Assembly: GCA_026398815.1 (NCBI GenBank)
Contig: JAPLSA010000017.1
Location: 682,001-746,000, forward strand
Direction of reading: 5' to 3'
DNA: 64,000 nucleotides
Origin: Gammaproteobacteria bacterium
GTDB lineage: Bacteria > Pseudomonadota > Gammaproteobacteria > Nevskiales > Nevskiaceae
The position numbers and the translations under genes were made by a program. The notes beneath the pieces were generated by a model. That model saw nothing but the letters and a program-made list of their open reading frames with translations, ran no database searches and was not told where the DNA came from. Shown piece by piece: positions 1 to 64,000 of this stretch. The stretch's first letter is position 1. Every line of letters starts with the position of its first letter.

Positions 1-23
1 AAAGCCTGCGCGAGGCAGGCTTT
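1..23. terminator. Hairpin terminator downstream of tRNA-Thr
   Basis: A perfect 9-bp inverted repeat (AAAGCCTGC at 1-9, GCAGGCTTT at 15-23) with a 5-nt loop. The T-run at either end makes it usable on both strands. It lies 16 nt beyond the CCA end of the minus-strand tRNA, so it most likely ends the tRNA transcript. Confidence 0.75.
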
Positions 24-39
24 CAGGATGCTTTGAAAA

Positions 40-115
<76 letters not shown>

Positions 116-158
116 GCGGGCCGCGATTATAGACAAAGTTTTCCGCGCCGGAGGCCTT

Positions 159-1100
159 TCAGGCGAGGTCGTAACGGAATTCCTTCTTGAACCGGGCGCG
201 GAAATCTTCCGGGCCGACGTAGTGGTTCTGCGGGCCCGGGCGCTCGATCTTGATCGCGCCGATCAGCGAGGCGACGCGGCCGGTGGTTTCCCAGTCCATG
301 CCGTTCAGCAGGCCGTGCAGCAGGCCGGCGCGGTAGGCGTCGCCGCAGCCGGTCGGGTCGGCTAGGGCCTGGGCGGTCGCGGTCGGGATCTCGTGGGTCT
401 TGCTGCGCGTGTAGATGTGCGAGCCCTTGGCGCCACGGGTGACGATCAGCGCCTCGACGCGATCGGCAATCTCCTTCAGCGACCAGCCGGTGCGGTCCAT
501 GATCATTTCCGACTCGTAGTCGTTGACCGCCACGTAGGTGGCCTTCTCGATGAACGCCTTGAGATCGTCGCCGCCGAACATCGGCAGGCCCTGGCCCGGA
601 TCGAAGATGAACGGCAGGCCGGCGTCGGCGAACTGCTCGGCGTGCAGGATCATCGCGTCGCGGCCGTCCGGCGACACCGAGCCGATCTTCGCGCCAGCCT
701 TGATCGCCGCGTGCACGTCCTGCGTGTGGGCGAAGCTCATCGCGCCGGGGTGGAAGGCGGTGATCTGGTTGTCGTCGAGATCGGTGGTGATGTAGGCCTG
801 CGCGGTGTAGGCCTCGGGAATGGTCTTGACGTATTCCCGGCTGATGCCGTGCTGGTCCAGCCAGGCCTCGTACTGCGCGAAGTCCTTGCCGACGGTGGCC
901 ATCGGCAGCGGTTCGCCGCCGAGCATCTTCAGGTTGTAGGCGATGTTGCCGGCGGTGCCGCCGAATTCCTTGCGCAGTTCCGGCACCAGGAAGGCGACGT
1001 TCAGGATGTGCACCTTGTCCGGCAGGATCTCGTTCTGGAAGCGGCCCGAGAACACCATGATGGTGTCGTAGGCGAGTGAACCGCAGATCAGTGCAGACAT
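159..1100 (-). CDS. PfkB-family (ribokinase-like) carbohydrate/nucleoside kinase
   Basis: A cytosolic kinase of 313 aa that would transfer the gamma-phosphate of ATP to a hydroxyl of a small sugar or nucleoside. The substrate cannot be fixed, although the sequence looks closest to the adenosine-kinase-like branch. The first PfkB signature is GGTAGNIAYNL (about residues 47-57). The second is DPTGCGDAYRAG (about 248-259), whose GCGD Asp is the expected catalytic base. The ATG at 1100 begins the family strand MSALICGSLAYDT. An in-frame extension to 1223 is Cys/Arg-rich, unlike the family, and would run into dgkA. It is the last gene of the run that starts at gcvT, 25 nt after dgkA. Confidence 0.9.
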   Translation of the reverse strand: MSALICGSLAYDTIMVFSGRFQNEILPDKVHILNVAFLVPELRKEFGGTAGNIAYNLKMLGGEPLPMATVGKDFAQYEAWLDQHGISREYVKTIPEAYTAQAYITTDLDDNQITAFHPGAMSFAHTQDVHAAIKAGAKIGSVSPDGRDAMILHAEQFADAGLPFIFDPGQGLPMFGGDDLKAFIEKATYVAVNDYESEMIMDRTGWSLKEIADRVEALIVTRGAKGSHIYTRSKTHEIPTATAQALADPTGCGDAYRAGLLHGLLNGMDWETTGRVASLIGAIKIERPGPQNHYVGPEDFRARFKKEFRYDLA

Positions 1101-1125
1101 TGGGTTTCCGAAGCGTGAAAGGTGA

Positions 1126-1485
1126 TCAGGACAGCAGGACGAGGCCCCAGACCAGCGGCACCTGCAGCAGTGAAAGATGGACCGCCGCAGACCCCAGGTC
1201 CTTGGCGCGCCCGGACAATACATGACGTTCCAGGCCGATGCGATCGACCACCACCTCGACCGCCGTGTTCAGCAGTTCGACGATCAGCACCAGCAGCAGG
1301 CTCCAGAACAGGATCACCCGCTCGATCGCGGTGTCGCCGAGCCAGAACGCCAGCGGCAGCATCGCGAAGAAGATCACCAGCTCGATGCGGAAGGCTTCCT
1401 CCTCGCGCAGCGCCCAGCCCATGCCGTCGTAGCTGACCCTGGTGGCGCGCAGTATCCGCCGCCAGCCCTTGATGCCATCGGCCAT
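1126..1485 (-). CDS. dgkA: Diacylglycerol kinase, prokaryotic DgkA type
   Basis: A small integral inner-membrane kinase of 119 aa that phosphorylates diacylglycerol to phosphatidic acid, recycling lipid left by periplasmic glucan and LPS modification. Family marks are REEEAFRIEL near residues 25-34 and the signature ELLNTAVEVVVDRIG followed by LSGRAKDLGSAAV. Three hydrophobic helices are visible and the length matches E. coli DgkA (about 122 aa). Its ATG (1485-1483) overlaps the gcvPB stop in a TGATG junction, so translation is probably coupled. It has no metabolic link to glycine cleavage, and the operon position looks incidental. Confidence 0.95.
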   Translation of the reverse strand: MADGIKGWRRILRATRVSYDGMGWALREEEAFRIELVIFFAMLPLAFWLGDTAIERVILFWSLLLVLIVELLNTAVEVVVDRIGLERHVLSGRAKDLGSAAVHLSLLQVPLVWGLVLLS

Positions 1486-3032
1486 CAGCGGGCGCTCCCG
1501 GCCGGTGCGACGTAGCGGATGTCGAGCTGGCGCGCGGCGCGCACGTCGTCGAGCCGGCGCACCGGCATCCGGTACGGCGCGCCTTTCAGCGTGGCGATGT
1601 CGGTGCGCGCTTCCTCGCGGATCGCGCACAGCGCCTCGACGAAGGCGTCGAGGGTGTCCTTGTCCTCGGTCTCGGTCGGCTCGATCAGCAGGCACTCCGG
1701 CACCAGCAGCGGGAAGTAGACAGTCGGCGCGTGGTAGCCGTAGTCGAGCAGGCGCTTGGCGATGTCGGTGGCGGTCAGCTCGTGCTGCTGCTTGTCGCGC
1801 TTCAGCGTGACGATGAACTCGTGGGTCGCGCGCCGCGTCGGGAAGGCCAGCTCGAAGCCGCGCTCGCGCAGCCGCGCCTGCAGGTAGTTGGCGTTCAGCG
1901 CGGCGAACTCGGCGACCCGCTGCATGCCCTCGCGGCCGAGCAGCCGCGCGTAGACATAGGCGCGCAGCAGCACGCCGGCATTGCCCATGAAGGCGCTGAG
2001 GCGGCCGATGGTCTGCGGCAGGTCCTTTTCATCGAGCCAGCGATAGGCGTCGCCGGTCTTGCCGACCACCGGAATCGGCATGAACGGCAGCAGCCGCTCG
2101 GACACGCCGACCGCCCCTGCCCCCGGCCCGCCGCCGCCGTGCGGCGTGGAGAAGGTCTTGTGCAGGTTCATGTGGATGACGTCGAAGCCCATGTCGCCGG
2201 GCCGCACTTCGCCGAGGATGGCGTTGAGGTTGGCGCCGTCGTAGTACAGCAGACCGCCGGCGTCGTGGACGAGCTTGGCGATCGTCGCGATCGAGCGCTC
2301 GAAGACACCGAGCGTCGACGGATTGGTCAGCATGATGCCGGCGGTCTGCGGGCCGATCACCGCCGCCAGCCGCTCGAGGTCGACATCGCCTTCGGCATTG
2401 GTCGGGATCTCGCGCACGGTCATGCCGAGCATCGTCGCGGTGGCCGGATTGGTGCCGTGGGCAGCGTCCGGCACCAGGATTTCGGTCCGCGCCAGATCGT
2501 TCCGGGCGCGGTGATAGGCGCGGATCATCGCCACCCCAGCGAACTCGCCCTGGGCGCCGGCCATCGGCGTCAGGCTGACGCCGGCCATGCCGGTGACGTC
2601 CTTGAGGATTTCCTGCAGCTCGAACATGCAGGCCAGGAAGCCCTGCGACTGCGCGGCCGGCGCCAGCGGGTGGCGGCCGAGGAAGCCGGGTAGCATCGCC
2701 AGCCGGTTACAGGCGCGCGGGTTGTACTTCATCGTGCAGCTGCCGAGTGGATAGAAGTGCGTGTCGATCGAGAAGTTCAGCTTCGACAGCCGCGTGTAGT
2801 GGCGCACCGCCTGCAGTTCCGACACCTGCGGCAGCGCCGGCGGCACGCGCCGACGCAGCGCGGCCGGCAGCTCCACCGCCACGGTCGCCACCGGCCGCTG
2901 CGCCACCGCGCTGCGGCCGGCGCGGCCGAGTTCGAAGATCAGCGGTTCGAGCGGATTCAGCGGCGACACCATCGGCCCGGCAGCGGTCCGGACATCGGCG
3001 GAAGGATTCAGCGGTTCAGCGGCGTGCGCCAT
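1485..3032 (-). CDS. gcvPB: Glycine dehydrogenase (decarboxylating) subunit 2, split P-protein
   Basis: The C-terminal half of the P-protein (515 aa), which with GcvPA decarboxylates glycine and passes the aminomethyl group to lipoyl-GcvH. It carries the PLP-lysine region [18 protein letters not shown] and the [13 protein letters not shown] segment typical of subunit 2. I chose the ATG at 3032 because GAGAG lies about 7 nt upstream. The frame runs open to a GTG at 3053, which has no ribosome site. The N-terminus has about 25 extra residues before [12 protein letters not shown], where family alignments usually begin. It is separated from gcvPA by tpx and a lipoprotein gene. Confidence 0.95.
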
Positions 3033-3083
3033 GGCAGCTCTCGATCGGGTCACGGGTACAGCGTCGGGGTTCGGGGTCGGGGT

Positions 3084-3458
3084 TCAGGCTTCGGGCGGCG
3101 CCGGGCCTTCGGCCGGCCGCACCAGTTCGATGCCATCGATCTTCATCCGCCAGACCACCCCGTCCTGGTACGGCGGCACATCGATGTGGAAGGTCGTCGA
3201 CAGCAACCCCCAGCCGGCGGAAAAGCGCTCGCGCTCGAAGCTGCGCAGCGGGCCGGTGACGGATACCGTCGAGCCGGCATCGCGGAAGCGGCTGTAGTGG
3301 ATTTCGCCGAATTCGGTCAGCACCAGCGTGATGCCCGGCGCAGTCCACTCGCCGACGAAATCCGCCGGCACCGACACCGGCGCCTTGCTGCCACCGCAGG
3401 CCGCGAGCAGCAGCGCGGCCAGCAGCACGAACAGCCGGTGTCGGTACAGGCGGCGCAT
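3084..3458 (-). CDS. Small lipoprotein of unknown function
   Basis: A predicted 124-aa lipoprotein. A basic n-region (MRRLYRHR) is followed by a hydrophobic stretch and the lipobox LAAC, giving a mature N-terminus CGGSK. The mature part is about 100 aa, probably beta-rich (EWTAPGITLVLTEFGEIHYSRF), and I do not recognise a family. Ala after CGG gives no clear signal for inner- or outer-membrane sorting. It sits 5 nt downstream of tpx and upstream of gcvPB in the glycine-cleavage run, so it is probably co-transcribed, but nothing ties it functionally to glycine. Confidence 0.8.
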   Translation of the reverse strand: MRRLYRHRLFVLLAALLLAACGGSKAPVSVPADFVGEWTAPGITLVLTEFGEIHYSRFRDAGSTVSVTGPLRSFERERFSAGWGLLSTTFHIDVPPYQDGVVWRMKIDGIELVRPAEGPAPPEA

Positions 3459-3463
3459 GGCGA

Positions 3464-3964
3464 TCAGCCCAGCGCCTTCAGTGCCGCGTCGTAGTTCGGC
3501 TCGTCGGCGATCTCGGTGACCAGTTCGCTGTGCAGCACCTTGTTGTCGGCGCCGACGACGACCACGGCGCGCGCCGTCAGGCCGGCCAGCGGGCCGTTCT
3601 CGATGGTCAGGCCGTATTCGTCGGAAAAGCTGCGGCCGCGCATCAACGACAGCGTCTCGACGTTCTTGATGCCTTCGGCGCCACAGAAGCGCTTCTGCGC
3701 GAACGGCAGGTCGGCTGAGATGCACAGCACCACGGTGTCGGTCAGATCGGCGGCCTTCTCGTTGAACTTGCGCACCGACGTCGCGCAGGTCGGCGTGTCG
3801 ATCGACGGGAAGATGTTCAGCACCTTCTTCTTGCCCGCGTAGTCGTGCAGCGACACGTCCTTCAGATCGCCGTTGACCAGCCGGAAGCCCGGCGCATCGC
3901 TGCCCGGCTTCGGCAGTTCGCCATTGGTGGAAAGCGCATTGCCGCGCAGGGTGATCAGGGCCAT
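3464..3964 (-). CDS. tpx: Thiol peroxidase, atypical 2-Cys peroxiredoxin Tpx
   Basis: Reduces hydrogen peroxide and organic peroxides using thioredoxin. It is 166 aa, the usual Tpx length. The peroxidatic Cys lies in [13 protein letters not shown] (about residue 60) and the resolving Cys in KRFCGAEG (about 94). These are the two Tpx cysteines, and the Thr three residues before the first is kept. The start has a strong GAGGAG site about 7 nt upstream. It lies between gcvPA and gcvPB. Its position suggests co-expression with the lipoamide-dependent cleavage system rather than with an oxidative-stress regulon. Confidence 0.95.
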
Positions 3965-3996
3965 CGGGGTCTCCTCGTTATGGTGGGTTCAGCGGT

Positions 3997-5361
3997 TCAG
4001 CAGGTGGCGAGCACGGCGCGCAGCGTCGCGGCATAGCGGTCGAGATCGGCTTCGGTGCGGGTTTCGGTGGCGCAGACCAGCAGCGCATGGCCGAGTTCCG
4101 GGTAATGGGCGCTGAGGTCGAAGCCGCCGAAGATGCCGGCCTCGGCCAGCCGCTCCAGCACGATCGCAGGGGCCTGCGGCAGGCGGATGACGGCTTCGTG
4201 GAAGCGCGCGCCGCTGAACACTGCTTCGACGCCGGGGATCGCGGTCAGCCTGGCGACCAGCGCCGCCGTGTTGGCCAGCGAATGCGCGGCCGCGCTTTCC
4301 AGGCCTTCCGGCCCGAGCAGGCTCATGTGGATGGTCGCGGCGGTGACCAGCAGGCCCTGGTTGGTGCAGATGTTCGAGGTCGCCTTGGAGCGGCGGATGT
4401 GCTGCTCGCGCGCCTGCAGGGTCAGCGTGAAGCCGGGCTTGCCGTCGAGATCGACGGTGCGGCCGACGATGCGGCCCGGCATCTGGCGCACGAACTGCTG
4501 GCGCGCGGTCAGGAAGCCGAAGTACGGCCCGCCGGACGACAGCGGCGCACCGAGCGGCTGGCCGTCGCCGCAGACGATGTCCGCACCCTTCGTGCCCCAT
4601 TCACCGGGTGGCTTCAGCAGCGCCAGCGACACCGGATTGACCAGCGCCACCACCAGCGCGCCGTTGGCATGCGCCCAGTCGGTGATCGCATCGACATCCT
4701 CGAGCACGCCGAAGAAATTCGGCTGGGCGATCACCACCGCGGTGATGCCCTGCCCTTCATGCGCCTTCAAGCTGTCGAGCGCGGTCTGGCCGCTGGCCGG
4801 ATCGAAAGCCAGCGGCAGCGGCTGGATGCCCTGCGCTTCGGTGATCGCCGCCACCACCTCGCGGTAGTACGGATGCACGGCCGCCGGCATCAACACCCGG
4901 CCGTTGCCAACGCCGGGGTTGGCGCGCACCGCCATCAGCAGCGCTTCGGCAAGTGCCGAGGCGCCGTCGTACAGCGAGGCGTTCGACACCTCCATGCCGG
5001 TGAGCGCGCACATCATCGACTGGTATTCGTAGAGCAGCTGCAAGGTGCCCTGGCTGGCCTCGGCCTGGTACGGCGTGTAGGCCGAGTAGAACTCGCCGCG
5101 CGTGGCGATTTCCCAGACCGCCGCCGGAATGTGGTGCTCGTAGGCGCCGGCGCCGCAGAAGTTCAGCAGCGTGCCGTCCTGTGCGGCGCGTGCCTGCATC
5201 AGCCGGGCAATGTCCATCTCGGCGATCCGGGGCGGCACCTGGGACAGGCCCTGGCAGCGCAGCTCGGCGGGAATCTCGCCGAACAGCGCATCGATCGACG
5301 GGGCGCCGATGGTCGCCAGCATCTCGGCGACATCGGTCTCGGTATGGGGAATGAAAGGCAT
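3997..5361 (-). CDS. gcvPA: Glycine dehydrogenase (decarboxylating) subunit 1, split P-protein
   Basis: The N-terminal half of the P-protein (454 aa), which forms the alpha2beta2 decarboxylase with GcvPB. It begins [15 protein letters not shown], the canonical subunit-1 N-terminus. It also contains [18 protein letters not shown] and the conserved [13 protein letters not shown] region. It starts 37 nt after the gcvH stop in the same transcript. Many gammaproteobacteria have one fused gcvP of about 950 aa. The split form here is intact in both halves, so it is a lineage trait and not a frameshift. Confidence 0.95.
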
Positions 5362-5398
5362 GGCGGTCAGGACCCGGGCAGCGGTGCGGCAGCGGCGA

Positions 5399-5782
5399 TC
5401 AGCTCAGCGAAGCGAGGTAGCCGGCGGCGTCCAGCAAGCCGTCGACATCGGCCGGATTCGCCGGCTTGAGCTTCCACAGCCAGCCGGCCTCGTACGGCGC
5501 ATCGTTGACCAGTTCGGGGTTCTCGCCGAGCTTGGCGTTGGCGTCGACGACGGTGCCGGCCACCGGGGCATAGACATCGCTGGCGGCCTTGACAGATTCC
5601 ACGACGCAGCAGGCTTCATCGGCGGCCAGCACCCGGCCGACCTTCGGGGTTTCGACGAACACCAGATCGCCGAGCGCGGCCTGCGCGTGGTCGGTGATGC
5701 CGATCAGCAAGGTGCCGTCGGGCAAGGTCTTCACCCACTCGTGGGACTTGGCGTACTTGAGGTCTGCAGGCGTGTTGCTCAT
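5399..5782 (-). CDS. gcvH: Glycine cleavage system H protein
   Basis: The lipoyl carrier of the glycine cleavage complex (127 aa, standard length). It shuttles the aminomethyl arm between P-, T- and L-proteins. The lipoylated lysine is in [14 protein letters not shown] (about residue 66). The barrel start YAKSHEWVK and the C-terminal [11 protein letters not shown] are also typical. It lies 59 nt after gcvT and 37 nt before gcvPA. No L-protein (lpd) or lipoyl-attachment gene is in the window. Confidence 0.97.
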
Positions 5783-5841
5783 GGGTTAGGTCTCGGGGCC
5801 AACGGGCCGGTGGGCGAACGAACAGGGACGATCCATCTCAA

Positions 5842-6951
5842 TCAGCTGCGTGGCACCGGGGCCACGCTTGCAACCAGAACCTTGCCGTGGCGCACGAACG
5901 GCGGCTTCACTTCGCGAACGGCATGCCACTGGCCGCGGATCTCGACCTCGAACGGCGGCTCGGCATCGGCGGCGACGCGGGCCAGCGCGATCGAGCCCTT
6001 CAGGGTCGGCGCATAGCCGCCGCTGGTCAGCTCGCCGACCTGCTGGCCGGCGGCGCGCACCGGCATGTGGCCGCGCAGCACGCCACGGCCTTCGAGCACC
6101 AGGCCGATCGCCTTGCGGCCGAGCGCGGCCTGCCGGGCTTCAAGCGCCTCGCGGCCGACGAAGGCGCGGCGGCTGTCGGCCAGCGACACTGTCCAGGCCA
6201 GGCCGCATTCGAGCGGGCTGACCGTCTCGTCCATGTCCTGGCCGTAGAGATTCATGCCGGCTTCGAGGCGCAGCGTGTCGCGCGCGCCAAGGCCGCAGGG
6301 CGTGACACCGGCAGCCAGCAACGCCTGCCAGAGCGGCAGCAGTTCGTCATGCGGCAGGATCAGCTCGTAGCCATCCTCGCCGGTGTAGCCGGTACGGCCG
6401 ACGAACAGTTCGCCGTGCCAGGCGGCGCTGAACGGGGTCAGCGCCGACGCGCGTTCCGCCAGTTCCGGCGGCAGCAGCGCCTGCACCCGCTGGCGCGCCG
6501 CCGGGCCCTGCACGGCGAGGATGCCGAGATCGCGGCGATGGCGGATCTCGACCTCGAAGCCAGCGGCCTCGGCCTGCAGCCAGGCCAGATCCTTGTCGGT
6601 AGTGCCGGCGTTGACCACCAGCCGGAACCAGGATTCGTCGAGGTGGTAGACGATCAGGTCGTCGATCACGCCGCCGTCGCGGTTCAGCATGCAGCTGTAC
6701 AGCGCCTTGCCGGGGCTTTGCAGCCGCGCCACGTCATTGGCGAGCAGGTGGCGGAGGAAGTCGCGCGCCTGGCTGCCCAGCACGTCGACGGCGCTCATAT
6801 GGGCCACGTCGAACATGCCGGCGACCGTGCGCACGGCGTGGTGTTCGTCGAGCTGCGACGCGTACTGGATCGGCATGTCCCAGCCGGCGAAATCCACCAT
6901 CCGGGCGCCGAGGCGCAGGTGTTCGGCGTGCAGCGCGGTGTGCTTCAGCAT
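5842..6951 (-). CDS. gcvT: Glycine cleavage system T protein (aminomethyltransferase)
   Basis: Transfers the one-carbon unit from aminomethyl-lipoyl GcvH to tetrahydrofolate, releasing ammonia (369 aa, standard length). The N-terminal [20 protein letters not shown] and the folate-site strand [13 protein letters not shown] are diagnostic. The ATG at 6951 matches the family start. The open frame continues far upstream through the riboswitch, which is not coding. It is the first gene of the operon. The 5' leader carries the tandem glycine riboswitch at 7105-7265, so expression should rise with glycine. Confidence 0.96.
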
Positions 6952-7065
6952 GTGGCGGCAATCTCTGGTTGAAGGTGCGCCGGTCGCTTGCGCGCCGGCA
7001 TTCGGGTCAGCAGGGCCCCGTTTCGAGGAACCGCTGCTCCGGCCGTCGCTTTCGCGCCGGCGTTC

Positions 7066-7103
7066 GAAGCCACTGCGAGCAGTGCTCGCAAAGCCGTGGC
7101 TTC
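7066..7103 (-). promoter_or_regulatory. Hairpin between glycine riboswitch and gcvT
   Basis: An inverted repeat GAAGCCAC (7066-7073) / GTGGCTTC (7096-7103) encloses a second, GCGAGCA (7075-7081) / TGCTCGC (7083-7089). It starts right after the second aptamer and ends 115 nt before the gcvT ATG. It could be the expression platform of the riboswitch. No T-run follows it, so simple intrinsic termination is not supported. A Rho-dependent or translational mechanism is possible. The rest of the 6952-7360 gap holds only the riboswitch and promoter signals. Confidence 0.5.
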
Positions 7104-7104
7104 T

Positions 7105-7265
7105 CACCCCCATCTGTCCTTTCGTACCTGAGCGTTTGGCGCCTTCGGTGGCTCGCCGACCTCGCGAGCGCTCTCCAGAGTGTCCACAGCAGGCAATCCG
7201 TTGACCTGAGCGATTCCGGGGGGATTGCGCCTTCGGTGCCGGGGGTTCCGGGCTCTCTTGCCTGC
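7105..7265 (-). promoter_or_regulatory. Tandem glycine riboswitch in the gcvT leader
   Basis: Read on the minus strand, two copies of the glycine aptamer core follow each other. The first (about 7265-7186) has AGAGAG, then CACCGAAGGCGCAA, then GCTCAGGTCAACGGA. The second (about 7185-7105) has GGAGAG, then CCACCGAAGGCGCC, then GCTCAGGTACGAAAGGACAG. These order and spacing features match the known two-aptamer riboswitch. The leader lies just downstream of a -10-like TACACT at 7278-7273 and directly upstream of gcvT. Glycine binding is expected to switch the gcv operon on. Confidence 0.93.
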
Positions 7266-7360
7266 GGACGGAAGTGTAGTCCGATCGCGGGCCGGCCTGC
7301 CATCGGCGTTTCATGTTGCGGGCTCAGCATCGCCTACCTGTCCCGTCCGGAGTGTCCCCG

Positions 7361-8620
7361 ATGAAAGCCCGTCTGCGCCGTTGCCTCGTCACCCTCGCCG
7401 TTGCCGGCGGCCTGCCGTTCGGCAGCGCCTCCGCTGCCGTCACCCTGCTCGGCACCGGCGCCATCGCCGGCACCGCCACCGACCAGTCCGGCTTCACCGG
7501 TCTGCTCGAGGACGGCGTGACCCTGAAGAACCAGATCGGCGGCTTCGGCTCGGCATTCGCCTACACCGGGCGCGGCCAGCGCTTCGTCGCGGCGCCCGAT
7601 CGCGGCCCGGCCGACGGCGCGACGAGCTATGTCGACCGCCTGTACCGGATCGACATCGGCGTCCGCCAGATCGCGCCCTACGGCCCGAACGCCTTCCAGT
7701 TCTCGCCGGTGGTGACCGGCACGCTGCTGCTCGCCGACGAGGCCGGCCAGCCGTTCACCGGCAGCAGCGCGGCGTTCGACCCGAGCGGTTCGACCGACAG
7801 CCTGCGGCTGGATCCGGAAGGCATCCGCGTCGACGCTTGCGGCACCACCGCCTACATCTCCGATGAGTACGGCCCGTACCTGTACGCGTTCGACCTGGCC
7901 AGCGGCCGCCGCCGCAGCGCGATCAAGCTGCCGAACAAGCTGCTGATCGACGCGCCGTCATCGCTGCCGGCCAACGAACTGAACAACAACGCCGCCGGCC
8001 GCCAGGCGAACCGCGGCATGGAAGGCCTGGCGATCAGCCCGGACGGCAGCAAGCTGTACGGGCTGATGCAGAACGCGCTGATCCAGGACGGCGCGCTCGG
8101 CGCCGGCAATGCCCGGATCAGCACCGGCGCGCGACTGGTGGAGATCACCCTTGCGACCGGTGAACTGCGCGAGTTCTATTACCCGCTGGACGCCGCCAGC
8201 AACGGCCTGAACGAGATCCTGGCGGTCAGCGATCACAGCTTCCTGGTCATCGAGCGCGACGGCCGCGCCGGTGCCGCCGCGCAGTTCAAGCGCGTGTTCA
8301 GGATCGACATCGCTGGCGCCAGCGACATCCGCAACCTCAAGTCGCTGCCGTCGACCGGCCTGCCGGCCGGCGTCGTGCCGGTCGCCAAGACGCCGTTCCT
8401 CGACCTGCTCGACCCGGCCTACGGCCTGGCCGGCGCCGGCTTCCCGGAAAAGATCGAAGGCCTGGCCTTCGGTCCGGATCTGCCGAGCGGCCAGCACAGC
8501 CTGCTGGTGACCTCGGACAACGACTTCGTGGCCAGCCAGCCGTCGAAGATCTTCGTCTTCGGTGTCGACACGGCCGACCTGCCGGACTACCAGCCGCAGC
8601 AGTTCCGCAGCTGCCGCTGA
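7361..8620 (+). CDS. Secreted phytase-like esterase (esterase-like activity of phytase family)
   Basis: A 419-aa exported protein with a basic start (MKARLRRC), a hydrophobic core and a likely signal-peptidase site after ASA near residue 27. The mature part resembles the Phytase-like (beta-propeller) family often annotated 'esterase-like activity of phytase'. Repeated motifs include RFVAAPDRGPADG, LDPEGIRVD with YISDEYGPYLYAFD, and EGLAISPDGSKLYGLMQ. The substrate is unknown. An earlier in-frame Met (7313) precedes the signal peptide and is rejected in favour of 7361, which has GGAG about 10 nt upstream. It is transcribed away from gcvT and ends at a bidirectional terminator shared with acnD. 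Confidence 0.85.
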   Translation: MKARLRRCLVTLAVAGGLPFGSASAAVTLLGTGAIAGTATDQSGFTGLLEDGVTLKNQIGGFGSAFAYTGRGQRFVAAPDRGPADGATSYVDRLYRIDIGVRQIAPYGPNAFQFSPVVTGTLLLADEAGQPFTGSSAAFDPSGSTDSLRLDPEGIRVDACGTTAYISDEYGPYLYAFDLASGRRRSAIKLPNKLLIDAPSSLPANELNNNAAGRQANRGMEGLAISPDGSKLYGLMQNALIQDGALGAGNARISTGARLVEITLATGELREFYYPLDAASNGLNEILAVSDHSFLVIERDGRAGAAAQFKRVFRIDIAGASDIRNLKSLPSTGLPAGVVPVAKTPFLDLLDPAYGLAGAGFPEKIEGLAFGPDLPSGQHSLLVTSDNDFVASQPSKIFVFGVDTADLPDYQPQQFRSCR

Positions 8621-8637
8621 GCACGGCTGCCACCACG

Positions 8638-8666
8638 AAAAAGCCCCGCGCAAGGCGGGGCTTTTT
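8638..8666. terminator. Bidirectional rho-independent terminator
   Basis: A 12-bp perfect stem AAAAAGCCCCGC (8638-8649) / GCGGGGCTTTTT (8655-8666) with a 5-nt loop. It lies between the convergent phytase-like gene and acnD, and T-runs on both sides serve both strands. Confidence 0.93.
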
Positions 8667-8708
8667 GGGTCATCCGCCCGGCCGCATCGGCCGGTCGGAA
8701 GTCCTGCT

Positions 8709-11306
8709 TCAGGCCGCCTTGTTGGAGGCCAGGAAGTCCATCGCGAAGCGCTGCAGCACGCCGCCCGCTTCGTAGACCAGCACTTCTTCATCGGAATCCA
8801 GACGGCAGGTCATCGGCACTTCGAGCTTCTCGCCGTTCTTGCGCGTGATGACCAGGGTCAGCGTCGTGCGCGGTGCCAGCTTGCCTTCGACGTCGTAGGT
8901 TTCGGTGCCGTCCAGCCCCAGCGTCAGGCGGGTGGTGCCCGGCTTGAACTCCAGCGGCAGCACGCCCATGCCGATCAGATTGGTGCGGTGGATGCGCTCG
9001 AAGCCTTCGGCGGCGATCACTTCGACACCAGCCAGACGCACGCCCTTGGCCGCCCAGTCACGCGAGCTACCCTGGCCGTAGTCGGCACCGGCAACGATGA
9101 TCAGCGGCTGCTTGCGTTCCATGTAGGTTTCGATCGCTTCCCACATGCGCACGACCTTGCCTTCCGGCTCGACGCGCGCCAGCGAACCCTTCTTGACCTT
9201 GCCGTCGACCACCGCCATCTCGTTGACCAGCTGCGGGTTGGCGAAGGTGGCGCGCTGCGCGGTCAGATGGTCGCCGCGATGGGTGGCGTAGCTGTTGAAG
9301 TCCTCTTCCGGCACGCCCATCTTGTGCAGGTACTCGCCTGCGGCCGAGTCCATCATGATCGCGTTCGACGGCGACAGATGGTCGGTCGTGATGTTGTCCG
9401 GCAGCACCGCCAGCGGGCGCAGGCCCTTCAGGGTGCGGGCACCGGCCAGCGCGCCTTCCCAGTACGGCGGACGGCGGATGTAGGTGCTCATCTCGCGCCA
9501 GGCGTACAGCGGGCTGATGGTCTTGCCGTCGTCGGCTTCCTTCTTGAACATCGGGTCGTAGACGGCGCGGAACTGCGTCGGGTTGACCGACTTGGCGACC
9601 ACGGCGTCGATCTCGGCATCGGTCGGCCAGATGTCCTTCAAGGTCACCGGCTTGCCGTTCTTGTCCAGACCCAGCACGTCCTTCTCGATGTCGAAGCGCA
9701 CGGTGCCGGCGATCGCGTAGGCGACAACCAGCGGCGGCGATGCGAGGAAAGCCTGCTTGGCGTACGGGTGGATGCGGCCATCGAAGTTGCGGTTGCCGGA
9801 CAGCACGGCGGTGGCATACAGATCGCGGTCGATGATTTCCTGCTGGATCTTCGGATCGAGCGCGCCCGACATGCCGTTGCAGGTGGTGCAGGCGAAAGCG
9901 ACGATGCCGAAGCCCAGGCTTTCCAGCTCACCGAGCAGCTGGGCGTCCTTCAGATAGCTTTCGACGACCTTCGAGCCGGGGGCAAGCGAGGACTTCACCC
10001 AGGGCTTGCGGGTCAGGCCGGCCTTGTTGGCGTTGCGCGCCAGCAGGCCGGCGGCGATCACGTTGCGTGGGTTCGAGGTGTTGGTGCAGCTGGTGATGGC
10101 CGCGATGATCACCGCGCCGTCCGGCATCTTGCCGTCCGCCGGCAGCTCCCACGGTGCGGCGATGCCGCGCTCGGCCAGAGCCGAGGTCGGCAGGCGCTTG
10201 TGCGGGTTCGACGGGCCGGCCATGTTGCGGACCACGGTGCCGAGATCGAACGTCAGCACGCGCTCGTATTCGGCGGTCGCAAGGCTCTCGGCCCACAGGC
10301 CGCAGTGCTTGGCATAGGTCTCGACCAGCTTGACCTGCTCGTCCGAGCGGCCGGTGAGCTTCAGGTAGTCGATGGTGTTCTTGTCGATGAAGAACATCGC
10401 CGCCGTGGCGCCGTATTCCGGCGCCATGTTGGAGATCGTCGCGCGGTCGCCCAGGGTCAGCGCGGCGGCGCCCGGTCCGCGGAATTCGAGGTAGTGGCCA
10501 ACAACCTTTTCCTTGCGCAGGAATTCGGTCAGCGCCAGCACCACGTCGGTGGCGGTGATGCCCGGTGCCGGCTTGCCGGTCAGCTCCACACCGGTGATAT
10601 CCGGCAGGCGCATCCACGAGGCGCGGCCCAGCATGACGTTCTCGGCTTCCAGGCCGCCAACGCCGATGGCGATGACGCCCAGCGCATCGACGTGCGGCGT
10701 GTGGCTGTCGGTACCGACGCAGGTATCCGGGAAGGCCACACCGTCCTGCGTGTAGATCACCGGCGACATTCTTTCGAGATTGATCTGATGCATGATCCCG
10801 TTGCCCGGCGGGATCACTTCCATGTTCTTGAAGGCCTTCTTGGTCCAGTCGATGAAGTGGAAGCGGTCATCGTTGCGGCGATCTTCCACGGCGCGGTTCT
10901 TGGCGAACGCATCCTTCTCGAAGCCGCCGTATTCGACCGCCAGCGAGTGGTCGACGATCAGCTGCACCGGCACGACAGGGTTCACTTTCGCCGGATCACC
11001 GCCCATGTCGGCAATCGCATCGCGCAGGCCGGCAAGATCGACCAGCGCGGTCTGGCCCAGGATGTCGTGGCAGACCACGCGCACCGGGAACCACGGGAAA
11101 TCGAGGTCGCGCTTGCGCTCGATCAGCTGGCCCAGGTAGGCATTGACCTTCCCCGGCTCGCCCTTGCGCACCAGGTTTTCGGCATGCACGCGAGCGGTGT
11201 ACGGCAGCTTCGCCCAGGCACCGGGCTGGATGGCGTCGACCGCCGCGCGGGCGTCGAAGTAGTCGAGAGAAGTGCCGGGAAGGTTCTTGCGGTACTGGGT
11301 ATTCAT
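8709..11306 (-). CDS. acnD: 2-methylcitrate dehydratase, AcnD type (Fe/S)
   Basis: Aconitase-superfamily enzyme (865 aa) of the methylcitrate cycle that dehydrates 2-methylcitrate toward 2-methylaconitate. The N-terminus MNTQYRKNLPGTSLDYFDAR is specific to AcnD and not AcnA or AcnB. The 4Fe-4S cysteines lie in ITSCTNTSNP and FACTTCNGMSG, and swivel-domain residues GQGSSRDWAAKG are present. It is third in prpB-prpC-acnD. AcnD in other bacteria works with the isomerase PrpF, and no prpF follows: the gene ends 43 nt before a terminator and a convergent gene. Confidence 0.95.
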   Translation of the reverse strand: MNTQYRKNLPGTSLDYFDARAAVDAIQPGAWAKLPYTARVHAENLVRKGEPGKVNAYLGQLIERKRDLDFPWFPVRVVCHDILGQTALVDLAGLRDAIADMGGDPAKVNPVVPVQLIVDHSLAVEYGGFEKDAFAKNRAVEDRRNDDRFHFIDWTKKAFKNMEVIPPGNGIMHQINLERMSPVIYTQDGVAFPDTCVGTDSHTPHVDALGVIAIGVGGLEAENVMLGRASWMRLPDITGVELTGKPAPGITATDVVLALTEFLRKEKVVGHYLEFRGPGAAALTLGDRATISNMAPEYGATAAMFFIDKNTIDYLKLTGRSDEQVKLVETYAKHCGLWAESLATAEYERVLTFDLGTVVRNMAGPSNPHKRLPTSALAERGIAAPWELPADGKMPDGAVIIAAITSCTNTSNPRNVIAAGLLARNANKAGLTRKPWVKSSLAPGSKVVESYLKDAQLLGELESLGFGIVAFACTTCNGMSGALDPKIQQEIIDRDLYATAVLSGNRNFDGRIHPYAKQAFLASPPLVVAYAIAGTVRFDIEKDVLGLDKNGKPVTLKDIWPTDAEIDAVVAKSVNPTQFRAVYDPMFKKEADDGKTISPLYAWREMSTYIRRPPYWEGALAGARTLKGLRPLAVLPDNITTDHLSPSNAIMMDSAAGEYLHKMGVPEEDFNSYATHRGDHLTAQRATFANPQLVNEMAVVDGKVKKGSLARVEPEGKVVRMWEAIETYMERKQPLIIVAGADYGQGSSRDWAAKGVRLAGVEVIAAEGFERIHRTNLIGMGVLPLEFKPGTTRLTLGLDGTETYDVEGKLAPRTTLTLVITRKNGEKLEVPMTCRLDSDEEVLVYEAGGVLQRFAMDFLASNKAA

Positions 11307-11353
11307 GGGCGTTTTGAGATCCGGTGCAGCCGAATTCGGGGAACTGTGCCTGC

Positions 11354-11447
11354 TCCCGCCGGGAGGAGGCGGGATGAGGGTCTTGCCGTCGGCGCCAGCG
11401 CGAACGCCGGAAAGACCCTCACCCGGCCCGCTCCACCACGGAGCGGG
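11354..11447. repeat. Three consecutive hairpins between prpC and acnD
   Basis: The 153-nt gap between prpC and acnD holds three inverted repeats in a row. They are TCCCGCC/GGCGGGA (11354-11374), GAGGGTCTT/AAGACCCTC (11376-11420) and CCCGCTCC/GGAGCGGG (11427-11447). There are no T-runs. The layout resembles REP-type intergenic palindromes and could stabilise the upstream mRNA or reduce read-through into acnD. Confidence 0.6.
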
Positions 11448-11459
11448 CGGGCAGCGGTG

Positions 11460-12617
11460 TTACTTGCGATCCTTCAGCGGCACGAACTTGAGGTCTTCCG
11501 GCCCCACGTAGTTCGCGCTCGGGCGAATGATCTTGCCGTCGATGCGCTGCTCGATGACGTGCGCCGACCAGCCGCTGGTGCGGGCGATCACGAACAGCGG
11601 CGTGAACATCGCGGTCGGCACGCCCATCACGTGGTAGCTGACGGCCGAGAACCAGTCGAGGTTCGGGAACATCTTCTTGATGTCCCACATCACCGTTTCC
11701 AGCCGCTCGGCGATGTCGAACATCTTGGTGCTGCCCGCCTCGATCGACAGTTCCTTGGCGACCTGCTTGATCACCTTGTTGCGCGGATCGCTGACCGTGT
11801 AGACCGGGTGGCCGAAGCCGATCACCACTTCCTTCTTCTCGACGCGCGCCTTGATGTCGGCTTCCGCTTCATCCGGGCTGTCGTAGCGCTTCTGGATCTC
11901 GAACGCCACTTCGTTGGCGCCGCCGTGCTTCGGGCCGCGCAGCGCGCCGATGCCGCCGGCGATGGCCGAGTACATGTCCGAACCGGTGCCGGCGACCACG
12001 CGGCTGGTGAACGTCGAGGCGTTGAACTCGTGCTCGGCGTACAGGATCAGGCTGGTGTGCATCGCCTTCACCCACGACTCGCGCGGCTTCTCGCCGTGCA
12101 GCAGGTGCAGGAAGTGGCCGCCGATCGAATCGTCGTCGGTCTCGACGTCGATGATGTTGCCGTTGTGGCTGTAGTGGTACCAGTACAGCAGCATCGAGCC
12201 GAGGCTGGCCATCAGCTTGTCGGCGATGTCGCGGGCACCCGGATGGTTGTGGTCATCCTTCTCCGGCAGCACGCAGCCGAGTGCGGAGACGCCGGTGCGC
12301 ATCACGTCCATCGGGTGCGAAGCGGCCGGCAGCTGCTCCAGCACGCTCTTGACCGCCGCCGGCAGGCCGCGCAGCGCCTTCAGCTTGGTCTTGTAGGCCT
12401 TCAGCTCGGCGGCGTTTGGCAGCTTGCCGTGCACCAGCAGATGGGCGATTTCCTCGAACTCGCAGGCATTGGCGACATCGAGGATGTCGTAGCCGCGGTA
12501 ATGCAGGTCGTTGCCGGTGCGGCCGACGGTGCACAGCGCCGTGTTGCCGGCAGCGGTGCCGGACAGCGCGACGGACTTCTTCGGCTTGAAGCCGGGGGCG
12601 GCGGTGGTTTCGCTCAT
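11460..12617 (-). CDS. prpC: 2-methylcitrate synthase
   Basis: Condenses propionyl-CoA with oxaloacetate to 2-methylcitrate (385 aa). Citrate-synthase catalytic regions are [11 protein letters not shown] (His) and [16 protein letters not shown] (His), with a late active-site Asp region. The fragment [21 protein letters not shown] is of PrpC rather than GltA type. The start at 12617 (MSETTAAPG) is preceded by GGAGA. A TTG two codons earlier is also in frame but less likely. It lies 180 nt downstream of prpB, separated by repeats, and would be driven by the PrpR-controlled promoter. Confidence 0.95.
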
Positions 12618-12683
12618 TCTCAATCTCCGTTTCGGTTGTCGGTCCCGCCGGGGCGGGAGTTCGTTTTCTGATCTAGCGGGGCC

Positions 12684-12798
12684 ACGGGATTCCGGCGGGT
12701 GCCGGAATGACGCTGCATCTCACCTGGGTCACGGCTTTCGCCGGGATGACGCTGTATCTCACCTGGATCCCGGCTTTCGCCGGGATGACGCTGCGCGT
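12684..12798. repeat. Three tandem imperfect repeats in the prpB-prpC gap
   Basis: A unit of about 38 bp is repeated (about 12684-12720, 12721-12760 and 12761-12798). It has the form CACCTGGnTCnCGGCTTTCGCCGGGATGACGCTG, the first copy being more divergent. Each unit contains a small hairpin around CGG...CCG ending GGAATGAC or GGGATGAC. The pattern resembles the short 'CCGGCTTTCGCCGGGATGAC' intergenic repeats common in proteobacteria. The last copy ends at the prpB stop. Confidence 0.8.
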
Positions 12799-13682
12799 CA
12801 CTTCTTCTTGGCGGCGAACAGGGCGTCGAGGCGGTTCTCGAAGGCGTGGTAGCCGATCCGGTCGTACAGCTCGGCGCGGGTCTGCATCAGCTCGATCACG
12901 TCCTTCTGATGGCCGTTGCCGCGGATCGAGGTGTAGACCGCTTCGGCCGCCTTGTTGGCCGCACGGAACGCGCTCAGCGGATACAGCTGGATCGCCACGC
13001 CGACCGAAGCCAGTTCGTCGCGGGTGAACAGCGGGGTGGCGCCGAACTCGGTGATGTTGGCGAGCACCGGCACCTTCACCGCATCGACGAAGCGCTTGTA
13101 GGTCGGCAGGTCATAGGCGGCCTCGGCGAAGATGCCGTCGGCACCGGCTTCGACGCAGGCGATCGAACGCTCGATCGCGGCATCGACACCTTCGGCCTGG
13201 ATCGCGTCGGTGCGGGCGATGATGAAGAAATCCTTGTCGGTCTTGGCGTCGGCCGCGGCCTTGACGCGGTCGGCCATCTCTTCCTTGGAGACGATTTCCT
13301 TGCCCGGCCGGTGGCCGCAGCGCTTGGCGCCGACCTGATCCTCGATGTGGCAGGCGGCAGCGCCGGCCTTGATCAGCGACTTCACGGTGCGCTCGATGTT
13401 GAAGGCGCTGGCACCGAAGCCGGTGTCGATGTCGACCAGCAGCGGCAGGTCGCAGACGTCGGTGATGCGGCGGGTGTCGACCAGCACGTCGTCGAGGTTG
13501 TTGATGCCGAGGTCCGGCATGCCCAGCGAGCCGGCCGCGACGCCGCCGCCCGACAGGTAGATCGCCTTGAAGCCGGCACGCTGGGCCAGCAGCGCATGGT
13601 TGGCGTTGATCGCGCCAATCACCTGCAGCGGCGACTCGGCGGCGAGAGCGGCGCGGAAACGGGCACCGGCGGAAGACGTCAT
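12798..13682 (-). CDS. prpB: 2-methylisocitrate lyase
   Basis: Cleaves 2-methylisocitrate to pyruvate and succinate, the last step of the methylcitrate cycle (294 aa). It belongs to the isocitrate lyase/PEP mutase superfamily. The catalytic loop [17 protein letters not shown] identifies Prp[10 protein letters not shown] supplies the metal Asp residues, and AITEF-like [11 protein letters not shown] is also typical. The ATG at 13682 has a GAGGAG site 7 nt upstream, while an in-frame Met at 13724 has none. It is first gene of the operon and divergent from prpR across 260 bp. Confidence 0.96.
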
Positions 13683-13769
13683 GGGGCAACTCCTCGAATG
13701 TCGGGCGGACAGCGGGGCCGGCAACCGGCACCCCGAAGGCCCGTCATGAAATGGCAGGCGTGGCTCATA

Positions 13770-13785
13770 ACCAAGACGCGTGCCA
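13770..13785 (-). promoter_or_regulatory. Candidate sigma54 promoter of prpBC-acnD
   Basis: On the minus strand the sequence reads TGGCACG-N4-TTGGT (13785 to 13770). This matches the -24 element exactly, but the -12 element has GG where GC is expected. It would put the transcription start near 13760, about 78 nt before the prpB ATG. Support comes mainly from the neighbour PrpR being a sigma54 activator. Confidence 0.45.
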
Positions 13786-13906
13786 TCGCGATCGGCGGCT
13801 AGTCAGCACCGATTCGTCGATCACAATTTGATGTTTTTATTGAATATCCTCAAATTTCGCCGTCCGCCACCCGGGTGATCTAGGGCGGCCGCCGGCCGCT
13901 TGCAGG

Positions 13907-13939
13907 GTTTCATGGAACACGCGGAACGTTGCATGAAAC
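13907..13939. promoter_or_regulatory. Paired palindromes, candidate PrpR operators
   Basis: Two 12-bp near-palindromes, GTTTCATGGAAC (13907-13918) and GTTGCATGAAAC (13928-13939), have centres 21 bp apart, that is two helical turns. Their outer halves also form an exact 8-bp inverted repeat GTTTCATG/CATGAAAC. They lie 3 nt before the prpR ATG and about 120 bp upstream of the candidate sigma54 promoter, as expected of enhancer sites. Assignment to PrpR is inferred from position. Confidence 0.65.
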
Positions 13940-13942
13940 ATA

Positions 13943-15583
<1,641 letters not shown>

Positions 15584-15658
15584 AGCCCGCCGCGCGCCAG
15601 CGCATTCACGGCCGGCCGCGCATGCGAACATCGACGCCCGACCGGATCGACTCCTGCG

Positions 15659-16225
15659 ATGGCCAAGCTGTACTTCCGCTATGCCGCGATGAACGCCGGC
15701 AAATCGACCGCGCTGCTGCAGGTGGCGCACAACTACGAGGAGCGCGGCCAGCGCGTCGAGCTGTTCACGTCGGCGCTCGACGTGCGCTCCGGCTACGGCC
15801 GCATCGCCTCGCGGCTGGGCCTGTCCCGCGAGGCCGAAGCGTATTCGGCGACCACCGATTTCGAAGCGCTGTACCGGCTGCGCAGCGCGCCGTCCTGCGT
15901 GCTGATCGACGAGGCGCAGTTCCTGAGCGCCGAACAGGTGACGCAGCTGCACCGGATCGCGCACCTGTGCGGCATTCCGGTGATCTGCTACGGCATCCGC
16001 AGCGATTTTCGCGGCGACGCCTTCCCCGGCTCGCGCGCGCTGCTGACCCTGGCCGATGATCTGGAGGAGATGAAGACGGTCTGCCGCTGCGGCCGGAAGG
16101 CGACCATGAACCTGCGCTTCGACGCCTCCGGCCAGCAGACGCTGTTCGGCGAACAGGTGGAGATCGGCGGCGAGGAACGCTACGAAGCCGTCTGCGCGCG
16201 CCGCTTCTACACCGGCTGCTGCTGA
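15659..16225 (+). CDS. tdk: Thymidine kinase
   Basis: Type II thymidine kinase of the nucleotide salvage pathway, phosphorylating thymidine with ATP in the cytosol (188 aa). The P-loop is MNAGKSTALL (about residues 11-20). Walker B is VLIDEAQFL, and the DEAQFL Glu is the catalytic base. Zinc cysteines are in CRCGRKATMN and near the C-terminus in VCARRFYTGCC. The lasso region contains FDASGQQTLFGEQVEIGGEERYE. It lies 75 nt after prpR on the same strand and has no link to propionate metabolism. Confidence 0.95.
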   Translation: MAKLYFRYAAMNAGKSTALLQVAHNYEERGQRVELFTSALDVRSGYGRIASRLGLSREAEAYSATTDFEALYRLRSAPSCVLIDEAQFLSAEQVTQLHRIAHLCGIPVICYGIRSDFRGDAFPGSRALLTLADDLEEMKTVCRCGRKATMNLRFDASGQQTLFGEQVEIGGEERYEAVCARRFYTGCC

Positions 16226-16269
16226 CCGGCGACCGCGCGCCGACGTGAAAGCTCAGACCCGGATCGGGC

Positions 16270-16878
16270 TCAGGCGCCGTGCGCGTCCATCAGCGTCTGG
16301 GCGGCGCGCAGCGCGCTGACCACCGGGCCGCCTTTCGGAAAGGTCAGCCGCGCCAGGTAGCCGCCTTCCATCAGCAGCATCAGCGCATCGCCGAGCTGCT
16401 CGGGATCACGGGCTTTCATCGCCGTCGCCAGCGCCCGGAAGCGGCGGCGGATCTCGCTCTTGTGGCTGACCACGACGGCGCGGCCGGGGTGCTCGTCCTC
16501 GACGATCTCGACCGCCGCATTGGCCAGCCCGCAGCCGCGCGATTCCTTCGAGCAGGTCTTGTTGACGTGCGCCTCGAACAGCGCCTCGACCTGCTGGCGC
16601 GGCTGGTTCTGGTACGGCGCGACGACCTCGTCCCACCAGCTCCAGAAGTGCGCGTCCTTGTGGCGAAGGTAGTCCGCCACCAGCTCGTCCTTGGACGGAA
16701 AGCTGCGGTAGAAGCTCATCTTGTTGGTGCTGGCGGCACCGACGATGGCGTCGATGCCGACCGCACGGATGCCGTGCCGGTAGAACAGCTCGCAGGCCGT
16801 TTCGAAGATGCGGTCGCGCACGCGCGGCCGCGCGGCCGGTTCGCAGGCGGGCAGGTCTTCGGGCTTGGCGACGCTCAT
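16270..16878 (-). CDS. TetR-family transcriptional regulator
   Basis: A DNA-binding repressor of 202 aa. An N-terminal helix-turn-helix (about 25-70; ACELFYRHGIRAVGIDAIV then TNKMSFYRSFPSKDELV) precedes an alpha-helical ligand domain containing CSKESRGCGLANAAVE, a Cys-rich motif shared by one TetR subgroup. The start is set at 16878 (MSVAKPEDL). Upstream in-frame Met codons (16923, 16950) lie at or inside the two operators at 16924-16967 and would make the leader untenable. It is divergent from the SDR/OYE genes, which it probably represses together with itself. Confidence 0.88.
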   Translation of the reverse strand: MSVAKPEDLPACEPAARPRVRDRIFETACELFYRHGIRAVGIDAIVGAASTNKMSFYRSFPSKDELVADYLRHKDAHFWSWWDEVVAPYQNQPRQQVEALFEAHVNKTCSKESRGCGLANAAVEIVEDEHPGRAVVVSHKSEIRRRFRALATAMKARDPEQLGDALMLLMEGGYLARLTFPKGGPVVSALRAAQTLMDAHGA

Positions 16879-16923
16879 CTCACGGCACTCGCGGTCCTGG
16901 AGTTCGATGCACTTGACAGGCAT

Positions 16924-16967
16924 GTTACCGATCAGTAACTTCGCCGCCACTGTTACCGATCGGTAAC
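16924..16967. promoter_or_regulatory. Two TetR-type operators
   Basis: GTTACCGATCAGTAAC (16924-16939) and the perfect palindrome GTTACCGATCGGTAAC (16952-16967) differ at one base. Their centres are 28 bp apart. They lie between the divergent tetR and SDR genes, the normal place for a TetR-family autoregulatory operator. Confidence 0.88.
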
Positions 16968-17052
16968 AACGCCGGGCGGACGATGTTGCAATAGTGTGTC
17001 GACACGCTGCAACACCGGGTGTCGCGCCGGAGACCCCTCAGGAGAACTGCAG

Positions 17053-17778
17053 ATGAGCAAGATTGCCCTGATCACCGGTGCCGCCAAAGGCATCGGCTTT
17101 GAAACCGCCCGCCAGCTGGCGCAGGCCGGCGTCCACGTGATCGTCGCCGCGCGCAGCCAGGACAAGGCCGATGCCGCCGTCGCCGGGCTGAAGGCCGAAG
17201 GCCTGACGGTCGAAGCGCTGGCGCTGGAAGTCACCGATGCCGCCAGCATCGCGGCGGCGGCCGCTGCGGTAGCCGCACGCCACGGGCGGCTGGATATCCT
17301 GATCAACAACGCCGGCGTGATGCACGACGACCCGGCGAAGAAGGTCAGCGAGCAGTCGCTCGATACCTGGCGTAGCACCTTCGACACCAACTTGTTCGGC
17401 GTCATCGCGGTGACCCAGGCGTTCCTGCCGCTGCTGCGCAAGTCGGCCGCCGGACGCATCGTCAACCTGTCGAGCATCCTCGGCTCCAATACGCTGCACG
17501 CCACGCCCGGCTCGCCGATCTACGACTTCAAGGTGCCGGCCTACAACGTGTCGAAGACCGCGCTGAACGGCTGGACCGTGCAGCTGGCCTACGAGCTGCG
17601 CGACACCGCGATCAAGGTCAACGCCGCGCATCCCGGCCATGTGCAGACCGACATGGGCGGCCCGAACGCGCCGATGGCGATCACCGATGGCGCGAAGACC
17701 AGCGTGCAGCTGGCGCTGCTACCGGCCGATGGCCCGAACGGCGGCTACTTCCACATGGGCGACACGCTGCCCTGGTAA
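17053..17778 (+). CDS. Short-chain dehydrogenase/reductase
   Basis: NAD(P)-dependent classical SDR of 241 aa, probably a carbonyl reductase. The Rossmann glycine motif is TGAAKGIG (about 8-15). NNAG is in LINNAGVMHD, the catalytic Ser lies in the NLSSILGSN strand, and the catalytic Tyr/Lys pair is in YNVSK. The start has AGGAG about 8 nt upstream. The gene faces the TetR regulator across two operators and is followed by an Old Yellow Enzyme. The pair may reduce reactive carbonyls or enones, but the substrate is unknown. Confidence 0.92.
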   Translation: MSKIALITGAAKGIGFETARQLAQAGVHVIVAARSQDKADAAVAGLKAEGLTVEALALEVTDAASIAAAAAAVAARHGRLDILINNAGVMHDDPAKKVSEQSLDTWRSTFDTNLFGVIAVTQAFLPLLRKSAAGRIVNLSSILGSNTLHATPGSPIYDFKVPAYNVSKTALNGWTVQLAYELRDTAIKVNAAHPGHVQTDMGGPNAPMAITDGAKTSVQLALLPADGPNGGYFHMGDTLPW

Positions 17779-17802
17779 CGCTCGAAAGCCCACCGCAGAA
17801 GC

Positions 17803-17935
17803 AACCGTTCAACGCAAAGGCGCAAAGGGAAAAGAAAGGACGCAGAGAACAGCTGAAACGGCGCTTGAAAAGCCTTGCATCGCTTTTCCTTTGCGTCCTT
17901 GCTTTGGCTTCTCCTTTGCGCCTTTGCGGTTAACT
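17803..17935. repeat. Long imperfect inverted repeat between SDR and OYE genes
   Basis: The left arm (about 17803-17850) contains AACGCAAAGGCGCAAAGG and AAGGACGCAGAG. The right arm (about 17881-17935) contains the reverse complements TCCTTTGCGCCTTTGCGGTT and CCTTTGCGTCCTT. The arms pair over about 45 bp with small gaps and an inner loop of about 30 nt. The motif resembles the 'GCAAAGGCGCAAAGG' intergenic palindromes seen in many proteobacteria. It could act as a terminator or stability element within the SDR-OYE transcript. Confidence 0.75.
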
Positions 17936-17979
17936 TTTTCTTTTTAATCCAACGTCAATCAACAAACCAAGGAACAGAC

Positions 17980-19056
<1,077 letters not shown>

Positions 19057-19088
19057 GCGGCCGCGCCGTCCGACCCCCACCGCCCGCC

Positions 19089-20093
19089 ATGCGCGACCAC
19101 GACCCCGCCCTGCCGCCGCACCGCAGCGGGCGGGGTTTCCACAATCCGCCGGGCTCGCCGCGGGCACGCGGCAGCACGGCCGACTGGCTGCGTTTCCTGC
19201 GCGATGTCAGCTTCGGCCCGCGCGCGCTGCGCCAGCCGGCGCTGCCCGCCGGCCATGTGCTCGACGCGGAACAGGCCTGCGCGCAGCTGGCTGCGCAGCA
19301 CGGCCGCGACAGCTTGACCTGGCTCGGCCATGCCTGCTTCCTGATCCGCATCGATGGCCGCGCGGTGCTGACCGATCCCTACCTCAGCCCGTATGCCGGG
19401 CCGCTGCCGGGCCTCGGACCGAAGCGCTTCGCCGGCACCGGTCTGCCGATCGACCGGCTGCCGAAGCTCGACGCCATCCTGCTGTCGCACAACCACTACG
19501 ACCATCTCGATGCGGTGGCGCTGCGGCAGCTCGCCGCCGATCACCGCGACACCACATTCGTGGTGCCGCTGGGGCTGGTGCCGATCATCCGCCGGCTCGG
19601 CTTCCGCAACGTCCACGAGCTGGACTGGGGCCAGACGCATGCGGGTAACGGCCTGACCGTCACGGCGCTGCCGGCGGTGCATTTCTCGTCGCGCACGCCG
19701 TTCGATCGCAACCGCACGCTGTGGTGCGGCTTCGGCCTGCGCAGCGCCCACCATCACCTCTACTTTGCCGGCGATACCGGCTGGGGCCCGGTGTTCGAGC
19801 ACGTCGGCCAGCGCTTCGGTCCGTTCGATGTCGGTCTGGTGCCGATCGGCGCCTACCAGCCGCGCGCGCTGATGCAGGCCGTGCACGCCGATCCCGAGGA
19901 AGCCGTGCGCATCGGCCGCGCGATGCAGGCGCAGCGTCTGGTGGCGATGCACTGGGGCACCATCGCGCTGACCACCGAGCCGGCCTTCGAACCGCCGGGC
20001 CGCTTCCTGCAGGCCGCGCAGGCCAGCGGCTATGGCGACGACGATCGCTGGGTGATGCGGATCGGCGAAACCCGGGCGCTGGACCGGCGCTAG
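19089..20093 (+). CDS. Metallo-beta-lactamase-fold hydrolase (NAPE-PLD-like)
   Basis: A zinc hydrolase of 334 aa in the MBL-fold subgroup related to N-acylphosphatidylethanolamine phospholipase D and RomA-like proteins. Metal ligands lie in LSHNHYDHLD (about residues 138-147), HFSSRTPFDRNRTLWCGFG, FAGDTGWGP (Asp) and AMHWGTIALTTEP (His). There is no signal peptide. It starts 32 nt after the OYE stop and may be the third gene of that transcript. Its TAG stop lies inside the CTAG that opens the 170-bp dispersed element (20090-20259). Confidence 0.9.
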   Translation: MRDHDPALPPHRSGRGFHNPPGSPRARGSTADWLRFLRDVSFGPRALRQPALPAGHVLDAEQACAQLAAQHGRDSLTWLGHACFLIRIDGRAVLTDPYLSPYAGPLPGLGPKRFAGTGLPIDRLPKLDAILLSHNHYDHLDAVALRQLAADHRDTTFVVPLGLVPIIRRLGFRNVHELDWGQTHAGNGLTVTALPAVHFSSRTPFDRNRTLWCGFGLRSAHHHLYFAGDTGWGPVFEHVGQRFGPFDVGLVPIGAYQPRALMQAVHADPEEAVRIGRAMQAQRLVAMHWGTIALTTEPAFEPPGRFLQAAQASGYGDDDRWVMRIGETRALDRR

Positions 20094-20259
20094 CGCAGCG
20101 CACACAACAAAGCGCGAGCGATGTGGCGATGGATCGTGGTGCGAATCAAGGCGCGATGAGGAGCCATCGTTGTTCTATGGCGACGATTCGCAACGCCGCG
20201 CCGCGCCGCGCCGCGAGACACGGCACAGCACTCACGGTTTGCTGTGTGCGCTGCGCTAG
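20090..20259 (+). repeat. Dispersed hairpin element, copy 1 (MITE/REP-like, 170 bp)
   Basis: Perfect 17-bp terminal inverted repeats (left CTAGCGCAGCGCACACA) bound a 170-bp element without a coding frame. The interior holds a second inverted pair, TGCGAATC/GATTCGCA, and a small GCCAT/ATGGC hairpin. A second copy, inverted, lies at 51587-51751 and is about 90% identical by eye; a core of about 80 bp differs at one base. The left CTAG supplies the TAG stop of the MBL gene. The right CTAG supplies, on the other strand, the TAG stop of the thioesterase gene. Confidence 0.9.
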
Positions 20260-20675
20260 ACCAGCACCATCTGCGTGCAGCGGAACGATGCGATCAGCTT
20301 GCCGGCATCGTTGAACACTTCCGAATCCCAGACCTGCGTCGTGCGGCCCCGGTGCTTCGAGGTCGTCGTGCAGTGGACGTGGCCCGCCAGCGCCGTACCG
20401 AAGAAGTTGGTCTTCAGCTCGATCGTCGTGAAGCCTTTCGCCCCTTTCGGCAGGTGCGCCACCGTCGCGTAGCCGGCGCAGGTATCGGCCAGGGCCACGA
20501 TGCTGGCAGCGTGCAGGAAGCCGTTCGGCGCGTGGTGCCGGCGCTCGATCTTCATCCGGCCAGTCAGCCGGCCCTCGCCGATCTCGAGGATTTCCAGACC
20601 CAGCAGGTCCGGCAAGGTGCCGGCCTGCAGCTTCATGAATGATTCGGGGGTGATCTCGGGGCGCAGTTCGCTCAT
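20256..20675 (-). CDS. PaaI-family hotdog thioesterase
   Basis: A hotdog-fold acyl-CoA thioesterase of 139 aa, close to the PaaI/YdiI group. The long helix segment HHAPNGFLHAASIVALADT carries the conserved Asn-Gly and the position of the catalytic acid. FTTIELKTNFFGTALAGHVH and the HRGRTTQVWDSEVF strands complete the fold. The ATG at 20675 (MSELRPE) fits the family length. The upstream extension to 20924 has no family character. Its stop is the terminal CTAG of the dispersed element. The 308-bp gap 20676-20983 to the divergent alcohol dehydrogenase holds promoter space and a 15-bp tandem repeat (20874-20903). Confidence 0.88.
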   Translation of the reverse strand: MSELRPEITPESFMKLQAGTLPDLLGLEILEIGEGRLTGRMKIERRHHAPNGFLHAASIVALADTCAGYATVAHLPKGAKGFTTIELKTNFFGTALAGHVHCTTTSKHRGRTTQVWDSEVFNDAGKLIASFRCTQMVLV

Positions 20676-20873
20676 CTCGGCACTCGGGTCGTGAAGGTGT
20701 CCGGCAGGGCACGCTGCCCGCCGCGCCACATCTTGCCCCAGGCCTGCTGCCACTGCGGCGGTGTCCGCCAGCGCCGGATGGCGCGTCGGGAAAAGCACCG
20801 GGAACTGTTCCCGCGTTCGCCGACCAGACCGGCAATGCCGCCGGCAAGTATTTGATAAGTCTGGCGAGTGACA

Positions 20874-20903
20874 GTCCTGATGGGCGCTGTCCTGATTGAC
20901 GCT
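20874..20903. repeat. Tandem 15-bp direct repeat upstream of alcohol dehydrogenase
   Basis: GTCCTGATGGGCGCT (20874-20888) is directly followed by GTCCTGATTGACGCT (20889-20903), 13 of 15 bases identical. It is 80-110 bp before the dehydrogenase ATG and could be an activator site. I see nothing else definite in the 308-bp gap. Confidence 0.4.
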
Positions 20904-20983
20904 GCATCCGGCTGCCGCCTTCACTGCCCCGTCGCCGCAGCGGGGCGACGCGCAGCACCACCGGAACCATCAGGAGCATCACC

Positions 20984-22033
20984 ATGCGTGCACTGGCATT
21001 TCTCGGCGCCGGCAAGGTCGGCATCATCGACAAGCCCATCCCCGAACCCGGCTTCGGCGACGCCGTGATCCGCACCACGGCCTCGCTGATCTGCACCTCC
21101 GATGTCCACACGGTGGCCGGCACCATCGCCATTCCCGAAGGCCGCGTGCTCGGCCACGAAAGCGTCGGCGTGGTCCACGCCGTCGGCGCCGGCGTCACCG
21201 GTTTCCGCCCGGGCGATCGGGTCGCGGTCAACGCGGTGACGCCGTGCGGGCACTGCAATCCCTGCCAGCGCGGTCACGCCTCGCAGTGCGGCGGCATGCT
21301 CGGCGGCTACAAGTTCACCGCACAGAAGGACGGCAATCTCGCCGAGTACTTCCACGTCAACGACGCCGATTTCAATCTCGTCTCGATCCCCGACGACCTG
21401 AGCGACGAACAGGCGCTGTACGCGACCGACATGCTGTCCACCGGCTTCATCGGCGTCGAACAGGCCGACATCCCGCTCGGCGGCTCGGTGGCGATCTTCG
21501 CCCAGGGACCGGTCGGCCTGTCGGCGACCATCGGCGCCAAGCTGCGCGGCGCCGGCCTGATCATCGCCATCGAATCACGGCCGGAACGCGCGGCACTGGC
21601 GCGCAGCTACGGCGCCGACGTGGTGCTCGATCCGCGCCGTGACGACCTGGTCGCAGAAATCATCGCCCTGACCGGCGACGGCGTCGACGCCGCCATCGAT
21701 GCGCTCGGCAGCCAGCAGACCTTCGAAGCCTGCGTGAAGGCAACCCGCCCGGGCGGCGTGATCTCCAACATCGGCTATCACGGCGATGGTTACTCGAGTC
21801 TGAGCATCCCGCTGCCGGAGTTCGGCCTCGGCATGGGCAACAAGACCATCCGCACCGCGCTGTGCGCGGGCGGCCGGGAGCGCATGGAGCGGCTGTTCAA
21901 GCTGATCGGCGGCGGCCGCTTCGATCCGACTCGGATGACCACCCACCGCTTCCGCTTCGACGATGTCGTCGAAGGCTTCCAGATGATGCGAGACAAGCGC
22001 GACAACATCATCAAGCCGCTGGTCACCTACTGA
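20984..22033 (+). CDS. Zinc-dependent secondary alcohol dehydrogenase
   Basis: Medium-chain dehydrogenase of 349 aa, similar in layout to the NADP-dependent isopropanol dehydrogenases. Catalytic zinc ligands are Cys in ICTSDVHT (about residue 38), the GHE motif in RVLGHESVGVV, and Asp in ATDMLSTGF, which replaces the Cys or His of other subgroups and is typical of the isopropanol-type enzymes. The nucleotide site is AQGPVGLSATIGAKLRGAG. A PCGHCNPCQRGHASQC segment retains structural-zinc-like cysteines. AGGAG lies 9 nt before the ATG. Its physiological substrate is not evident. Confidence 0.9.
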   Translation: MRALAFLGAGKVGIIDKPIPEPGFGDAVIRTTASLICTSDVHTVAGTIAIPEGRVLGHESVGVVHAVGAGVTGFRPGDRVAVNAVTPCGHCNPCQRGHASQCGGMLGGYKFTAQKDGNLAEYFHVNDADFNLVSIPDDLSDEQALYATDMLSTGFIGVEQADIPLGGSVAIFAQGPVGLSATIGAKLRGAGLIIAIESRPERAALARSYGADVVLDPRRDDLVAEIIALTGDGVDAAIDALGSQQTFEACVKATRPGGVISNIGYHGDGYSSLSIPLPEFGLGMGNKTIRTALCAGGRERMERLFKLIGGGRFDPTRMTTHRFRFDDVVEGFQMMRDKRDNIIKPLVTY

Positions 22034-22121
22034 GCACGGCCGGCTGGCGGGATGCGGCAGGCGCAGACCTGCGACGACCGCTCGGGTGCGCCGGCGCGCA
22101 GCCGGCCGCTACACTCGGCGC

Positions 22122-23378
22122 ATGCCCGTCAGCGCCGATCACCCGATGGCCGGATTCTCGGGGGTCATCGACCCTCTGGCTTGGATCGACGCCGTCGCCA
22201 CCCAGTTGTCGGACACCCTGCTGGCGCTGTCGAACCAGAACTCCGGCAGCTTCCATCCGGATGGCGTCGACGCCACGGCCGCGCAGATGCTGGCACTGCT
22301 GGCGCCGCTGGAAGCGCAGGTCGAGCGGATCGCGCTGCCGGCCTTCACCAGCACCGACGATCGCGGCGCGCGCGTGCAGCGGCCGATCGGCCAGGCGCTG
22401 CGGCTGCGCAAGCGGCCGGAAGCGCCGCTGCAGGTGTTTCTCGGCGGCCATCTCGACACCGTGTTCGGCCCCGCTCATCCGTTCCAGACGGCGCGCTGGC
22501 TTGATGCCGATCACCTCAACGGCCCCGGCGTCGCCGATCTGAAAGGCGGCCTGCTGGTGATGGCGCTGGTGCTCGGCGCGCTGGAGCGCAGCCCGCATCG
22601 CGAGCGGATCGGCTGGGAAGTGCTGCTCAATCCGGACGAGGAAATCGGCAGCACCGGCTCGGCGCCGCTGCTGGTCGAAGCCGCTGGTCGCAACCATTTC
22701 GGTCTGATCTTCGAGCCGGCCTACCCGGACGGCGGCCTCGCTTCGGCGCGCAAGGGCAGCGGCAATTTCGATCTGGTGATCGAAGGCCGCGCCGCCCACG
22801 CCGGCCGCAATCCGGAGGACGGCCGCAATGCCATCGCGCTGGCAGCGGAACTGGCGCTGGCGCTGCACGGGCTGAACGGCCAGCGCGACGGGCTGACGGT
22901 CAACCTCGGCTACTGCCACGGCGGCGGCGCGCTGAACATCGTCCCGGATCGGGCGGTGCTGAAGTTCAACGTGCGCTGCGCCGATGCCGGCGACGCCTGC
23001 TGGCTCGAGGAGCAGCTGGACCTGCTGCTGACCCGCGCCAACGACCGCGACGGCGTCCGGGTGCAGCGCTTCGGCGGCTTCACGCGGCCGCCGAAGCCGC
23101 TCAGCGCCGGCATCGCCCAGCTGCAGGCCCTGCTCACCGACTGCGGCCGCGAACAGGGCCTGGCGCTGCAGTTCCGCCCGACCGGCGGCTGCTGCGATGG
23201 CAACAATCTTGCGGCGGCCGGCCTGGCCAATCTCGACAATCTCGGCGTGGTCGGCGGCGACATCCACTCCGATCGCGAATGGATGCGCTGGTCCAGCGTC
23301 GCCGAACGGGCCCGGCTCAGCGCCCGGCTGCTGCTGTCGCTGGCCAGCGGCAGCCGCAGCTGGAATACCGCGCGGTGA
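22122..23378 (+). CDS. M20-family metallo-hydrolase
   Basis: A di-zinc amidohydrolase or peptidase of the ArgE/DapE/CPG2 family (418 aa). All metal ligands are present: His and Asp in GGHLDTVFG, bridging Asp in GVADLKGG, the Glu pair in NPDEEIGS, Glu in IFEPAYPDGG, and the late His in VGGDIHSDREW. The dimerisation domain carries GRAAHAGRNPEDGRNA. The start at 22122 follows a possible promoter end; Met 22146 is an alternative. It lies 100 nt upstream of astA on the same strand. Association with arginine catabolism is therefore likely, perhaps on an N-succinyl or N-acyl amino acid. Confidence 0.85.
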   Translation: MPVSADHPMAGFSGVIDPLAWIDAVATQLSDTLLALSNQNSGSFHPDGVDATAAQMLALLAPLEAQVERIALPAFTSTDDRGARVQRPIGQALRLRKRPEAPLQVFLGGHLDTVFGPAHPFQTARWLDADHLNGPGVADLKGGLLVMALVLGALERSPHRERIGWEVLLNPDEEIGSTGSAPLLVEAAGRNHFGLIFEPAYPDGGLASARKGSGNFDLVIEGRAAHAGRNPEDGRNAIALAAELALALHGLNGQRDGLTVNLGYCHGGGALNIVPDRAVLKFNVRCADAGDACWLEEQLDLLLTRANDRDGVRVQRFGGFTRPPKPLSAGIAQLQALLTDCGREQGLALQFRPTGGCCDGNNLAAAGLANLDNLGVVGGDIHSDREWMRWSSVAERARLSARLLLSLASGSRSWNTAR

Positions 23379-23478
23379 CGCCGGCGCGGCCGTTCGGGTC
23401 ATCATCGCGGCCGCTGCAACCGTGGTCGCAGCTGCAGCCCGGGCCGTTCCCGTTGTTCCACCGTCGCCAGCCGCTGCC

Positions 23479-24492
23479 ATGAAGATCATCCGCCCGATCC
23501 GCCACGACGACCTGCCCGCGCTGCTCGACATGGCGCGCAACGCCGGCGCCGGCTTCACCTCGCTGCCGCCGGTGCCGGAATTCCTGGCCGCCAAGATCGC
23601 GCTCAGCGAGGCCTCGTTCGCGGCCGATGTCCATACGCCCGGCCACCAGCGCTACCTGTTCGTGATGGAGGAAACCGAGACCGGCGACATCGGCGCCGCC
23701 TGCGCGATCGAGGCCGCCTGCGGGCTGGACGAGGCGTTCTACAACTACCGGGTCGGTCTCGCCGTGCACGCCTCGCGCGAGCTGGGCATCTACAACAGCG
23801 TGCCGACGCTGTACCTGTCGAACGACCTGACCGGCAGCAGCGTGCTGTGCTCGCTGTACCTGCGGCCGGATTTCCGTGGTCTCGGCGCCGGCAAGCTGCT
23901 GTCGAAGTGCCGGTTCCTGTTCATGGCCCACCACCCGCAGCGCTTCGCGAAGAAAGTGATCGCCGAGATGCGCGGCGTGTCCGACGAGCAGGGCCGCTCG
24001 CCGTTCTGGGAAGGGCTGGGCCGGCATTTCTTCACTGTCGACTACGCGCATGCCGAGCACATCGTCGGCACCGGCAACAAGGCCTTCATCGCCGAGCTGA
24101 TGCCGCCGCATCCGATCTACACGGTGCTGCTGCCTGAGGCCGCGCGCGCCGTGATGGGCCAGGTGCATCCGGAAACCGCGCCGGCGCTGCACCTTCTGGA
24201 ACAGGAAGGTTTCCGCTACCAGGGCTACATCGACATCTTCGATGGCGGCCCGAGTGTCGAGGCGCCGCTGGAAGATATCCGCAGCATCCGCCGCGCTCAG
24301 GTGCTGACCGTGTTCGTCGGCAAGCCGGCCGCCGGTGCGCCCTGCCTGATCGCCAACACCGAGCTGGCGAACTTCCGCTGCGCCTACGCCGAGTACGCGA
24401 TCAAGAACGGCCACATCACGCTGCCGGCCGAGCTGGCGGCGGCGCTGGAAGTGGACGGCGGCGACGAGGTGCGGGTCAGCCTGATCAGCTGA
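23479..24492 (+). CDS. astA: Arginine N-succinyltransferase
   Basis: First enzyme of the AST pathway (337 aa), transferring succinyl from succinyl-CoA to arginine. It has the GNAT-like AstA/AruF fold. Diagnostic segments are MKIIRPIRHDDLPALLDMA, GAGFTSLPP, STLYLRPDFRGLGAGKLLSK-like LCSLYLRPDFRGLGAG, and MRGVSDEQGRSPFWEGLGRHFF. The length matches single-subunit AstA. No convincing ribosome site precedes the ATG. The other AST genes of the window (astD, astB) are 8.4 kb downstream on the same strand, beyond the iron cluster. Confidence 0.95.
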   Translation: MKIIRPIRHDDLPALLDMARNAGAGFTSLPPVPEFLAAKIALSEASFAADVHTPGHQRYLFVMEETETGDIGAACAIEAACGLDEAFYNYRVGLAVHASRELGIYNSVPTLYLSNDLTGSSVLCSLYLRPDFRGLGAGKLLSKCRFLFMAHHPQRFAKKVIAEMRGVSDEQGRSPFWEGLGRHFFTVDYAHAEHIVGTGNKAFIAELMPPHPIYTVLLPEAARAVMGQVHPETAPALHLLEQEGFRYQGYIDIFDGGPSVEAPLEDIRSIRRAQVLTVFVGKPAAGAPCLIANTELANFRCAYAEYAIKNGHITLPAELAAALEVDGGDEVRVSLIS

Positions 24493-24512
24493 AGGCGCTG
24501 CACCGGCGGCGT

Positions 24513-25523
24513 TCAGTCACTGTCGCCGTCGTCGCCGAGCTGCCGCCAGGCGGCGCTGCGAACCACCGCCGGCCCGGCACCGCGCAGCTGCCAGCGCGCG
24601 GCCAGCCCCAGCCGGTCGGCCAACGGCAGGCCCACCACGGGGCCGAGCACGGTCAGCGCCGTTGCCCAGCCATCCGCTTCGCGGCACAGCGGGTGGATCA
24701 CGGTGACCGCCGCCGGCGCCTCGGCCAGCGGCGCGCCGCTGCGCGGGTCCAGCGTATGGGCGTAGCGGCGGCCCGCGTGCTCGACATGCCGCACGGCATC
24801 GCCGGACGTGGCGATGCTCAGGCCATCGAGCGCCACTCGCGCCGGGCACGGCGCCAGGCCCTCCGGCAGCTCGGCGTCGACCCACCACGGCAGGCCGTCA
24901 GGCTTCACGCCCTGCCCGCGCAGTTCGCCGCCGATCTCGACCAGGTGATGCGCGAAGCCGGCCCGTTCCAGCCAGACGGCCAGCCGGTCGACCGCGTGGC
25001 CCTTGGCGATCGCCGAAAAATCCAGCTGCACGCCGCCCGGCTGCAGCAGGCCATCGCCATCCCGCTGCAACTGCTGCCAGCCGACCCGCCGGCGCGCGGC
25101 CGCGAGATCGGCCGCGGGCGGCGGCAGCGGCTGCGGGCCAGGCGGTCCGAAGCCCCAGAGATCGACCAGCGGGCCGGCGGTCGGGTCCAGCGCGCCGTCG
25201 CTGAGCCGGGCGATGTCCAGCGCCGCCTCCAGCACGGCGCTGAAATCCGCCGGCAGGCGCAGGCGGCTGCCGGCCGCCGCACGGTTGTAGCGGCACAGTG
25301 CCGATTCCGGCGCCCAGTGGCTGAGCTGGGCGACGAGATCGGCCAGCACGGCGTCGATGCCGGCGCGAATCGCTTCGACCGCGACCGGCGCCCGCGCCAC
25401 GAAGCGCACCGACCAGCCGGTGCCCATGGTCTGGCCGTCAAGCCGCCAGATCCGGCCGGCGAGGTCCGGGCCGGCGTCGGTGGCGGCGCTGAACCGCGTC
25501 GGGATGAGGACTTCCGGCGCCAT
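24513..25523 (-). CDS. apbE: FAD:protein FMN transferase (ApbE)
   Basis: Uses FAD to attach FMN covalently to Thr/Ser of target proteins (336 aa). Family marks are TMGTGWSVRFV (about 32-42), the LDFSAIAKGHAVDRL motif (about 165-180), EIGGELRGQG, and ATSGDAVRHVEHAGRRYAHTLDPRSG for metal and FAD binding. I see no convincing signal peptide or lipobox, unlike many ApbE proteins, so the site of action is uncertain. It is the last gene of the iron-uptake cluster, 3 nt after the DUF4198 gene. No canonical flavinylation motif (D/S-x-x-T/S-G-A-T/S) is seen in the neighbours. Confidence 0.9.
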   Translation of the reverse strand: MAPEVLIPTRFSAATDAGPDLAGRIWRLDGQTMGTGWSVRFVARAPVAVEAIRAGIDAVLADLVAQLSHWAPESALCRYNRAAAGSRLRLPADFSAVLEAALDIARLSDGALDPTAGPLVDLWGFGPPGPQPLPPPAADLAAARRRVGWQQLQRDGDGLLQPGGVQLDFSAIAKGHAVDRLAVWLERAGFAHHLVEIGGELRGQGVKPDGLPWWVDAELPEGLAPCPARVALDGLSIATSGDAVRHVEHAGRRYAHTLDPRSGAPLAEAPAAVTVIHPLCREADGWATALTVLGPVVGLPLADRLGLAARWQLRGAGPAVVRSAAWRQLGDDGDSD

Positions 25524-25526
25524 GCC

Positions 25527-26330
25527 TCAGGGCGACAGCACTTCGACCGTCGCCGTGTAGCTTGCCCGCCGCTCCTTGGCCTGCGGCACGCTGGCCTTGG
25601 CGTCCTGCACGCTGGCGCTGATCCAGTGCAGGCCCGGTTCGCTCCAGCGCAGGCTGAGCACGCCGTCGCCATCGGTCTTCAGGTGCTGCTCGCCGATGGC
25701 ATTGCGGTAGCGGGTGCCGTCGCGGATCACCTCGACCTCCAGCCCCGCCGCCGGCTTGCCGTCGAGCAGGAAACGGAAGCGGGCGTCTTCGCCGACGAAC
25801 AGGTCGGCGATGCCGGACAGCGGCACCAGTTCGAGACCCCGGCCGGTCGGCTTCAGCGCGCCGTCGTTCGGCTTGCCGGCGGTGGCGAAGGTATCGAGCC
25901 GGCCCTGCGATTCGCTGACCTTCAGGCCCTTGGCCTTGGCCGGCACTTCGGTGGCGAACGTGGCCGCGGTGCCGCGCCAGCGCTTCGGCTTGCCGTCTTC
26001 TTCCCAGCTCGCCATCAGGCCGTCGTTGAGCACCGAGATGCGGTAGGTGCCGGGCTGCTTGAGCTGCAGGTCGAAAGTCGAGCGCAGCTTGCCGGTCGAG
26101 GCGTTTTCCGGCGCCACGGTGCTGCCGTCGGGCGCGACGATCACCAGGTTGTCGAGGCGCATGGCGTTGTGGTCGCGGACGAAAGGCTCGGTGGAAACGC
26201 CGGCGTCGACGGTGATCCACTGGTCGACATCGAGCACGGTCTTCGACGGTGCCAGCCAGCCCTTGTGGGCGCTGGCGGCGAGCGGCAGCAGCGCGGCCGC
26301 GAGCAGCAGGATGCAGGGGGTACGGTTCAT
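25527..26330 (-). CDS. DUF4198 periplasmic protein of iron-uptake locus
   Basis: An exported protein of 267 aa with a clear signal peptide (MNRTPCILLLAAALLPLAASA, cut before HKGWLAP). A mature N-terminal His is characteristic of DUF4198/NikK-like metal-associated proteins. The rest is beta-rich, with a carboxypeptidase-regulatory-like region near LDGKPAAGLEVEVIRDG. The role is unknown, but the family commonly sits next to TonB-dependent receptors, PepSY and DUF2271 genes, as here. It lies 9 nt after DUF2271. Confidence 0.87.
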   Translation of the reverse strand: MNRTPCILLLAAALLPLAASAHKGWLAPSKTVLDVDQWITVDAGVSTEPFVRDHNAMRLDNLVIVAPDGSTVAPENASTGKLRSTFDLQLKQPGTYRISVLNDGLMASWEEDGKPKRWRGTAATFATEVPAKAKGLKVSESQGRLDTFATAGKPNDGALKPTGRGLELVPLSGIADLFVGEDARFRFLLDGKPAAGLEVEVIRDGTRYRNAIGEQHLKTDGDGVLSLRWSEPGLHWISASVQDAKASVPQAKERRASYTATVEVLSP

Positions 26331-26339
26331 GGCGGGGCC

Positions 26340-26894
26340 TCAGGGTTTGACGGCGACGCGGATCGCGCCCAGTTCGGTCTTGCCGCTGGCGTCCAGCGTG
26401 GTGGCCGACTTGGCCGGCCAGTCGAAAGCCAGGTCGACCAGCTCACGGCCGCCGTCCTCGCGCGCTGCCTCGACCACCAGCTTGTAGCGGCCCGGTGGCA
26501 GCGCCGCGAGCGGGCTCTTGTCGCCAAAGCTCTGCTCGTGGGTGCCGACCGGCTTGGTGGCGCTGCTCAGGCCATCGGCCGGCATCGCGATGTCGCGGCC
26601 GCCGCGCCGCCACCACTGGCGCAGGTCGGGCAGCCACTTGGTGCCGGACTGCGGCTTGCCATCGGCGCCGACCGCCGGCGGACCGCCGCCCGGGCCGCTG
26701 CGCTTGACCTGGTACCAGACGCTGAGCTGCGCGGCGACCGAGCGGTCCTCGCGCTCGACCCAGACGGCGACGTAGGGGCGGTGGTATTCGGCGACGTCGA
26801 GCTGCGGAACCTGCACGCTGACATCGAGCTGGGCCGCCTGCGCGGGGAGCGCGCCGAGCGCGGCGAGCAGGGGAAGGAGGTGATGCCTTTTCAT
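26340..26894 (-). CDS. DUF2271 periplasmic protein
   Basis: An exported 184-aa protein with signal peptide MKRHHLLPLLAALGALPAQA. The mature part is DUF2271-like, with VPQLDVAEYHRPYVAVWVE near its start, KWLPDLRQWWRRGG in the middle and LPPGRYKLVVEAARE later. It is a recurrent partner of PepSY membrane proteins and ApbE in siderophore loci, and its biochemical role is not established. It lies 27 nt after the PepSY gene. The C-terminal DASGKTELGA is near but does not match the usual flavinylation motif. Confidence 0.87.
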   Translation of the reverse strand: MKRHHLLPLLAALGALPAQAAQLDVSVQVPQLDVAEYHRPYVAVWVEREDRSVAAQLSVWYQVKRSGPGGGPPAVGADGKPQSGTKWLPDLRQWWRRGGRDIAMPADGLSSATKPVGTHEQSFGDKSPLAALPPGRYKLVVEAAREDGGRELVDLAFDWPAKSATTLDASGKTELGAIRVAVKP

Positions 26895-26921
26895 CGATGG
26901 GGTCCGAAGGAAACCAGCAGG

Positions 26922-27599
26922 TCAGTGAATGAACAGCAGGGCGACGACGACCGGCACCAGCAGGCCGAAGCCGACCAGCGGCCAGGTCAGCCGACGCCCC
27001 TTGGAATGCAGGTGCAGCAGCCACAGGCCGGTCAGCGAGAACAGCAGGCAGGCGACCGCGAAGACATCGAGAAACAGGCTCCAGGCCGTGCCGGCGTGGC
27101 GGCCCTTGTGCAGGTCGTTCAGGTAGCTGACGAGGCCGCGATCGGTGGTTTCGCGCTCGACCTTGCCGGTCGCCAGATCGACGTTGATCCAGGCGTCGCC
27201 GCCCGGTCGCGGCAGCGACACATAGGCTTCGTCGTCCGACCATTCCACCGGCTGCCCGGCCACGCGGACCTGCACGGCCTCGGCCAGCCAGGCGGCGGCC
27301 TGGTCCGGCATCGCCACGCCGGTGCTGCCGTCGGCGGCTCGCCGCGCAGCGGCCTGCAAGGACACAAGCGCTGCCGCCGGCATCTGCGCCCGGCTGCGGA
27401 CGACGACCGGCGTGGTCGGGATGTCCGCCGCATGGTTCAGCGTGATGCCGGTGACCGAGAACAGCACCATGCCGATCAGGCTCACCGCCGCCGAGATCCA
27501 GTGCCAGGTGTGCAGCTGCTTGAGCCACCAGGCGCGGCGTTTCTGCCTGGCGCGCGCCGGGTCTGCAGCCGGTGCCGGGGCCGACACGGTGGCGCTCAC
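26922..27599 (-). CDS. PepSY-associated membrane protein
   Basis: An inner-membrane protein of 225 aa. TM helix 1 (about 33-55) follows the motif WWLKQLHTWHWISA. It is followed by a periplasmic PepSY-like domain (about 60-165) and two further helices (about 172-195 and 205-224) at the C-terminus. The paired His of the LHTWHW and NDLHKGRHAG segments are conserved in this family and could bind heme. Such proteins are thought to pass electrons for siderophore-iron reduction. Its start overlaps the exbD stop by 4 nt (ATGA), so the two are translated together. Confidence 0.88.
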   Translation of the reverse strand: MSATVSAPAPAADPARARQKRRAWWLKQLHTWHWISAAVSLIGMVLFSVTGITLNHAADIPTTPVVVRSRAQMPAAALVSLQAAARRAADGSTGVAMPDQAAAWLAEAVQVRVAGQPVEWSDDEAYVSLPRPGGDAWINVDLATGKVERETTDRGLVSYLNDLHKGRHAGTAWSLFLDVFAVACLLFSLTGLWLLHLHSKGRRLTWPLVGFGLLVPVVVALLFIH

Positions 27600-28060
27600 G
27601 GCGCGGCGATGTTCCCGGCCGGCACCACCGAGGCCAGCGGCGCACCGCCCGGGTCGGTGACAAAGCCGACCTTGGTCAGACCGGCCTTGGCCGCTTCGCT
27701 CATCACCGTGGCGATGATCTCGTAGCGCGCGTTGCGGTCGATGCGCAGATGCAGCTCCGGCGTCGGCTGCTGCTGACCGGCAGCGCGCAGCCGTTCGACC
27801 GCCTGGGTCTCATCGATGCGCTCGCCGTTCCACCAACGCTGGTTGTCGCCGTCGATCGCGAACTGCACGGCGTCGGCCTTCTGCACGTTGGTCGCCGAAT
27901 CGGCCTTCGGCAGATCGATCTTCACCGCATGGGTCAGCAGCGGCGCGGTGATGATGAAGATCACCAGCAGCACCAGCATGATGTCGACCAGCGGAATGAC
28001 GTTGATCTCCGCCATCGGCGCCGAATTGCGGGCGCCGCCGCCAAAGCTGCCGAATGCCAT
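27596..28060 (-). CDS. exbD: TonB energy transducer subunit ExbD
   Basis: Inner-membrane biopolymer-transport protein of 154 aa. It has a single N-terminal helix (about 23-43) in MAEINVIPLVDIMLVLLVIF, whose Asp is the proton-path residue, then a periplasmic domain. With ExbB it uses the proton gradient to power TonB. The insertion RWWNGERIDETQAVERLRAAG is typical of ExbD in xanthomonad-like clusters. It follows exbB by 1 nt and overlaps the PepSY gene. Confidence 0.93.
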   Translation of the reverse strand: MAFGSFGGGARNSAPMAEINVIPLVDIMLVLLVIFIITAPLLTHAVKIDLPKADSATNVQKADAVQFAIDGDNQRWWNGERIDETQAVERLRAAGQQQPTPELHLRIDRNARYEIIATVMSEAAKAGLTKVGFVTDPGGAPLASVVPAGNIAAP

Positions 28061-28061
28061 C

Positions 28062-28817
28062 TCAGCGCGCCCCGCCGGTGCCGACGCCGCCGGTCTTCAG
28101 CGGCGTGACATTGGCGCTGGCGGCCGCGTCGATCTTGCAGCCGGTGCCGAGGAAGGCGAACAGGTCATGCGCGAAGGCATCGAGCTGGGCCAGGGTCAGG
28201 CGGTTGGCACGGACGATCAGGTTGTAGCCGAGCACTGCCGGAATCGCGACCGCCAGACCGATGGCGGTCATGATCAGCGCCTCGCCGACCGGGCCGGCGA
28301 CCTTGTCCAGGGTGCCGGCGCCGCTGACGCCGATCGCGACCAGCGCGTGGTAGATGCCCCAGACCGTGCCGAGCAGGCCCACGAACGGCGCAGTGGCACC
28401 GACCGAGGCCAGCACGGTCAGGCCCGATTCGAGGCTGGCGGTTTCCTCATCAATCGTCTTGCGCATCGTGCGGGTCACGAAGTCCGACGCCGAGCCGGCC
28501 TCGTTGAGACGGTTGATGCCGTGCCGCTCGTGATGTCGGCTGGCGGCGATCGCGTGATAGACCAGATGCGAGAACGGCTCGTCCGGATGCTGCTGCTCGA
28601 CCTTGGCGGCCACCACGTCCAGCGACGGCGCGTTCCAGAAGAAATCCAGGAATCTGCTGGTACGGCGCCGGGCGCGGGTGTAGGTGACCAGCTTGGTGAC
28701 GATCAGGTACCAGCTGGCGGCGGAGGCCAGCGCCATCAGCACCAGGATGGTCTTCGCCACGCCATCGGCCTGGGTCAGGAAGTGGCCGAAGCCGATACCG
28801 CTTGCCGCTGGGTCCAT
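28062..28817 (-). CDS. exbB: TonB energy transducer subunit ExbB (MotA/TolQ/ExbB family)
   Basis: Inner-membrane proton channel subunit of 251 aa with three helices (about 25-45, 143-165 and 185-205). The family core is GATAPFVGLLGTVWGIYHAL and the later EALIMTAIGLAVAIPAV. The ATG at 28817 has GAGAGA 8 nt upstream; an in-frame upstream Met (28853) lacks a site. It sits between tonB and exbD, in the standard order. Confidence 0.93.
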   Translation of the reverse strand: MDPAASGIGFGHFLTQADGVAKTILVLMALASAASWYLIVTKLVTYTRARRRTSRFLDFFWNAPSLDVVAAKVEQQHPDEPFSHLVYHAIAASRHHERHGINRLNEAGSASDFVTRTMRKTIDEETASLESGLTVLASVGATAPFVGLLGTVWGIYHALVAIGVSGAGTLDKVAGPVGEALIMTAIGLAVAIPAVLGYNLIVRANRLTLAQLDAFAHDLFAFLGTGCKIDAAASANVTPLKTGGVGTGGAR

Positions 28818-28899
28818 TGCGCAATCTCTCGAACGAATACGAAAAACGAACATCAGGCCGGACGCGTTCGCCCGGCAGACAGGAGTGGGAGCCGCGCCC

Positions 28900-29613
28900 T
28901 TAGGACTTCATCTCGAACACCACCGGCACGATCACCCAGGCTTCGATGGTCTCGTCGCCGCGCCGGGCCGGCACGAAACGCCATTTGCGGAACACGATGT
29001 CGCGCGCCGCCCGGTCGAGGCTGCTGGAGCCGCTGGACTGCTCGATCTTGACGTCGCCAGCCGTACCTTCCCGGGTCACCAGCACGCTCAACAACACCTT
29101 GCCGCTTTCGCGGCGCAGCTTGGCGGCGTACGGATAGACCGGCAGCGGGTTGTTCAGATAGGAGGCCACGAAGTTCGGCGGCACCACGGCAGGTTCAGCG
29201 GCCGGCGCGGCCGCTGGTGCCGACGGCGCCGGGGGAGCAGGCGCTTCGGCCACCGCTTCGGCCACCGGCTCGGGGTCGGGCGGCGGCGTGGCGATCGCCG
29301 ACGGCGTCGGCTTGGGCGTCGACATCAGCCGGGGCTGCGGTTGCGGCTTTTCCTGCGGCGGCGGGGGTGGTGGCGGGACCGTCACCAGCGGCGCTTCGGC
29401 CAGCATCGCCACCTGCATCAGCACCGGCTCCGGCGGCGGCGGCTCCGGGGTGGCCAGCAGCAGCACGGCAAGGCCGCCCAGATGCAGCCCGCCGACCGCC
29501 AGCGCCGCCAGCAGCCGTCCCCGGGGCGACAGCCGCTGGCCGGCGCGGTAGTCGGCCCGGGGGGCGAGATCGTCGGGGGCGGGCATCGCCGCTGCGCTCA
29601 CAGGTCTGCCCAT
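28900..29613 (-). CDS. tonB: TonB energy transducer
   Basis: Couples the inner-membrane proton gradient to the outer-membrane receptor (237 aa). One N-terminal helix (about 34-54) is followed by a Pro-rich spanner (about 57-145; PPPPPPP, PQPQPR, repeated PAPAP) and the TonB_C domain (about 150-237; PVYPYAAKLRRESGKVLLSV, RKWRFVPARR). The start at 29613 overlaps the dioxygenase stop by 16 nt. Met at 29586 is an alternative. It is likely dedicated to the adjoining receptor. Confidence 0.93.
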   Translation of the reverse strand: MGRPVSAAAMPAPDDLAPRADYRAGQRLSPRGRLLAALAVGGLHLGGLAVLLLATPEPPPPEPVLMQVAMLAEAPLVTVPPPPPPPQEKPQPQPRLMSTPKPTPSAIATPPPDPEPVAEAVAEAPAPPAPSAPAAAPAAEPAVVPPNFVASYLNNPLPVYPYAAKLRRESGKVLLSVLVTREGTAGDVKIEQSSGSSSLDRAARDIVFRKWRFVPARRGDETIEAWVIVPVVFEMKS

Positions 29614-30281
29614 TTGCGCAGCAGGTTGTGGTAGGTGCCCGACAGCCGCACCAGCGCCGGATGCCCCTGCGGATGCAGTTCGCGGAGCTGCATCAGGGCG
29701 CGGTCCATCTCGTAGAGCAGACGCCGGTTGTCGTCGTCGCGCACCATGCTCTGCACCCAGAAGAACGACGCCAGCCGCGCGCCGCGCGTCACCGGCCGCA
29801 CCTCGTGCAGGCTGGTCGCCGGATACAGCAGCAGGTGGCCGGCCGGCAGCTTCAGCTGGTGAACGCCGTAGGTGTCCTCGATGATCAGTTCGCCGCCGTC
29901 GTAGCTCTTCGGATCGGCCAGGAACAGGGTTGCCGACAGATCGGTCCGCACCCGGTACGGCGGCTGCTCGGTCAGCCGCACGGCGGTGTCGATGTGGGCA
30001 CCGAAGTGACCGCCGCCGGTGTAGCGGTTGAACAGCGGCGGAAACACCTTCAGCGGCAGCGCCGCCGAAGTGAACTGCTGCGACTGGCCGAGCGCCGCCA
30101 GCACCCGCGCGCCCAGTTCGGCGGCCACCGGATGCGTCTCGGTCAGCTGCTCGTTCTGCTTGACTCGCGCCGCCTCGCCGCCGGCCGTGCGGCGGCCGTC
30201 TTCCCAGTCAGCCGCCGCCAGCCGCTCGCACATCATGGCCACGGTGCCCGGATCCAGCAGGTTGGCGATGCGAACGATCAT
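29598..30281 (-). CDS. Fe(II)/2-oxoglutarate dioxygenase, PiuC/PKHD type
   Basis: A cytosolic PKHD-type hydroxylase of 227 aa. Iron ligands are His and Asp in GHFGAHIDTAVR (about 97-104) and a distal His in PATSLHEVRPVTRGAR, whose Arg contacts 2-oxoglutarate. PiuC-like proteins are encoded beside catecholate siderophore receptors (PiuA/Fiu) and are iron-regulated; their substrate is unknown. It follows the receptor by 25 nt and overlaps tonB. Confidence 0.92.
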   Translation of the reverse strand: MIVRIANLLDPGTVAMMCERLAAADWEDGRRTAGGEAARVKQNEQLTETHPVAAELGARVLAALGQSQQFTSAALPLKVFPPLFNRYTGGGHFGAHIDTAVRLTEQPPYRVRTDLSATLFLADPKSYDGGELIIEDTYGVHQLKLPAGHLLLYPATSLHEVRPVTRGARLASFFWVQSMVRDDDNRRLLYEMDRALMQLRELHPQGHPALVRLSGTYHNLLRKWADL

Positions 30282-30306
30282 GGCGGGCGGCGTCGGTGGA
30301 GTGGTT

Positions 30307-32649
30307 TCAGTACTTGATGTTCAGCGCCAGCAGGAACGAGCGCGGGATGCTGGGCTGGTAGCGCCCGCCGCCGTTGTTGACCGCACTGATATAGCGCTCG
30401 TCGAGCAGGTTGTAGATGTTGGCCTGCACACCGACATTGGCCGTCACGTCGTAGCTGACCACGGCATCGACGACGATGTAGTCCTCGATCGTGGCGATGC
30501 CACTGGTGATGGTGGCGAAATTGTTGTTGATCTGGCGCGCCTGGCTGTCGATGTAGCGCAGGCCGCCACCGATGGTCAGCGGGCCGGTGATCGGACCGAA
30601 AGCCAGCGGCAGCTTGTAGCTGGTCCAGGTGGTGATGCTGTTCTTCGGCGAGAACTGGATCGCCGCGCCGGTCTGGGTCGATGGAACGCCGTCGGTCACG
30701 ATCGTGCCCGAGGTGACTTTCGCGTCCTGGAAGGTATAGCCCACCGACACCTGCCAGGCCTCGGTGATGTTGCCGACCAGCCCGAGTTCCACGCCCTGGA
30801 TGCGGCGTTCGCCGTACTGGACGATCTCGTTGCCGGACTGCCGGGCGAGATCGTTCTTCGACTCGGTGCGGAACAGCGCGGCGGTCGCGGCCAGCTTGTT
30901 GTCGAGCAGATCCCACTTGGTGCCGACTTCGACGCTGTCCGCCTTCGACGGCGAGAGTGCAGCCGAGTTGATGTTGGTGGCCGATGCGCTGAGTGCGAAG
31001 TTGTCACCGCTCGGCGGGCGCTTGCTGGTGCCGTACGAGGCGTAGACCGAGCCGTTCGGCAGCGGCTTCCAGAGGCCGCCGGCCTTGTAGGTGACCAGGG
31101 TGCCGCTCTTGACAAGCCGTGAGCCGAGCACCGTGCCGACCGGCGTCACGCCCGGGTTCGCAGCGGCGGTCGACAGCGTGCCGGCTTCGGTTTCGGTGCG
31201 ATAGCGCTCGAAGCGCAGGCTGCCGCTCAACTGGAACTGATCACGATCTCCGAACTTCGCGGTGTCGTTCAGATAGACGGCGCCGGTTCGCGTGCGGCCA
31301 TCGGTGAACGCGCCGTTCTGCGACAGCGTGACGCCGGGATCGGACGGGTCCGGATTGTAGGCGTTGGCACGCTGCTGGGTCTGCGCGGGCGTGGTGGCCG
31401 TGACCACGAGGGACGGCGAATTCTGTGCTTCCTCGATGAATTCGAAGCCGCCGGCGAAGTCGTGCTTGACCGCACCGGTGGTGAGCGAACCGCGCAGATT
31501 GGTCTGGTTGGTCAGCAGATCGTTGTGGCGGATGATGCCCTGGCGCGAACGGTTGACCGTCCAGGTGGAGGGATCATTGACGTCGGGGAAATCCTGCGCG
31601 GCATTCGCGGTCTGGTGCGGCCCGGGCGCGGTCAGCACGCGCCACTGTGAGGTGCGGCTGTAGCGCGAGATGTTGGTGACCGTGTAGCCCGGCTTGATGT
31701 CGTGCTCGATACGGCCGGTGAAGGTGTTGACGTCGATGTTCTCGTAATCGCTGTCGAGACCGTAGAAATTCGTGCTGTCGACCGGCTTGGCAACGACGCC
31801 GGCGCTGTTGAGCGTCGGGTTGCGCCAACCGGACACGCCGATGGCCGTGACGCCGCCGTCCGGCGTGTTGTCGTGGAAGATGTGCTGGGTGAACAGCGTG
31901 ATGCGGGTCGGGCTGCCGAGGCCGAAGGCGATCGACGGCGCCACGCCCCAGCGCTGGTTCTCGACCTGGTCGCGGCCGGCAACGCCGCCGTCCTGGCCGA
32001 CCACGTTCAGGCGCACGGCGATGTCGTCGCTGATCTTGCGGTTGACATCGACCGTCGCGCGGCGGCGGTCACGGGTGCCGTAGGCCAGCGTGCCGCCGAT
32101 CGCGTCATCGGCGAACGGCGTCTTCGACACCAGGTTGATGTAGCCGGAAGCCACGCCGCGGCCGTTGTCGGCGCCAGCCGGGCCCTTGACGATCTCGACC
32201 TGTTCCAGATTGAACAGGTCGCGGGTGGCCGGGGAGATGTCGCGGATGTTGTCGACGAATACGCTGCCCTGGCTGTCGAAGCCGCGCATGAACACCGCGT
32301 CACCACTGGTGGTGTTGCCGTTCTCGCCCTGCTGGAAGGTGATGCCCGGCGTCATGCGCAGCGCGTCGCTCAGGGTCAATGCGCCCTGCTGCTGCATCAG
32401 TTCCTTCTTGACCACGTTGATGGTCTGCGGGGTGTCGACCAACGGCTGCGTGAACTTGGGCGACGACACCTTGTCGGCCTTGATATTGCTGGCGGCCTCG
32501 CCCTCGACCTTCACCGTCGGCAGCGTTACGGCCGCATCGGACTGCGCGACCTGGACGGGCGCGGCAGTCTGGGCGGAAGCAGGCAGGGCGTAGGCGGCCA
32601 GCACGGCGGCGGCGATCGGGCTCAGGCGGAACAGCGGCGGCAACGACAT
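30307..32649 (-). CDS. TonB-dependent catecholate siderophore receptor (Fiu/PiuA-like)
   Basis: An outer-membrane receptor of 780 aa. A signal peptide (to about ASA, residue 26) is followed by the plug (about 50-180), including TPQTINVVKKELMQQQGA, DALRMTPGITFQQGE, VFMRGFDSQG and EIVKGPAG. The 22-strand barrel ends LLALNIKY with a C-terminal aromatic. Fiu/PiuA-like receptors take up iron complexed to catecholates. I chose the ATG at 32649 (MSLPPLF) with GGAG about 10 nt upstream. It heads the iron operon and a Fur-like box lies 132 nt upstream. Confidence 0.93.
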   Translation of the reverse strand: MSLPPLFRLSPIAAAVLAAYALPASAQTAAPVQVAQSDAAVTLPTVKVEGEAASNIKADKVSSPKFTQPLVDTPQTINVVKKELMQQQGALTLSDALRMTPGITFQQGENGNTTSGDAVFMRGFDSQGSVFVDNIRDISPATRDLFNLEQVEIVKGPAGADNGRGVASGYINLVSKTPFADDAIGGTLAYGTRDRRRATVDVNRKISDDIAVRLNVVGQDGGVAGRDQVENQRWGVAPSIAFGLGSPTRITLFTQHIFHDNTPDGGVTAIGVSGWRNPTLNSAGVVAKPVDSTNFYGLDSDYENIDVNTFTGRIEHDIKPGYTVTNISRYSRTSQWRVLTAPGPHQTANAAQDFPDVNDPSTWTVNRSRQGIIRHNDLLTNQTNLRGSLTTGAVKHDFAGGFEFIEEAQNSPSLVVTATTPAQTQQRANAYNPDPSDPGVTLSQNGAFTDGRTRTGAVYLNDTAKFGDRDQFQLSGSLRFERYRTETEAGTLSTAAANPGVTPVGTVLGSRLVKSGTLVTYKAGGLWKPLPNGSVYASYGTSKRPPSGDNFALSASATNINSAALSPSKADSVEVGTKWDLLDNKLAATAALFRTESKNDLARQSGNEIVQYGERRIQGVELGLVGNITEAWQVSVGYTFQDAKVTSGTIVTDGVPSTQTGAAIQFSPKNSITTWTSYKLPLAFGPITGPLTIGGGLRYIDSQARQINNNFATITSGIATIEDYIVVDAVVSYDVTANVGVQANIYNLLDERYISAVNNGGGRYQPSIPRSFLLALNIKY

Positions 32650-32780
32650 CGACAGGCACTCCGGAAAGGGGACTAGAAACCCGGCGTCGCCTGGGCGACG
32701 CAGCATCGGGCGTGAGTCTTTTCGGTATGTGCCGATGCAGCGGAACTGCCCGGCTGTGCCTGACGAGACGCTGTTAGATT

Positions 32781-32801
32781 AAATGATAGGTATTCGCATT
32801 T
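32781..32801. promoter_or_regulatory. Fur-box-like palindrome upstream of the siderophore receptor
   Basis: AAATGATAGGTATTCGCATTT, an AT-rich near-palindrome (outer AAATG/CATTT), resembles Fur boxes upstream of other TonB-dependent receptors. It lies in a short AT-rich island between the divergent receptor and astD. On the minus strand a TTGCAA-N16-TTTAAT promoter overlaps it, so bound Fur would block receptor transcription. Confidence 0.68.
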
Positions 32802-32808
32802 GCAATAA

Positions 32809-34374
<1,566 letters not shown>

Positions 34375-34378
34375 CGCC

Positions 34379-35437
34379 ATGACCGCCACCCGCTGGATCG
34401 ACCTGCGCAGCGACACCGTCACCCGCCCGACGGCGGCGATGCGCGCCGCGATGCACGCTGCCGAAGTCGGCGACGACGTCTACGGCGATGATCCCTCGGT
34501 CAATCGTCTGCAAGCCCATGCGGCGGATCGCTTCGGTTTCGAGGCAGCGCTGTGGTTTGCCAGCGGTACGCAATCGAACCTGGCGGCACTGATGAGCCAC
34601 TGTGGCCGCGGCGACGAGATGATCTGCGGCCAGGACGCCCACACCTACCGCTACGAGCAGGGCGGCGCCGCGGTGCTCGGCTCGATCCAGCCGCAGCCGA
34701 TCGTCCATCAGCCGGACGGATCGCTGGCGCTGGCCGACATCGCCGCCGCGATCAAGCCGGACGACCTGCACTTCGCGCGGACGCGCTTGCTGGCGCTGGA
34801 GAACACCATCGGTGGCAAGGTGCTGCCGCCGGCCTATGTCCGCGAGGCCTGCGCGTTCGCGAAATCGCGCGGCCTGGCCACCCATCTCGATGGCGCGCGG
34901 CTGATGAATGCCGTGGTGGCATCGGCTCAGGACGAGCGCGATGCCGTCGCCGGGTTCGATTCGGTGTCGCTGTGCCTGTCCAAGGGGCTCGGCGCGCCGG
35001 CCGGCTCGCTGCTGCTCGGCAGCCGGACGCTGATCGCCAACGCCCGGCGCTGGCGCAAGGCGCTGGGCGGCGGACTGCGCCAGGCCGGCTTCTATGCAGC
35101 GGCTGGCCTGTATGCGCTGGAACATCACGTAGCAAGGCTGGCCGAGGATCACGCCAACGCCGCGCGTCTGGCCGCCGGGCTGACAGCGCTGGGGCTGGCG
35201 GTCGAACCGGTGCAGACCAACATCGTGTTCTTCAGCCTTGCGGAAGAAGACCTGCCGGCGCTGCGGGCGCAGTTGCACGCCGGTGGCGTGCTCGCCAGTC
35301 TCGGCCCGCGTACCCGGCTGGTCACCCATCTGGACATTTCCCGTCAGCAGGTCGAGCAGGTACTGGCCGTCTTTGGCGACTACTACGCTCACCGCCGCCA
35401 GACAACATCGTCCCACCCATTGCAGGACCACTCGTGA
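34379..35437 (+). CDS. ltaE: Low-specificity L-threonine aldolase
   Basis: PLP enzyme of fold type I that cleaves threonine and allo-threonine to glycine and acetaldehyde (352 aa). Family start is [17 protein letters not shown]. The segment [17 protein letters not shown] follows, and the PLP lysine is in [23 protein letters not shown] carries the PLP-contact Asp. It begins 4 nt after astD and its stop overlaps the astB GTG by 4 nt, so it is translated within the arginine operon though its reaction is not part of the AST pathway. Confidence 0.92.
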
Positions 35438-36798
35438 ACCCCGATTCGGAGCGCAACACCGCAGCCGCCACCATCGAAGCGAACTTCGATGGCCTGGTCG
35501 GGCCAACCCACAACTACGCGGGTCTGGCGCAGGGCAATCAGGCGGCGGCGAAGAATGCCGAGCAACCGTCGAACCCGAAGGCAGCAGCATTGCAGGGCCT
35601 GGCCAAGATGCAGGCGCTGGCGCGGCTCGGGCTGGCGCAGGGCGTGCTGCCACCGCAGGAGCGGCCGCACATTCCGACCTTGAAACAGCTTGGCTTCGAC
35701 GGCCGCGAAGCCGACGTGCTGAAGCGCGTCCATCGCGATGCCCCGCAGCTGCTGGCCGCCATGTCCTCGGCCTCGTCGATGTGGACCGCCAACGCCGCCA
35801 CCGTCTCGCCAGGCGCCGACACCGCCGACGGCCGGGTGCACTTCACACCGGCCAATCTGGCGACCCACCTGCATCGCTCGATCGAACCGGTGGTGACCGG
35901 CCGAGCGCTGGCGACGATCTTTCGCGACGAGCATCACTTCGTTCACCACGCGCCACTGCCGTCCACCCCGCAGATGGGCGACGAAGGCGCGGCCAACCAC
36001 ACGCGCCTGTGCGCCGAGCATGGCCGTCACGGGCTGGAACTGTTCGTCTACGGTGCCGGCGGTGACAAGGAACCGAAACCGGCGGTGCATCCGGCGCGCC
36101 AGAGCCGTGCCGCCGGCGAAGCGATTGCCCGGCTGCACCGACTCGATCCGGATCATGTTCACCACGCCCAGCAGCAGCCATCGGCGATCGACGCTGGCGT
36201 GTTCCACAACGACGTCATCGCGGTCGGCAACCAGCACGTGCTGCTGCATCACGAGTCGGCATTCGTCGATGCCCAGGCCATCCGGGACTGGGCCAGGCGC
36301 CGCCTGCGCGGCCGCGATCCGGTCTTCATCGAGATCAAGGCCCGCGAACTGAGCGTCGATGCAGCCATCGGCAGCTACCTGTTCAACAGCCAGCTGGTGA
36401 CGATGCCGGACGGCAGCATGCGTCTGTTCTGCGCGCTTGAATGCCAGGAGCAGGAAGCGGTCTGGGCGACGATCCAGCGGATCATCGACGCGCCGGACAA
36501 TCCGATCACCGGTGCCGAGGTATTCGACCTGCGCCAGAGCATGCGCAACGGCGGCGGCCCGGCCTGTCTGCGCCTGCGCGTGGTACTGGACGCAGCGCAG
36601 GCCGCCGCCGTCAACCCGAAGGTGTGGATCGACGAGCCGCTGGCGGCGCGTCTGGAGGACTGGATCGGCAAGCACTACCGCGACCGGCTGGTGCTGGCCG
36701 ATCTTGCCGATCCGCAGTTGCTGGATGCGTCCCGCTGCGCTCTTGATGAGCTGACGCAGTTGCTCGGTCTCGGCAGCCTCTACGACTTCCAGCGCTAG
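35434..36798 (+). CDS. astB: N-succinylarginine dihydrolase
   Basis: Second enzyme of the AST pathway (454 aa; E. coli AstB is about 447), hydrolysing succinylarginine to succinylornithine, ammonia and CO2. The N-terminal [34 protein letters not shown] and [14 protein letters not shown] are diagnostic of the amidinotransferase-fold AstB. Start is the GTG at 35434, with AGGA 7 nt upstream, forming a GTGA overlap with the ltaE stop. No closer ATG fits the family N-terminus. It is the last gene of the run before a hairpin. Confidence 0.95.
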
Positions 36799-36809
36799 CG
36801 ATCCACTCG

Positions 36810-36843
36810 CGCAGACCGGAGCCGAACAAAGCTCCGGCCTGCG
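36810..36843. terminator. Hairpin between convergent astB and the giant esterase gene
   Basis: Stem CGCAG (36810-36814) + CCGGAGC (36816-36822) pairs with GCTCCGG (36831-36837) + CTGCG (36839-36843), with an 8-nt loop. It lies between two convergent genes. No T-run follows on either strand, so it is only a probable terminator. Confidence 0.5.
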
Positions 36844-36852
36844 CGGCGGCTC

Positions 36853-39800
36853 CTATGGCGCCGGCGGGGTCTGAATCGACGGGAGGATGCCAATCCTGTT
36901 CAGGAACTCCAGTTCCTGAGCGCGCGACTCCTCCGACTTGCCTGGGGAATTCGGCCAGTCGTGTCCGAGGCCGGCAATGTTCACGAAATCGCAAGTCCGA
37001 CCCAGCGCGCGAATCGAGGTGCACAGGCGCAGATTCGCATTCTCTGCGAAGACGATGTCTCCATCGGCATGGAAGATCAGGTACGGAGGCAGATTGCGTT
37101 CGATGCCGCGCTCCGGACTGATCGAATCGACAAACTCGCCGAACCGGTCCAGCTGCGATTGAGCCAATTGGCTATCCGGTGCAGTTGAACTCACGCCGGA
37201 GCGCAACACGACCGCCCCCACTCGCGACAGCGGGTTGTTTCGGTACGAGGTTGTGACGGGCGGCTCCAGGAGCGATGCCCAAACCGCATTGCCGCCTCCG
37301 GAACTGGTCCCTGTAACAACGATTCGAGTCGGATCGATACCCAGTTGCGCAGCATTTTCCTGAGCCCAACGCACGACCTTGCGAACGTCATCCGCATGCA
37401 CGTAGGCATAAGTGCCGAAGCGCTCGTTCACACGTTGATCAGGAGAAATGACAACCATGCCCTGGTCAGTTGCCCAATACCGCGACCGTGACTGAGGCAA
37501 GCCACCGCGCGCCCAACCGCCTCCACTCCAGTCGATGTACGCAGCCCTGCGATCGCCCGCTTGCAGGCCCGGCGGATTGAACACGAACGCCCGTACCGGC
37601 ACCACCGCGTCTGTCCGGATGACATAGCTGGTGGAAGCGCCTGAAACCACAGTCGGCGTGTTCGCCACCGGATCAATGACGGTCGACAAGGTCAGCGTCG
37701 AACTGGCGTTGCCGAGACGAAGCGTCACAGCCGCGCTGGCCGAGTAAGTGGTCGGCATGACGAATCGGACAACGATGCTGTCGCCTTCGTTGACGGTGCC
37801 GGCAGCCGCAGTGAACGCCCCCCCGTTGATGTTGTAGAAGCCGTTGGTCACCGACACTGCCGTCGGACCCGTCGAATTGCTGACCACGACCGGCTGGGTG
37901 AACTGCACCGTTCCCGGCAACACCAACGCCCCCGAGTAGGTCGATGCGGGCGCCAGCGTGAATCTGTTCGGCCGCGTCGGCGACGACGCGGTACGAACAG
38001 GCCAGTTGATCGTGCCACCGCCAATGGTGATGTCGACCGAGTAGGTGCGTCCGTAATCAGGCCCCGTCAGCACGCGGACTCGCAGGATGTCGCCCGGCGT
38101 AGCAACCCCCTGATCACCGGTGTATGGCCCGCCATTCAGACTGTAGCTGTAGGGCGCGTTGATCGAGATCGGCACGACGACGTTGACGCCACTGACAGGT
38201 ATCGGCGGCGACACGACTTCGCTGTTGATCGGTGCGGAGCGCACATCCGGGAACCGAAGCTGATCGACAAGGGTGTCGACCGGCGCCTGTGTGGTCACCG
38301 ACCACGACGTGCTGTAGCTCCCGACCGTCACCGTCGCAGTACGGATATCACCGATCAGCGGTCCCGCCGTCACCAGCAGGCGCAGCGTGTCGCCATTGCG
38401 AACCACGCCCGTCGTACCGGTGAAGGGAACACCGTTGACGCTGAACATTCCACCGCTGATCTGGACACGGCCCGGGCTGACGAGACCGGAAATCGTCACC
38501 GGTTCGCTGATGGTGCCAAGCAAGGTGAATGCCGTGGCCGGGGCGAAACTGAATGCGGCAGGTGCCGCCAGGCCGTTCGCCTCGAACGTCAGGAAGGTGG
38601 CGGATACGTCGCCAATGGTGAGCACCGCTCCCGTCGCGTCCTGCTCGGCGAATCCCGACGAGATAGCCACGACATCTCCAGCGACGACCGTCCCGGCCAG
38701 CATCGTCCACGGACCACCATTGACCCGGTAGGCGCCGCGGGAAATCGAGATTGGAGTGGCTGTGTTGATGCCGGCGACCGTAATCGCGTTGCTGGTACTC
38801 GCAGTGAACGGCAACACGTTGAACGCCGGCTGGAACTCGAACGCATCCGGATGCTGGTCGGCTGCAAGCGTTTCGACGGCGTAAGTCGAGCTGACATCCC
38901 CGACCGTCAGCGTGACGCTGGTGGTCACGCCGAAGTCGGCCGCGGACTGCAGTTGCACATCGACGATGTCGCCGCTGACGACCGACCCCACCGCCATCGT
39001 CCGAGGCTGACCATTGATGCTGTAGGTGCCACCACCGGTGATTGAGATCGGGACTGGCACGTTGATGCCGCGTACTTGCACCGGCAGGCTCGTATAGGTC
39101 GTCGAACGGGTCGCGCCAAAAATGTTCGTAAACACCGCCAGTGGGTCCGGCTGGTTGTCCGCCACGAAGGCGCGTGTCGTCACCACGAACGCAGCCTGTA
39201 CTCCGCCAATGTCGAGAGTGGCCTGCGCTGAAGTCGTGAAGCCGGGCGACGCCGTCACGCGAACCGCCACGAGGTCGCCGTTGCGGACCACCGACGCGAC
39301 CGCCGAGAACGGCCCGTTGTTGATGCTGTAGCTACCGCCCACGACGCTGATCGGCGACTCCACGTTGATGCCGCTGACCGTGATGTTGTCGCTGGTCTGC
39401 TCGGAGCTTGGCTCGACTTCGGTACGAGGCGCGAAGCTGAATGCGTCCGGCGTGCTGTCGGCCACCAACGATGCCGTGGTCACCCGGAACTCCGCGCTGA
39501 TGCCGCCGACGGTCAAAGTCGCCGTACTCGTGGTGCTGCCGGTGAATGGCGCCAGCAGTTGCACCGTCACCACATCACCTGCGCGAACCGTGCCGGAATT
39601 GCCGGAATACGGGCCGCCATTGACGTTGTAAAGCCCGCCGGTCACCGATATCAGCGATGCGGTATCGATTCCCGTGATCGTGACTGCGTTGCTGGTCTGC
39701 GTGGTTCCCGGAGTGACATCGGTCAGCGGTGCAAAACTGAAGGCGTCCGGCACGCTGTCTCCGGCTGCCGCCGTCGTCACCGAGAACGTCGCAGAAACGT

Positions 39801-42441
39801 CGCCGATCGTCAGCGTCGCGACGCTGGTCGTGTTCGGCGCGCTGGCTGCCGTCAGTTGCACACGCACCGACTGGCCGGCCGTCACCGTGCCGGGCGCAGC
39901 GGTGAAGGGGCCGCTGTTGATGCTGTAGCTGCCGCCGGTCACCGAGATCGGCGTTGCAGTATTGATTCCGGTCACCACGATCGCGGCGCTGGTCTCGACA
40001 CTACCCTGCGCGGCGTTGGTGGCAGGCGGGAACGAGAACGGATCCGGAGACCGATCGCCGTCGTCGTCGATGATGGTGCCAGTGGCCATGCTGCGGCCCA
40101 GCGTCGTTCCGCTGGAAGGTGCGCTGAGCGTCACGAAGAAGGTTTCGTCTTCTTCGATCACGGTGTCACCACGAACGCTCAGTGCAACGCTCTTGCTGGT
40201 TTCGCCAGGCGCAAAGCTGGCGGAAGCAGACCCGCCGTTGTAGTCGCTACCGGAGGTGGCGGTGCCATTGGTGGTGGTCGCGCGGACGCTGGTTGTCGTC
40301 GTCGCAGGCGGATTGAGCGTGATCACGAAGACGATGTTGCGGGTGCCGGAATTCCCTTCGACGACCGAGGCATCGGCGATGCTGAAGGTCGGCGTTGCAG
40401 CATCGTCATTGACGATCGTGATCGCGCCCTGGCTCTTCGCCAGCGTCGCGCCACTTGCGCTGCTCAGGTTCACCAGCACCGTCTCGTCCGACTCGAATAC
40501 CGTGTCGCCGACGATCCCGATGCTCACCGGCTGGCTCGTCACCCCCGGTGCAAACGTCAGCGTCCCGCTCGCCGCCACGTAGTCGCTGCCCGAGGTCGCC
40601 GTCCCGTCCGCCGTCGCGTACGACACCGTCACCGTGCTCGCACTTGCCGACGACAGGCTCACCGTCAGCACTGCCTGCTGCGTCCCGCTGTTCCCTTCCG
40701 TCACGCTGATGTCGTTGATGCTCACCGTCGGCGCTGCGGTCGTCACCACAAAGTCCGCGCTCACGCCGCCGATCGTCAACGTCGCCGTCGTCGTCGCAGC
40801 CGCCGTGTTCGACGCCGTCTGCTGCACTCGCACCGTCTGACCCACCGTCACCGTGCCCGACGTCGTCATGAACGCGCCGCCGTTGATGCTGTACTCACCG
40901 CCCGACACCGATATCGGGCTCGCTGCGTTGATCCCGCTTACCGTGATCGCGTTGCTCGTCTGCACGCTGCCCAAGGCCGCCCCCGTCACCGGCGCAAAAC
41001 TGAACCCGTCAGGCGTCGTGTCCGTGCCAACGTCGTCGTTCAGAATCGTGACGATGCCCTGGCCTCGGTCGATCGTCGCGCCGACCGGAGCACTCAGGTT
41101 GACGAAGAAGGTTTCGTCTTCTTCAACCAGAGTGTCGCCATTCACATTGAACGACTGAGTCCTGCTGATTTCACCCGGCGCGAATGTCGTCGCGCCGGTA
41201 CGGGCGACGTAGTCGCTGCCCGCTGTCGCCGTGCCGTTTGCCGTCGCGAAGCGCACCGTCACCGTCTGGCTCGAAGGGGCCGACAACCGGATCGTGAGGC
41301 GGGCTGCCACGGTTCCGCTGTTCCCTTCCGTCACGCTGATGTCGTTGATGCTCACCGTCGGCAGGTTGCTGTCGTCGTTGACGATCGTGATCGCACCCTG
41401 GCTCTTCGCCAGCGTCGCGCCACTCGCGCTGCTCAGGTTCACCAGCACCGTCTCGTCCGACTCGAACACCGTGTCGCCCACGATCCCGATGCTCACCGGC
41501 TGGCTCGTCACACCCGGCGCAAACGTCAGCGTCCCACTCGCCGACACATAGTCGCTGCCCGAGGTCGCCGTCCCGTCCGCCGTCGCATACGACACCGTCA
41601 CCGTGTTCGCGCTCGACGACGACAGGCTCACCGTCAGTACCGCCTGCTGCGTCCCGCTGTTCCCTTCCGTCACACTGATGTCGTTGATGCTCACCGTCGG
41701 CGCTGCGGTCGTCACCACAAAGTCCGCGCTCACGCCGCCGATCGTCAGCGTCGCCGTCGTCGTCGCAGCCGCCGTGTTCGACGCCGTCTGCTGCACTCGC
41801 ACCGTCTGACCCACCGTCACCGTGCCCGATGTCGTCACGAACGCGCCGCCGTTGATGCTGTACGCGCCGCCCGTCACCGATATCGGGCTCGCTGCGTTGA
41901 TCCCGCTTACCGTGATCGCGTTGCTCGTCTGCACGCTGCCCAAGGCCGCGCCCGTCACCGGCGCAAAGCTGAATGCGTCTGGTGTCGTGTCCGTGCCAAC
42001 GTCGTCGTTCAGAATCGTGCCGGTCGCCTGCGTCCGACCCAACACGGCGCCGCCGGTCGGGTTGCTCAGCGTCACAAAGAAGGTTTCGTCAGGCTCGAAA
42101 TCGGTATCGCCACGAATGCCGACGTTGCCGATCTTGCTCGTCTCGCCAGGCGCAAAAGTCACCGTCAGCGCACCGCCGTTGTAGTCCGAGCCGCTCGTCG
42201 CCGTCCCGTTCGACGTCGTCGCGCGCACCGTCACCGTCACCGTCGCCGCACGACTCAACGTCACCGTGAATGGCAGGTTCTTCGTCCCGCTATTCCCTTC
42301 CAGCGTCGACGCGTCCGCAATACTTACCGTCAGCGCGGCCTGCGCCTGCGCGGTAGCTGGAACCAGGCCGCTCGCCATCAGCAAGGCGATGAAGGCGAAC
42401 TGGACGAATGAGCGACCTGCGAGGAACTTGCTGAACTTCAT
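36853..42441 (-). CDS. Giant secreted Calx-beta / repeat protein with C-terminal esterase domain (paralogue 1)
   Basis: A protein of 1862 aa. A signal peptide (1-35, ending AQAQA) is followed by five Calx-beta domains (about 36-149, 249-361, 362-472, 572-684, 685-796), each with VxEGNSGT and GTATxGSDY. Interleaved and following are about ten copies of a 95-aa unit typified by [31 protein letters not shown], GTVxxGxxVxV and ATLTIGGVSAxFVVTT. The last about 260 aa are an alpha/beta hydrolase of HSL-like type. Its oxyanion loop is DWSGGGWARGG, the nucleophile motif GTSSGG, the acid region HADGDIV and His in GLGHDWPN. The substrate is unknown. The architecture suggests a surface or exported adhesive esterase, but no secretion partner is adjacent. 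Confidence 0.85.
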   Translation of the reverse strand: MKFSKFLAGRSFVQFAFIALLMASGLVPATAQAQAALTVSIADASTLEGNSGTKNLPFTVTLSRAATVTVTVRATTSNGTATSGSDYNGGALTVTFAPGETSKIGNVGIRGDTDFEPDETFFVTLSNPTGGAVLGRTQATGTILNDDVGTDTTPDAFSFAPVTGAALGSVQTSNAITVSGINAASPISVTGGAYSINGGAFVTTSGTVTVGQTVRVQQTASNTAAATTTATLTIGGVSADFVVTTAAPTVSINDISVTEGNSGTQQAVLTVSLSSSSANTVTVSYATADGTATSGSDYVSASGTLTFAPGVTSQPVSIGIVGDTVFESDETVLVNLSSASGATLAKSQGAITIVNDDSNLPTVSINDISVTEGNSGTVAARLTIRLSAPSSQTVTVRFATANGTATAGSDYVARTGATTFAPGEISRTQSFNVNGDTLVEEDETFFVNLSAPVGATIDRGQGIVTILNDDVGTDTTPDGFSFAPVTGAALGSVQTSNAITVSGINAASPISVSGGEYSINGGAFMTTSGTVTVGQTVRVQQTASNTAAATTTATLTIGGVSADFVVTTAAPTVSINDISVTEGNSGTQQAVLTVSLSSASASTVTVSYATADGTATSGSDYVAASGTLTFAPGVTSQPVSIGIVGDTVFESDETVLVNLSSASGATLAKSQGAITIVNDDAATPTFSIADASVVEGNSGTRNIVFVITLNPPATTTTSVRATTTNGTATSGSDYNGGSASASFAPGETSKSVALSVRGDTVIEEDETFFVTLSAPSSGTTLGRSMATGTIIDDDGDRSPDPFSFPPATNAAQGSVETSAAIVVTGINTATPISVTGGSYSINSGPFTAAPGTVTAGQSVRVQLTAASAPNTTSVATLTIGDVSATFSVTTAAAGDSVPDAFSFAPLTDVTPGTTQTSNAVTITGIDTASLISVTGGLYNVNGGPYSGNSGTVRAGDVVTVQLLAPFTGSTTSTATLTVGGISAEFRVTTASLVADSTPDAFSFAPRTEVEPSSEQTSDNITVSGINVESPISVVGGSYSINNGPFSAVASVVRNGDLVAVRVTASPGFTTSAQATLDIGGVQAAFVVTTRAFVADNQPDPLAVFTNIFGATRSTTYTSLPVQVRGINVPVPISITGGGTYSINGQPRTMAVGSVVSGDIVDVQLQSAADFGVTTSVTLTVGDVSSTYAVETLAADQHPDAFEFQPAFNVLPFTASTSNAITVAGINTATPISISRGAYRVNGGPWTMLAGTVVAGDVVAISSGFAEQDATGAVLTIGDVSATFLTFEANGLAAPAAFSFAPATAFTLLGTISEPVTISGLVSPGRVQISGGMFSVNGVPFTGTTGVVRNGDTLRLLVTAGPLIGDIRTATVTVGSYSTSWSVTTQAPVDTLVDQLRFPDVRSAPINSEVVSPPIPVSGVNVVVPISINAPYSYSLNGGPYTGDQGVATPGDILRVRVLTGPDYGRTYSVDITIGGGTINWPVRTASSPTRPNRFTLAPASTYSGALVLPGTVQFTQPVVVSNSTGPTAVSVTNGFYNINGGAFTAAAGTVNEGDSIVVRFVMPTTYSASAAVTLRLGNASSTLTLSTVIDPVANTPTVVSGASTSYVIRTDAVVPVRAFVFNPPGLQAGDRRAAYIDWSGGGWARGGLPQSRSRYWATDQGMVVISPDQRVNERFGTYAYVHADDVRKVVRWAQENAAQLGIDPTRIVVTGTSSGGGNAVWASLLEPPVTTSYRNNPLSRVGAVVLRSGVSSTAPDSQLAQSQLDRFGEFVDSISPERGIERNLPPYLIFHADGDIVFAENANLRLCTSIRALGRTCDFVNIAGLGHDWPNSPGKSEESRAQELEFLNRIGILPSIQTPPAP
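40411..41050. repeat. Intragenic direct repeat A (about 640 bp)
   Basis: The segment 40411-41050 is repeated at 41380-42019 with a constant offset of 969 bp (323 codons) and few mismatches by eye. It encodes one Calx-beta domain and one 95-aa unit. Nucleotide identity well above that between other units suggests a recent duplication or ongoing gene conversion. Confidence 0.85.
41380..42019. repeat. Intragenic direct repeat B (about 640 bp)
   Basis: Second copy of the repeat at 40411-41050, in the same orientation and frame, inside the 1862-aa protein gene. Between the copies lies a different Calx-beta domain (about 41051-41379). Confidence 0.85.
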
Positions 42442-42470
42442 TACGGCACTCGGTGGCGGACGGCGAGTGG

Positions 42471-42499
42471 CAGATCAGGGCACGAACGACCCTGATCTG
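42471..42499. promoter_or_regulatory. Perfect inverted repeat in the leader of the giant gene
   Basis: CAGATCAGGG (42471-42480) and CCCTGATCTG (42490-42499) form an exact 10-bp repeat around a 9-nt spacer, 30 nt upstream of the ATG at 42441. It could be a leader hairpin or an operator. Confidence 0.55.
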
Positions 42500-42535
42500 A
42501 GTCAAGTCTCAATGGTGGACTATTAATGTCAATTA

Positions 42536-42564
42536 ATCGTAAATCTGGCCTGTTTTTTCGACAA
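42536..42564 (-). promoter_or_regulatory. Candidate promoter of the 1862-aa protein gene
   Basis: On the minus strand TTGTCG (42564-42559), a 17-nt spacer and TACGAT (42541-42536) lie in the AT-rich part of the 319-bp gap 42442-42760. Each hexamer matches 4 of 6 consensus positions. Nothing else definite is seen in the gap. Confidence 0.4.
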
Positions 42565-42760
42565 GCCGAAAGCGCAAAAGCCGGCAAATCCGGTTGTCAG
42601 CGTGATTCAGGTCCGCTATGCGCCGAAACAGGGCATATCAACCCCGCCGCCGCCGGCCGGAGTGGATGCCCTCACGGTGCTGACCCAAAGTTCAGAGGTG
42701 GGTAGCGGCCGCCAGCGAAAATCCTTGAGCGGCTGCGTCTGAACGCCGCGCGTGGCGCCG

Positions 42761-43531
42761 TCAGTCCGCGCCGAGTGCCGGCAGCGCCCGTTCGAGAATC
42801 GCCCGCACCTTGGCCATGCTCAGGGCCAGCCAGTGCTCGATCTGGCCATGGATGTCGCCGCTGCCGATGCCCGGCGCCCAGTTGACGCTGACGGCAACGC
42901 AGGCATACGGCAGGTCCAGTTCGGCGGCCAGCGCTGCTTCCGGCATGCTGGTCATGCCGACCATGTCGCAGCCGTCCTGCTTGAGCCGGCGAATCTCGCC
43001 GGGCGACTCCAGGCGAGGCCCCTGGGTGACGGCCATGACGCCACCGTCGCGGGCCTCGACATTGGCGGCGCGTGCCGCCTCGATCAGCGCCCGGCGGACC
43101 GCCGGGGCATACGGCTGATTAAACTCGATGTGCTTCAGACCACTGCCGGGCCGGCCGTCGAAATAGGTGTGCTCACGGCCCCAGGTGTAGTCGATCAGAT
43201 CGTGGGGGATGGCCAGCGCGCCGGGTGCAAACCAGCCGGCGATGGCGCCGACGGCACCGATGGCGATGACCTGCTCGACACCCGCCTGCTTCAGCGCCCA
43301 GAGGTTGGCCCGGTAGTTGATCGCATGCGGCGGCAGCTTGTGGCCCTCGCCGTGGCGGGCCAGGAAGATCGCCTCGACACCGGCCACCGTGCCGTGCACC
43401 AGCGGCGCCGACGGCGCGCCATACGGCGTGTCGGCCACCACCGATTCGATGACGTCCAGGCCCGGCCACTGATTCATGCCGGTACCGCCGATGACGGCGA
43501 CCTTGGCGGGCTTGCGGGCAGCGGTAGTCAT
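42761..43531 (-). CDS. S-methyl-5'-thioinosine phosphorylase (MTAP/PNP family)
   Basis: Purine-nucleoside phosphorylase-family enzyme of 256 aa. It contains VAVIGGTGMNQW at the phosphate site, then FLARHGEGHKLPPHAINYRANLWALKQAG, TQGPRLESPGEI and GMTSMPEAALAAELDLPYAC. The pattern and the hpt-nagZ neighbours match the Pseudomonas methylthioinosine phosphorylase. That enzyme releases hypoxanthine and methylthioribose-1-phosphate from deaminated methylthioadenosine. MTAP activity is the alternative. The start at 43531 (MTTAARK) fits the family, and the frame's earlier Met at 43606 would overlap hpt. Confidence 0.85.
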   Translation of the reverse strand: MTTAARKPAKVAVIGGTGMNQWPGLDVIESVVADTPYGAPSAPLVHGTVAGVEAIFLARHGEGHKLPPHAINYRANLWALKQAGVEQVIAIGAVGAIAGWFAPGALAIPHDLIDYTWGREHTYFDGRPGSGLKHIEFNQPYAPAVRRALIEAARAANVEARDGGVMAVTQGPRLESPGEIRRLKQDGCDMVGMTSMPEAALAAELDLPYACVAVSVNWAPGIGSGDIHGQIEHWLALSMAKVRAILERALPALGAD

Positions 43532-43560
43532 GGGATGCGTCCGGGAATGTCGTTGGGAAA

Positions 43561-44115
43561 TCAGGCGCCGCGCAGTGCGTAGATCGCCGGCAGTTGCCGC
43601 CAGCACTCGTGGTAATCCATGCCGCAGCCGAAGACGTAGCGGTCGATCACGCTCAAGCCGATGAACTCCGCGTGAGCGCCAGCGGCGCGACGGTCGTGCA
43701 GCTTCTCGGCCAGCACGGCGACCTTCAGGCTCAGCGGCGCGAACTCGGCCAGCGCCTTGCGGATCGCCACCAGGGTATGGCCTTCGTCGAGGATGTCGTC
43801 GACCACCAGCACATGGCGGCCCTCGAGGATCGCCGGCGGCTGGCGCTTCCAGATCAGGCCGCCACCGGTCGTGGCCCCGCGGTAGCGAGTGGCGTGCAGG
43901 TAGTCCATCTGGAACGGAAAGCGCAGCCGGCGGGTGATTTCGGCGGTCGGGATCAGGCCGCCGTTCATCACGCAGAGGATCAGCGGCGCCCGATCCGCGT
44001 ACTCGGCGGTGATCTCGGCAGCCAGCTTGTCGTAGGCGGCGGCCACTTCGGCCTCGTCGTGCAGGCAGTCGGCCTGGGCGAGCACGTTCAGGGCATCTGC
44101 GGTATCGAGGGACAT
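43561..44115 (-). CDS. hpt: Hypoxanthine-guanine phosphoribosyltransferase
   Basis: Type I PRTase of purine salvage (184 aa). The PRPP motif is VLVVDDILDEGHTL (about 103-116), with the hood strand VMNGGLIPTAEI and the late VFGCGMDYHECWR base-binding region. It would convert hypoxanthine to IMP, including hypoxanthine released by the phosphorylase 29 nt downstream. It follows nagZ by only 4 nt. Confidence 0.92.
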   Translation of the reverse strand: MSLDTADALNVLAQADCLHDEAEVAAAYDKLAAEITAEYADRAPLILCVMNGGLIPTAEITRRLRFPFQMDYLHATRYRGATTGGGLIWKRQPPAILEGRHVLVVDDILDEGHTLVAIRKALAEFAPLSLKVAVLAEKLHDRRAAGAHAEFIGLSVIDRYVFGCGMDYHECWRQLPAIYALRGA

Positions 44116-44119
44116 CGGC

Positions 44120-45067
44120 TCAGGCCGTCCGGTAGAGCGCCTTCAGGCGGGCGCTGGAAAGTCGCCGTTGCTTGACCGGCAGCGCGTCGAGCAGCTTCAC
44201 CACTTCGCTGCGGTCGTTGCAGACCGGCAGCATGTCGCAGCCGGCGGTGATCGCCACCCGCGCACGTTCGACGATGTCCCCGACCACCACGGCGCCCTTC
44301 ATGCACAGGTCGTCGCAGAACACCGCACCGTTGTACTTGTACTGGCTGCGCAGCAGGCCGCGAATCCATTTGCGCGAGAACGAGGCCGGAATCTCGTCGT
44401 AGGCGCTGTAGCGGACATGCGCCAGCATCAGGCTTTCGATGCCGTCATCGATCAAGGCCTTGAACGGCACCAGGTCCTGGCGCTCGATATCGGCGAACGA
44501 CCGGCGATCGATCGGCAGTTCCAGATGCGAATCGGCGGCCACCGCCCCATGTCCCGGGAAATGCTTGCCGGTGGCTTTCAGGCCGGCGGCATTGAGACCG
44601 GAGCGGAAGGCGCGCGACAGCTTGATGATCAGCTGCGGATCGGCCGCGAACGCGCGATCGCCGATCACCGTCGACACGCCGCAGTCGCGATCGAGCACCG
44701 GCGCGAAGCACAGGTCGATGCCGAAGCCGGCCAGCTCGCGGCCGATGGTTTCGCCGTGCTGCCGCGCCTCCTCGACGGCCCGCAGGCCGGATTCCTCGTG
44801 CAGCCGGCCGAGCGTGCCCATCGCCGGAATCCGCGTGAAGCCGACCCGGAAACGCTGCACCCGGCCGCCCTCGTGGTCGACCGCGATCAGCAGCCGCGGC
44901 GACTTGATCGCCAGCAGCTCGTTGCACAGCGCGCGCAGCTGCTCGGGATCCGAGTAATTGCGGGCGAACAGGATCACGCCACCGACCAGCGGGTGGGCAA
45001 GCACTTCGCGGTCTTCGGCAGTCAGAGCCAGGCCGGCAACGTCGGCCATGATCGGTCCCAGGGTCAT
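44120..45067 (-). CDS. nagZ: Beta-N-acetylhexosaminidase, peptidoglycan recycling
   Basis: Cytosolic GH3 enzyme of 315 aa removing GlcNAc from anhydro-muropeptides. N-terminal MTLGPIMADVAGLALTAED and HPLVGGVILFARNYSDPEQL match NagZ. The catalytic His loop is KHFPGHGAVAADSH, and the nucleophile Asp is in VFCDDLCMKGAV. The start at 45067 aligns with the E. coli GPVMLDVEG N-terminus; the longer frame to 45148 enters the preceding CYTH gene. It is first in nagZ-hpt-MTI phosphorylase. Confidence 0.95.
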   Translation of the reverse strand: MTLGPIMADVAGLALTAEDREVLAHPLVGGVILFARNYSDPEQLRALCNELLAIKSPRLLIAVDHEGGRVQRFRVGFTRIPAMGTLGRLHEESGLRAVEEARQHGETIGRELAGFGIDLCFAPVLDRDCGVSTVIGDRAFAADPQLIIKLSRAFRSGLNAAGLKATGKHFPGHGAVAADSHLELPIDRRSFADIERQDLVPFKALIDDGIESLMLAHVRYSAYDEIPASFSRKWIRGLLRSQYKYNGAVFCDDLCMKGAVVVGDIVERARVAITAGCDMLPVCNDRSEVVKLLDALPVKQRRLSSARLKALYRTA

Positions 45068-45101
45068 GCGGGCGCGTGGGGGTGCTGTGAGGGAAGCGGC
45101 G

Positions 45102-45602
45102 TCACGTCGGCTCGTTTTCGGGCCAGTCTCGCCACGGGTGCAGCGCAAGGCTGTGATTGTAATAGCGCCGGTCGTCGGTCACTTCCAGGCCCAGCCAGGC
45201 GGGGCTGTCGATCGCCTGGTCGGCGGCCTTCAGTTCGATCTCGGCCACCACCAGGCCGGCGTTGGCGCCGGCGAACTCGTCGATTTCCCAGGTCAGCGGC
45301 TGGCCGTCAGGGCCGGTGACATCGATGTAGTGGCGCACCTTGTCGACCAGCCCGACGCACAGCGTGTCGAGAATCTCGTGGGCGTCCTTGACCGGCACTT
45401 CGTAGTCGTACTCGGCCCGCGCGCGGCCGACCACCGCCGCCTTGATGTTCAGGCGCGCCTCGACACCCTGCAGGCGCACGCGGATCGAGCTTCGGCCGTT
45501 GTCCTCGGTCAGATAGCCCTGCCGCATCGGCACGCGGCGGGTCGCCTGGTCGCGCCAGTCGTCGCCGACGACCAGAAACTTGCGCTCGATTTCAATTGCC
45601 AT
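45102..45602 (-). CDS. CYTH-domain protein (inorganic triphosphatase family)
   Basis: A triphosphate tunnel metalloenzyme of 166 aa. The hallmark ExExK is MAIEIERKFLV at the N-terminus. Basic and acidic strand residues RQGYL, SIRVRL and WEIDEF line the tunnel. Similar short proteins hydrolyse inorganic triphosphate. It lies 51 nt after rlmD and 34 nt before nagZ. Confidence 0.92.
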   Translation of the reverse strand: MAIEIERKFLVVGDDWRDQATRRVPMRQGYLTEDNGRSSIRVRLQGVEARLNIKAAVVGRARAEYDYEVPVKDAHEILDTLCVGLVDKVRHYIDVTGPDGQPLTWEIDEFAGANAGLVVAEIELKAADQAIDSPAWLGLEVTDDRRYYNHSLALHPWRDWPENEPT

Positions 45603-45653
45603 GGATCACGTCTTCGGTTCATAGGGGGAAATCGGGGAGCGGGCGGCGGCGAC

Positions 45654-46973
45654 TCACGCGGCGCGTTCAAAAAGTGCCATCGACTCGACGTGGGTCGTGT
45701 GCGGGAACATGTCCAGCACCCCGACCCGCGCCAGGCGGTAGCCGTGGGTATTGACCAGCTCGCCGGCATCGCGCGCCAGCGTGCCCGGATGGCAGGAGAC
45801 ATAGACGATGCGGCGCGCCTTCGTCGCGGCCAGCAGCGGCAGGATTTCCTTGGCGCCACTGCGCGGCGGGTCGATCAGCGCGAGGTCGTAGCGGGTCTTC
45901 AGCCAGTCCGCCTTCGGGTCCGGCTTGAACAGATCGGCCTTCAGGAAACGGCCGTCGTAGCCGTTGCGCTGCAGGTTGGCCCGTCCGCGCGCGACCAGCC
46001 CGGCCTCGCCTTCCACCGCCGTCACCTGCGCGCCGCGGGCGGCGATCGGCAAGGTGAAGTTGCCGAGGCCGGCGAACAGTTCCAGCACCGCATCGCCAGC
46101 CGCCGGCGCCAGCCATTCGAGCGCCTGATGCACCATGCGCTGGCTGACCTCGGCGTTGATCTGGATGAAATCGGCCGGCAGGAAATTCAGCCGCAGCGCG
46201 CTGCCGTCCGGCGAGTAGTCCAGCGGCCGCACCTCGGCCAGCGGCACCAGGGAATCCGGGCCGCCGGGCTGCAGGTAGAAGTCGAAATCGTGCTCGGCCG
46301 CGAAGGCCAGCAGCTTGGCGCGATCGTCCTCGCTGGGCAGGGTCAGCACGCGGATGGTCACCGCCACGTGCTCGGCCGCCGACACCTCGATCTGCGGGAT
46401 CTGGTCGGCAATGCTCAAGGATTCGAACAGCGCGGCGATCTTGCGCAGTCGCTCGCCCAGCCGGGCGTCGACCACTTCGCAGCGCTCCAGCACCGCCAGC
46501 GCGTTGGCGTCGCGCTCGCGAAAGCCGATCAGCACGCCGCCCTTCTTGTTGACCAGCTTCACGCCCATGCGGGCGCGGCGGCGATAGCCCCAGGCCGGGC
46601 CGAGCACCGGTTCGGCCACGGCGGCTGGCGTCACCCCGCCGATGCGCCGCAGCGCTTCGAGCATCGCCTGCTGCTTGAACGCGACCTGCGCGGCCGGCGC
46701 CAGATGCTGCAGCGAACAGCCGCCGCAGGTGCCGAAGTGGGCACAGCCCGGCTCGACGCGATCGGGCGACGGCACCTCGATTGCGGTCGCCACCGCTTCG
46801 TCGAGCGCGCGGGTCACCCGCAGCAGCTTGTAACGCACGGTTTCGCCGGGCAGCGCACCGAAGATGAAGGTGACCTTGCCGTCGACGCGGGCCACGCCCC
46901 GGCCGTCGTGATCGAGGTCGGTGACGGTGGCGCTGAACTCGGTGTCCGGCGGTGGCTTGCGGCGACGGGTCAC
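45654..46973 (-). CDS. rlmD: 23S rRNA (uracil-1939-C5)-methyltransferase
   Basis: SAM-dependent RNA m5U methyltransferase of 439 aa (E. coli RlmD 433). It has an N-terminal TRAM domain (about 10-65). A 4Fe-4S cluster is held by CAHFGTCGGC plus a Cys in LERCEVVD. SAM motif LELFAGLGNFTLP and catalytic Cys in YVSCHPGTLARD follow. Start is the GTG at 46973, in a 4-nt GTGA overlap with the cysM stop. Translation from the upstream Met (47075) would give a long Arg-rich leader that no family member has. Confidence 0.94.
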   Translation of the reverse strand: MTRRRKPPPDTEFSATVTDLDHDGRGVARVDGKVTFIFGALPGETVRYKLLRVTRALDEAVATAIEVPSPDRVEPGCAHFGTCGGCSLQHLAPAAQVAFKQQAMLEALRRIGGVTPAAVAEPVLGPAWGYRRRARMGVKLVNKKGGVLIGFRERDANALAVLERCEVVDARLGERLRKIAALFESLSIADQIPQIEVSAAEHVAVTIRVLTLPSEDDRAKLLAFAAEHDFDFYLQPGGPDSLVPLAEVRPLDYSPDGSALRLNFLPADFIQINAEVSQRMVHQALEWLAPAAGDAVLELFAGLGNFTLPIAARGAQVTAVEGEAGLVARGRANLQRNGYDGRFLKADLFKPDPKADWLKTRYDLALIDPPRSGAKEILPLLAATKARRIVYVSCHPGTLARDAGELVNTHGYRLARVGVLDMFPHTTHVESMALFERAA

Positions 46974-47860
46974 TCCGGGAAGACGCCGGTCGAGATGTAG
47001 CGATCGCCGCGGTCGCAGATGATCGCCGCGATCGTCGCCCCGCTCAGTTCCCGGCACAGCTGCAGCGCGGTCCACACCGAGCCGCCGGACGACGGGCCAC
47101 AGAACACGCCTTCGATCTTGGCCAGATCACGCATCGTGTCCTCGGCCTGGCGGGTCGACACCTCGACGACGCGATCGACGCGCCTGCGATCGAAGATGGT
47201 CGGCAGGTAGGCTTCCGGCCACTTGCGGATGCCGGGAATCGACGACTCGCCATCCGGCTGCACGCCGACCACCTGCACGGCCGGGTTCTGCTCCTTGAGA
47301 TAGCGGGAGCAGCCCATGATCGTGCCGGTGGTGCCCATCGTCGCGACGAAATGGGTCAGCGAGCCATTCAGCGCGGCCCAGATTTCCGGCGCGGTGCCCT
47401 CGTAGTGGGCGCGCGGGTTGTCCGGATTGCCGAACTGGTTCAGCACCTTGCCCTTGCCGTCCTGTTCCATCTGCAGCGCCAGATCGCGCGCGCCTTCCAT
47501 GCCTTCTTCCTTGCTGACCAGGATCAGCTCGGCGCCAAATGCCTTCATCACCGCGCGCCGCTCCACCGACAGGTGCGCCGGCATGATCAGCACCATGCGG
47601 AAACCGCGCATCGCCGCCGCCATCGCCAGCGCAATGCCGGTGTTGCCGGAGGTCGCTTCGATCAGCGTGTCGCCGGGCTTGATCTCGCCGCGCTCCTCGG
47701 CACGGCGGATCATCGAATAGGCCGGACGATCCTTGACCGAGCCGGCCGGATTATTGCCTTCCAGCTTCAGGAACAGGCGGTTGCTGCCGATGCCGGGCAG
47801 ACGGGTGACTTGCACCAGCGGCGTGTTGCCGATGGTGTCGGGGAGCGTGATCGGGTTCAT
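46970..47860 (-). CDS. cysM: Cysteine synthase B (O-acetylserine sulfhydrylase)
   Basis: PLP enzyme of fold type II (296 aa) making cysteine from O-acetylserine and sulfide or thiosulfate. PLP lysine is in NPAGSVKDRPA (about 43). TSGNTGIAL follows, and the phosphate loop is GTTGTIMG. The NPAGSVKDRP form and the length favour CysM over CysK. It is overlapped by rlmD and follows acpS by 9 nt. Confidence 0.94.
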   Translation of the reverse strand: MNPITLPDTIGNTPLVQVTRLPGIGSNRLFLKLEGNNPAGSVKDRPAYSMIRRAEERGEIKPGDTLIEATSGNTGIALAMAAAMRGFRMVLIMPAHLSVERRAVMKAFGAELILVSKEEGMEGARDLALQMEQDGKGKVLNQFGNPDNPRAHYEGTAPEIWAALNGSLTHFVATMGTTGTIMGCSRYLKEQNPAVQVVGVQPDGESSIPGIRKWPEAYLPTIFDRRRVDRVVEVSTRQAEDTMRDLAKIEGVFCGPSSGGSVWTALQLCRELSGATIAAIICDRGDRYISTGVFPE

Positions 47861-47869
47861 GCCGGCATT

Positions 47870-48280
47870 TTACGGGGACTGACCGGCCTGCGCGGCGGGG
47901 ATCGACCCGCATTCCAGGACCACGAAGGCGATGATCATCCCGGCCTCGTCGGTGAACGACAGATGGGCGGCCGTGATGCCGAGCGCCGCCAGCCGGGCCT
48001 GCATCGCGGCACTGAAGATCAGCTGCGGCCGGGCCTTCGGCGCGCGCACGGCGCCGACATCCTGGTAGCTGACGCCGTGGAAGCCGGTACCCAGCGCCTT
48101 GACGAAGGCCTCCTTGGCCGCGAACGCGCGGGCGATCGCATAGCCGGGGCTCTTGGCCTGGCCGAGCGCGGCGCGCTCTTCCGGCATCAGCAGCTTGCTG
48201 AACGCCCGCTCACCTTGCCGCGCGTGCAGCGCCTCGCAGCGATCGATGCGCAGCAGATCAGTGCCGATGCCGTAGATCAC
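47870..48280 (-). CDS. acpS: Holo-[acyl-carrier-protein] synthase
   Basis: Transfers 4'-phosphopantetheine from CoA to acyl carrier protein (136 aa). Magnesium and CoA residues are the Asp in GIGTDLLRIDR and the Glu in FAAKEAFVKALGTG. The C-terminus FTDEAGMIIAFVVLE is standard. It follows pdxJ by 9 nt, the conserved gammaproteobacterial order. Confidence 0.95.
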   Translation of the reverse strand: MIYGIGTDLLRIDRCEALHARQGERAFSKLLMPEERAALGQAKSPGYAIARAFAAKEAFVKALGTGFHGVSYQDVGAVRAPKARPQLIFSAAMQARLAALGITAAHLSFTDEAGMIIAFVVLECGSIPAAQAGQSP

Positions 48281-48289
48281 CGGCCCGGA

Positions 48290-49030
48290 TCAGCCCAGCG
48301 CGGCGCGGCGGGCGAAGGTCATCGCCTGGCGGATCTCGGCGATCGCAGCCGGCAGGCCGATGAACAGGCTGCGGGCGATGATCGCGTGGCCGATGTTCAG
48401 CTCGACGATTTCCGGGATCGCTGCGATCGGACCGACATTGCAGGCATTCAGGCCGTGGCCGGCGTGCACCTCGAAACCCAGGGCCTGCGCTTCGCGCGCG
48501 AACGCGGTGATCCGCGCCAGCTCGGCGGCCTGTTCGGCGCCGTTGGTGTCGGCGTAGTGGCCGGTGTGGATTTCCAGCTGCGGCGCGCCGCTGGCCTTTG
48601 CCGCCGCCAGCTGCGCCGGATCGGCGGCGATGAACAGCGCCACGGTGCAGCCCGCCTCGGCCAGCCGCCGGCAGGCCTCGCGCACCGCCGGCAGGTTGCC
48701 GGCCACATCGAGACCGCCCTCGGTGGTCCGCTCCTCGCGCCGCTCCGGCACCAGGCACACGTACTTCGGTCGCGCCGCCACGCCGATGTCGACCATCGCC
48801 GGCGTCACCGCCATTTCCAGATTGATCGGCACCGGGCAGACCGGCGTCAGCCGCGCCAGGTCGTGATCCTGAATATGGCGACGGTCTTCACGCAGATGGA
48901 TGGTGATGCTGTCGGCCCCGCTGGCCGCCGCCAGCAGCGCGGCCTCGACGGGATCGGGATAAGGCGTGCCACGGGCCTGGCGGACCGTGGCGATGTGATC
49001 GACGTTGACGCCGAGTCTCAGGACAGACAT
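48290..49030 (-). CDS. pdxJ: Pyridoxine 5'-phosphate synthase
   Basis: Last step of the DXP-dependent vitamin B6 pathway (246 aa). It condenses 1-deoxyxylulose 5-phosphate with aminoacetone 3-phosphate. The N-terminal LGVNVDHIATVRQARGTPYPDP, the ITIHLREDRRHIQ loop, and EIHTGHYADT plus VHAGHGLN are diagnostic. In many relatives recO is directly upstream; here a secreted-protein gene lies between them. Confidence 0.96.
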   Translation of the reverse strand: MSVLRLGVNVDHIATVRQARGTPYPDPVEAALLAAASGADSITIHLREDRRHIQDHDLARLTPVCPVPINLEMAVTPAMVDIGVAARPKYVCLVPERREERTTEGGLDVAGNLPAVREACRRLAEAGCTVALFIAADPAQLAAAKASGAPQLEIHTGHYADTNGAEQAAELARITAFAREAQALGFEVHAGHGLNACNVGPIAAIPEIVELNIGHAIIARSLFIGLPAAIAEIRQAMTFARRAALG

Positions 49031-49152
49031 GGAGGGCGGGCTTCAGGAAGGAAAATGAGGTCGGCCATTGTAGGCCCTGCCCCGCCGTCCCGACGCTCCG
49101 GTCACCTGCCCTGACTGGCTGCCACGACAGCTATCCAGGCCGCTGAAAAGCC

Positions 49153-49195
49153 GAAGGCCACCGGCCTGCTGCAGAGCAGCGGGCCGGTGGCCTTC
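49153..49195. terminator. Long hairpin downstream of the GlyGly-CTERM-like gene
   Basis: A perfect 14-bp stem GAAGGCCACCGGCC (49153-49166) / GGCCGGTGGCCTTC (49182-49195) encloses a loop with a further small hairpin. It lies 12 nt after the stop of the 514-aa gene. A short AAAAG tract precedes it on the plus strand (a TTTT run on the minus strand), consistent with minus-strand termination. Confidence 0.7.
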
Positions 49196-49207
49196 GAGCC
49201 GCCACGA

Positions 49208-50752
49208 TCAGCCGCGCTGTGCGCTGCCGACCGCGCGACGACGACGCAGCAGGCCGCCGAGCATCAGGCCCGCCAGCCCGTACAAGCCAAACGCGCCGCC
49301 GCCACCCGAGCTGCTGGCGCCGCCGGTGGTGGCACCGCCGGTCGTTGCGCCGCCGGTGCTGCCGCCGGTCGTGTCCCCCGTGGTGCCGCCGGTTCCGCCA
49401 CCCGTGCTGCCGCCGGTGGTCGAACCGCCGGTCGTGGTGCCGCCAGTGGTCGAGCCACCGGTGGTGCCGTCTTCGGCAAACACGCTGAAGCCTTCAACCG
49501 CCAGCACCGAGATCTCGGTCGAGCTGGACTTGAACACCGAGGCGAAGCTGCCGTCGGCGAACAGCACCGTCGGCGGCGCACGACCGATCGCGAACGGCGT
49601 GGTGAAGATGCCGGTGCCCTTGAAGCGGGTATCGGGCACACCTTCCGGCGTCAGCTGCACGCCGGCCACCGAGGTGGTGCCGGTGACATAGGTGCGGCTG
49701 GCCAGCTGCAGGATGCCGTTGACGCCGATCAGCTGGGTCACGCCACTCGGCAGGATGCGGCCGAACAGCAACTGGGTGAGGTTCGCCTGCCCTTCGCCGG
49801 GCGGCGTCGTCGCGGAGATGTCGACCACGCCGAGCCCCTCGGTGCCGAAGGTGCTGGTCGGCACGCCGTCGATGTTGTCGCTGAACACGGTGCCGACGAA
49901 GCGCGACGGCGACACCTTGCCGCTGCCGAAGTTGAGCACCCGGCCGGTGGTGGCGGACGAGGCCGCACCGAAGCCCAGCGACGAGCTGATGGCGGCCGAA
50001 GCCGGGGCCGCCGGCTCGCGCAGGCCGGTGCTGTTGTAGCTGATGTCGAGCGCGCCAGCCGGCGTCACCGCATAGGTGAAGGCCTGCAGGTTGCCGAGCA
50101 CCGTGTCCGGTTCGCTGCTGGTCAGGAAGGCACCAGCCAGCACCAGACGACCGGAGGTCCGGTCGACCGTCGCAGCGAGGCTGAAGCGGTTGTCAATCAG
50201 CTTGTCCGGGGTGATCGTCAGATCGGCGCCGCTGTTGAAGTCCGGATCGCGCAGGCCGCCGGCATCGCGAGCGGACACGGTGATGAAGCCGGCGGTCGGG
50301 GTCGGCGGCAAGGTGACCAGGTAGAAGCGGCTGCGCGACTCGTCGAAGCCGAGCGCGAGGTTGTCGTCGAACGCGCTGCTCAGGTCGAAGTCCGCGCGGG
50401 TGAAGCTGCTGTCCAGCGCTCCGTTGGCGTCGAGCCGGACCAGGTACAGATGGCTGTCGCTGGCCGCCGGCGGCACGGCGCGGTACAGCACATAGAGCTT
50501 GCCGGCGCTGTCGGCGACCGCCGCCGCGACGATGCCGCCCGGTTCGCTGTCGCGCAGCGTGAAACCGCTGCCGACGCCGAACACGGCGGTGCCGTTGACA
50601 CCGTAGGTCGGGATCGGCGACAGGAAATCAGCTTGCGCCGCCGAGGCCAGCAGCCCCGCAGCCACCAGCACCAGCGCTCGTGCGCTCCGGCGTCCGCCGG
50701 CATTCGTCAGGTGCGCGATCCTTGCGCGGCTCACAGCGGACACGTCTTGCAT
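49208..50752 (-). CDS. Secreted protein with Thr-Gly-Gly linker and GlyGly-CTERM-like tail
   Basis: A 514-aa exported protein. An N-terminal signal anchor (about 25-45; LVLVAAGLLASAAQA) leads to a beta-rich body. It repeats delta-60/propeller-like segments such as VRLDANGALDSSF and LTPEGVPDTRFKGTG. From about residue 430 a linker of repeated TTGGS/TTGGA units follows, then SSSGGGGAFGLYGLAG, a hydrophobic helix and RRRR. This is the layout of GlyGly-CTERM proteins sorted by a rhombosortase. The function is unknown. ATG at 50752 has AGGTGA just upstream. It interrupts the usual recO-pdxJ neighbourhood. Confidence 0.85.
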   Translation of the reverse strand: MQDVSAVSRARIAHLTNAGGRRSARALVLVAAGLLASAAQADFLSPIPTYGVNGTAVFGVGSGFTLRDSEPGGIVAAAVADSAGKLYVLYRAVPPAASDSHLYLVRLDANGALDSSFTRADFDLSSAFDDNLALGFDESRSRFYLVTLPPTPTAGFITVSARDAGGLRDPDFNSGADLTITPDKLIDNRFSLAATVDRTSGRLVLAGAFLTSSEPDTVLGNLQAFTYAVTPAGALDISYNSTGLREPAAPASAAISSSLGFGAASSATTGRVLNFGSGKVSPSRFVGTVFSDNIDGVPTSTFGTEGLGVVDISATTPPGEGQANLTQLLFGRILPSGVTQLIGVNGILQLASRTYVTGTTSVAGVQLTPEGVPDTRFKGTGIFTTPFAIGRAPPTVLFADGSFASVFKSSSTEISVLAVEGFSVFAEDGTTGGSTTGGTTTGGSTTGGSTGGGTGGTTGDTTGGSTGGATTGGATTGGASSSGGGGAFGLYGLAGLMLGGLLRRRRAVGSAQRG

Positions 50753-50852
50753 AGTCACCTCTGTTGTCGAAGAAAAGTGAATCTAGCGGATCGTGACGCA
50801 GAGCGCGCACGTCTGTACACCCGGAAATATGAACGGTAGGAGTCGCGCGATA

Positions 50853-51563
50853 TCAGGCGGGCCGCCGCAGGGCTCGCAGCTCGCGCAGCAGGCCCGGGGT
50901 ACGCAGCGAGGCCCTCGGCACATGCGGTTCCAGCGCCATCCGCATCAGCCGGCGGGCATCGTCGCGTTCGGCGGCGGTCGACAGCGTTTCGCGATGCAGG
51001 GCCAGCAGGCTGGCGCCGGCCAGCGCGGCCGGCGCATCCGGATCGCAGCGACGGAAGCCGAGGTCCGGGCGAAACTGGAAATGCGCCTGCGGATCGATCG
51101 ACTCGTCGAGCGGCAGGCCGTAGCCCAGCTGCTCGAGCAGGCGCTTCTCGAATACCCGGAGACCGGCCTCGCCGGCTGCCACGCCAAGCCCCAGCCGATC
51201 CATCGCGGTGCCGTAGTCGGCCCACAGCGCCGGGTGCGGATCGTGGCGGATCAGCAGCTTCAGCAGCAGCTCGTTGAGATACCAGCCGAGGTAGATCTGC
51301 TCGCCGGGCAGCGGCACTTCCGGACCACCGGCCTCGACGGCGGTCAAGGTGCCGAGTTCGCCTTTCTCGGCCCAGGACAGCAGCAGCGGCCGGAACGGAC
51401 CAACCACGCCGCGCTGCCGGGCGCGGGCGCCGCGCAGCCCCCGCGCCACCAGGCCGACGCGGCCGTGATCGCGGCTCAGCACTTCCAGCAGCTCGCTGGT
51501 TTCGCGGTAGGGCTTCTGCGACAGCAGCCAGACCGGCTGCAATTCGATGCGGGCGGTGGCCAC
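50853..51563 (-). CDS. recO: DNA repair protein RecO
   Basis: Recombination mediator of the RecFOR pathway (236 aa). N-terminal OB fold (about 8-80; PVWLLSQKPYRETSELLEVLSRDHGRV with the GLRGARAR loop) and a helical C-terminal domain are visible. The Cys-zinc motif of other RecO proteins is reduced here, leaving one Cys (FRRCDPDAP). It lies 184 nt downstream of era, a gap filled by the second dispersed element. Confidence 0.92.
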   Translation of the reverse strand: MATARIELQPVWLLSQKPYRETSELLEVLSRDHGRVGLVARGLRGARARQRGVVGPFRPLLLSWAEKGELGTLTAVEAGGPEVPLPGEQIYLGWYLNELLLKLLIRHDPHPALWADYGTAMDRLGLGVAAGEAGLRVFEKRLLEQLGYGLPLDESIDPQAHFQFRPDLGFRRCDPDAPAALAGASLLALHRETLSTAAERDDARRLMRMALEPHVPRASLRTPGLLRELRALRRPA

Positions 51564-51586
51564 GGCTGCGTCGGGCCGCCGGACGT

Positions 51587-51751
51587 CTAGTGCAACGCGT
51601 ACAACAAACCGTTAGCGCCGTGCCGTGTCTCGCGGCGCGACTCGGCGTTGCGAATCGTCGCCATAGAACAACGATGGCTCCTCATCGCGCCTTGATTCGC
51701 ATCACGATCCATCGCCACATCACTCACGCTTCGTTGTATGCGCTGCACTAG
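51587..51751 (-). repeat. Dispersed hairpin element, copy 2 (MITE/REP-like, 165 bp)
   Basis: Reverse-orientation copy of the element at 20090-20259. Ends CTAGTGCA..., with terminal arms paired over 19 bp apart from two wobble-type differences. Relative to copy 1, positions 5 and 14 change together on both arms, keeping the stem. A 5-bp CGCGC deletion distinguishes its loop side. It fills the era-recO gap. One terminal CTAG (51748-51751) contains the era TAG stop; the other lies 24 nt before the recO ATG. Confidence 0.9.
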
Positions 51752-52632
51752 CCGCCTTCGTAGCCGAAGCGACTCAACGCCTTCGGATCGTCGGTCCAGC
51801 CTTCCTTGACCCGGACCCAGAGCTTCAGGAACACCTTGCGGCCGGTCAGCGTTTCCAGCTCGCGGCGGGCGGCGGTGCCGATGCGCTTGAGCATCTCGCC
51901 GTTCTCGCCGATGACGATCTTCTTCTGGCCATCGCGCTCGACCCAGATCACCGCGCTGGCCTTCAGCAGCGCGCCTTCCTGCTCCAGCGCCTCGGTTTCC
52001 ACGGTCAGCGCGTACGGCAGTTCCTGGGCCAGCGAGCGCATCAGCTTTTCGCGCACCAGCTCGGAAATCGTGAAGCCGAGGTCATGGCCGACCACCTGTC
52101 CTTCCGGATACAGCGGCGGGCCGTCCGGCATCCGCGCCAGCAGCTGCTTGGCCAGCACGTTGACATTGGCGCCCTTGAGTGCCGACAGCGGCATCACGAA
52201 GGCCCATTCGCGCAGGGGGCTGAGCTTCTCCATCAGCGGCAGCAGCGCGTTCTTGTCGCTGAACTGGTCGACCTTGTTGATCACCAGCGCCACCGGCGCT
52301 TTGACCACCTTCAGGCGCTCCAGCACCGCGTCGTCCTCGTCGGTCCAGCGGCCGGCCTCGATGACGAACAGCGCCAGGTCGATGTCGTGCAGGCTGTTGC
52401 TGGCGGCGTCGTTCATCGCCTTGTTCAGCGCCTTCTTGGCTGCCCGGTGCATGCCCGGCGTGTCGACGAATACCACCTGGGCCTCGTCGCCGTGCAGCAC
52501 ACCCTGGATACGATGCCGGGTGGTCTGTGGCTTGGGCGCCGTGATCGATACCTTGCGGCCGACCAGGGCATTGAGGAGGCTGGATTTGCCGACATTCGGC
52601 CGGCCGACGATGGCCACGATTCCGCTACGCAT
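51748..52632 (-). CDS. era: GTPase Era
   Basis: Essential GTPase in 16S rRNA maturation and 30S assembly (294 aa). G1 GRPNVGKSS, G2 TTRHRIQG, G3 DTPG and G4 NKVD are all present, followed by a C-terminal KH domain with VIGENGEMLKRIG. It overlaps rnc by 8 nt. Its stop TAG is part of the terminal CTAG of the dispersed element, so its last residues (GYEGG) may have been set by the insertion. Confidence 0.97.
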   Translation of the reverse strand: MRSGIVAIVGRPNVGKSSLLNALVGRKVSITAPKPQTTRHRIQGVLHGDEAQVVFVDTPGMHRAAKKALNKAMNDAASNSLHDIDLALFVIEAGRWTDEDDAVLERLKVVKAPVALVINKVDQFSDKNALLPLMEKLSPLREWAFVMPLSALKGANVNVLAKQLLARMPDGPPLYPEGQVVGHDLGFTISELVREKLMRSLAQELPYALTVETEALEQEGALLKASAVIWVERDGQKKIVIGENGEMLKRIGTAARRELETLTGRKVFLKLWVRVKEGWTDDPKALSRFGYEGG

Positions 52633-53338
52633 GCTTCTTTTTCTCGCTTGAGGTGATCGCGTCCAGCATCATGCTGGCCGCCCGTTGCTCGGCAATGCGC
52701 CGAGAGTGTGCTTCCGCTTCCGTCGCCAGCGCCATGTCGGCGAGCTGGCAGCGAACCTTAAAATTGCGGCGATGGGCCGGGCCGTCCTCGCTCAGCACGC
52801 TGTATTCCGGCAGCGGCCGCGACTGCGCCTGCAGCACTTCCTGCAGGCGGGTCTTGAAATCCTTCAGCGAACCGACTTCCGGCAGGCTGGCCAGTTCCGG
52901 CGCCAGCAACCGCAGGCACAGCGCCTGCGCCGGCTCGATGCCGCCATCGAGATAGACGCCGCCGACCAGCGCTTCCAGACCGTCGGCCAGCGATGAAGCC
53001 CGCTTGTGGCCACCGGTGCGCAGCTCGCCGGGGCCGAAGCGCATCGCCTCCGACAGCGGCACGCGGCGGGCGGCGATCGCCAGGGTTTCCTCGCGGACCA
53101 CGCTGGCCCGCAGCCGCGACAGGTCGCCTTCCGGCGCCTTTGGCCGCAGCCGGAAGATCTCGGCCGCCACGGTGAAGTTCAGCAGCGCATCGCCCAGAAA
53201 TTCGAGCCGCTCGTTGTTGTCGTGGCCGGCCGAACGGTGGGTCAGCGCCCGCAGCAGCAGGCCGGCATCACGGAAGCGATAGCCAACGGCCTGCTGCAGG
53301 CGCTCGCGCGCTGCGGCTTCGATCTCGCGCGCGCTCAA
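52625..53338 (-). CDS. rnc: Ribonuclease III
   Basis: Double-stranded RNA endonuclease for rRNA and mRNA processing (237 aa). The signature NERLEFLGDALL (about residues 42-53) and late acidic DGLEALVGGVYLDGG supply the metal site. A C-terminal dsRNA-binding domain is seen from SLKDFKTRLQEVLQ. It overlaps DUF4845 by 4 nt and era by 8 nt, so the three are translationally coupled. Confidence 0.97.
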   Translation of the reverse strand: MSAREIEAAARERLQQAVGYRFRDAGLLLRALTHRSAGHDNNERLEFLGDALLNFTVAAEIFRLRPKAPEGDLSRLRASVVREETLAIAARRVPLSEAMRFGPGELRTGGHKRASSLADGLEALVGGVYLDGGIEPAQALCLRLLAPELASLPEVGSLKDFKTRLQEVLQAQSRPLPEYSVLSEDGPAHRRNFKVRCQLADMALATEAEAHSRRIAEQRAASMMLDAITSSEKKKHA

Positions 53339-53724
53339 CCGCCGGGTACCGCGCGCAGGGGAACGTCACTGGCGAAGTGCGCGACCACGATGATGTTGGC
53401 GAACAGCGGCACTTCGGCGTCGTAGTCGTAGCTCAGGAACAGACCGGCCTGATTGCGCACCACCTTGATGTCGCGCGGCTCGATCTGGTCGATGTAGTCG
53501 ATGTCCCAGCGCTTCTGCAGCGCGCTGCGCACGGCGGCGACATCGACCTCGCTGCCGACCACCGAGGCCTGCGCGGCAACATCGCGCACCGCCTTGTTGA
53601 CGGTGAATTCGTTCAGGTACAGCGGGCCGATCTTGATGCCGCACAGCGCGATGAAGGCGATGCTGCCGAACAGGTACAGGCCGCTCCACAAACCCAGGCC
53701 CAGCTGCGACGTGCGTGCTTTCAT
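53335..53724 (-). CDS. DUF4845 membrane protein
   Basis: A 129-aa protein with one N-terminal helix (about 10-30; GLWSGLYLFGSIAFIALCG) and a periplasmic domain. It has the DUF4845 pattern and occupies the lepB-rnc gap, as in other gammaproteobacteria. Its function is unknown; a link to signal peptidase or membrane assembly is only inferred from conserved position. Confidence 0.88.
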   Translation of the reverse strand: MKARTSQLGLGLWSGLYLFGSIAFIALCGIKIGPLYLNEFTVNKAVRDVAAQASVVGSEVDVAAVRSALQKRWDIDYIDQIEPRDIKVVRNQAGLFLSYDYDAEVPLFANIIVVAHFASDVPLRAVPGG

Positions 53725-53768
53725 GAGGTGCTCCGTTGACCCGCGGTTCGAGTGGCCGAACCCGAAGG

Positions 53769-54605
53769 TCAGCGGATCAAGGTACCGATCCGCGACAGCA
53801 CCGGCCGCGCCCGTTCATGGTCCCAGCTCATCCAGACCAGCTCGGCGCGCCCTTTCAGGTTCGCTTCCGGGACGGTGCCCCAGCAGCGGCTGTCGTTGGA
53901 GCCGTCGCGGTTGTCGCCCATCATGAAATAGTGCCCGGGCGGCACGGTGAACTCGAAGTTGTCGCCGTTGGGCTGCACGAACGGGCAGCTGAACGGATCG
54001 GAGACGCGGTCTGGCTTGATCAGGATGTCGTGCTTCACGCCGCCGAAATCCTCGTGCATGCGGACATCGCCGTAGCCGACATCGCTCTGCACCGCCGCCA
54101 TCGAGATCGGCGCTTCGACGCCGTTCACCGTCAGCCGCTTGCCGGCGTACTGGATGCGGTCGCCGGGCGTGCCGATCACCCGCTTGATGAAATCGTTGCC
54201 CCGGTTCGGGTCCGAGGCGTCCGTGTTCGGGTAGATGAACACCACCACATCGCCGCGCTTCGGCTCGCCGAGCTCGACGATCTTGCAGCCGCCGACCGGG
54301 CAGCGCAGCCCGTAGGAAAACTTGTTGACCAGGATGAAGTCGCCGACGTGCAGGGTCGGGATCATCGAGCCGGATGGAATCCGGAACGGCTCGTACAGGA
54401 ACGAGCGGATCACGAATACTGCCGCGATCACCGGGAACAGGCCGCCGAAGAATTCCGAGAACGCGCCCTGCTTCTCCGGGATGCCGGTGGCGGCGACGCG
54501 CCGGGCGCGCTTCGGCGCGGCGCTGAAGCGTTCGATCGACCAGATGATGCCGGTGACCACCGTCGCCACGGTGAGGATCAGATTGAACAGGACGGTGAAG
54601 CTCAT
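53769..54605 (-). CDS. lepB: Signal peptidase I
   Basis: Inner-membrane protease that removes signal peptides from exported proteins (278 aa). Two N-terminal helices (about 2-22 and 55-75) precede the catalytic Ser in IPSGSMIPTL and the Lys in DFIKRVIGTPGD. The late GDNRDGSNDSRCWG box is typical. I chose the Met at 54605; the frame extends to 54695 across the lepA end without family similarity. It is downstream of lepA, in conserved order. Confidence 0.94.
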   Translation of the reverse strand: MSFTVLFNLILTVATVVTGIIWSIERFSAAPKRARRVAATGIPEKQGAFSEFFGGLFPVIAAVFVIRSFLYEPFRIPSGSMIPTLHVGDFILVNKFSYGLRCPVGGCKIVELGEPKRGDVVVFIYPNTDASDPNRGNDFIKRVIGTPGDRIQYAGKRLTVNGVEAPISMAAVQSDVGYGDVRMHEDFGGVKHDILIKPDRVSDPFSCPFVQPNGDNFEFTVPPGHYFMMGDNRDGSNDSRCWGTVPEANLKGRAELVWMSWDHERARPVLSRIGTLIR

Positions 54606-54675
54606 GAATGGAGACCGGACGTTGGACGGGTGAACTGCTTGGGACTGGCCGCGAGCGCCCAGCGTTGGAACGGCA

Positions 54676-56499
54676 TCAGCTGCGGCGGTCGACACCCAGC
54701 ACGGCCAGGAAGGCCTCCTGAGGAATCTCCACCGAACCCACCTGCTTCATGCGCTTCTTGCCTTCCTTCTGCTTTTCAAGAAGCTTCTTCTTGCGGCTGA
54801 TGTCGCCGCCGTAGCACTTGGCAAGCACGTTCTTGCGGATCGCCTTGACGGTCGAACGGGCAATGATCTTGGCGCCGATCGCCGCCTGAATGGCGACATC
54901 GAACATCTGCCGGTGGATCACGTCCTTCATCCGCTCGCAGAGATCGCGGCCACGGGTTTCGGCGTCATTGCGATGAACGATGGTCGCCAGCGCATCGACC
55001 TTGTCGCCGTTGACCAGCACATCGAGCTTGACCAGCGGCGCAGTCTGGAAGCGCTCGAACTCATATTCGAAGCTGGCGAAACCACGGCTGACCGACTTCA
55101 GCCGGTCGAAGAAGTCCAGCACCACTTCGGCCAGCGGCATCTCGACCTCCAGCTGCACCTGGTTGCCGTGATAGCGCAGGTTCTTCTGCACGCCACGCTT
55201 TTCCATGCACAACTGCATCACCGCGCCGACATAGGTCTGAGGCATCAGCAGGCGGCACAGGATGATCGGCTCGCGGATGTCCTTGTAGGCGCCGGCGTCA
55301 GGCAGATCCGACGGGTTGTCGATCTTCTTGGTCTCGCCGGTCGGGGTCTCGATCTCGTAAACCACGCTCGGCGCGGTGGTGATCAGGTTCAGGTTGTACT
55401 CACGCTCCAGCCGCTCCTGCACGATTTCCATGTGCAGCATGCCGAGGAAGCCGATGCGGAAGCCGAAGCCCAGTGCCGATGAATTCTCCGGCTCGAACTG
55501 CAGCGCCGAGTCGTTCAGGCGCAGCTTCTGCAGCGACTCGCGGAAGTCCTCGAAATCGTCGGCGTCGACCGGGAACATGCCGGCGAATACGCGCGGCTGC
55601 ACCTGGCGGAAACCGGGCAGCTGCTCGACCGAGGCGCGGCTGGCTTCGGTCAGCGTGTCGCCGACCGGCGCGCCGAAGATGTCCTTGATGCCGGCGACGA
55701 TGAAGCCGACCTCGCCGGTCTCCAGCGAATCGCGCAGCACGCGCTTCGGCGAATGCACGCCGAGCATCGTCACTTCGTAGTCCTTGCCGGTGGAGATCAC
55801 GCGGATCTTCTGGCCCTTCTGGATGCGTCCGTTGACGACGCGGACCAGCGACACCACGCCGAGATAGGGATCGAACCAGGAATCGACGATCAGCGCCTGC
55901 AGCGGCGCATCGACCGTGCCCTTCGGCGCCGGCAGCCGCTGCACCAGCGCTTCCAGCACGTCGGTCACGCCAAGGCCGGTCTTGGCCGAGATGCGCAGCG
56001 CATCGGTCGCCTCGATGCCGATGATGTCCTCGATCTCCTGGCTGACGCGCTCCGGCTCGGCGTTCTGCAGGTCGATCTTGTTGAGGATCGGCATCACTTC
56101 CAGCTTCTGCTCCAGCGCCGTATAGCAGTTGGCGACCGACTGCGCTTCGACACCCTGCGAAGCATCGACGACCAGCAGCGCACCTTCGCAGGCGGCGAGG
56201 CTGCGGCTCACTTCATAGGAAAAATCGACGTGGCCCGGCGTGTCGATGAAGTTCAGCTGGTAGAGCAGCCCGTCCTTGGCCCGGTAGTTCAGCGACACCG
56301 CCTGCGCCTTGATGGTGATGCCGCGCTCGCGCTCGATCGGGTTGTTGTCGAGCACCTGCGCCTGCATCTCGCGCTCCTCGAGCCCGCCGCAGATCTGGAT
56401 GATCCGGTCGGCCAGGGTCGATTTGCCGTGGTCGATATGGGCAATGATCGAAAAGTTGCGGATCTGGGCCTGGGGAACGCGGGGAGCGGGCTGCGACAT
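54676..56499 (-). CDS. lepA: Elongation factor 4 (LepA)
   Basis: Ribosome-associated GTPase that back-translocates or remodels stalled ribosomes (607 aa, standard length). G1 [10 protein letters not shown]3 DTPGHVDF and G4 NKIDL are present, with LepA-specific C-terminal [22 protein letters not shown]. The start at 56499 (MSQPAPRV) precedes the conserved [14 protein letters not shown]. It heads the lepA-lepB-DUF4845-rnc-era run. Confidence 0.97.
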
Positions 56500-56602
56500 G
56501 GGACGGGCGGTCAAAATTTGCGCGGAGTATACCGGGACGGCGGGTGCCGAACGGCGGCCGGCCCGCCGCCCGGGCCGGAACGCCGTTGCCGTCCGTCGCT
56601 CG

Positions 56603-59600
56603 CTAGCGCAGCGCCGGCAGCAAGCCGAGGCTGGCCAGGAAGGCCCGCGTCTCCTCGCGGATCGCGTCGATGCCGTTGCCGCCGCTCGACAGGTCATGGC
56701 CCATGCCGGCCTGGTTGCGGTATTCGCAGCGGATGCCGAGCCGGATCAGCGACGAGCAGAAGTGCACGCTGGGCGTCGGCGCCACCGTCGTGTCGCGGTC
56801 GCCGTGGAACAGCAGCACCGGCGGGAAGCCGGCGTCGAGGTTGATGCTCGGCGAGATCACCGGGCCGAGGTCGGCGAAGCGATCGGCGTTGCGGTAGGCC
56901 TGGATATGCGATTCGGTGGTGATGTCCGGCACGCCGGCGCGGGTGACGATGGCCGCCGGACGCAGCAGCGGGTTGTCGGCTGCGGAGCCACTCACCGGCG
57001 CGTCGCGCAGCGCGGCGAAGAACGCCACACCACCGCCGGCCGAGGAACCCGACAGCGCGACGCGCGCCGGATCGATGCCGAGTTCGTCGGCATGCGCCTG
57101 CACCCACTGTAAGGCGGCACGGCCATCGTCGGCCGCAAGGTAGGAGTAGGTACCGAAGCGGTCGTTGACGCGGTAGTCCGGCGCGATGCCGACCATTCCG
57201 TGGTTCTTTGCCCAGTAGCGCGCTTCGCCGACCGAGTTGTCGGTGTTGCCGTACAGGAAACCGCCGCCGAACCAGTGCACCAGGGCTGACCGGCGATCGC
57301 TTGCCCGCCATCCTGCCGGCTTGCAGACGAACAGGCGCAGCGGCACCGGCGCCAGCGCGCGGTAGACATGCGCGCTGCAATCGGTGGCCGCTGTCGGCGT
57401 GGCGGCCACCGGGTCGATGGTGGTGGAGACCGACAGCGTCGAGCTGAGGCTGCCGATCTTCAGCGTCACCGATTTCGCCGTCTCGTAACTGGCCGCCGCC
57501 GTGAACTGGACCACCACCGAATCGCCGCTGGCCACCGTGCCCGCCGCCGACACGAAGGGCCCGCCGTTGATGCTGTAGAGGCCGCCGGTGATGCTGATCG
57601 CGGTTGGCGACGGCGGGTTGTAGACGGTGATCGGAACGGTGGTCAGCACGCTGCCCGGCGGCACGTCGCCGCCGGCGAACATCGAGGCGTTGACCAGCGT
57701 GAACGACTGCAGGCGGCTCGGGTCGCGGTCCGCGCGCAGTGACCACACCGTGCTGCGGACGCCGATGTTGACGGTGACGCGGGTCTCGGCGTCGTAGCTG
57801 CTGCCGGTGCTGGCCTGCAGGGTGACGCGATCGTGGCCGCGCACGGTCGCCGCCGAACTGCGGAACGCGCCGCCGTTGATGCTGAACTCGCCGCCGGTGA
57901 CCGAGATCGGCGTCGCGACATTGACGCCGCGGACCAGGATGGTCTCGCTGCGGACCACGCTGCCGCGCGGGCCGCTGCGCTCGCGGAATTCAAAGATGTC
58001 GGGGTCGTCGTCGATCGGCGCCGAGGCGGTGACCGAGAAGCTGCCGGTCACGCCACCCAGGTTCAGCGTGGCCGTGCTGAGCTCGTCGCGATTGGCCCCC
58101 GGAATCACCAGCAGGCGAATCCGGTCGCCCGCCGACACCGGGCCCGGCAGGGTCATTAACGGCCCATTGTTGATGCTGTACTCGCCACCGCTCACGGCGG
58201 CCGTGATCGGCGCGGTGATGCCCTGCACCGTCACCGGCTCGCTGACCGTCGCCAGCAGCGGGAAGGCGGCCGGGACGCTGCTGAAGCTGAACGGGTCCGG
58301 CGTGGTGTCGGCGCTCAGGGTGCTGACATCGAACACGGCGGAAACGCCGCCGACGGTCAGCGTCGCCGCCGTGGTGCTGGCATAGGCGCTCGACGCCGTG
58401 ACCCGCAGGCGCAGCGTTTCGCCATTGCCGATGTTGCCCGTGCGGTCGGTGAACGGCGCGTTGTCGATGCTGTACTCGCCGCCGCTGATCGAGATTGCGA
58501 CCGGAACATCGATGCCGCGGATCGTCACCGGGGCGCTGATCACGACGCTGCCCGGTGCGGCATCGATCACCGGTGCGACGGCGAAAGCATCCGGCGTGGT
58601 GTCGACGGCGCGGGTGGTCACCTCGAAGGCGGCGCTGGCGCTGCCGATGGTGAGCAACGCCTCGCTGCGCGACGCGTAATCGGCGCTGGCCACCTGTTCG
58701 ACGACCACGCTGCTGCCATTGGCGACGCTGCCGACAGTCGACAGGAACGGACCACCATCAATGCTGTAGCGCCCGCCCTGCACGGAAATCGCGGCGCTGC
58801 CGCCGAGGCCGCCGACCGCCACGGGCTGGCTGAACTGCGTGCTTGCCGGCTCGACATTGAAGACCGGCGCGAACGCGAACGGATCGGGCTCGATATCGAC
58901 GTTCGCGGGCTCGGCCGTGGTGGCGGTGAAATCGGCGCTGACGCCGCCGATGCTGATGGTCACGGTGCTGGCCGTGGACGGGGCCTGGCTCAGCTGCAGC
59001 TCGGCGGTCACCCGATCGCCGTCGACCACCTGGCCCGGTTCGCTGGTGAAGGCACCGTCGTTGATCCGGTAGCGGCCGCCGCTGGCCGTGATCGGCACGG
59101 CGATGTTGATGCCGCTGACGGTGATCGTCTCGCTGCGCTGGATGCTGCCCGGCGCAGCGCCGGCGACCGGCGCGAACCGGAACGGGTCCGGCGTGCCGTC
59201 GGCCGTGAAGCTCACCGTGGTGACGCTGTAGGGCGCGGACACGCCGCCGATGTTGAGGGTGGCTGTCCGGGTTTCCGAAAAGCCGTAAGCGGCCAGCACC
59301 TGCACGCTAACGCGCGCGCCGTTGACGACGCTGCCGGGGTGGTCGGTGAAGCTGCCGCCGTCGATGCTGTACAGGCCGCCGACGATCGCGACCGGGCTGG
59401 GCGCGTCGATGCCGCTCACGGCGATCGCAGGGCTGGTCTGCACGCTGCCCAACGGCGCATCGACGACCGGCGGAAAGGCGAACGGCGCCGGCGTCGTGTC
59501 CGGCGGTGGCACATCGTCGTTCAGGATCGTGATGACGCCCTGCCCCTTGGCGATCGTCAATCCGACCGGCGTATTGAGGTTGACGAGCAGGGTTTCGTCA

Positions 59601-60574
59601 TTCTCGACCACGGTGTCGCCGTTGATCGTGAACGGCTGTGTCTTGCTGGTCTCGCCGGGCGCGAAGGTGGTGGTGCCGGTTCTGGCCACGTAGTCGCTGC
59701 CGGCCGTCGCCGTGCCGTTGGCGGTCGCGAAACGCACCGTCACCGTCTGGCTCCATGGCGTCGACAGCCGCAGGGTCAGTCGCACCACGCTGGTGCCGCT
59801 GTTGCCTTCGCTGGCACTCGCGTCGGTGATGCTGACGCTGGGCTGGGACGACGCCGCCGTGGTCACCGCGTAGCCGCCGCTGACGCCACCGATGCTCAGC
59901 GTTGCCGTGGTCGTGGTGCTGGCTGAAGACGCGGCGGTCTGCTGCACGCGCACCGTCTGCCCTGCCGTGACGGTGCCGGCTGCGGTGACGAACGCGCCGT
60001 TATTGATGCTGTAGCTGCCGCCGACCACCGAGATCGGGCTGGCCGCATTGATGCCGCTGACCGTGATGCTGTTGCTGGTCTGCACGCTGCCGGGCGCCGC
60101 ATCGGTCACCGGCGTGAAGCTGAAGGCGTCCGGCGTGGTGTCCGGCGGCGGTGCGGTGCTGTCGTCGTTGACGATGGTGGCGATGCCCTGGGCCTTGGCG
60201 ATCGTCGCGCCGACGGGGCTGCTCAGGTTGATGAAAAAGGTTTCATCGCCCTCGGCAACCGTATCGCCGTTGACGGTGAACGGCTGCGTCTTGCTGGTCT
60301 CCCCCGGCGCGAACGTCGTCGCGCCGGTCCGGCTGACGTAGTCGCTGCCGGCTGTGGCGGTGCCGTTGGCCGTGCCGAAGCGCACCGTCACGGTTTCGCT
60401 GGCGGGGGCCGACAAGCGGAACGTGAAGCGCGCCACCACCGTTCCGCTGTTGCCTTCGGTGACGCTGACGTCGTTGATGCTGATGCTCGGCAGCGCCGCC
60501 GCCGCTGACAGCATCGGCACGGCCAGCAGAACGGCAAACACCTGCCGCAGCAACACGATCTTTCCCTGAAACAT
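56603..60574 (-). CDS. Giant secreted Calx-beta / repeat protein with esterase domain (paralogue 2)
   Basis: A protein of about 1323 aa. Signal peptide (1-27), a Calx-beta domain, a 95-aa unit, a second Calx-beta domain, then further 95-aa units (about eight units in all). These include [27 protein letters not shown] and PDPFSFSSV and lead to a C-terminal HSL-like hydrolase (last about 250 aa). The hydrolase has an [10 protein letters not shown] oxyanion loop, nucleophile SGSSAGGG, acid region [10 protein letters not shown] and His [10 protein letters not shown]. Start at 60574 (MFQGKIVLL) has AGGA 9 nt upstream; Met 60592 is an alternative. It is tandem with paralogue 3. Confidence 0.85.
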
Positions 60575-60907
60575 GACGGCAGTCCTGAGCATGCTGCTTT
60601 CTGAGTGGCAGCTTTCGCGATTGACACAGGAAACGTGCCGATAATCCTCGCGCAAATCTAATGAAACGATAACGAACTCATCTCGCCGACCAAGCCCCTG
60701 ATCAGGCTGGGTTTTTTGGTCATCGAGAACACCGGGGCAGCAGCGGCTCCGGTCGGCTGCGGGGTCGTCGGCAGCGCCGCACACGCCAAATGGGGAACTG
60801 CGCGCAAGCCGAGGGCGCACGAGGAGCGCCGATGTCGCTCGCAACAGACGCCCGCACCGGCCGCAAGCCGCAGTCAGGCGGCCGGCGGACGCCGGTACCG
60901 CCTGCCG
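60575..60907. other. Intergenic region between giant paralogues 2 and 3
   Basis: This 333-bp gap contains an AT-rich stretch (about 60640-60715), probably carrying the promoter of paralogue 2, though I cannot fix a -35/-10 pair. A plus-strand hairpin with a T6 run (about 60691-60716) has no plus-strand gene before it. The part after the paralogue 3 stop has weak GC-rich hairpins without T-runs. Confidence 0.6.
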
Positions 60908-63900
60908 TCAGCGGATCGCCGGAAGCAGGCCGAGGCTGGTCAGGAAGACGCGGGTCTCTTCGTGAATCGCGTCCAGTGCCCCCGGGGTGGCGGACAGGTC
61001 GTGGCTGGCACCGGCCTGGTTGCGGTAGTCACAGCGGATGCCGCGCCGGATCAGCGCGGTGCAGAACTGCACGCTCGGTGTCGGCGCCACCGTGGTGTCC
61101 CGGTCGCCCTGGAACATCAGCACCGGCGGGTAGCCGGGGTCGAGGTTGACGCTGGGCGAGATCACCGGGCCAAGATTGTCGAAAAGCGCGGCCACTTCGA
61201 AGCGCTGGATATGCGACACCGTGGTGATGTCCGGCACGCCGGCGCGAGTGATGATGGCCGCAGCGCGCTGCAGCGGGTTGTCATCTGCGGCACCGGTTGC
61301 CGGCGCGTCGCGAAGCCCGGCGAAGAAGGCAACGCCGCCACCGGCCGAGGAGCCGGACAACGCGATCCGCGCGGGGTCAATACCGAGTTCGCTGGCGTGA
61401 GCCTGCACCCACCGCAGTGCGGCGCGCCCATCATCTGCCGAAACATAGGCGTAGGTGCCGAAACGGTTATTCACCCGGTAGTCCGGCGCGATGCCGACCA
61501 TGCCGTGGTTGCTGGCCCAGTACCGCGCTTCGCCGACCGAGTTGTCGATGTTGCCGAACACGAAGCCGCCGCCGAACCAGTGCATCAGCGCAGAGCGGCG
61601 ATCGCTGGCGCGCCAGCCCGTCGGCCGGCAGACGAACAGGCGCAGCGGCACCGACTCCAGCGACCGATAGATGTGCGAAGTGCAGTCGGCGGCCGTGGTG
61701 GGAGTGGTCGAGACCGGATCGATCGTCGAGCTCACCGACAGCGTCGAGCTGAGTGCGCCGATTCTCAGCGTCACCGAGGTGCTGGTGTCGTAACTGGCAG
61801 CGGCGGTGAACTGCATCACCACCGAATCGCCGCTCACCACGGTCCCGGGGGCGGTCGTGAACGCGCCGCCGTTGATGCTGTAGCTGCCGCCGGCGACGCT
61901 GATCGCCGTCGGTGACCGCGCACCGGCCACGACGATCGGCATCGTCGTTAGTGCCCGGCCCACCGGCACCATGCCGGCGGGGAACATCTCGGCGCTGACC
62001 AGGGTGAATGCCTGCAGCTGGCTCGGGTCGGCAGCCGTGCGCAGCAGCCACATCGTGCTGCGGCTGCCGATGTTCAGGGTGAGCCGCGTTTCGGTGTCGT
62101 AGGTGCTGGCGCTGCTGGCCTTGACGCTGACTAGGTCCCCGCCGGACACCTTCGATGCCGCGCTGCGGAACGCGCCGCCGTTGATGCTGTAGCTGCCGCC
62201 GGTCACCGAGATCGGCGTGGCGACATTGATGCCGCGAATCTCGATGGCCTCGCTCTGGACGATCGTGTTGCGCGGCACGACGACATCCCTGAATTCGAAG
62301 ATGTCAGCGATGTCGTCGGCCGGCGCATCCGAGGTGACGGTGAAGGTGCCGGTGAGGCCGCCGAGATTCAGCGTCGCCGTGACGATGTCGCCGCGATTGG
62401 CGCCCGGGATCGCCATGACGCGCACCCGGTCGCCGTTGCTGACCGCCCCCGGCATCGCCAGGAACGGCCCGCCGTTGATGCTGTACTCGCCACCGCTCAC
62501 CGATACCGCGATCGGCGCGCTGATGCCGCTGACCGTCACCGATGGGCTCACCGTGCCCAGCAGCGGGAAGGCGGCCGGGTTGCTCACCGAGCTGAACCGG
62601 GCCGGCGTGACATCCGCACCGGTGGTGGTGACATGGAACACGGCACTGATGCCGCCGATGGTCAGGGTCGCCGACACCGTGGTTGCAGCCGCGCTGGCCG
62701 CCATCGCCCGCACGCGGACGACCTCCCCGTCACGAATTTTTCCGGGATTGCTGGTGAAGCTTGCGCCACCGATGCTGTACTGGCCGTCGGCGATCGCGAT
62801 CTCTGCCGGCGCATCGATGCCGCTGATCGTCACGGCTGCACTGCTGCGGACGCTGCCCGCGGCGGCATCGACGACCGGTGCGAAGGCAAACGCGTCGGGC
62901 GTGGTCCGCGCCGCACGGGTGCTGACGCTGAACGTGGCGCTGCTGCCGCCGACGGTCAGCACAGCGTCCTGGCGCGTCGTGAAGCTGTCGCTGGCGACCG
63001 CTTCGACCACGACGCTGTCATTGCTCGACACCAGGCCGTCGGCCGCCGTGAACGGGTGGGCGTTGATGCTGTAGCGCCCGCCGACCACGGAAATCGACGC
63101 GCCGGCAGTGACGCCGGTGATCATCACGGGCCGGCTCGTCCTGACGCTGCCCGGCTCGGCGTTGAATACCGGGGCGAACGCGAACGCCAGCGGCGCCTGA
63201 CCGGTCGAGCCGCGTGCGCTGGTGGTCACCACGAAATCGGCCTGCTTGTCGCCGATCACGACAGTCGTGCTGCCCGCCGTCGATGGTTGCTCTGATGCCT
63301 GCACCTCGGCCACCACGATGTCGCCGTTGACGACCTCGCCCGGCGCTGCCGTGAACGCGCCGTCGTTGATCTGGTAGCGCCCGGCGCTGACCGAGATCGG
63401 CACCGCGATGTCGATGCCGGTCACCACGATCGGGTCGCTGAGGACGGCCATGCCGGCAACGACATCCGTTTGCGGAGCGAAATTGAACGGATCGGGCGAG
63501 TCATCCGCCGTGATGCTCCGGGTGGTCACGCGATAGGCGCTGGCAACTCCACCGACGGTCAGCACCGCCTCGCGCGATTCCAAATAGCCGTAGGACGACA
63601 GCACCTGCACCGTGACCGACGCACCATCAGTAACGGTGCCCGGCGCATCGGTGAACGCTTGCCCGTCGACGCTGTAAAAGCCGCCGACGATAGAAATCGG
63701 GCTCGGCGCGTTGATGCCGGCGATGGTCGCCGGCCGACTGGTCTGCAGGCTGCCGAGTGGCGCGTCGATCTTCGGCGGGAAAGCGACGGGATCGGGTGTG
63801 GTGTCGGCTGTCCTGGTGGTGGTGATCCGGAAGCTGCTGCCGACCCCGCCGATGGTGACCGTGATGCTGGACGCGGTGTTGATGCTGCTGCTCGCGGTTC

Positions 63901-64000
63901 CGCGCGCACGGACCTGGGCGTTGTTGCCAACGGTGCCCGCCGCCGACGTGAACGCGCCGCCATCGATGCTGTAGCTGCCGCCGCTGCTGACGCTGATCGC
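60908..64000 (-). CDS. Giant secreted repeat protein with esterase domain (paralogue 3, 5' end outside window)
   Basis: The open frame runs without a stop from the window edge to 60908, about 1030 aa. It has no Calx-beta domain in the visible part. It begins inside a 95-aa unit (SYSIDGGAFTSAAGTV), followed by units with PDPVAFPPKI, PDPFNFAPQT, PLAFAFAPVF, PDAFAFAPVV, TPARFSSVSN, DIFEFRDVV and AFTLVSAEM. An HSL-like hydrolase ([38 protein letters not shown]) ends the protein. Unit order matches paralogue 2 almost one to one, so the pair arose by tandem duplication. The GTG at 63610 is internal, not the start. Confidence 0.88.
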   Translation of the reverse strand, partial: AISVSSGGSYSIDGGAFTSAAGTVGNNAQVRARGTASSSINTASSITVTIGGVGSSFRITTTRTADTTPDPVAFPPKIDAPLGSLQTSRPATIAGINAPSPISIVGGFYSVDGQAFTDAPGTVTDGASVTVQVLSSYGYLESREAVLTVGGVASAYRVTTRSITADDSPDPFNFAPQTDVVAGMAVLSDPIVVTGIDIAVPISVSAGRYQINDGAFTAAPGEVVNGDIVVAEVQASEQPSTAGSTTVVIGDKQADFVVTTSARGSTGQAPLAFAFAPVFNAEPGSVRTSRPVMITGVTAGASISVVGGRYSINAHPFTAADGLVSSNDSVVVEAVASDSFTTRQDAVLTVGGSSATFSVSTRAARTTPDAFAFAPVVDAAAGSVRSSAAVTISGIDAPAEIAIADGQYSIGGASFTSNPGKIRDGEVVRVRAMAASAAATTVSATLTIGGISAVFHVTTTGADVTPARFSSVSNPAAFPLLGTVSPSVTVSGISAPIAVSVSGGEYSINGGPFLAMPGAVSNGDRVRVMAIPGANRGDIVTATLNLGGLTGTFTVTSDAPADDIADIFEFRDVVVPRNTIVQSEAIEIRGINVATPISVTGGSYSINGGAFRSAASKVSGGDLVSVKASSASTYDTETRLTLNIGSRSTMWLLRTAADPSQLQAFTLVSAEMFPAGMVPVGRALTTMPIVVAGARSPTAISVAGGSYSINGGAFTTAPGTVVSGDSVVMQFTAAASYDTSTSVTLRIGALSSTLSVSSTIDPVSTTPTTAADCTSHIYRSLESVPLRLFVCRPTGWRASDRRSALMHWFGGGFVFGNIDNSVGEARYWASNHGMVGIAPDYRVNNRFGTYAYVSADDGRAALRWVQAHASELGIDPARIALSGSSAGGGVAFFAGLRDAPATGAADDNPLQRAAAIITRAGVPDITTVSHIQRFEVAALFDNLGPVISPSVNLDPGYPPVLMFQGDRDTTVAPTPSVQFCTALIRRGIRCDYRNQAGASHDLSATPGALDAIHEETRVFLTSLGLLPAIR

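Follow-up and report, generated by a model that had tools for sequence, protein, structure and literature searches.

The window, a stretch of 64,000 nucleotides from a genome of the genus Nevskia, contains two full-length copies of a short hairpin element. We read it, with a probability of roughly 0.7, as a non-autonomous element of the MITE type that is moved in trans by an IS630-family transposase into the sequence CTAG and that carries a conserved core fold on one strand. In the proposed mechanism the inverted ends would belong to a type that IS630-family (Tc1/mariner-like) transposases bind. Such an enzyme, acting in trans by cut and paste, would insert the element into the TA of CTAG, often landing in the TAG stop codon of a gene, which would thus keep its stop. 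Between the ends would lie a conserved core folding on one strand only, the purine-rich one. The MITE-type anatomy is well supported, and the protein-less element is probably moved by the enzymes of other elements.

Both copies lie where the first-pass annotation had placed them (Table 1), and the identity that it gave as about 90% amounts to 88% over the whole element. Both are short and geneless, with no transposase inside, as it had also held. The genome as a whole contains not two but five full copies, and one end fragment. The element has terminal inverted repeats, as a MITE should, and these had been described as beginning with CTAG: the inverted ends are present, and the CTAG is the insertion site, common to the element and the adjacent stop codons. 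Each of the two copies forms one long hairpin (z = -7.47 for copy 1 and -7.28 for copy 2, against 200 shuffles each), and long imperfect hairpins were found in all copies folded. Tandem copies exist as well, with one CTAG common to both at one locus (L041) and a CCAG junction at another (L033).

Table 1. Element copies, their CTAG ends and the adjoining genes in the window
Feature	Position	Strand	Remarks
Element copy 1, full length	20090..20259	+	170 bp; folding purine-rich strand on +
Element copy 2, full length	51587..51751	-	165 bp; folding purine-rich strand on -
Conserved core hairpin of copy 1	20136..20209	+	72.4 bits with model R2
Conserved core hairpin of copy 2	51632..51705	-	74.5 bits with model R2
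Left CTAG of copy 1	20090..20093		TAG is the in-frame stop of the upstream plus-strand ORF
Right CTAG of copy 1	20256..20259		minus-strand TAG terminates the convergent ORF in frame
Left CTAG of copy 2	51748..51751		TAG terminates the Era-like gene in frame
Right CTAG of copy 2	51587..51590		
ORF ending in left CTAG of copy 1	18774..20093	+	C-terminal part metallo-beta-lactamase-fold hydrolase-like, by eye; start possibly further in
Convergent ORF ending in right CTAG of copy 1	20256..20924	-	PaaI-type thioesterase-like, by eye
Era-like GTPase gene with its stop in left CTAG of copy 2	51748..52632	-	by eye
RecO-like gene, start just past copy 2	50853..51563	-	by eye

The element is widespread. 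DNA similarity detected it in 9 of 18 genomes of the genus and 14 of 58 of the family. Further matches came from two covariance models with rough E-values: R1, covering the inner 125 positions and built from 23 copies, and R2, covering the 74-position core and built from 53 copies. R1 matched 44 of the 58 family genomes (E up to 0.001), 61 of 85 genomes of the order (1e-4) and at least 66 of 369 genomes of the class (1e-5, with up to nine candidates scored per genome). R2 matched 114 of 398 genomes in a sample of the phylum (1e-4), some of them outside the class. The highest load was 56 matches in one genome (G025). R2 had no match in 18 era-region loci without the element, and its 15 matches over 59 sources all fell within 8 plasmid or transposase loci. 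The nearly invariant core of about 80 bp described in the first-pass annotation holds, and extends far beyond the genus. That annotation had proposed the search of the genome and its relatives, and had considered that only two copies might exist, with no further covariation, or that the segment might belong to a known IS; the search returned more copies, matches across the phylum and much added covariation. A T-shaped copy described below (L164) matched five plasmid records and nothing in the phage collection. Two other copies (L067, L152) had no match in the plasmid collection, a third (L179) had none in E. coli genomes, and one exact pattern matched no viral contig. In the two annotated plasmid records examined, the element is unannotated.

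The pairing of the core is kept while its sequence changes. Fifty-three divergent copies were excised with the model and then aligned with MAFFT, ignoring structure. Of their 22 core pairs, 19 changed on both sides with pairing kept; the covariation score was 0.685 (0.185 shuffled, at most 0.134 with partners slid), and standard pairs occupied 94.8% of cells against 68.2% shuffled. This test leans towards structure, since the structure was derived from the alignment under test and a structure model had found most of the copies. Sequence similarity alone had found the 14 full-length Nevskia copies; both sides had changed in 10 of their 60 pairs, where shuffles gave 3.1 (none of 500 reached 10). 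Compensatory changes had first been pointed out at stem positions 5 and 14. The change from C-G to T-A at position 5 is real, with 2 copies carrying C-G, 11 T-A and one unpaired. At position 14 the pair is kept in the two window copies, and this example is the weaker one because the consensus fold of the 14 copies leaves positions 13-14 unpaired. Selection on a folded form, as the first-pass annotation proposed, is upheld by the strong covariation of the 53 copies. It had, however, set such selection against a MITE, and this opposition was wrong: the element is built and inserts like a MITE, with CTAG as target and with IS630-like or IS5-like inverted ends in related copies.

The core that folds is characterised by a purine-rich strand, an AAGG/AACGCNG internal loop, tandem G-A mismatches and a CATAG/CTATG-like tip stem. 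Between genera the arms vary widely, and the internal loop, the tandem G-A mismatches and the apical stem are mostly kept. In some copies (e.g. L094) a complementary middle stem replaces the G-A tandems. The folded shape has persisted in many different bacteria, which suggests that the fold itself has a function.

The mismatches indicate which strand folds. Under a scoring that treats both strands alike, the arms outside the model contained 177 G-T and 78 A-C mismatches in 66 long-armed copies. All 175 hits together gave 363 G-T against 162 A-C, 397 G-A/A-G against 90 C-T/T-C and 140 G-G against 62 C-C. These mismatch counts include some loci twice (for example L176/L188, L091/L167), ignore relatedness and contain several arm alignments running into the flank. 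The excess of G-T over A-C and of G-A over C-T points to the purine-rich strand as the folding strand. TNCG-like loops, which separate the two modules in T-shaped forms, are found on one strand or the other and so do not decide between RNA and DNA; we consider it slightly likelier that the fold acts as a hairpin of single-stranded DNA.

Of 123 one-module hits, 77 carried CTAG at one end at least (45 of them at both), compared with 20 of 729 displaced control places. The other 46 lack CTAG at the distance tested; they include T-shaped forms whose second module was left unpaired by the rule or escaped detection (for example L073, L074), as well as copies with ATAC/TATA ends. At seven loci (L093, L094, L098, L099, L103, L106 and L107) the core is bounded not by CTAG but by ends of the ATAC/TATA type, possibly a third kind of transposon end. 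The empty sites that the first-pass annotation proposed to look for gave a clear case between era and recO, where in G000 the element sits exactly at the CTAG. Twelve of 16 matching element-less relatives were aligned there; era ends in CTAG without the element in six of them (G001, G002, G003, G008, G012 and G013) and otherwise in the other six. At a second Nevskia site (L009) the relative reads GCTGAG, not CTAG, and a third (L016) was unalignable, leaving one clear empty site overall. A few copies have unequal flanks, with CTAG on the left and CTAA on the right (L083) or with TTAG and CTAA (L090), which fit a 2-bp TA duplication. An IS630-associated transposon reportedly prefers the TA of CTAG, going by the title of work by Tenzen and Ohtsubo from 1991, which PMC2170065 cites.

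The ends of related copies point to the likely mobilisers. Single hairpins frequently have CTAGTG ends, which also enclose IS630-family genes in Methylibium and, with a less perfect match, in Bradyrhizobium. The Methylibium transposase gene (NCBIfam NF033545, 249.6 bits) is flanked by CTAG-TGTCCTGTCCCGCTGATACG ends, close to those of a single hairpin (L151). A 1183-bp IS630 element sits precisely within the CTAG end of one hairpin copy in G031, a genome from the family that includes Nevskia. This element has an identical second copy in G031, and its TGTCCTTTAACAAAAGTTC ends resemble the ends of two hairpins (L088, L100). At one locus of G031 (L253, 146-2157; L235 is the same place) IS630-family and IS5-family elements adjoin with one CTAG in common, as if the CTAG end of one had served the other as landing site. 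From these sequence comparisons we infer that an IS630 transposase would move the Nevskia copies. For an IS with the Nevskia ends themselves (TA-GTGCAGCGC...), the plasmid search gave no match and the pattern search in the genus was too lax to discriminate. End-pattern searches in five genomes (G025, G010, G038, G036 and G035) recovered hairpins or lone ends, and the lone ends inspected in G025, G010 and G035 were without a matching second end. An autonomous element with the same ends in G025 was set aside, the lone ends inspected there being truncated copies or isolated ends. Truncated copies are exemplified by L112 and L119. What the element has in common with IS is the ends, and no IS containing the core was seen among the loci examined.

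Two hairpin modules can also be combined in a T-shaped form. A rule blind to module order found 23 such loci; after removal of one duplicate, the plus module came first in 22 of 22, with some second modules scoring weakly, down to 23.6 bits. T-shaped forms occur on plasmids of Azotobacter, Pseudomonas and Halomonas, with ends reading CTA-GGGTCTGTTGACG or near it, and closely similar ends bound an IS5-family gene (NF033580) on an Aeromonas plasmid. In G071, a T-shaped copy has GGGCGTGTTGAGGTTTC in common with an element of the IS5 family. Of 15 genomes searched with an IS5-family query, however, only 5 gave a match, and G048 gave none despite its T-shaped copies. The model R1, trained on single hairpins alone, also detects T-shaped modules (L072, 57.4 bits), so the core is common to both kinds of ends. 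IS5-family genes and T-shaped forms were also seen side by side. In G071 (L242, 1194-2317) an IS5-family element has a T-shaped hairpin element on one side and an end resembling that of another on the other, joined at CTAG; in G031 (L241, 1256-1437) a T-shaped module pair directly adjoins an IS5-family transposase gene; and in G035 (L243, 1501-1930) a T-shaped hairpin element directly follows the remnant of one. An IS1182 transposase beside an Azotobacter copy was rejected, as all its listed inverted repeats are without the ends.

We explored the relation of the element to its neighbouring genes. Open frames ran into its 5' side 84 times and into its 3' side 80 times in 125 hits, 5 loci having been removed beforehand as duplicates or weak. 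This balance does not support a cis-acting role in one orientation, and regulation of that kind was set aside on these counts. No flanking gene family was common to many genera among the 40 clusters listed (loci up to L111). The two largest clusters comprise 12 and 11 Nevskia loci, and their first member overlaps the element; we take them for frames running across it. Most other clusters represent one place fetched twice. Two Nevskia loci (L009, L016) are near the same genes, at different points.

Searches for known families were made with Rfam. At gathering scores nothing in the window matched over the element. At E up to 1, seven loci gave one weak miRNA match (28.9 bits, gathering score 88; L033, 1446-1481) at the junction of tandem copies, the rest lying outside the element. 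A known RNA family was accordingly dismissed for want of a credible match, and an integron attC site, with R and L boxes beside cassette genes, was set aside by inspection. Elsewhere in the window, at 7113-7270 on the minus strand, two glycine riboswitch aptamers stand side by side (RF00504).

Several explanations compete for the fold. The purine-rich strand might fold as a functional RNA co-transcribed with the neighbouring genes, for example in mRNA protection or processing or in binding a host protein, and persist because it is useful or harmless. The predominance of G-T (G-U) over A-C mismatches in the arms, the tandem G-A motifs and the location of copies at stop codons are what such an RNA would lead one to expect. 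We nevertheless find it doubtful, since orientation to the neighbouring frames is balanced, Rfam offers no credible match and T-shaped forms place one module on each strand, an arrangement better suited to a DNA element than to one transcript. An ordinary decaying MITE, with the core as ancestral inner sequence and the pairing as a by-product of palindrome correction, is improbable. Template switching in replication can copy one arm of a palindrome onto the other and so mimic compensatory change, and truncated copies do occur; but such decay predicts neither the bias towards one strand nor the conserved mismatches, and the AAGG/AACGCNG loop and G-A tandems are retained between distant genera while the surrounding arms change. 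Least probable of all, in our estimate, is a REPIN-like element, its hairpin read by the single-strand (HUH, Y1) transposase that would move it, with CTAG as a preferred target. The strand-specific fold with conserved mismatches and the T-shaped doublets of opposite modules, which recall BIME/REPIN doublets, are in its favour, yet related copies carry ends matching those of IS630 and IS5 elements, which are of the DDE type, and the flanking clusters listed contain no family common to many genera.

Within the preferred reading of a MITE-type element moved in trans, the fold may serve the spread or upkeep of the element itself, as a single-stranded DNA hairpin or as RNA, and not the regulation of neighbouring genes. 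We hold this with less confidence than movement by an IS630 transposase. A fold serving the element fits the balanced orientation, the one module per strand seen in T-shaped forms and the persistence of the core beyond changes of its ends. At less than even odds, the core may be a selfish folded nucleic acid in its own right, carried across Pseudomonadota by non-autonomous elements whose transposon ends are of two or more unrelated kinds (IS630-type in the single form, IS5-type in the T-shaped form), its folded strand being read by a factor of the host or of the element. In the usual view a MITE is a shell maintained by its ends. Here it is the inside that is conserved, and the ends differ, which reverses that view and raises a testable question: what reads the fold? 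The R2 count given above, with its rough E-values, also adds a widespread structured repeat to the sampled genomes of the phylum.

The element resembles IS630 elements and their MITEs in being small and geneless with inverted ends and a TA target, and differs in that its inner core is a one-strand fold kept across many genera while the ends change, with arms paired nearly to the tip. Correia/NEMIS and RUP elements are MITEs of the same general type. Text searches of the literature, as far as the texts were accessible, returned no description of the core, which the candidates of PMC11109978 may include; searches by the sequence words of the core returned, in the portions available, papers on osteoclasts and bone instead. 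The closest described structured repeat seen in these partial sources is the MRSC-65-2 motif, reported in the available part of PMC11109978 as a single long stem with strong covariation, dozens of copies per genome and sometimes a transposase gene nearby. The present element shares the long stem, the covariation, the multiple copies and the occasional closeness to a transposase gene. It differs in the UYCCGG repeat, conserved in MRSC-65-2 according to that part of the paper and here matched in 15 of 179 cases (either strand, within 50 bases). The present family may be among the 250 mobile or repeat candidates that the same paper mentions. MITEPsy1 of Pseudomonas syringae, as the accessible text of PMC3189936 describes it, is small, inserts at CTAG or YTAA and probably relies in trans on an IS5-family transposase (ISPsy2) for its movement. 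The IS5-family-like ends of our T-shaped members recall it; MITEPsy1 is, however, 100 nt long with another end sequence and a 4-nt duplication, and that text does not describe a conserved fold (PMC3189936). With REPINs and BIMEs, in so far as the available parts of PMC3116915 and PMC2817692 present them, the element has in common non-autonomous hairpins and doublets in opposite orientation, whereas it is 165-265 bp long and has DDE-type ends. IStrons, on the accessible portion of PMC4227781, likewise join one structured nucleic acid to different IS families; the element described here differs from them in having no known intron fold and no transposase gene of its own.
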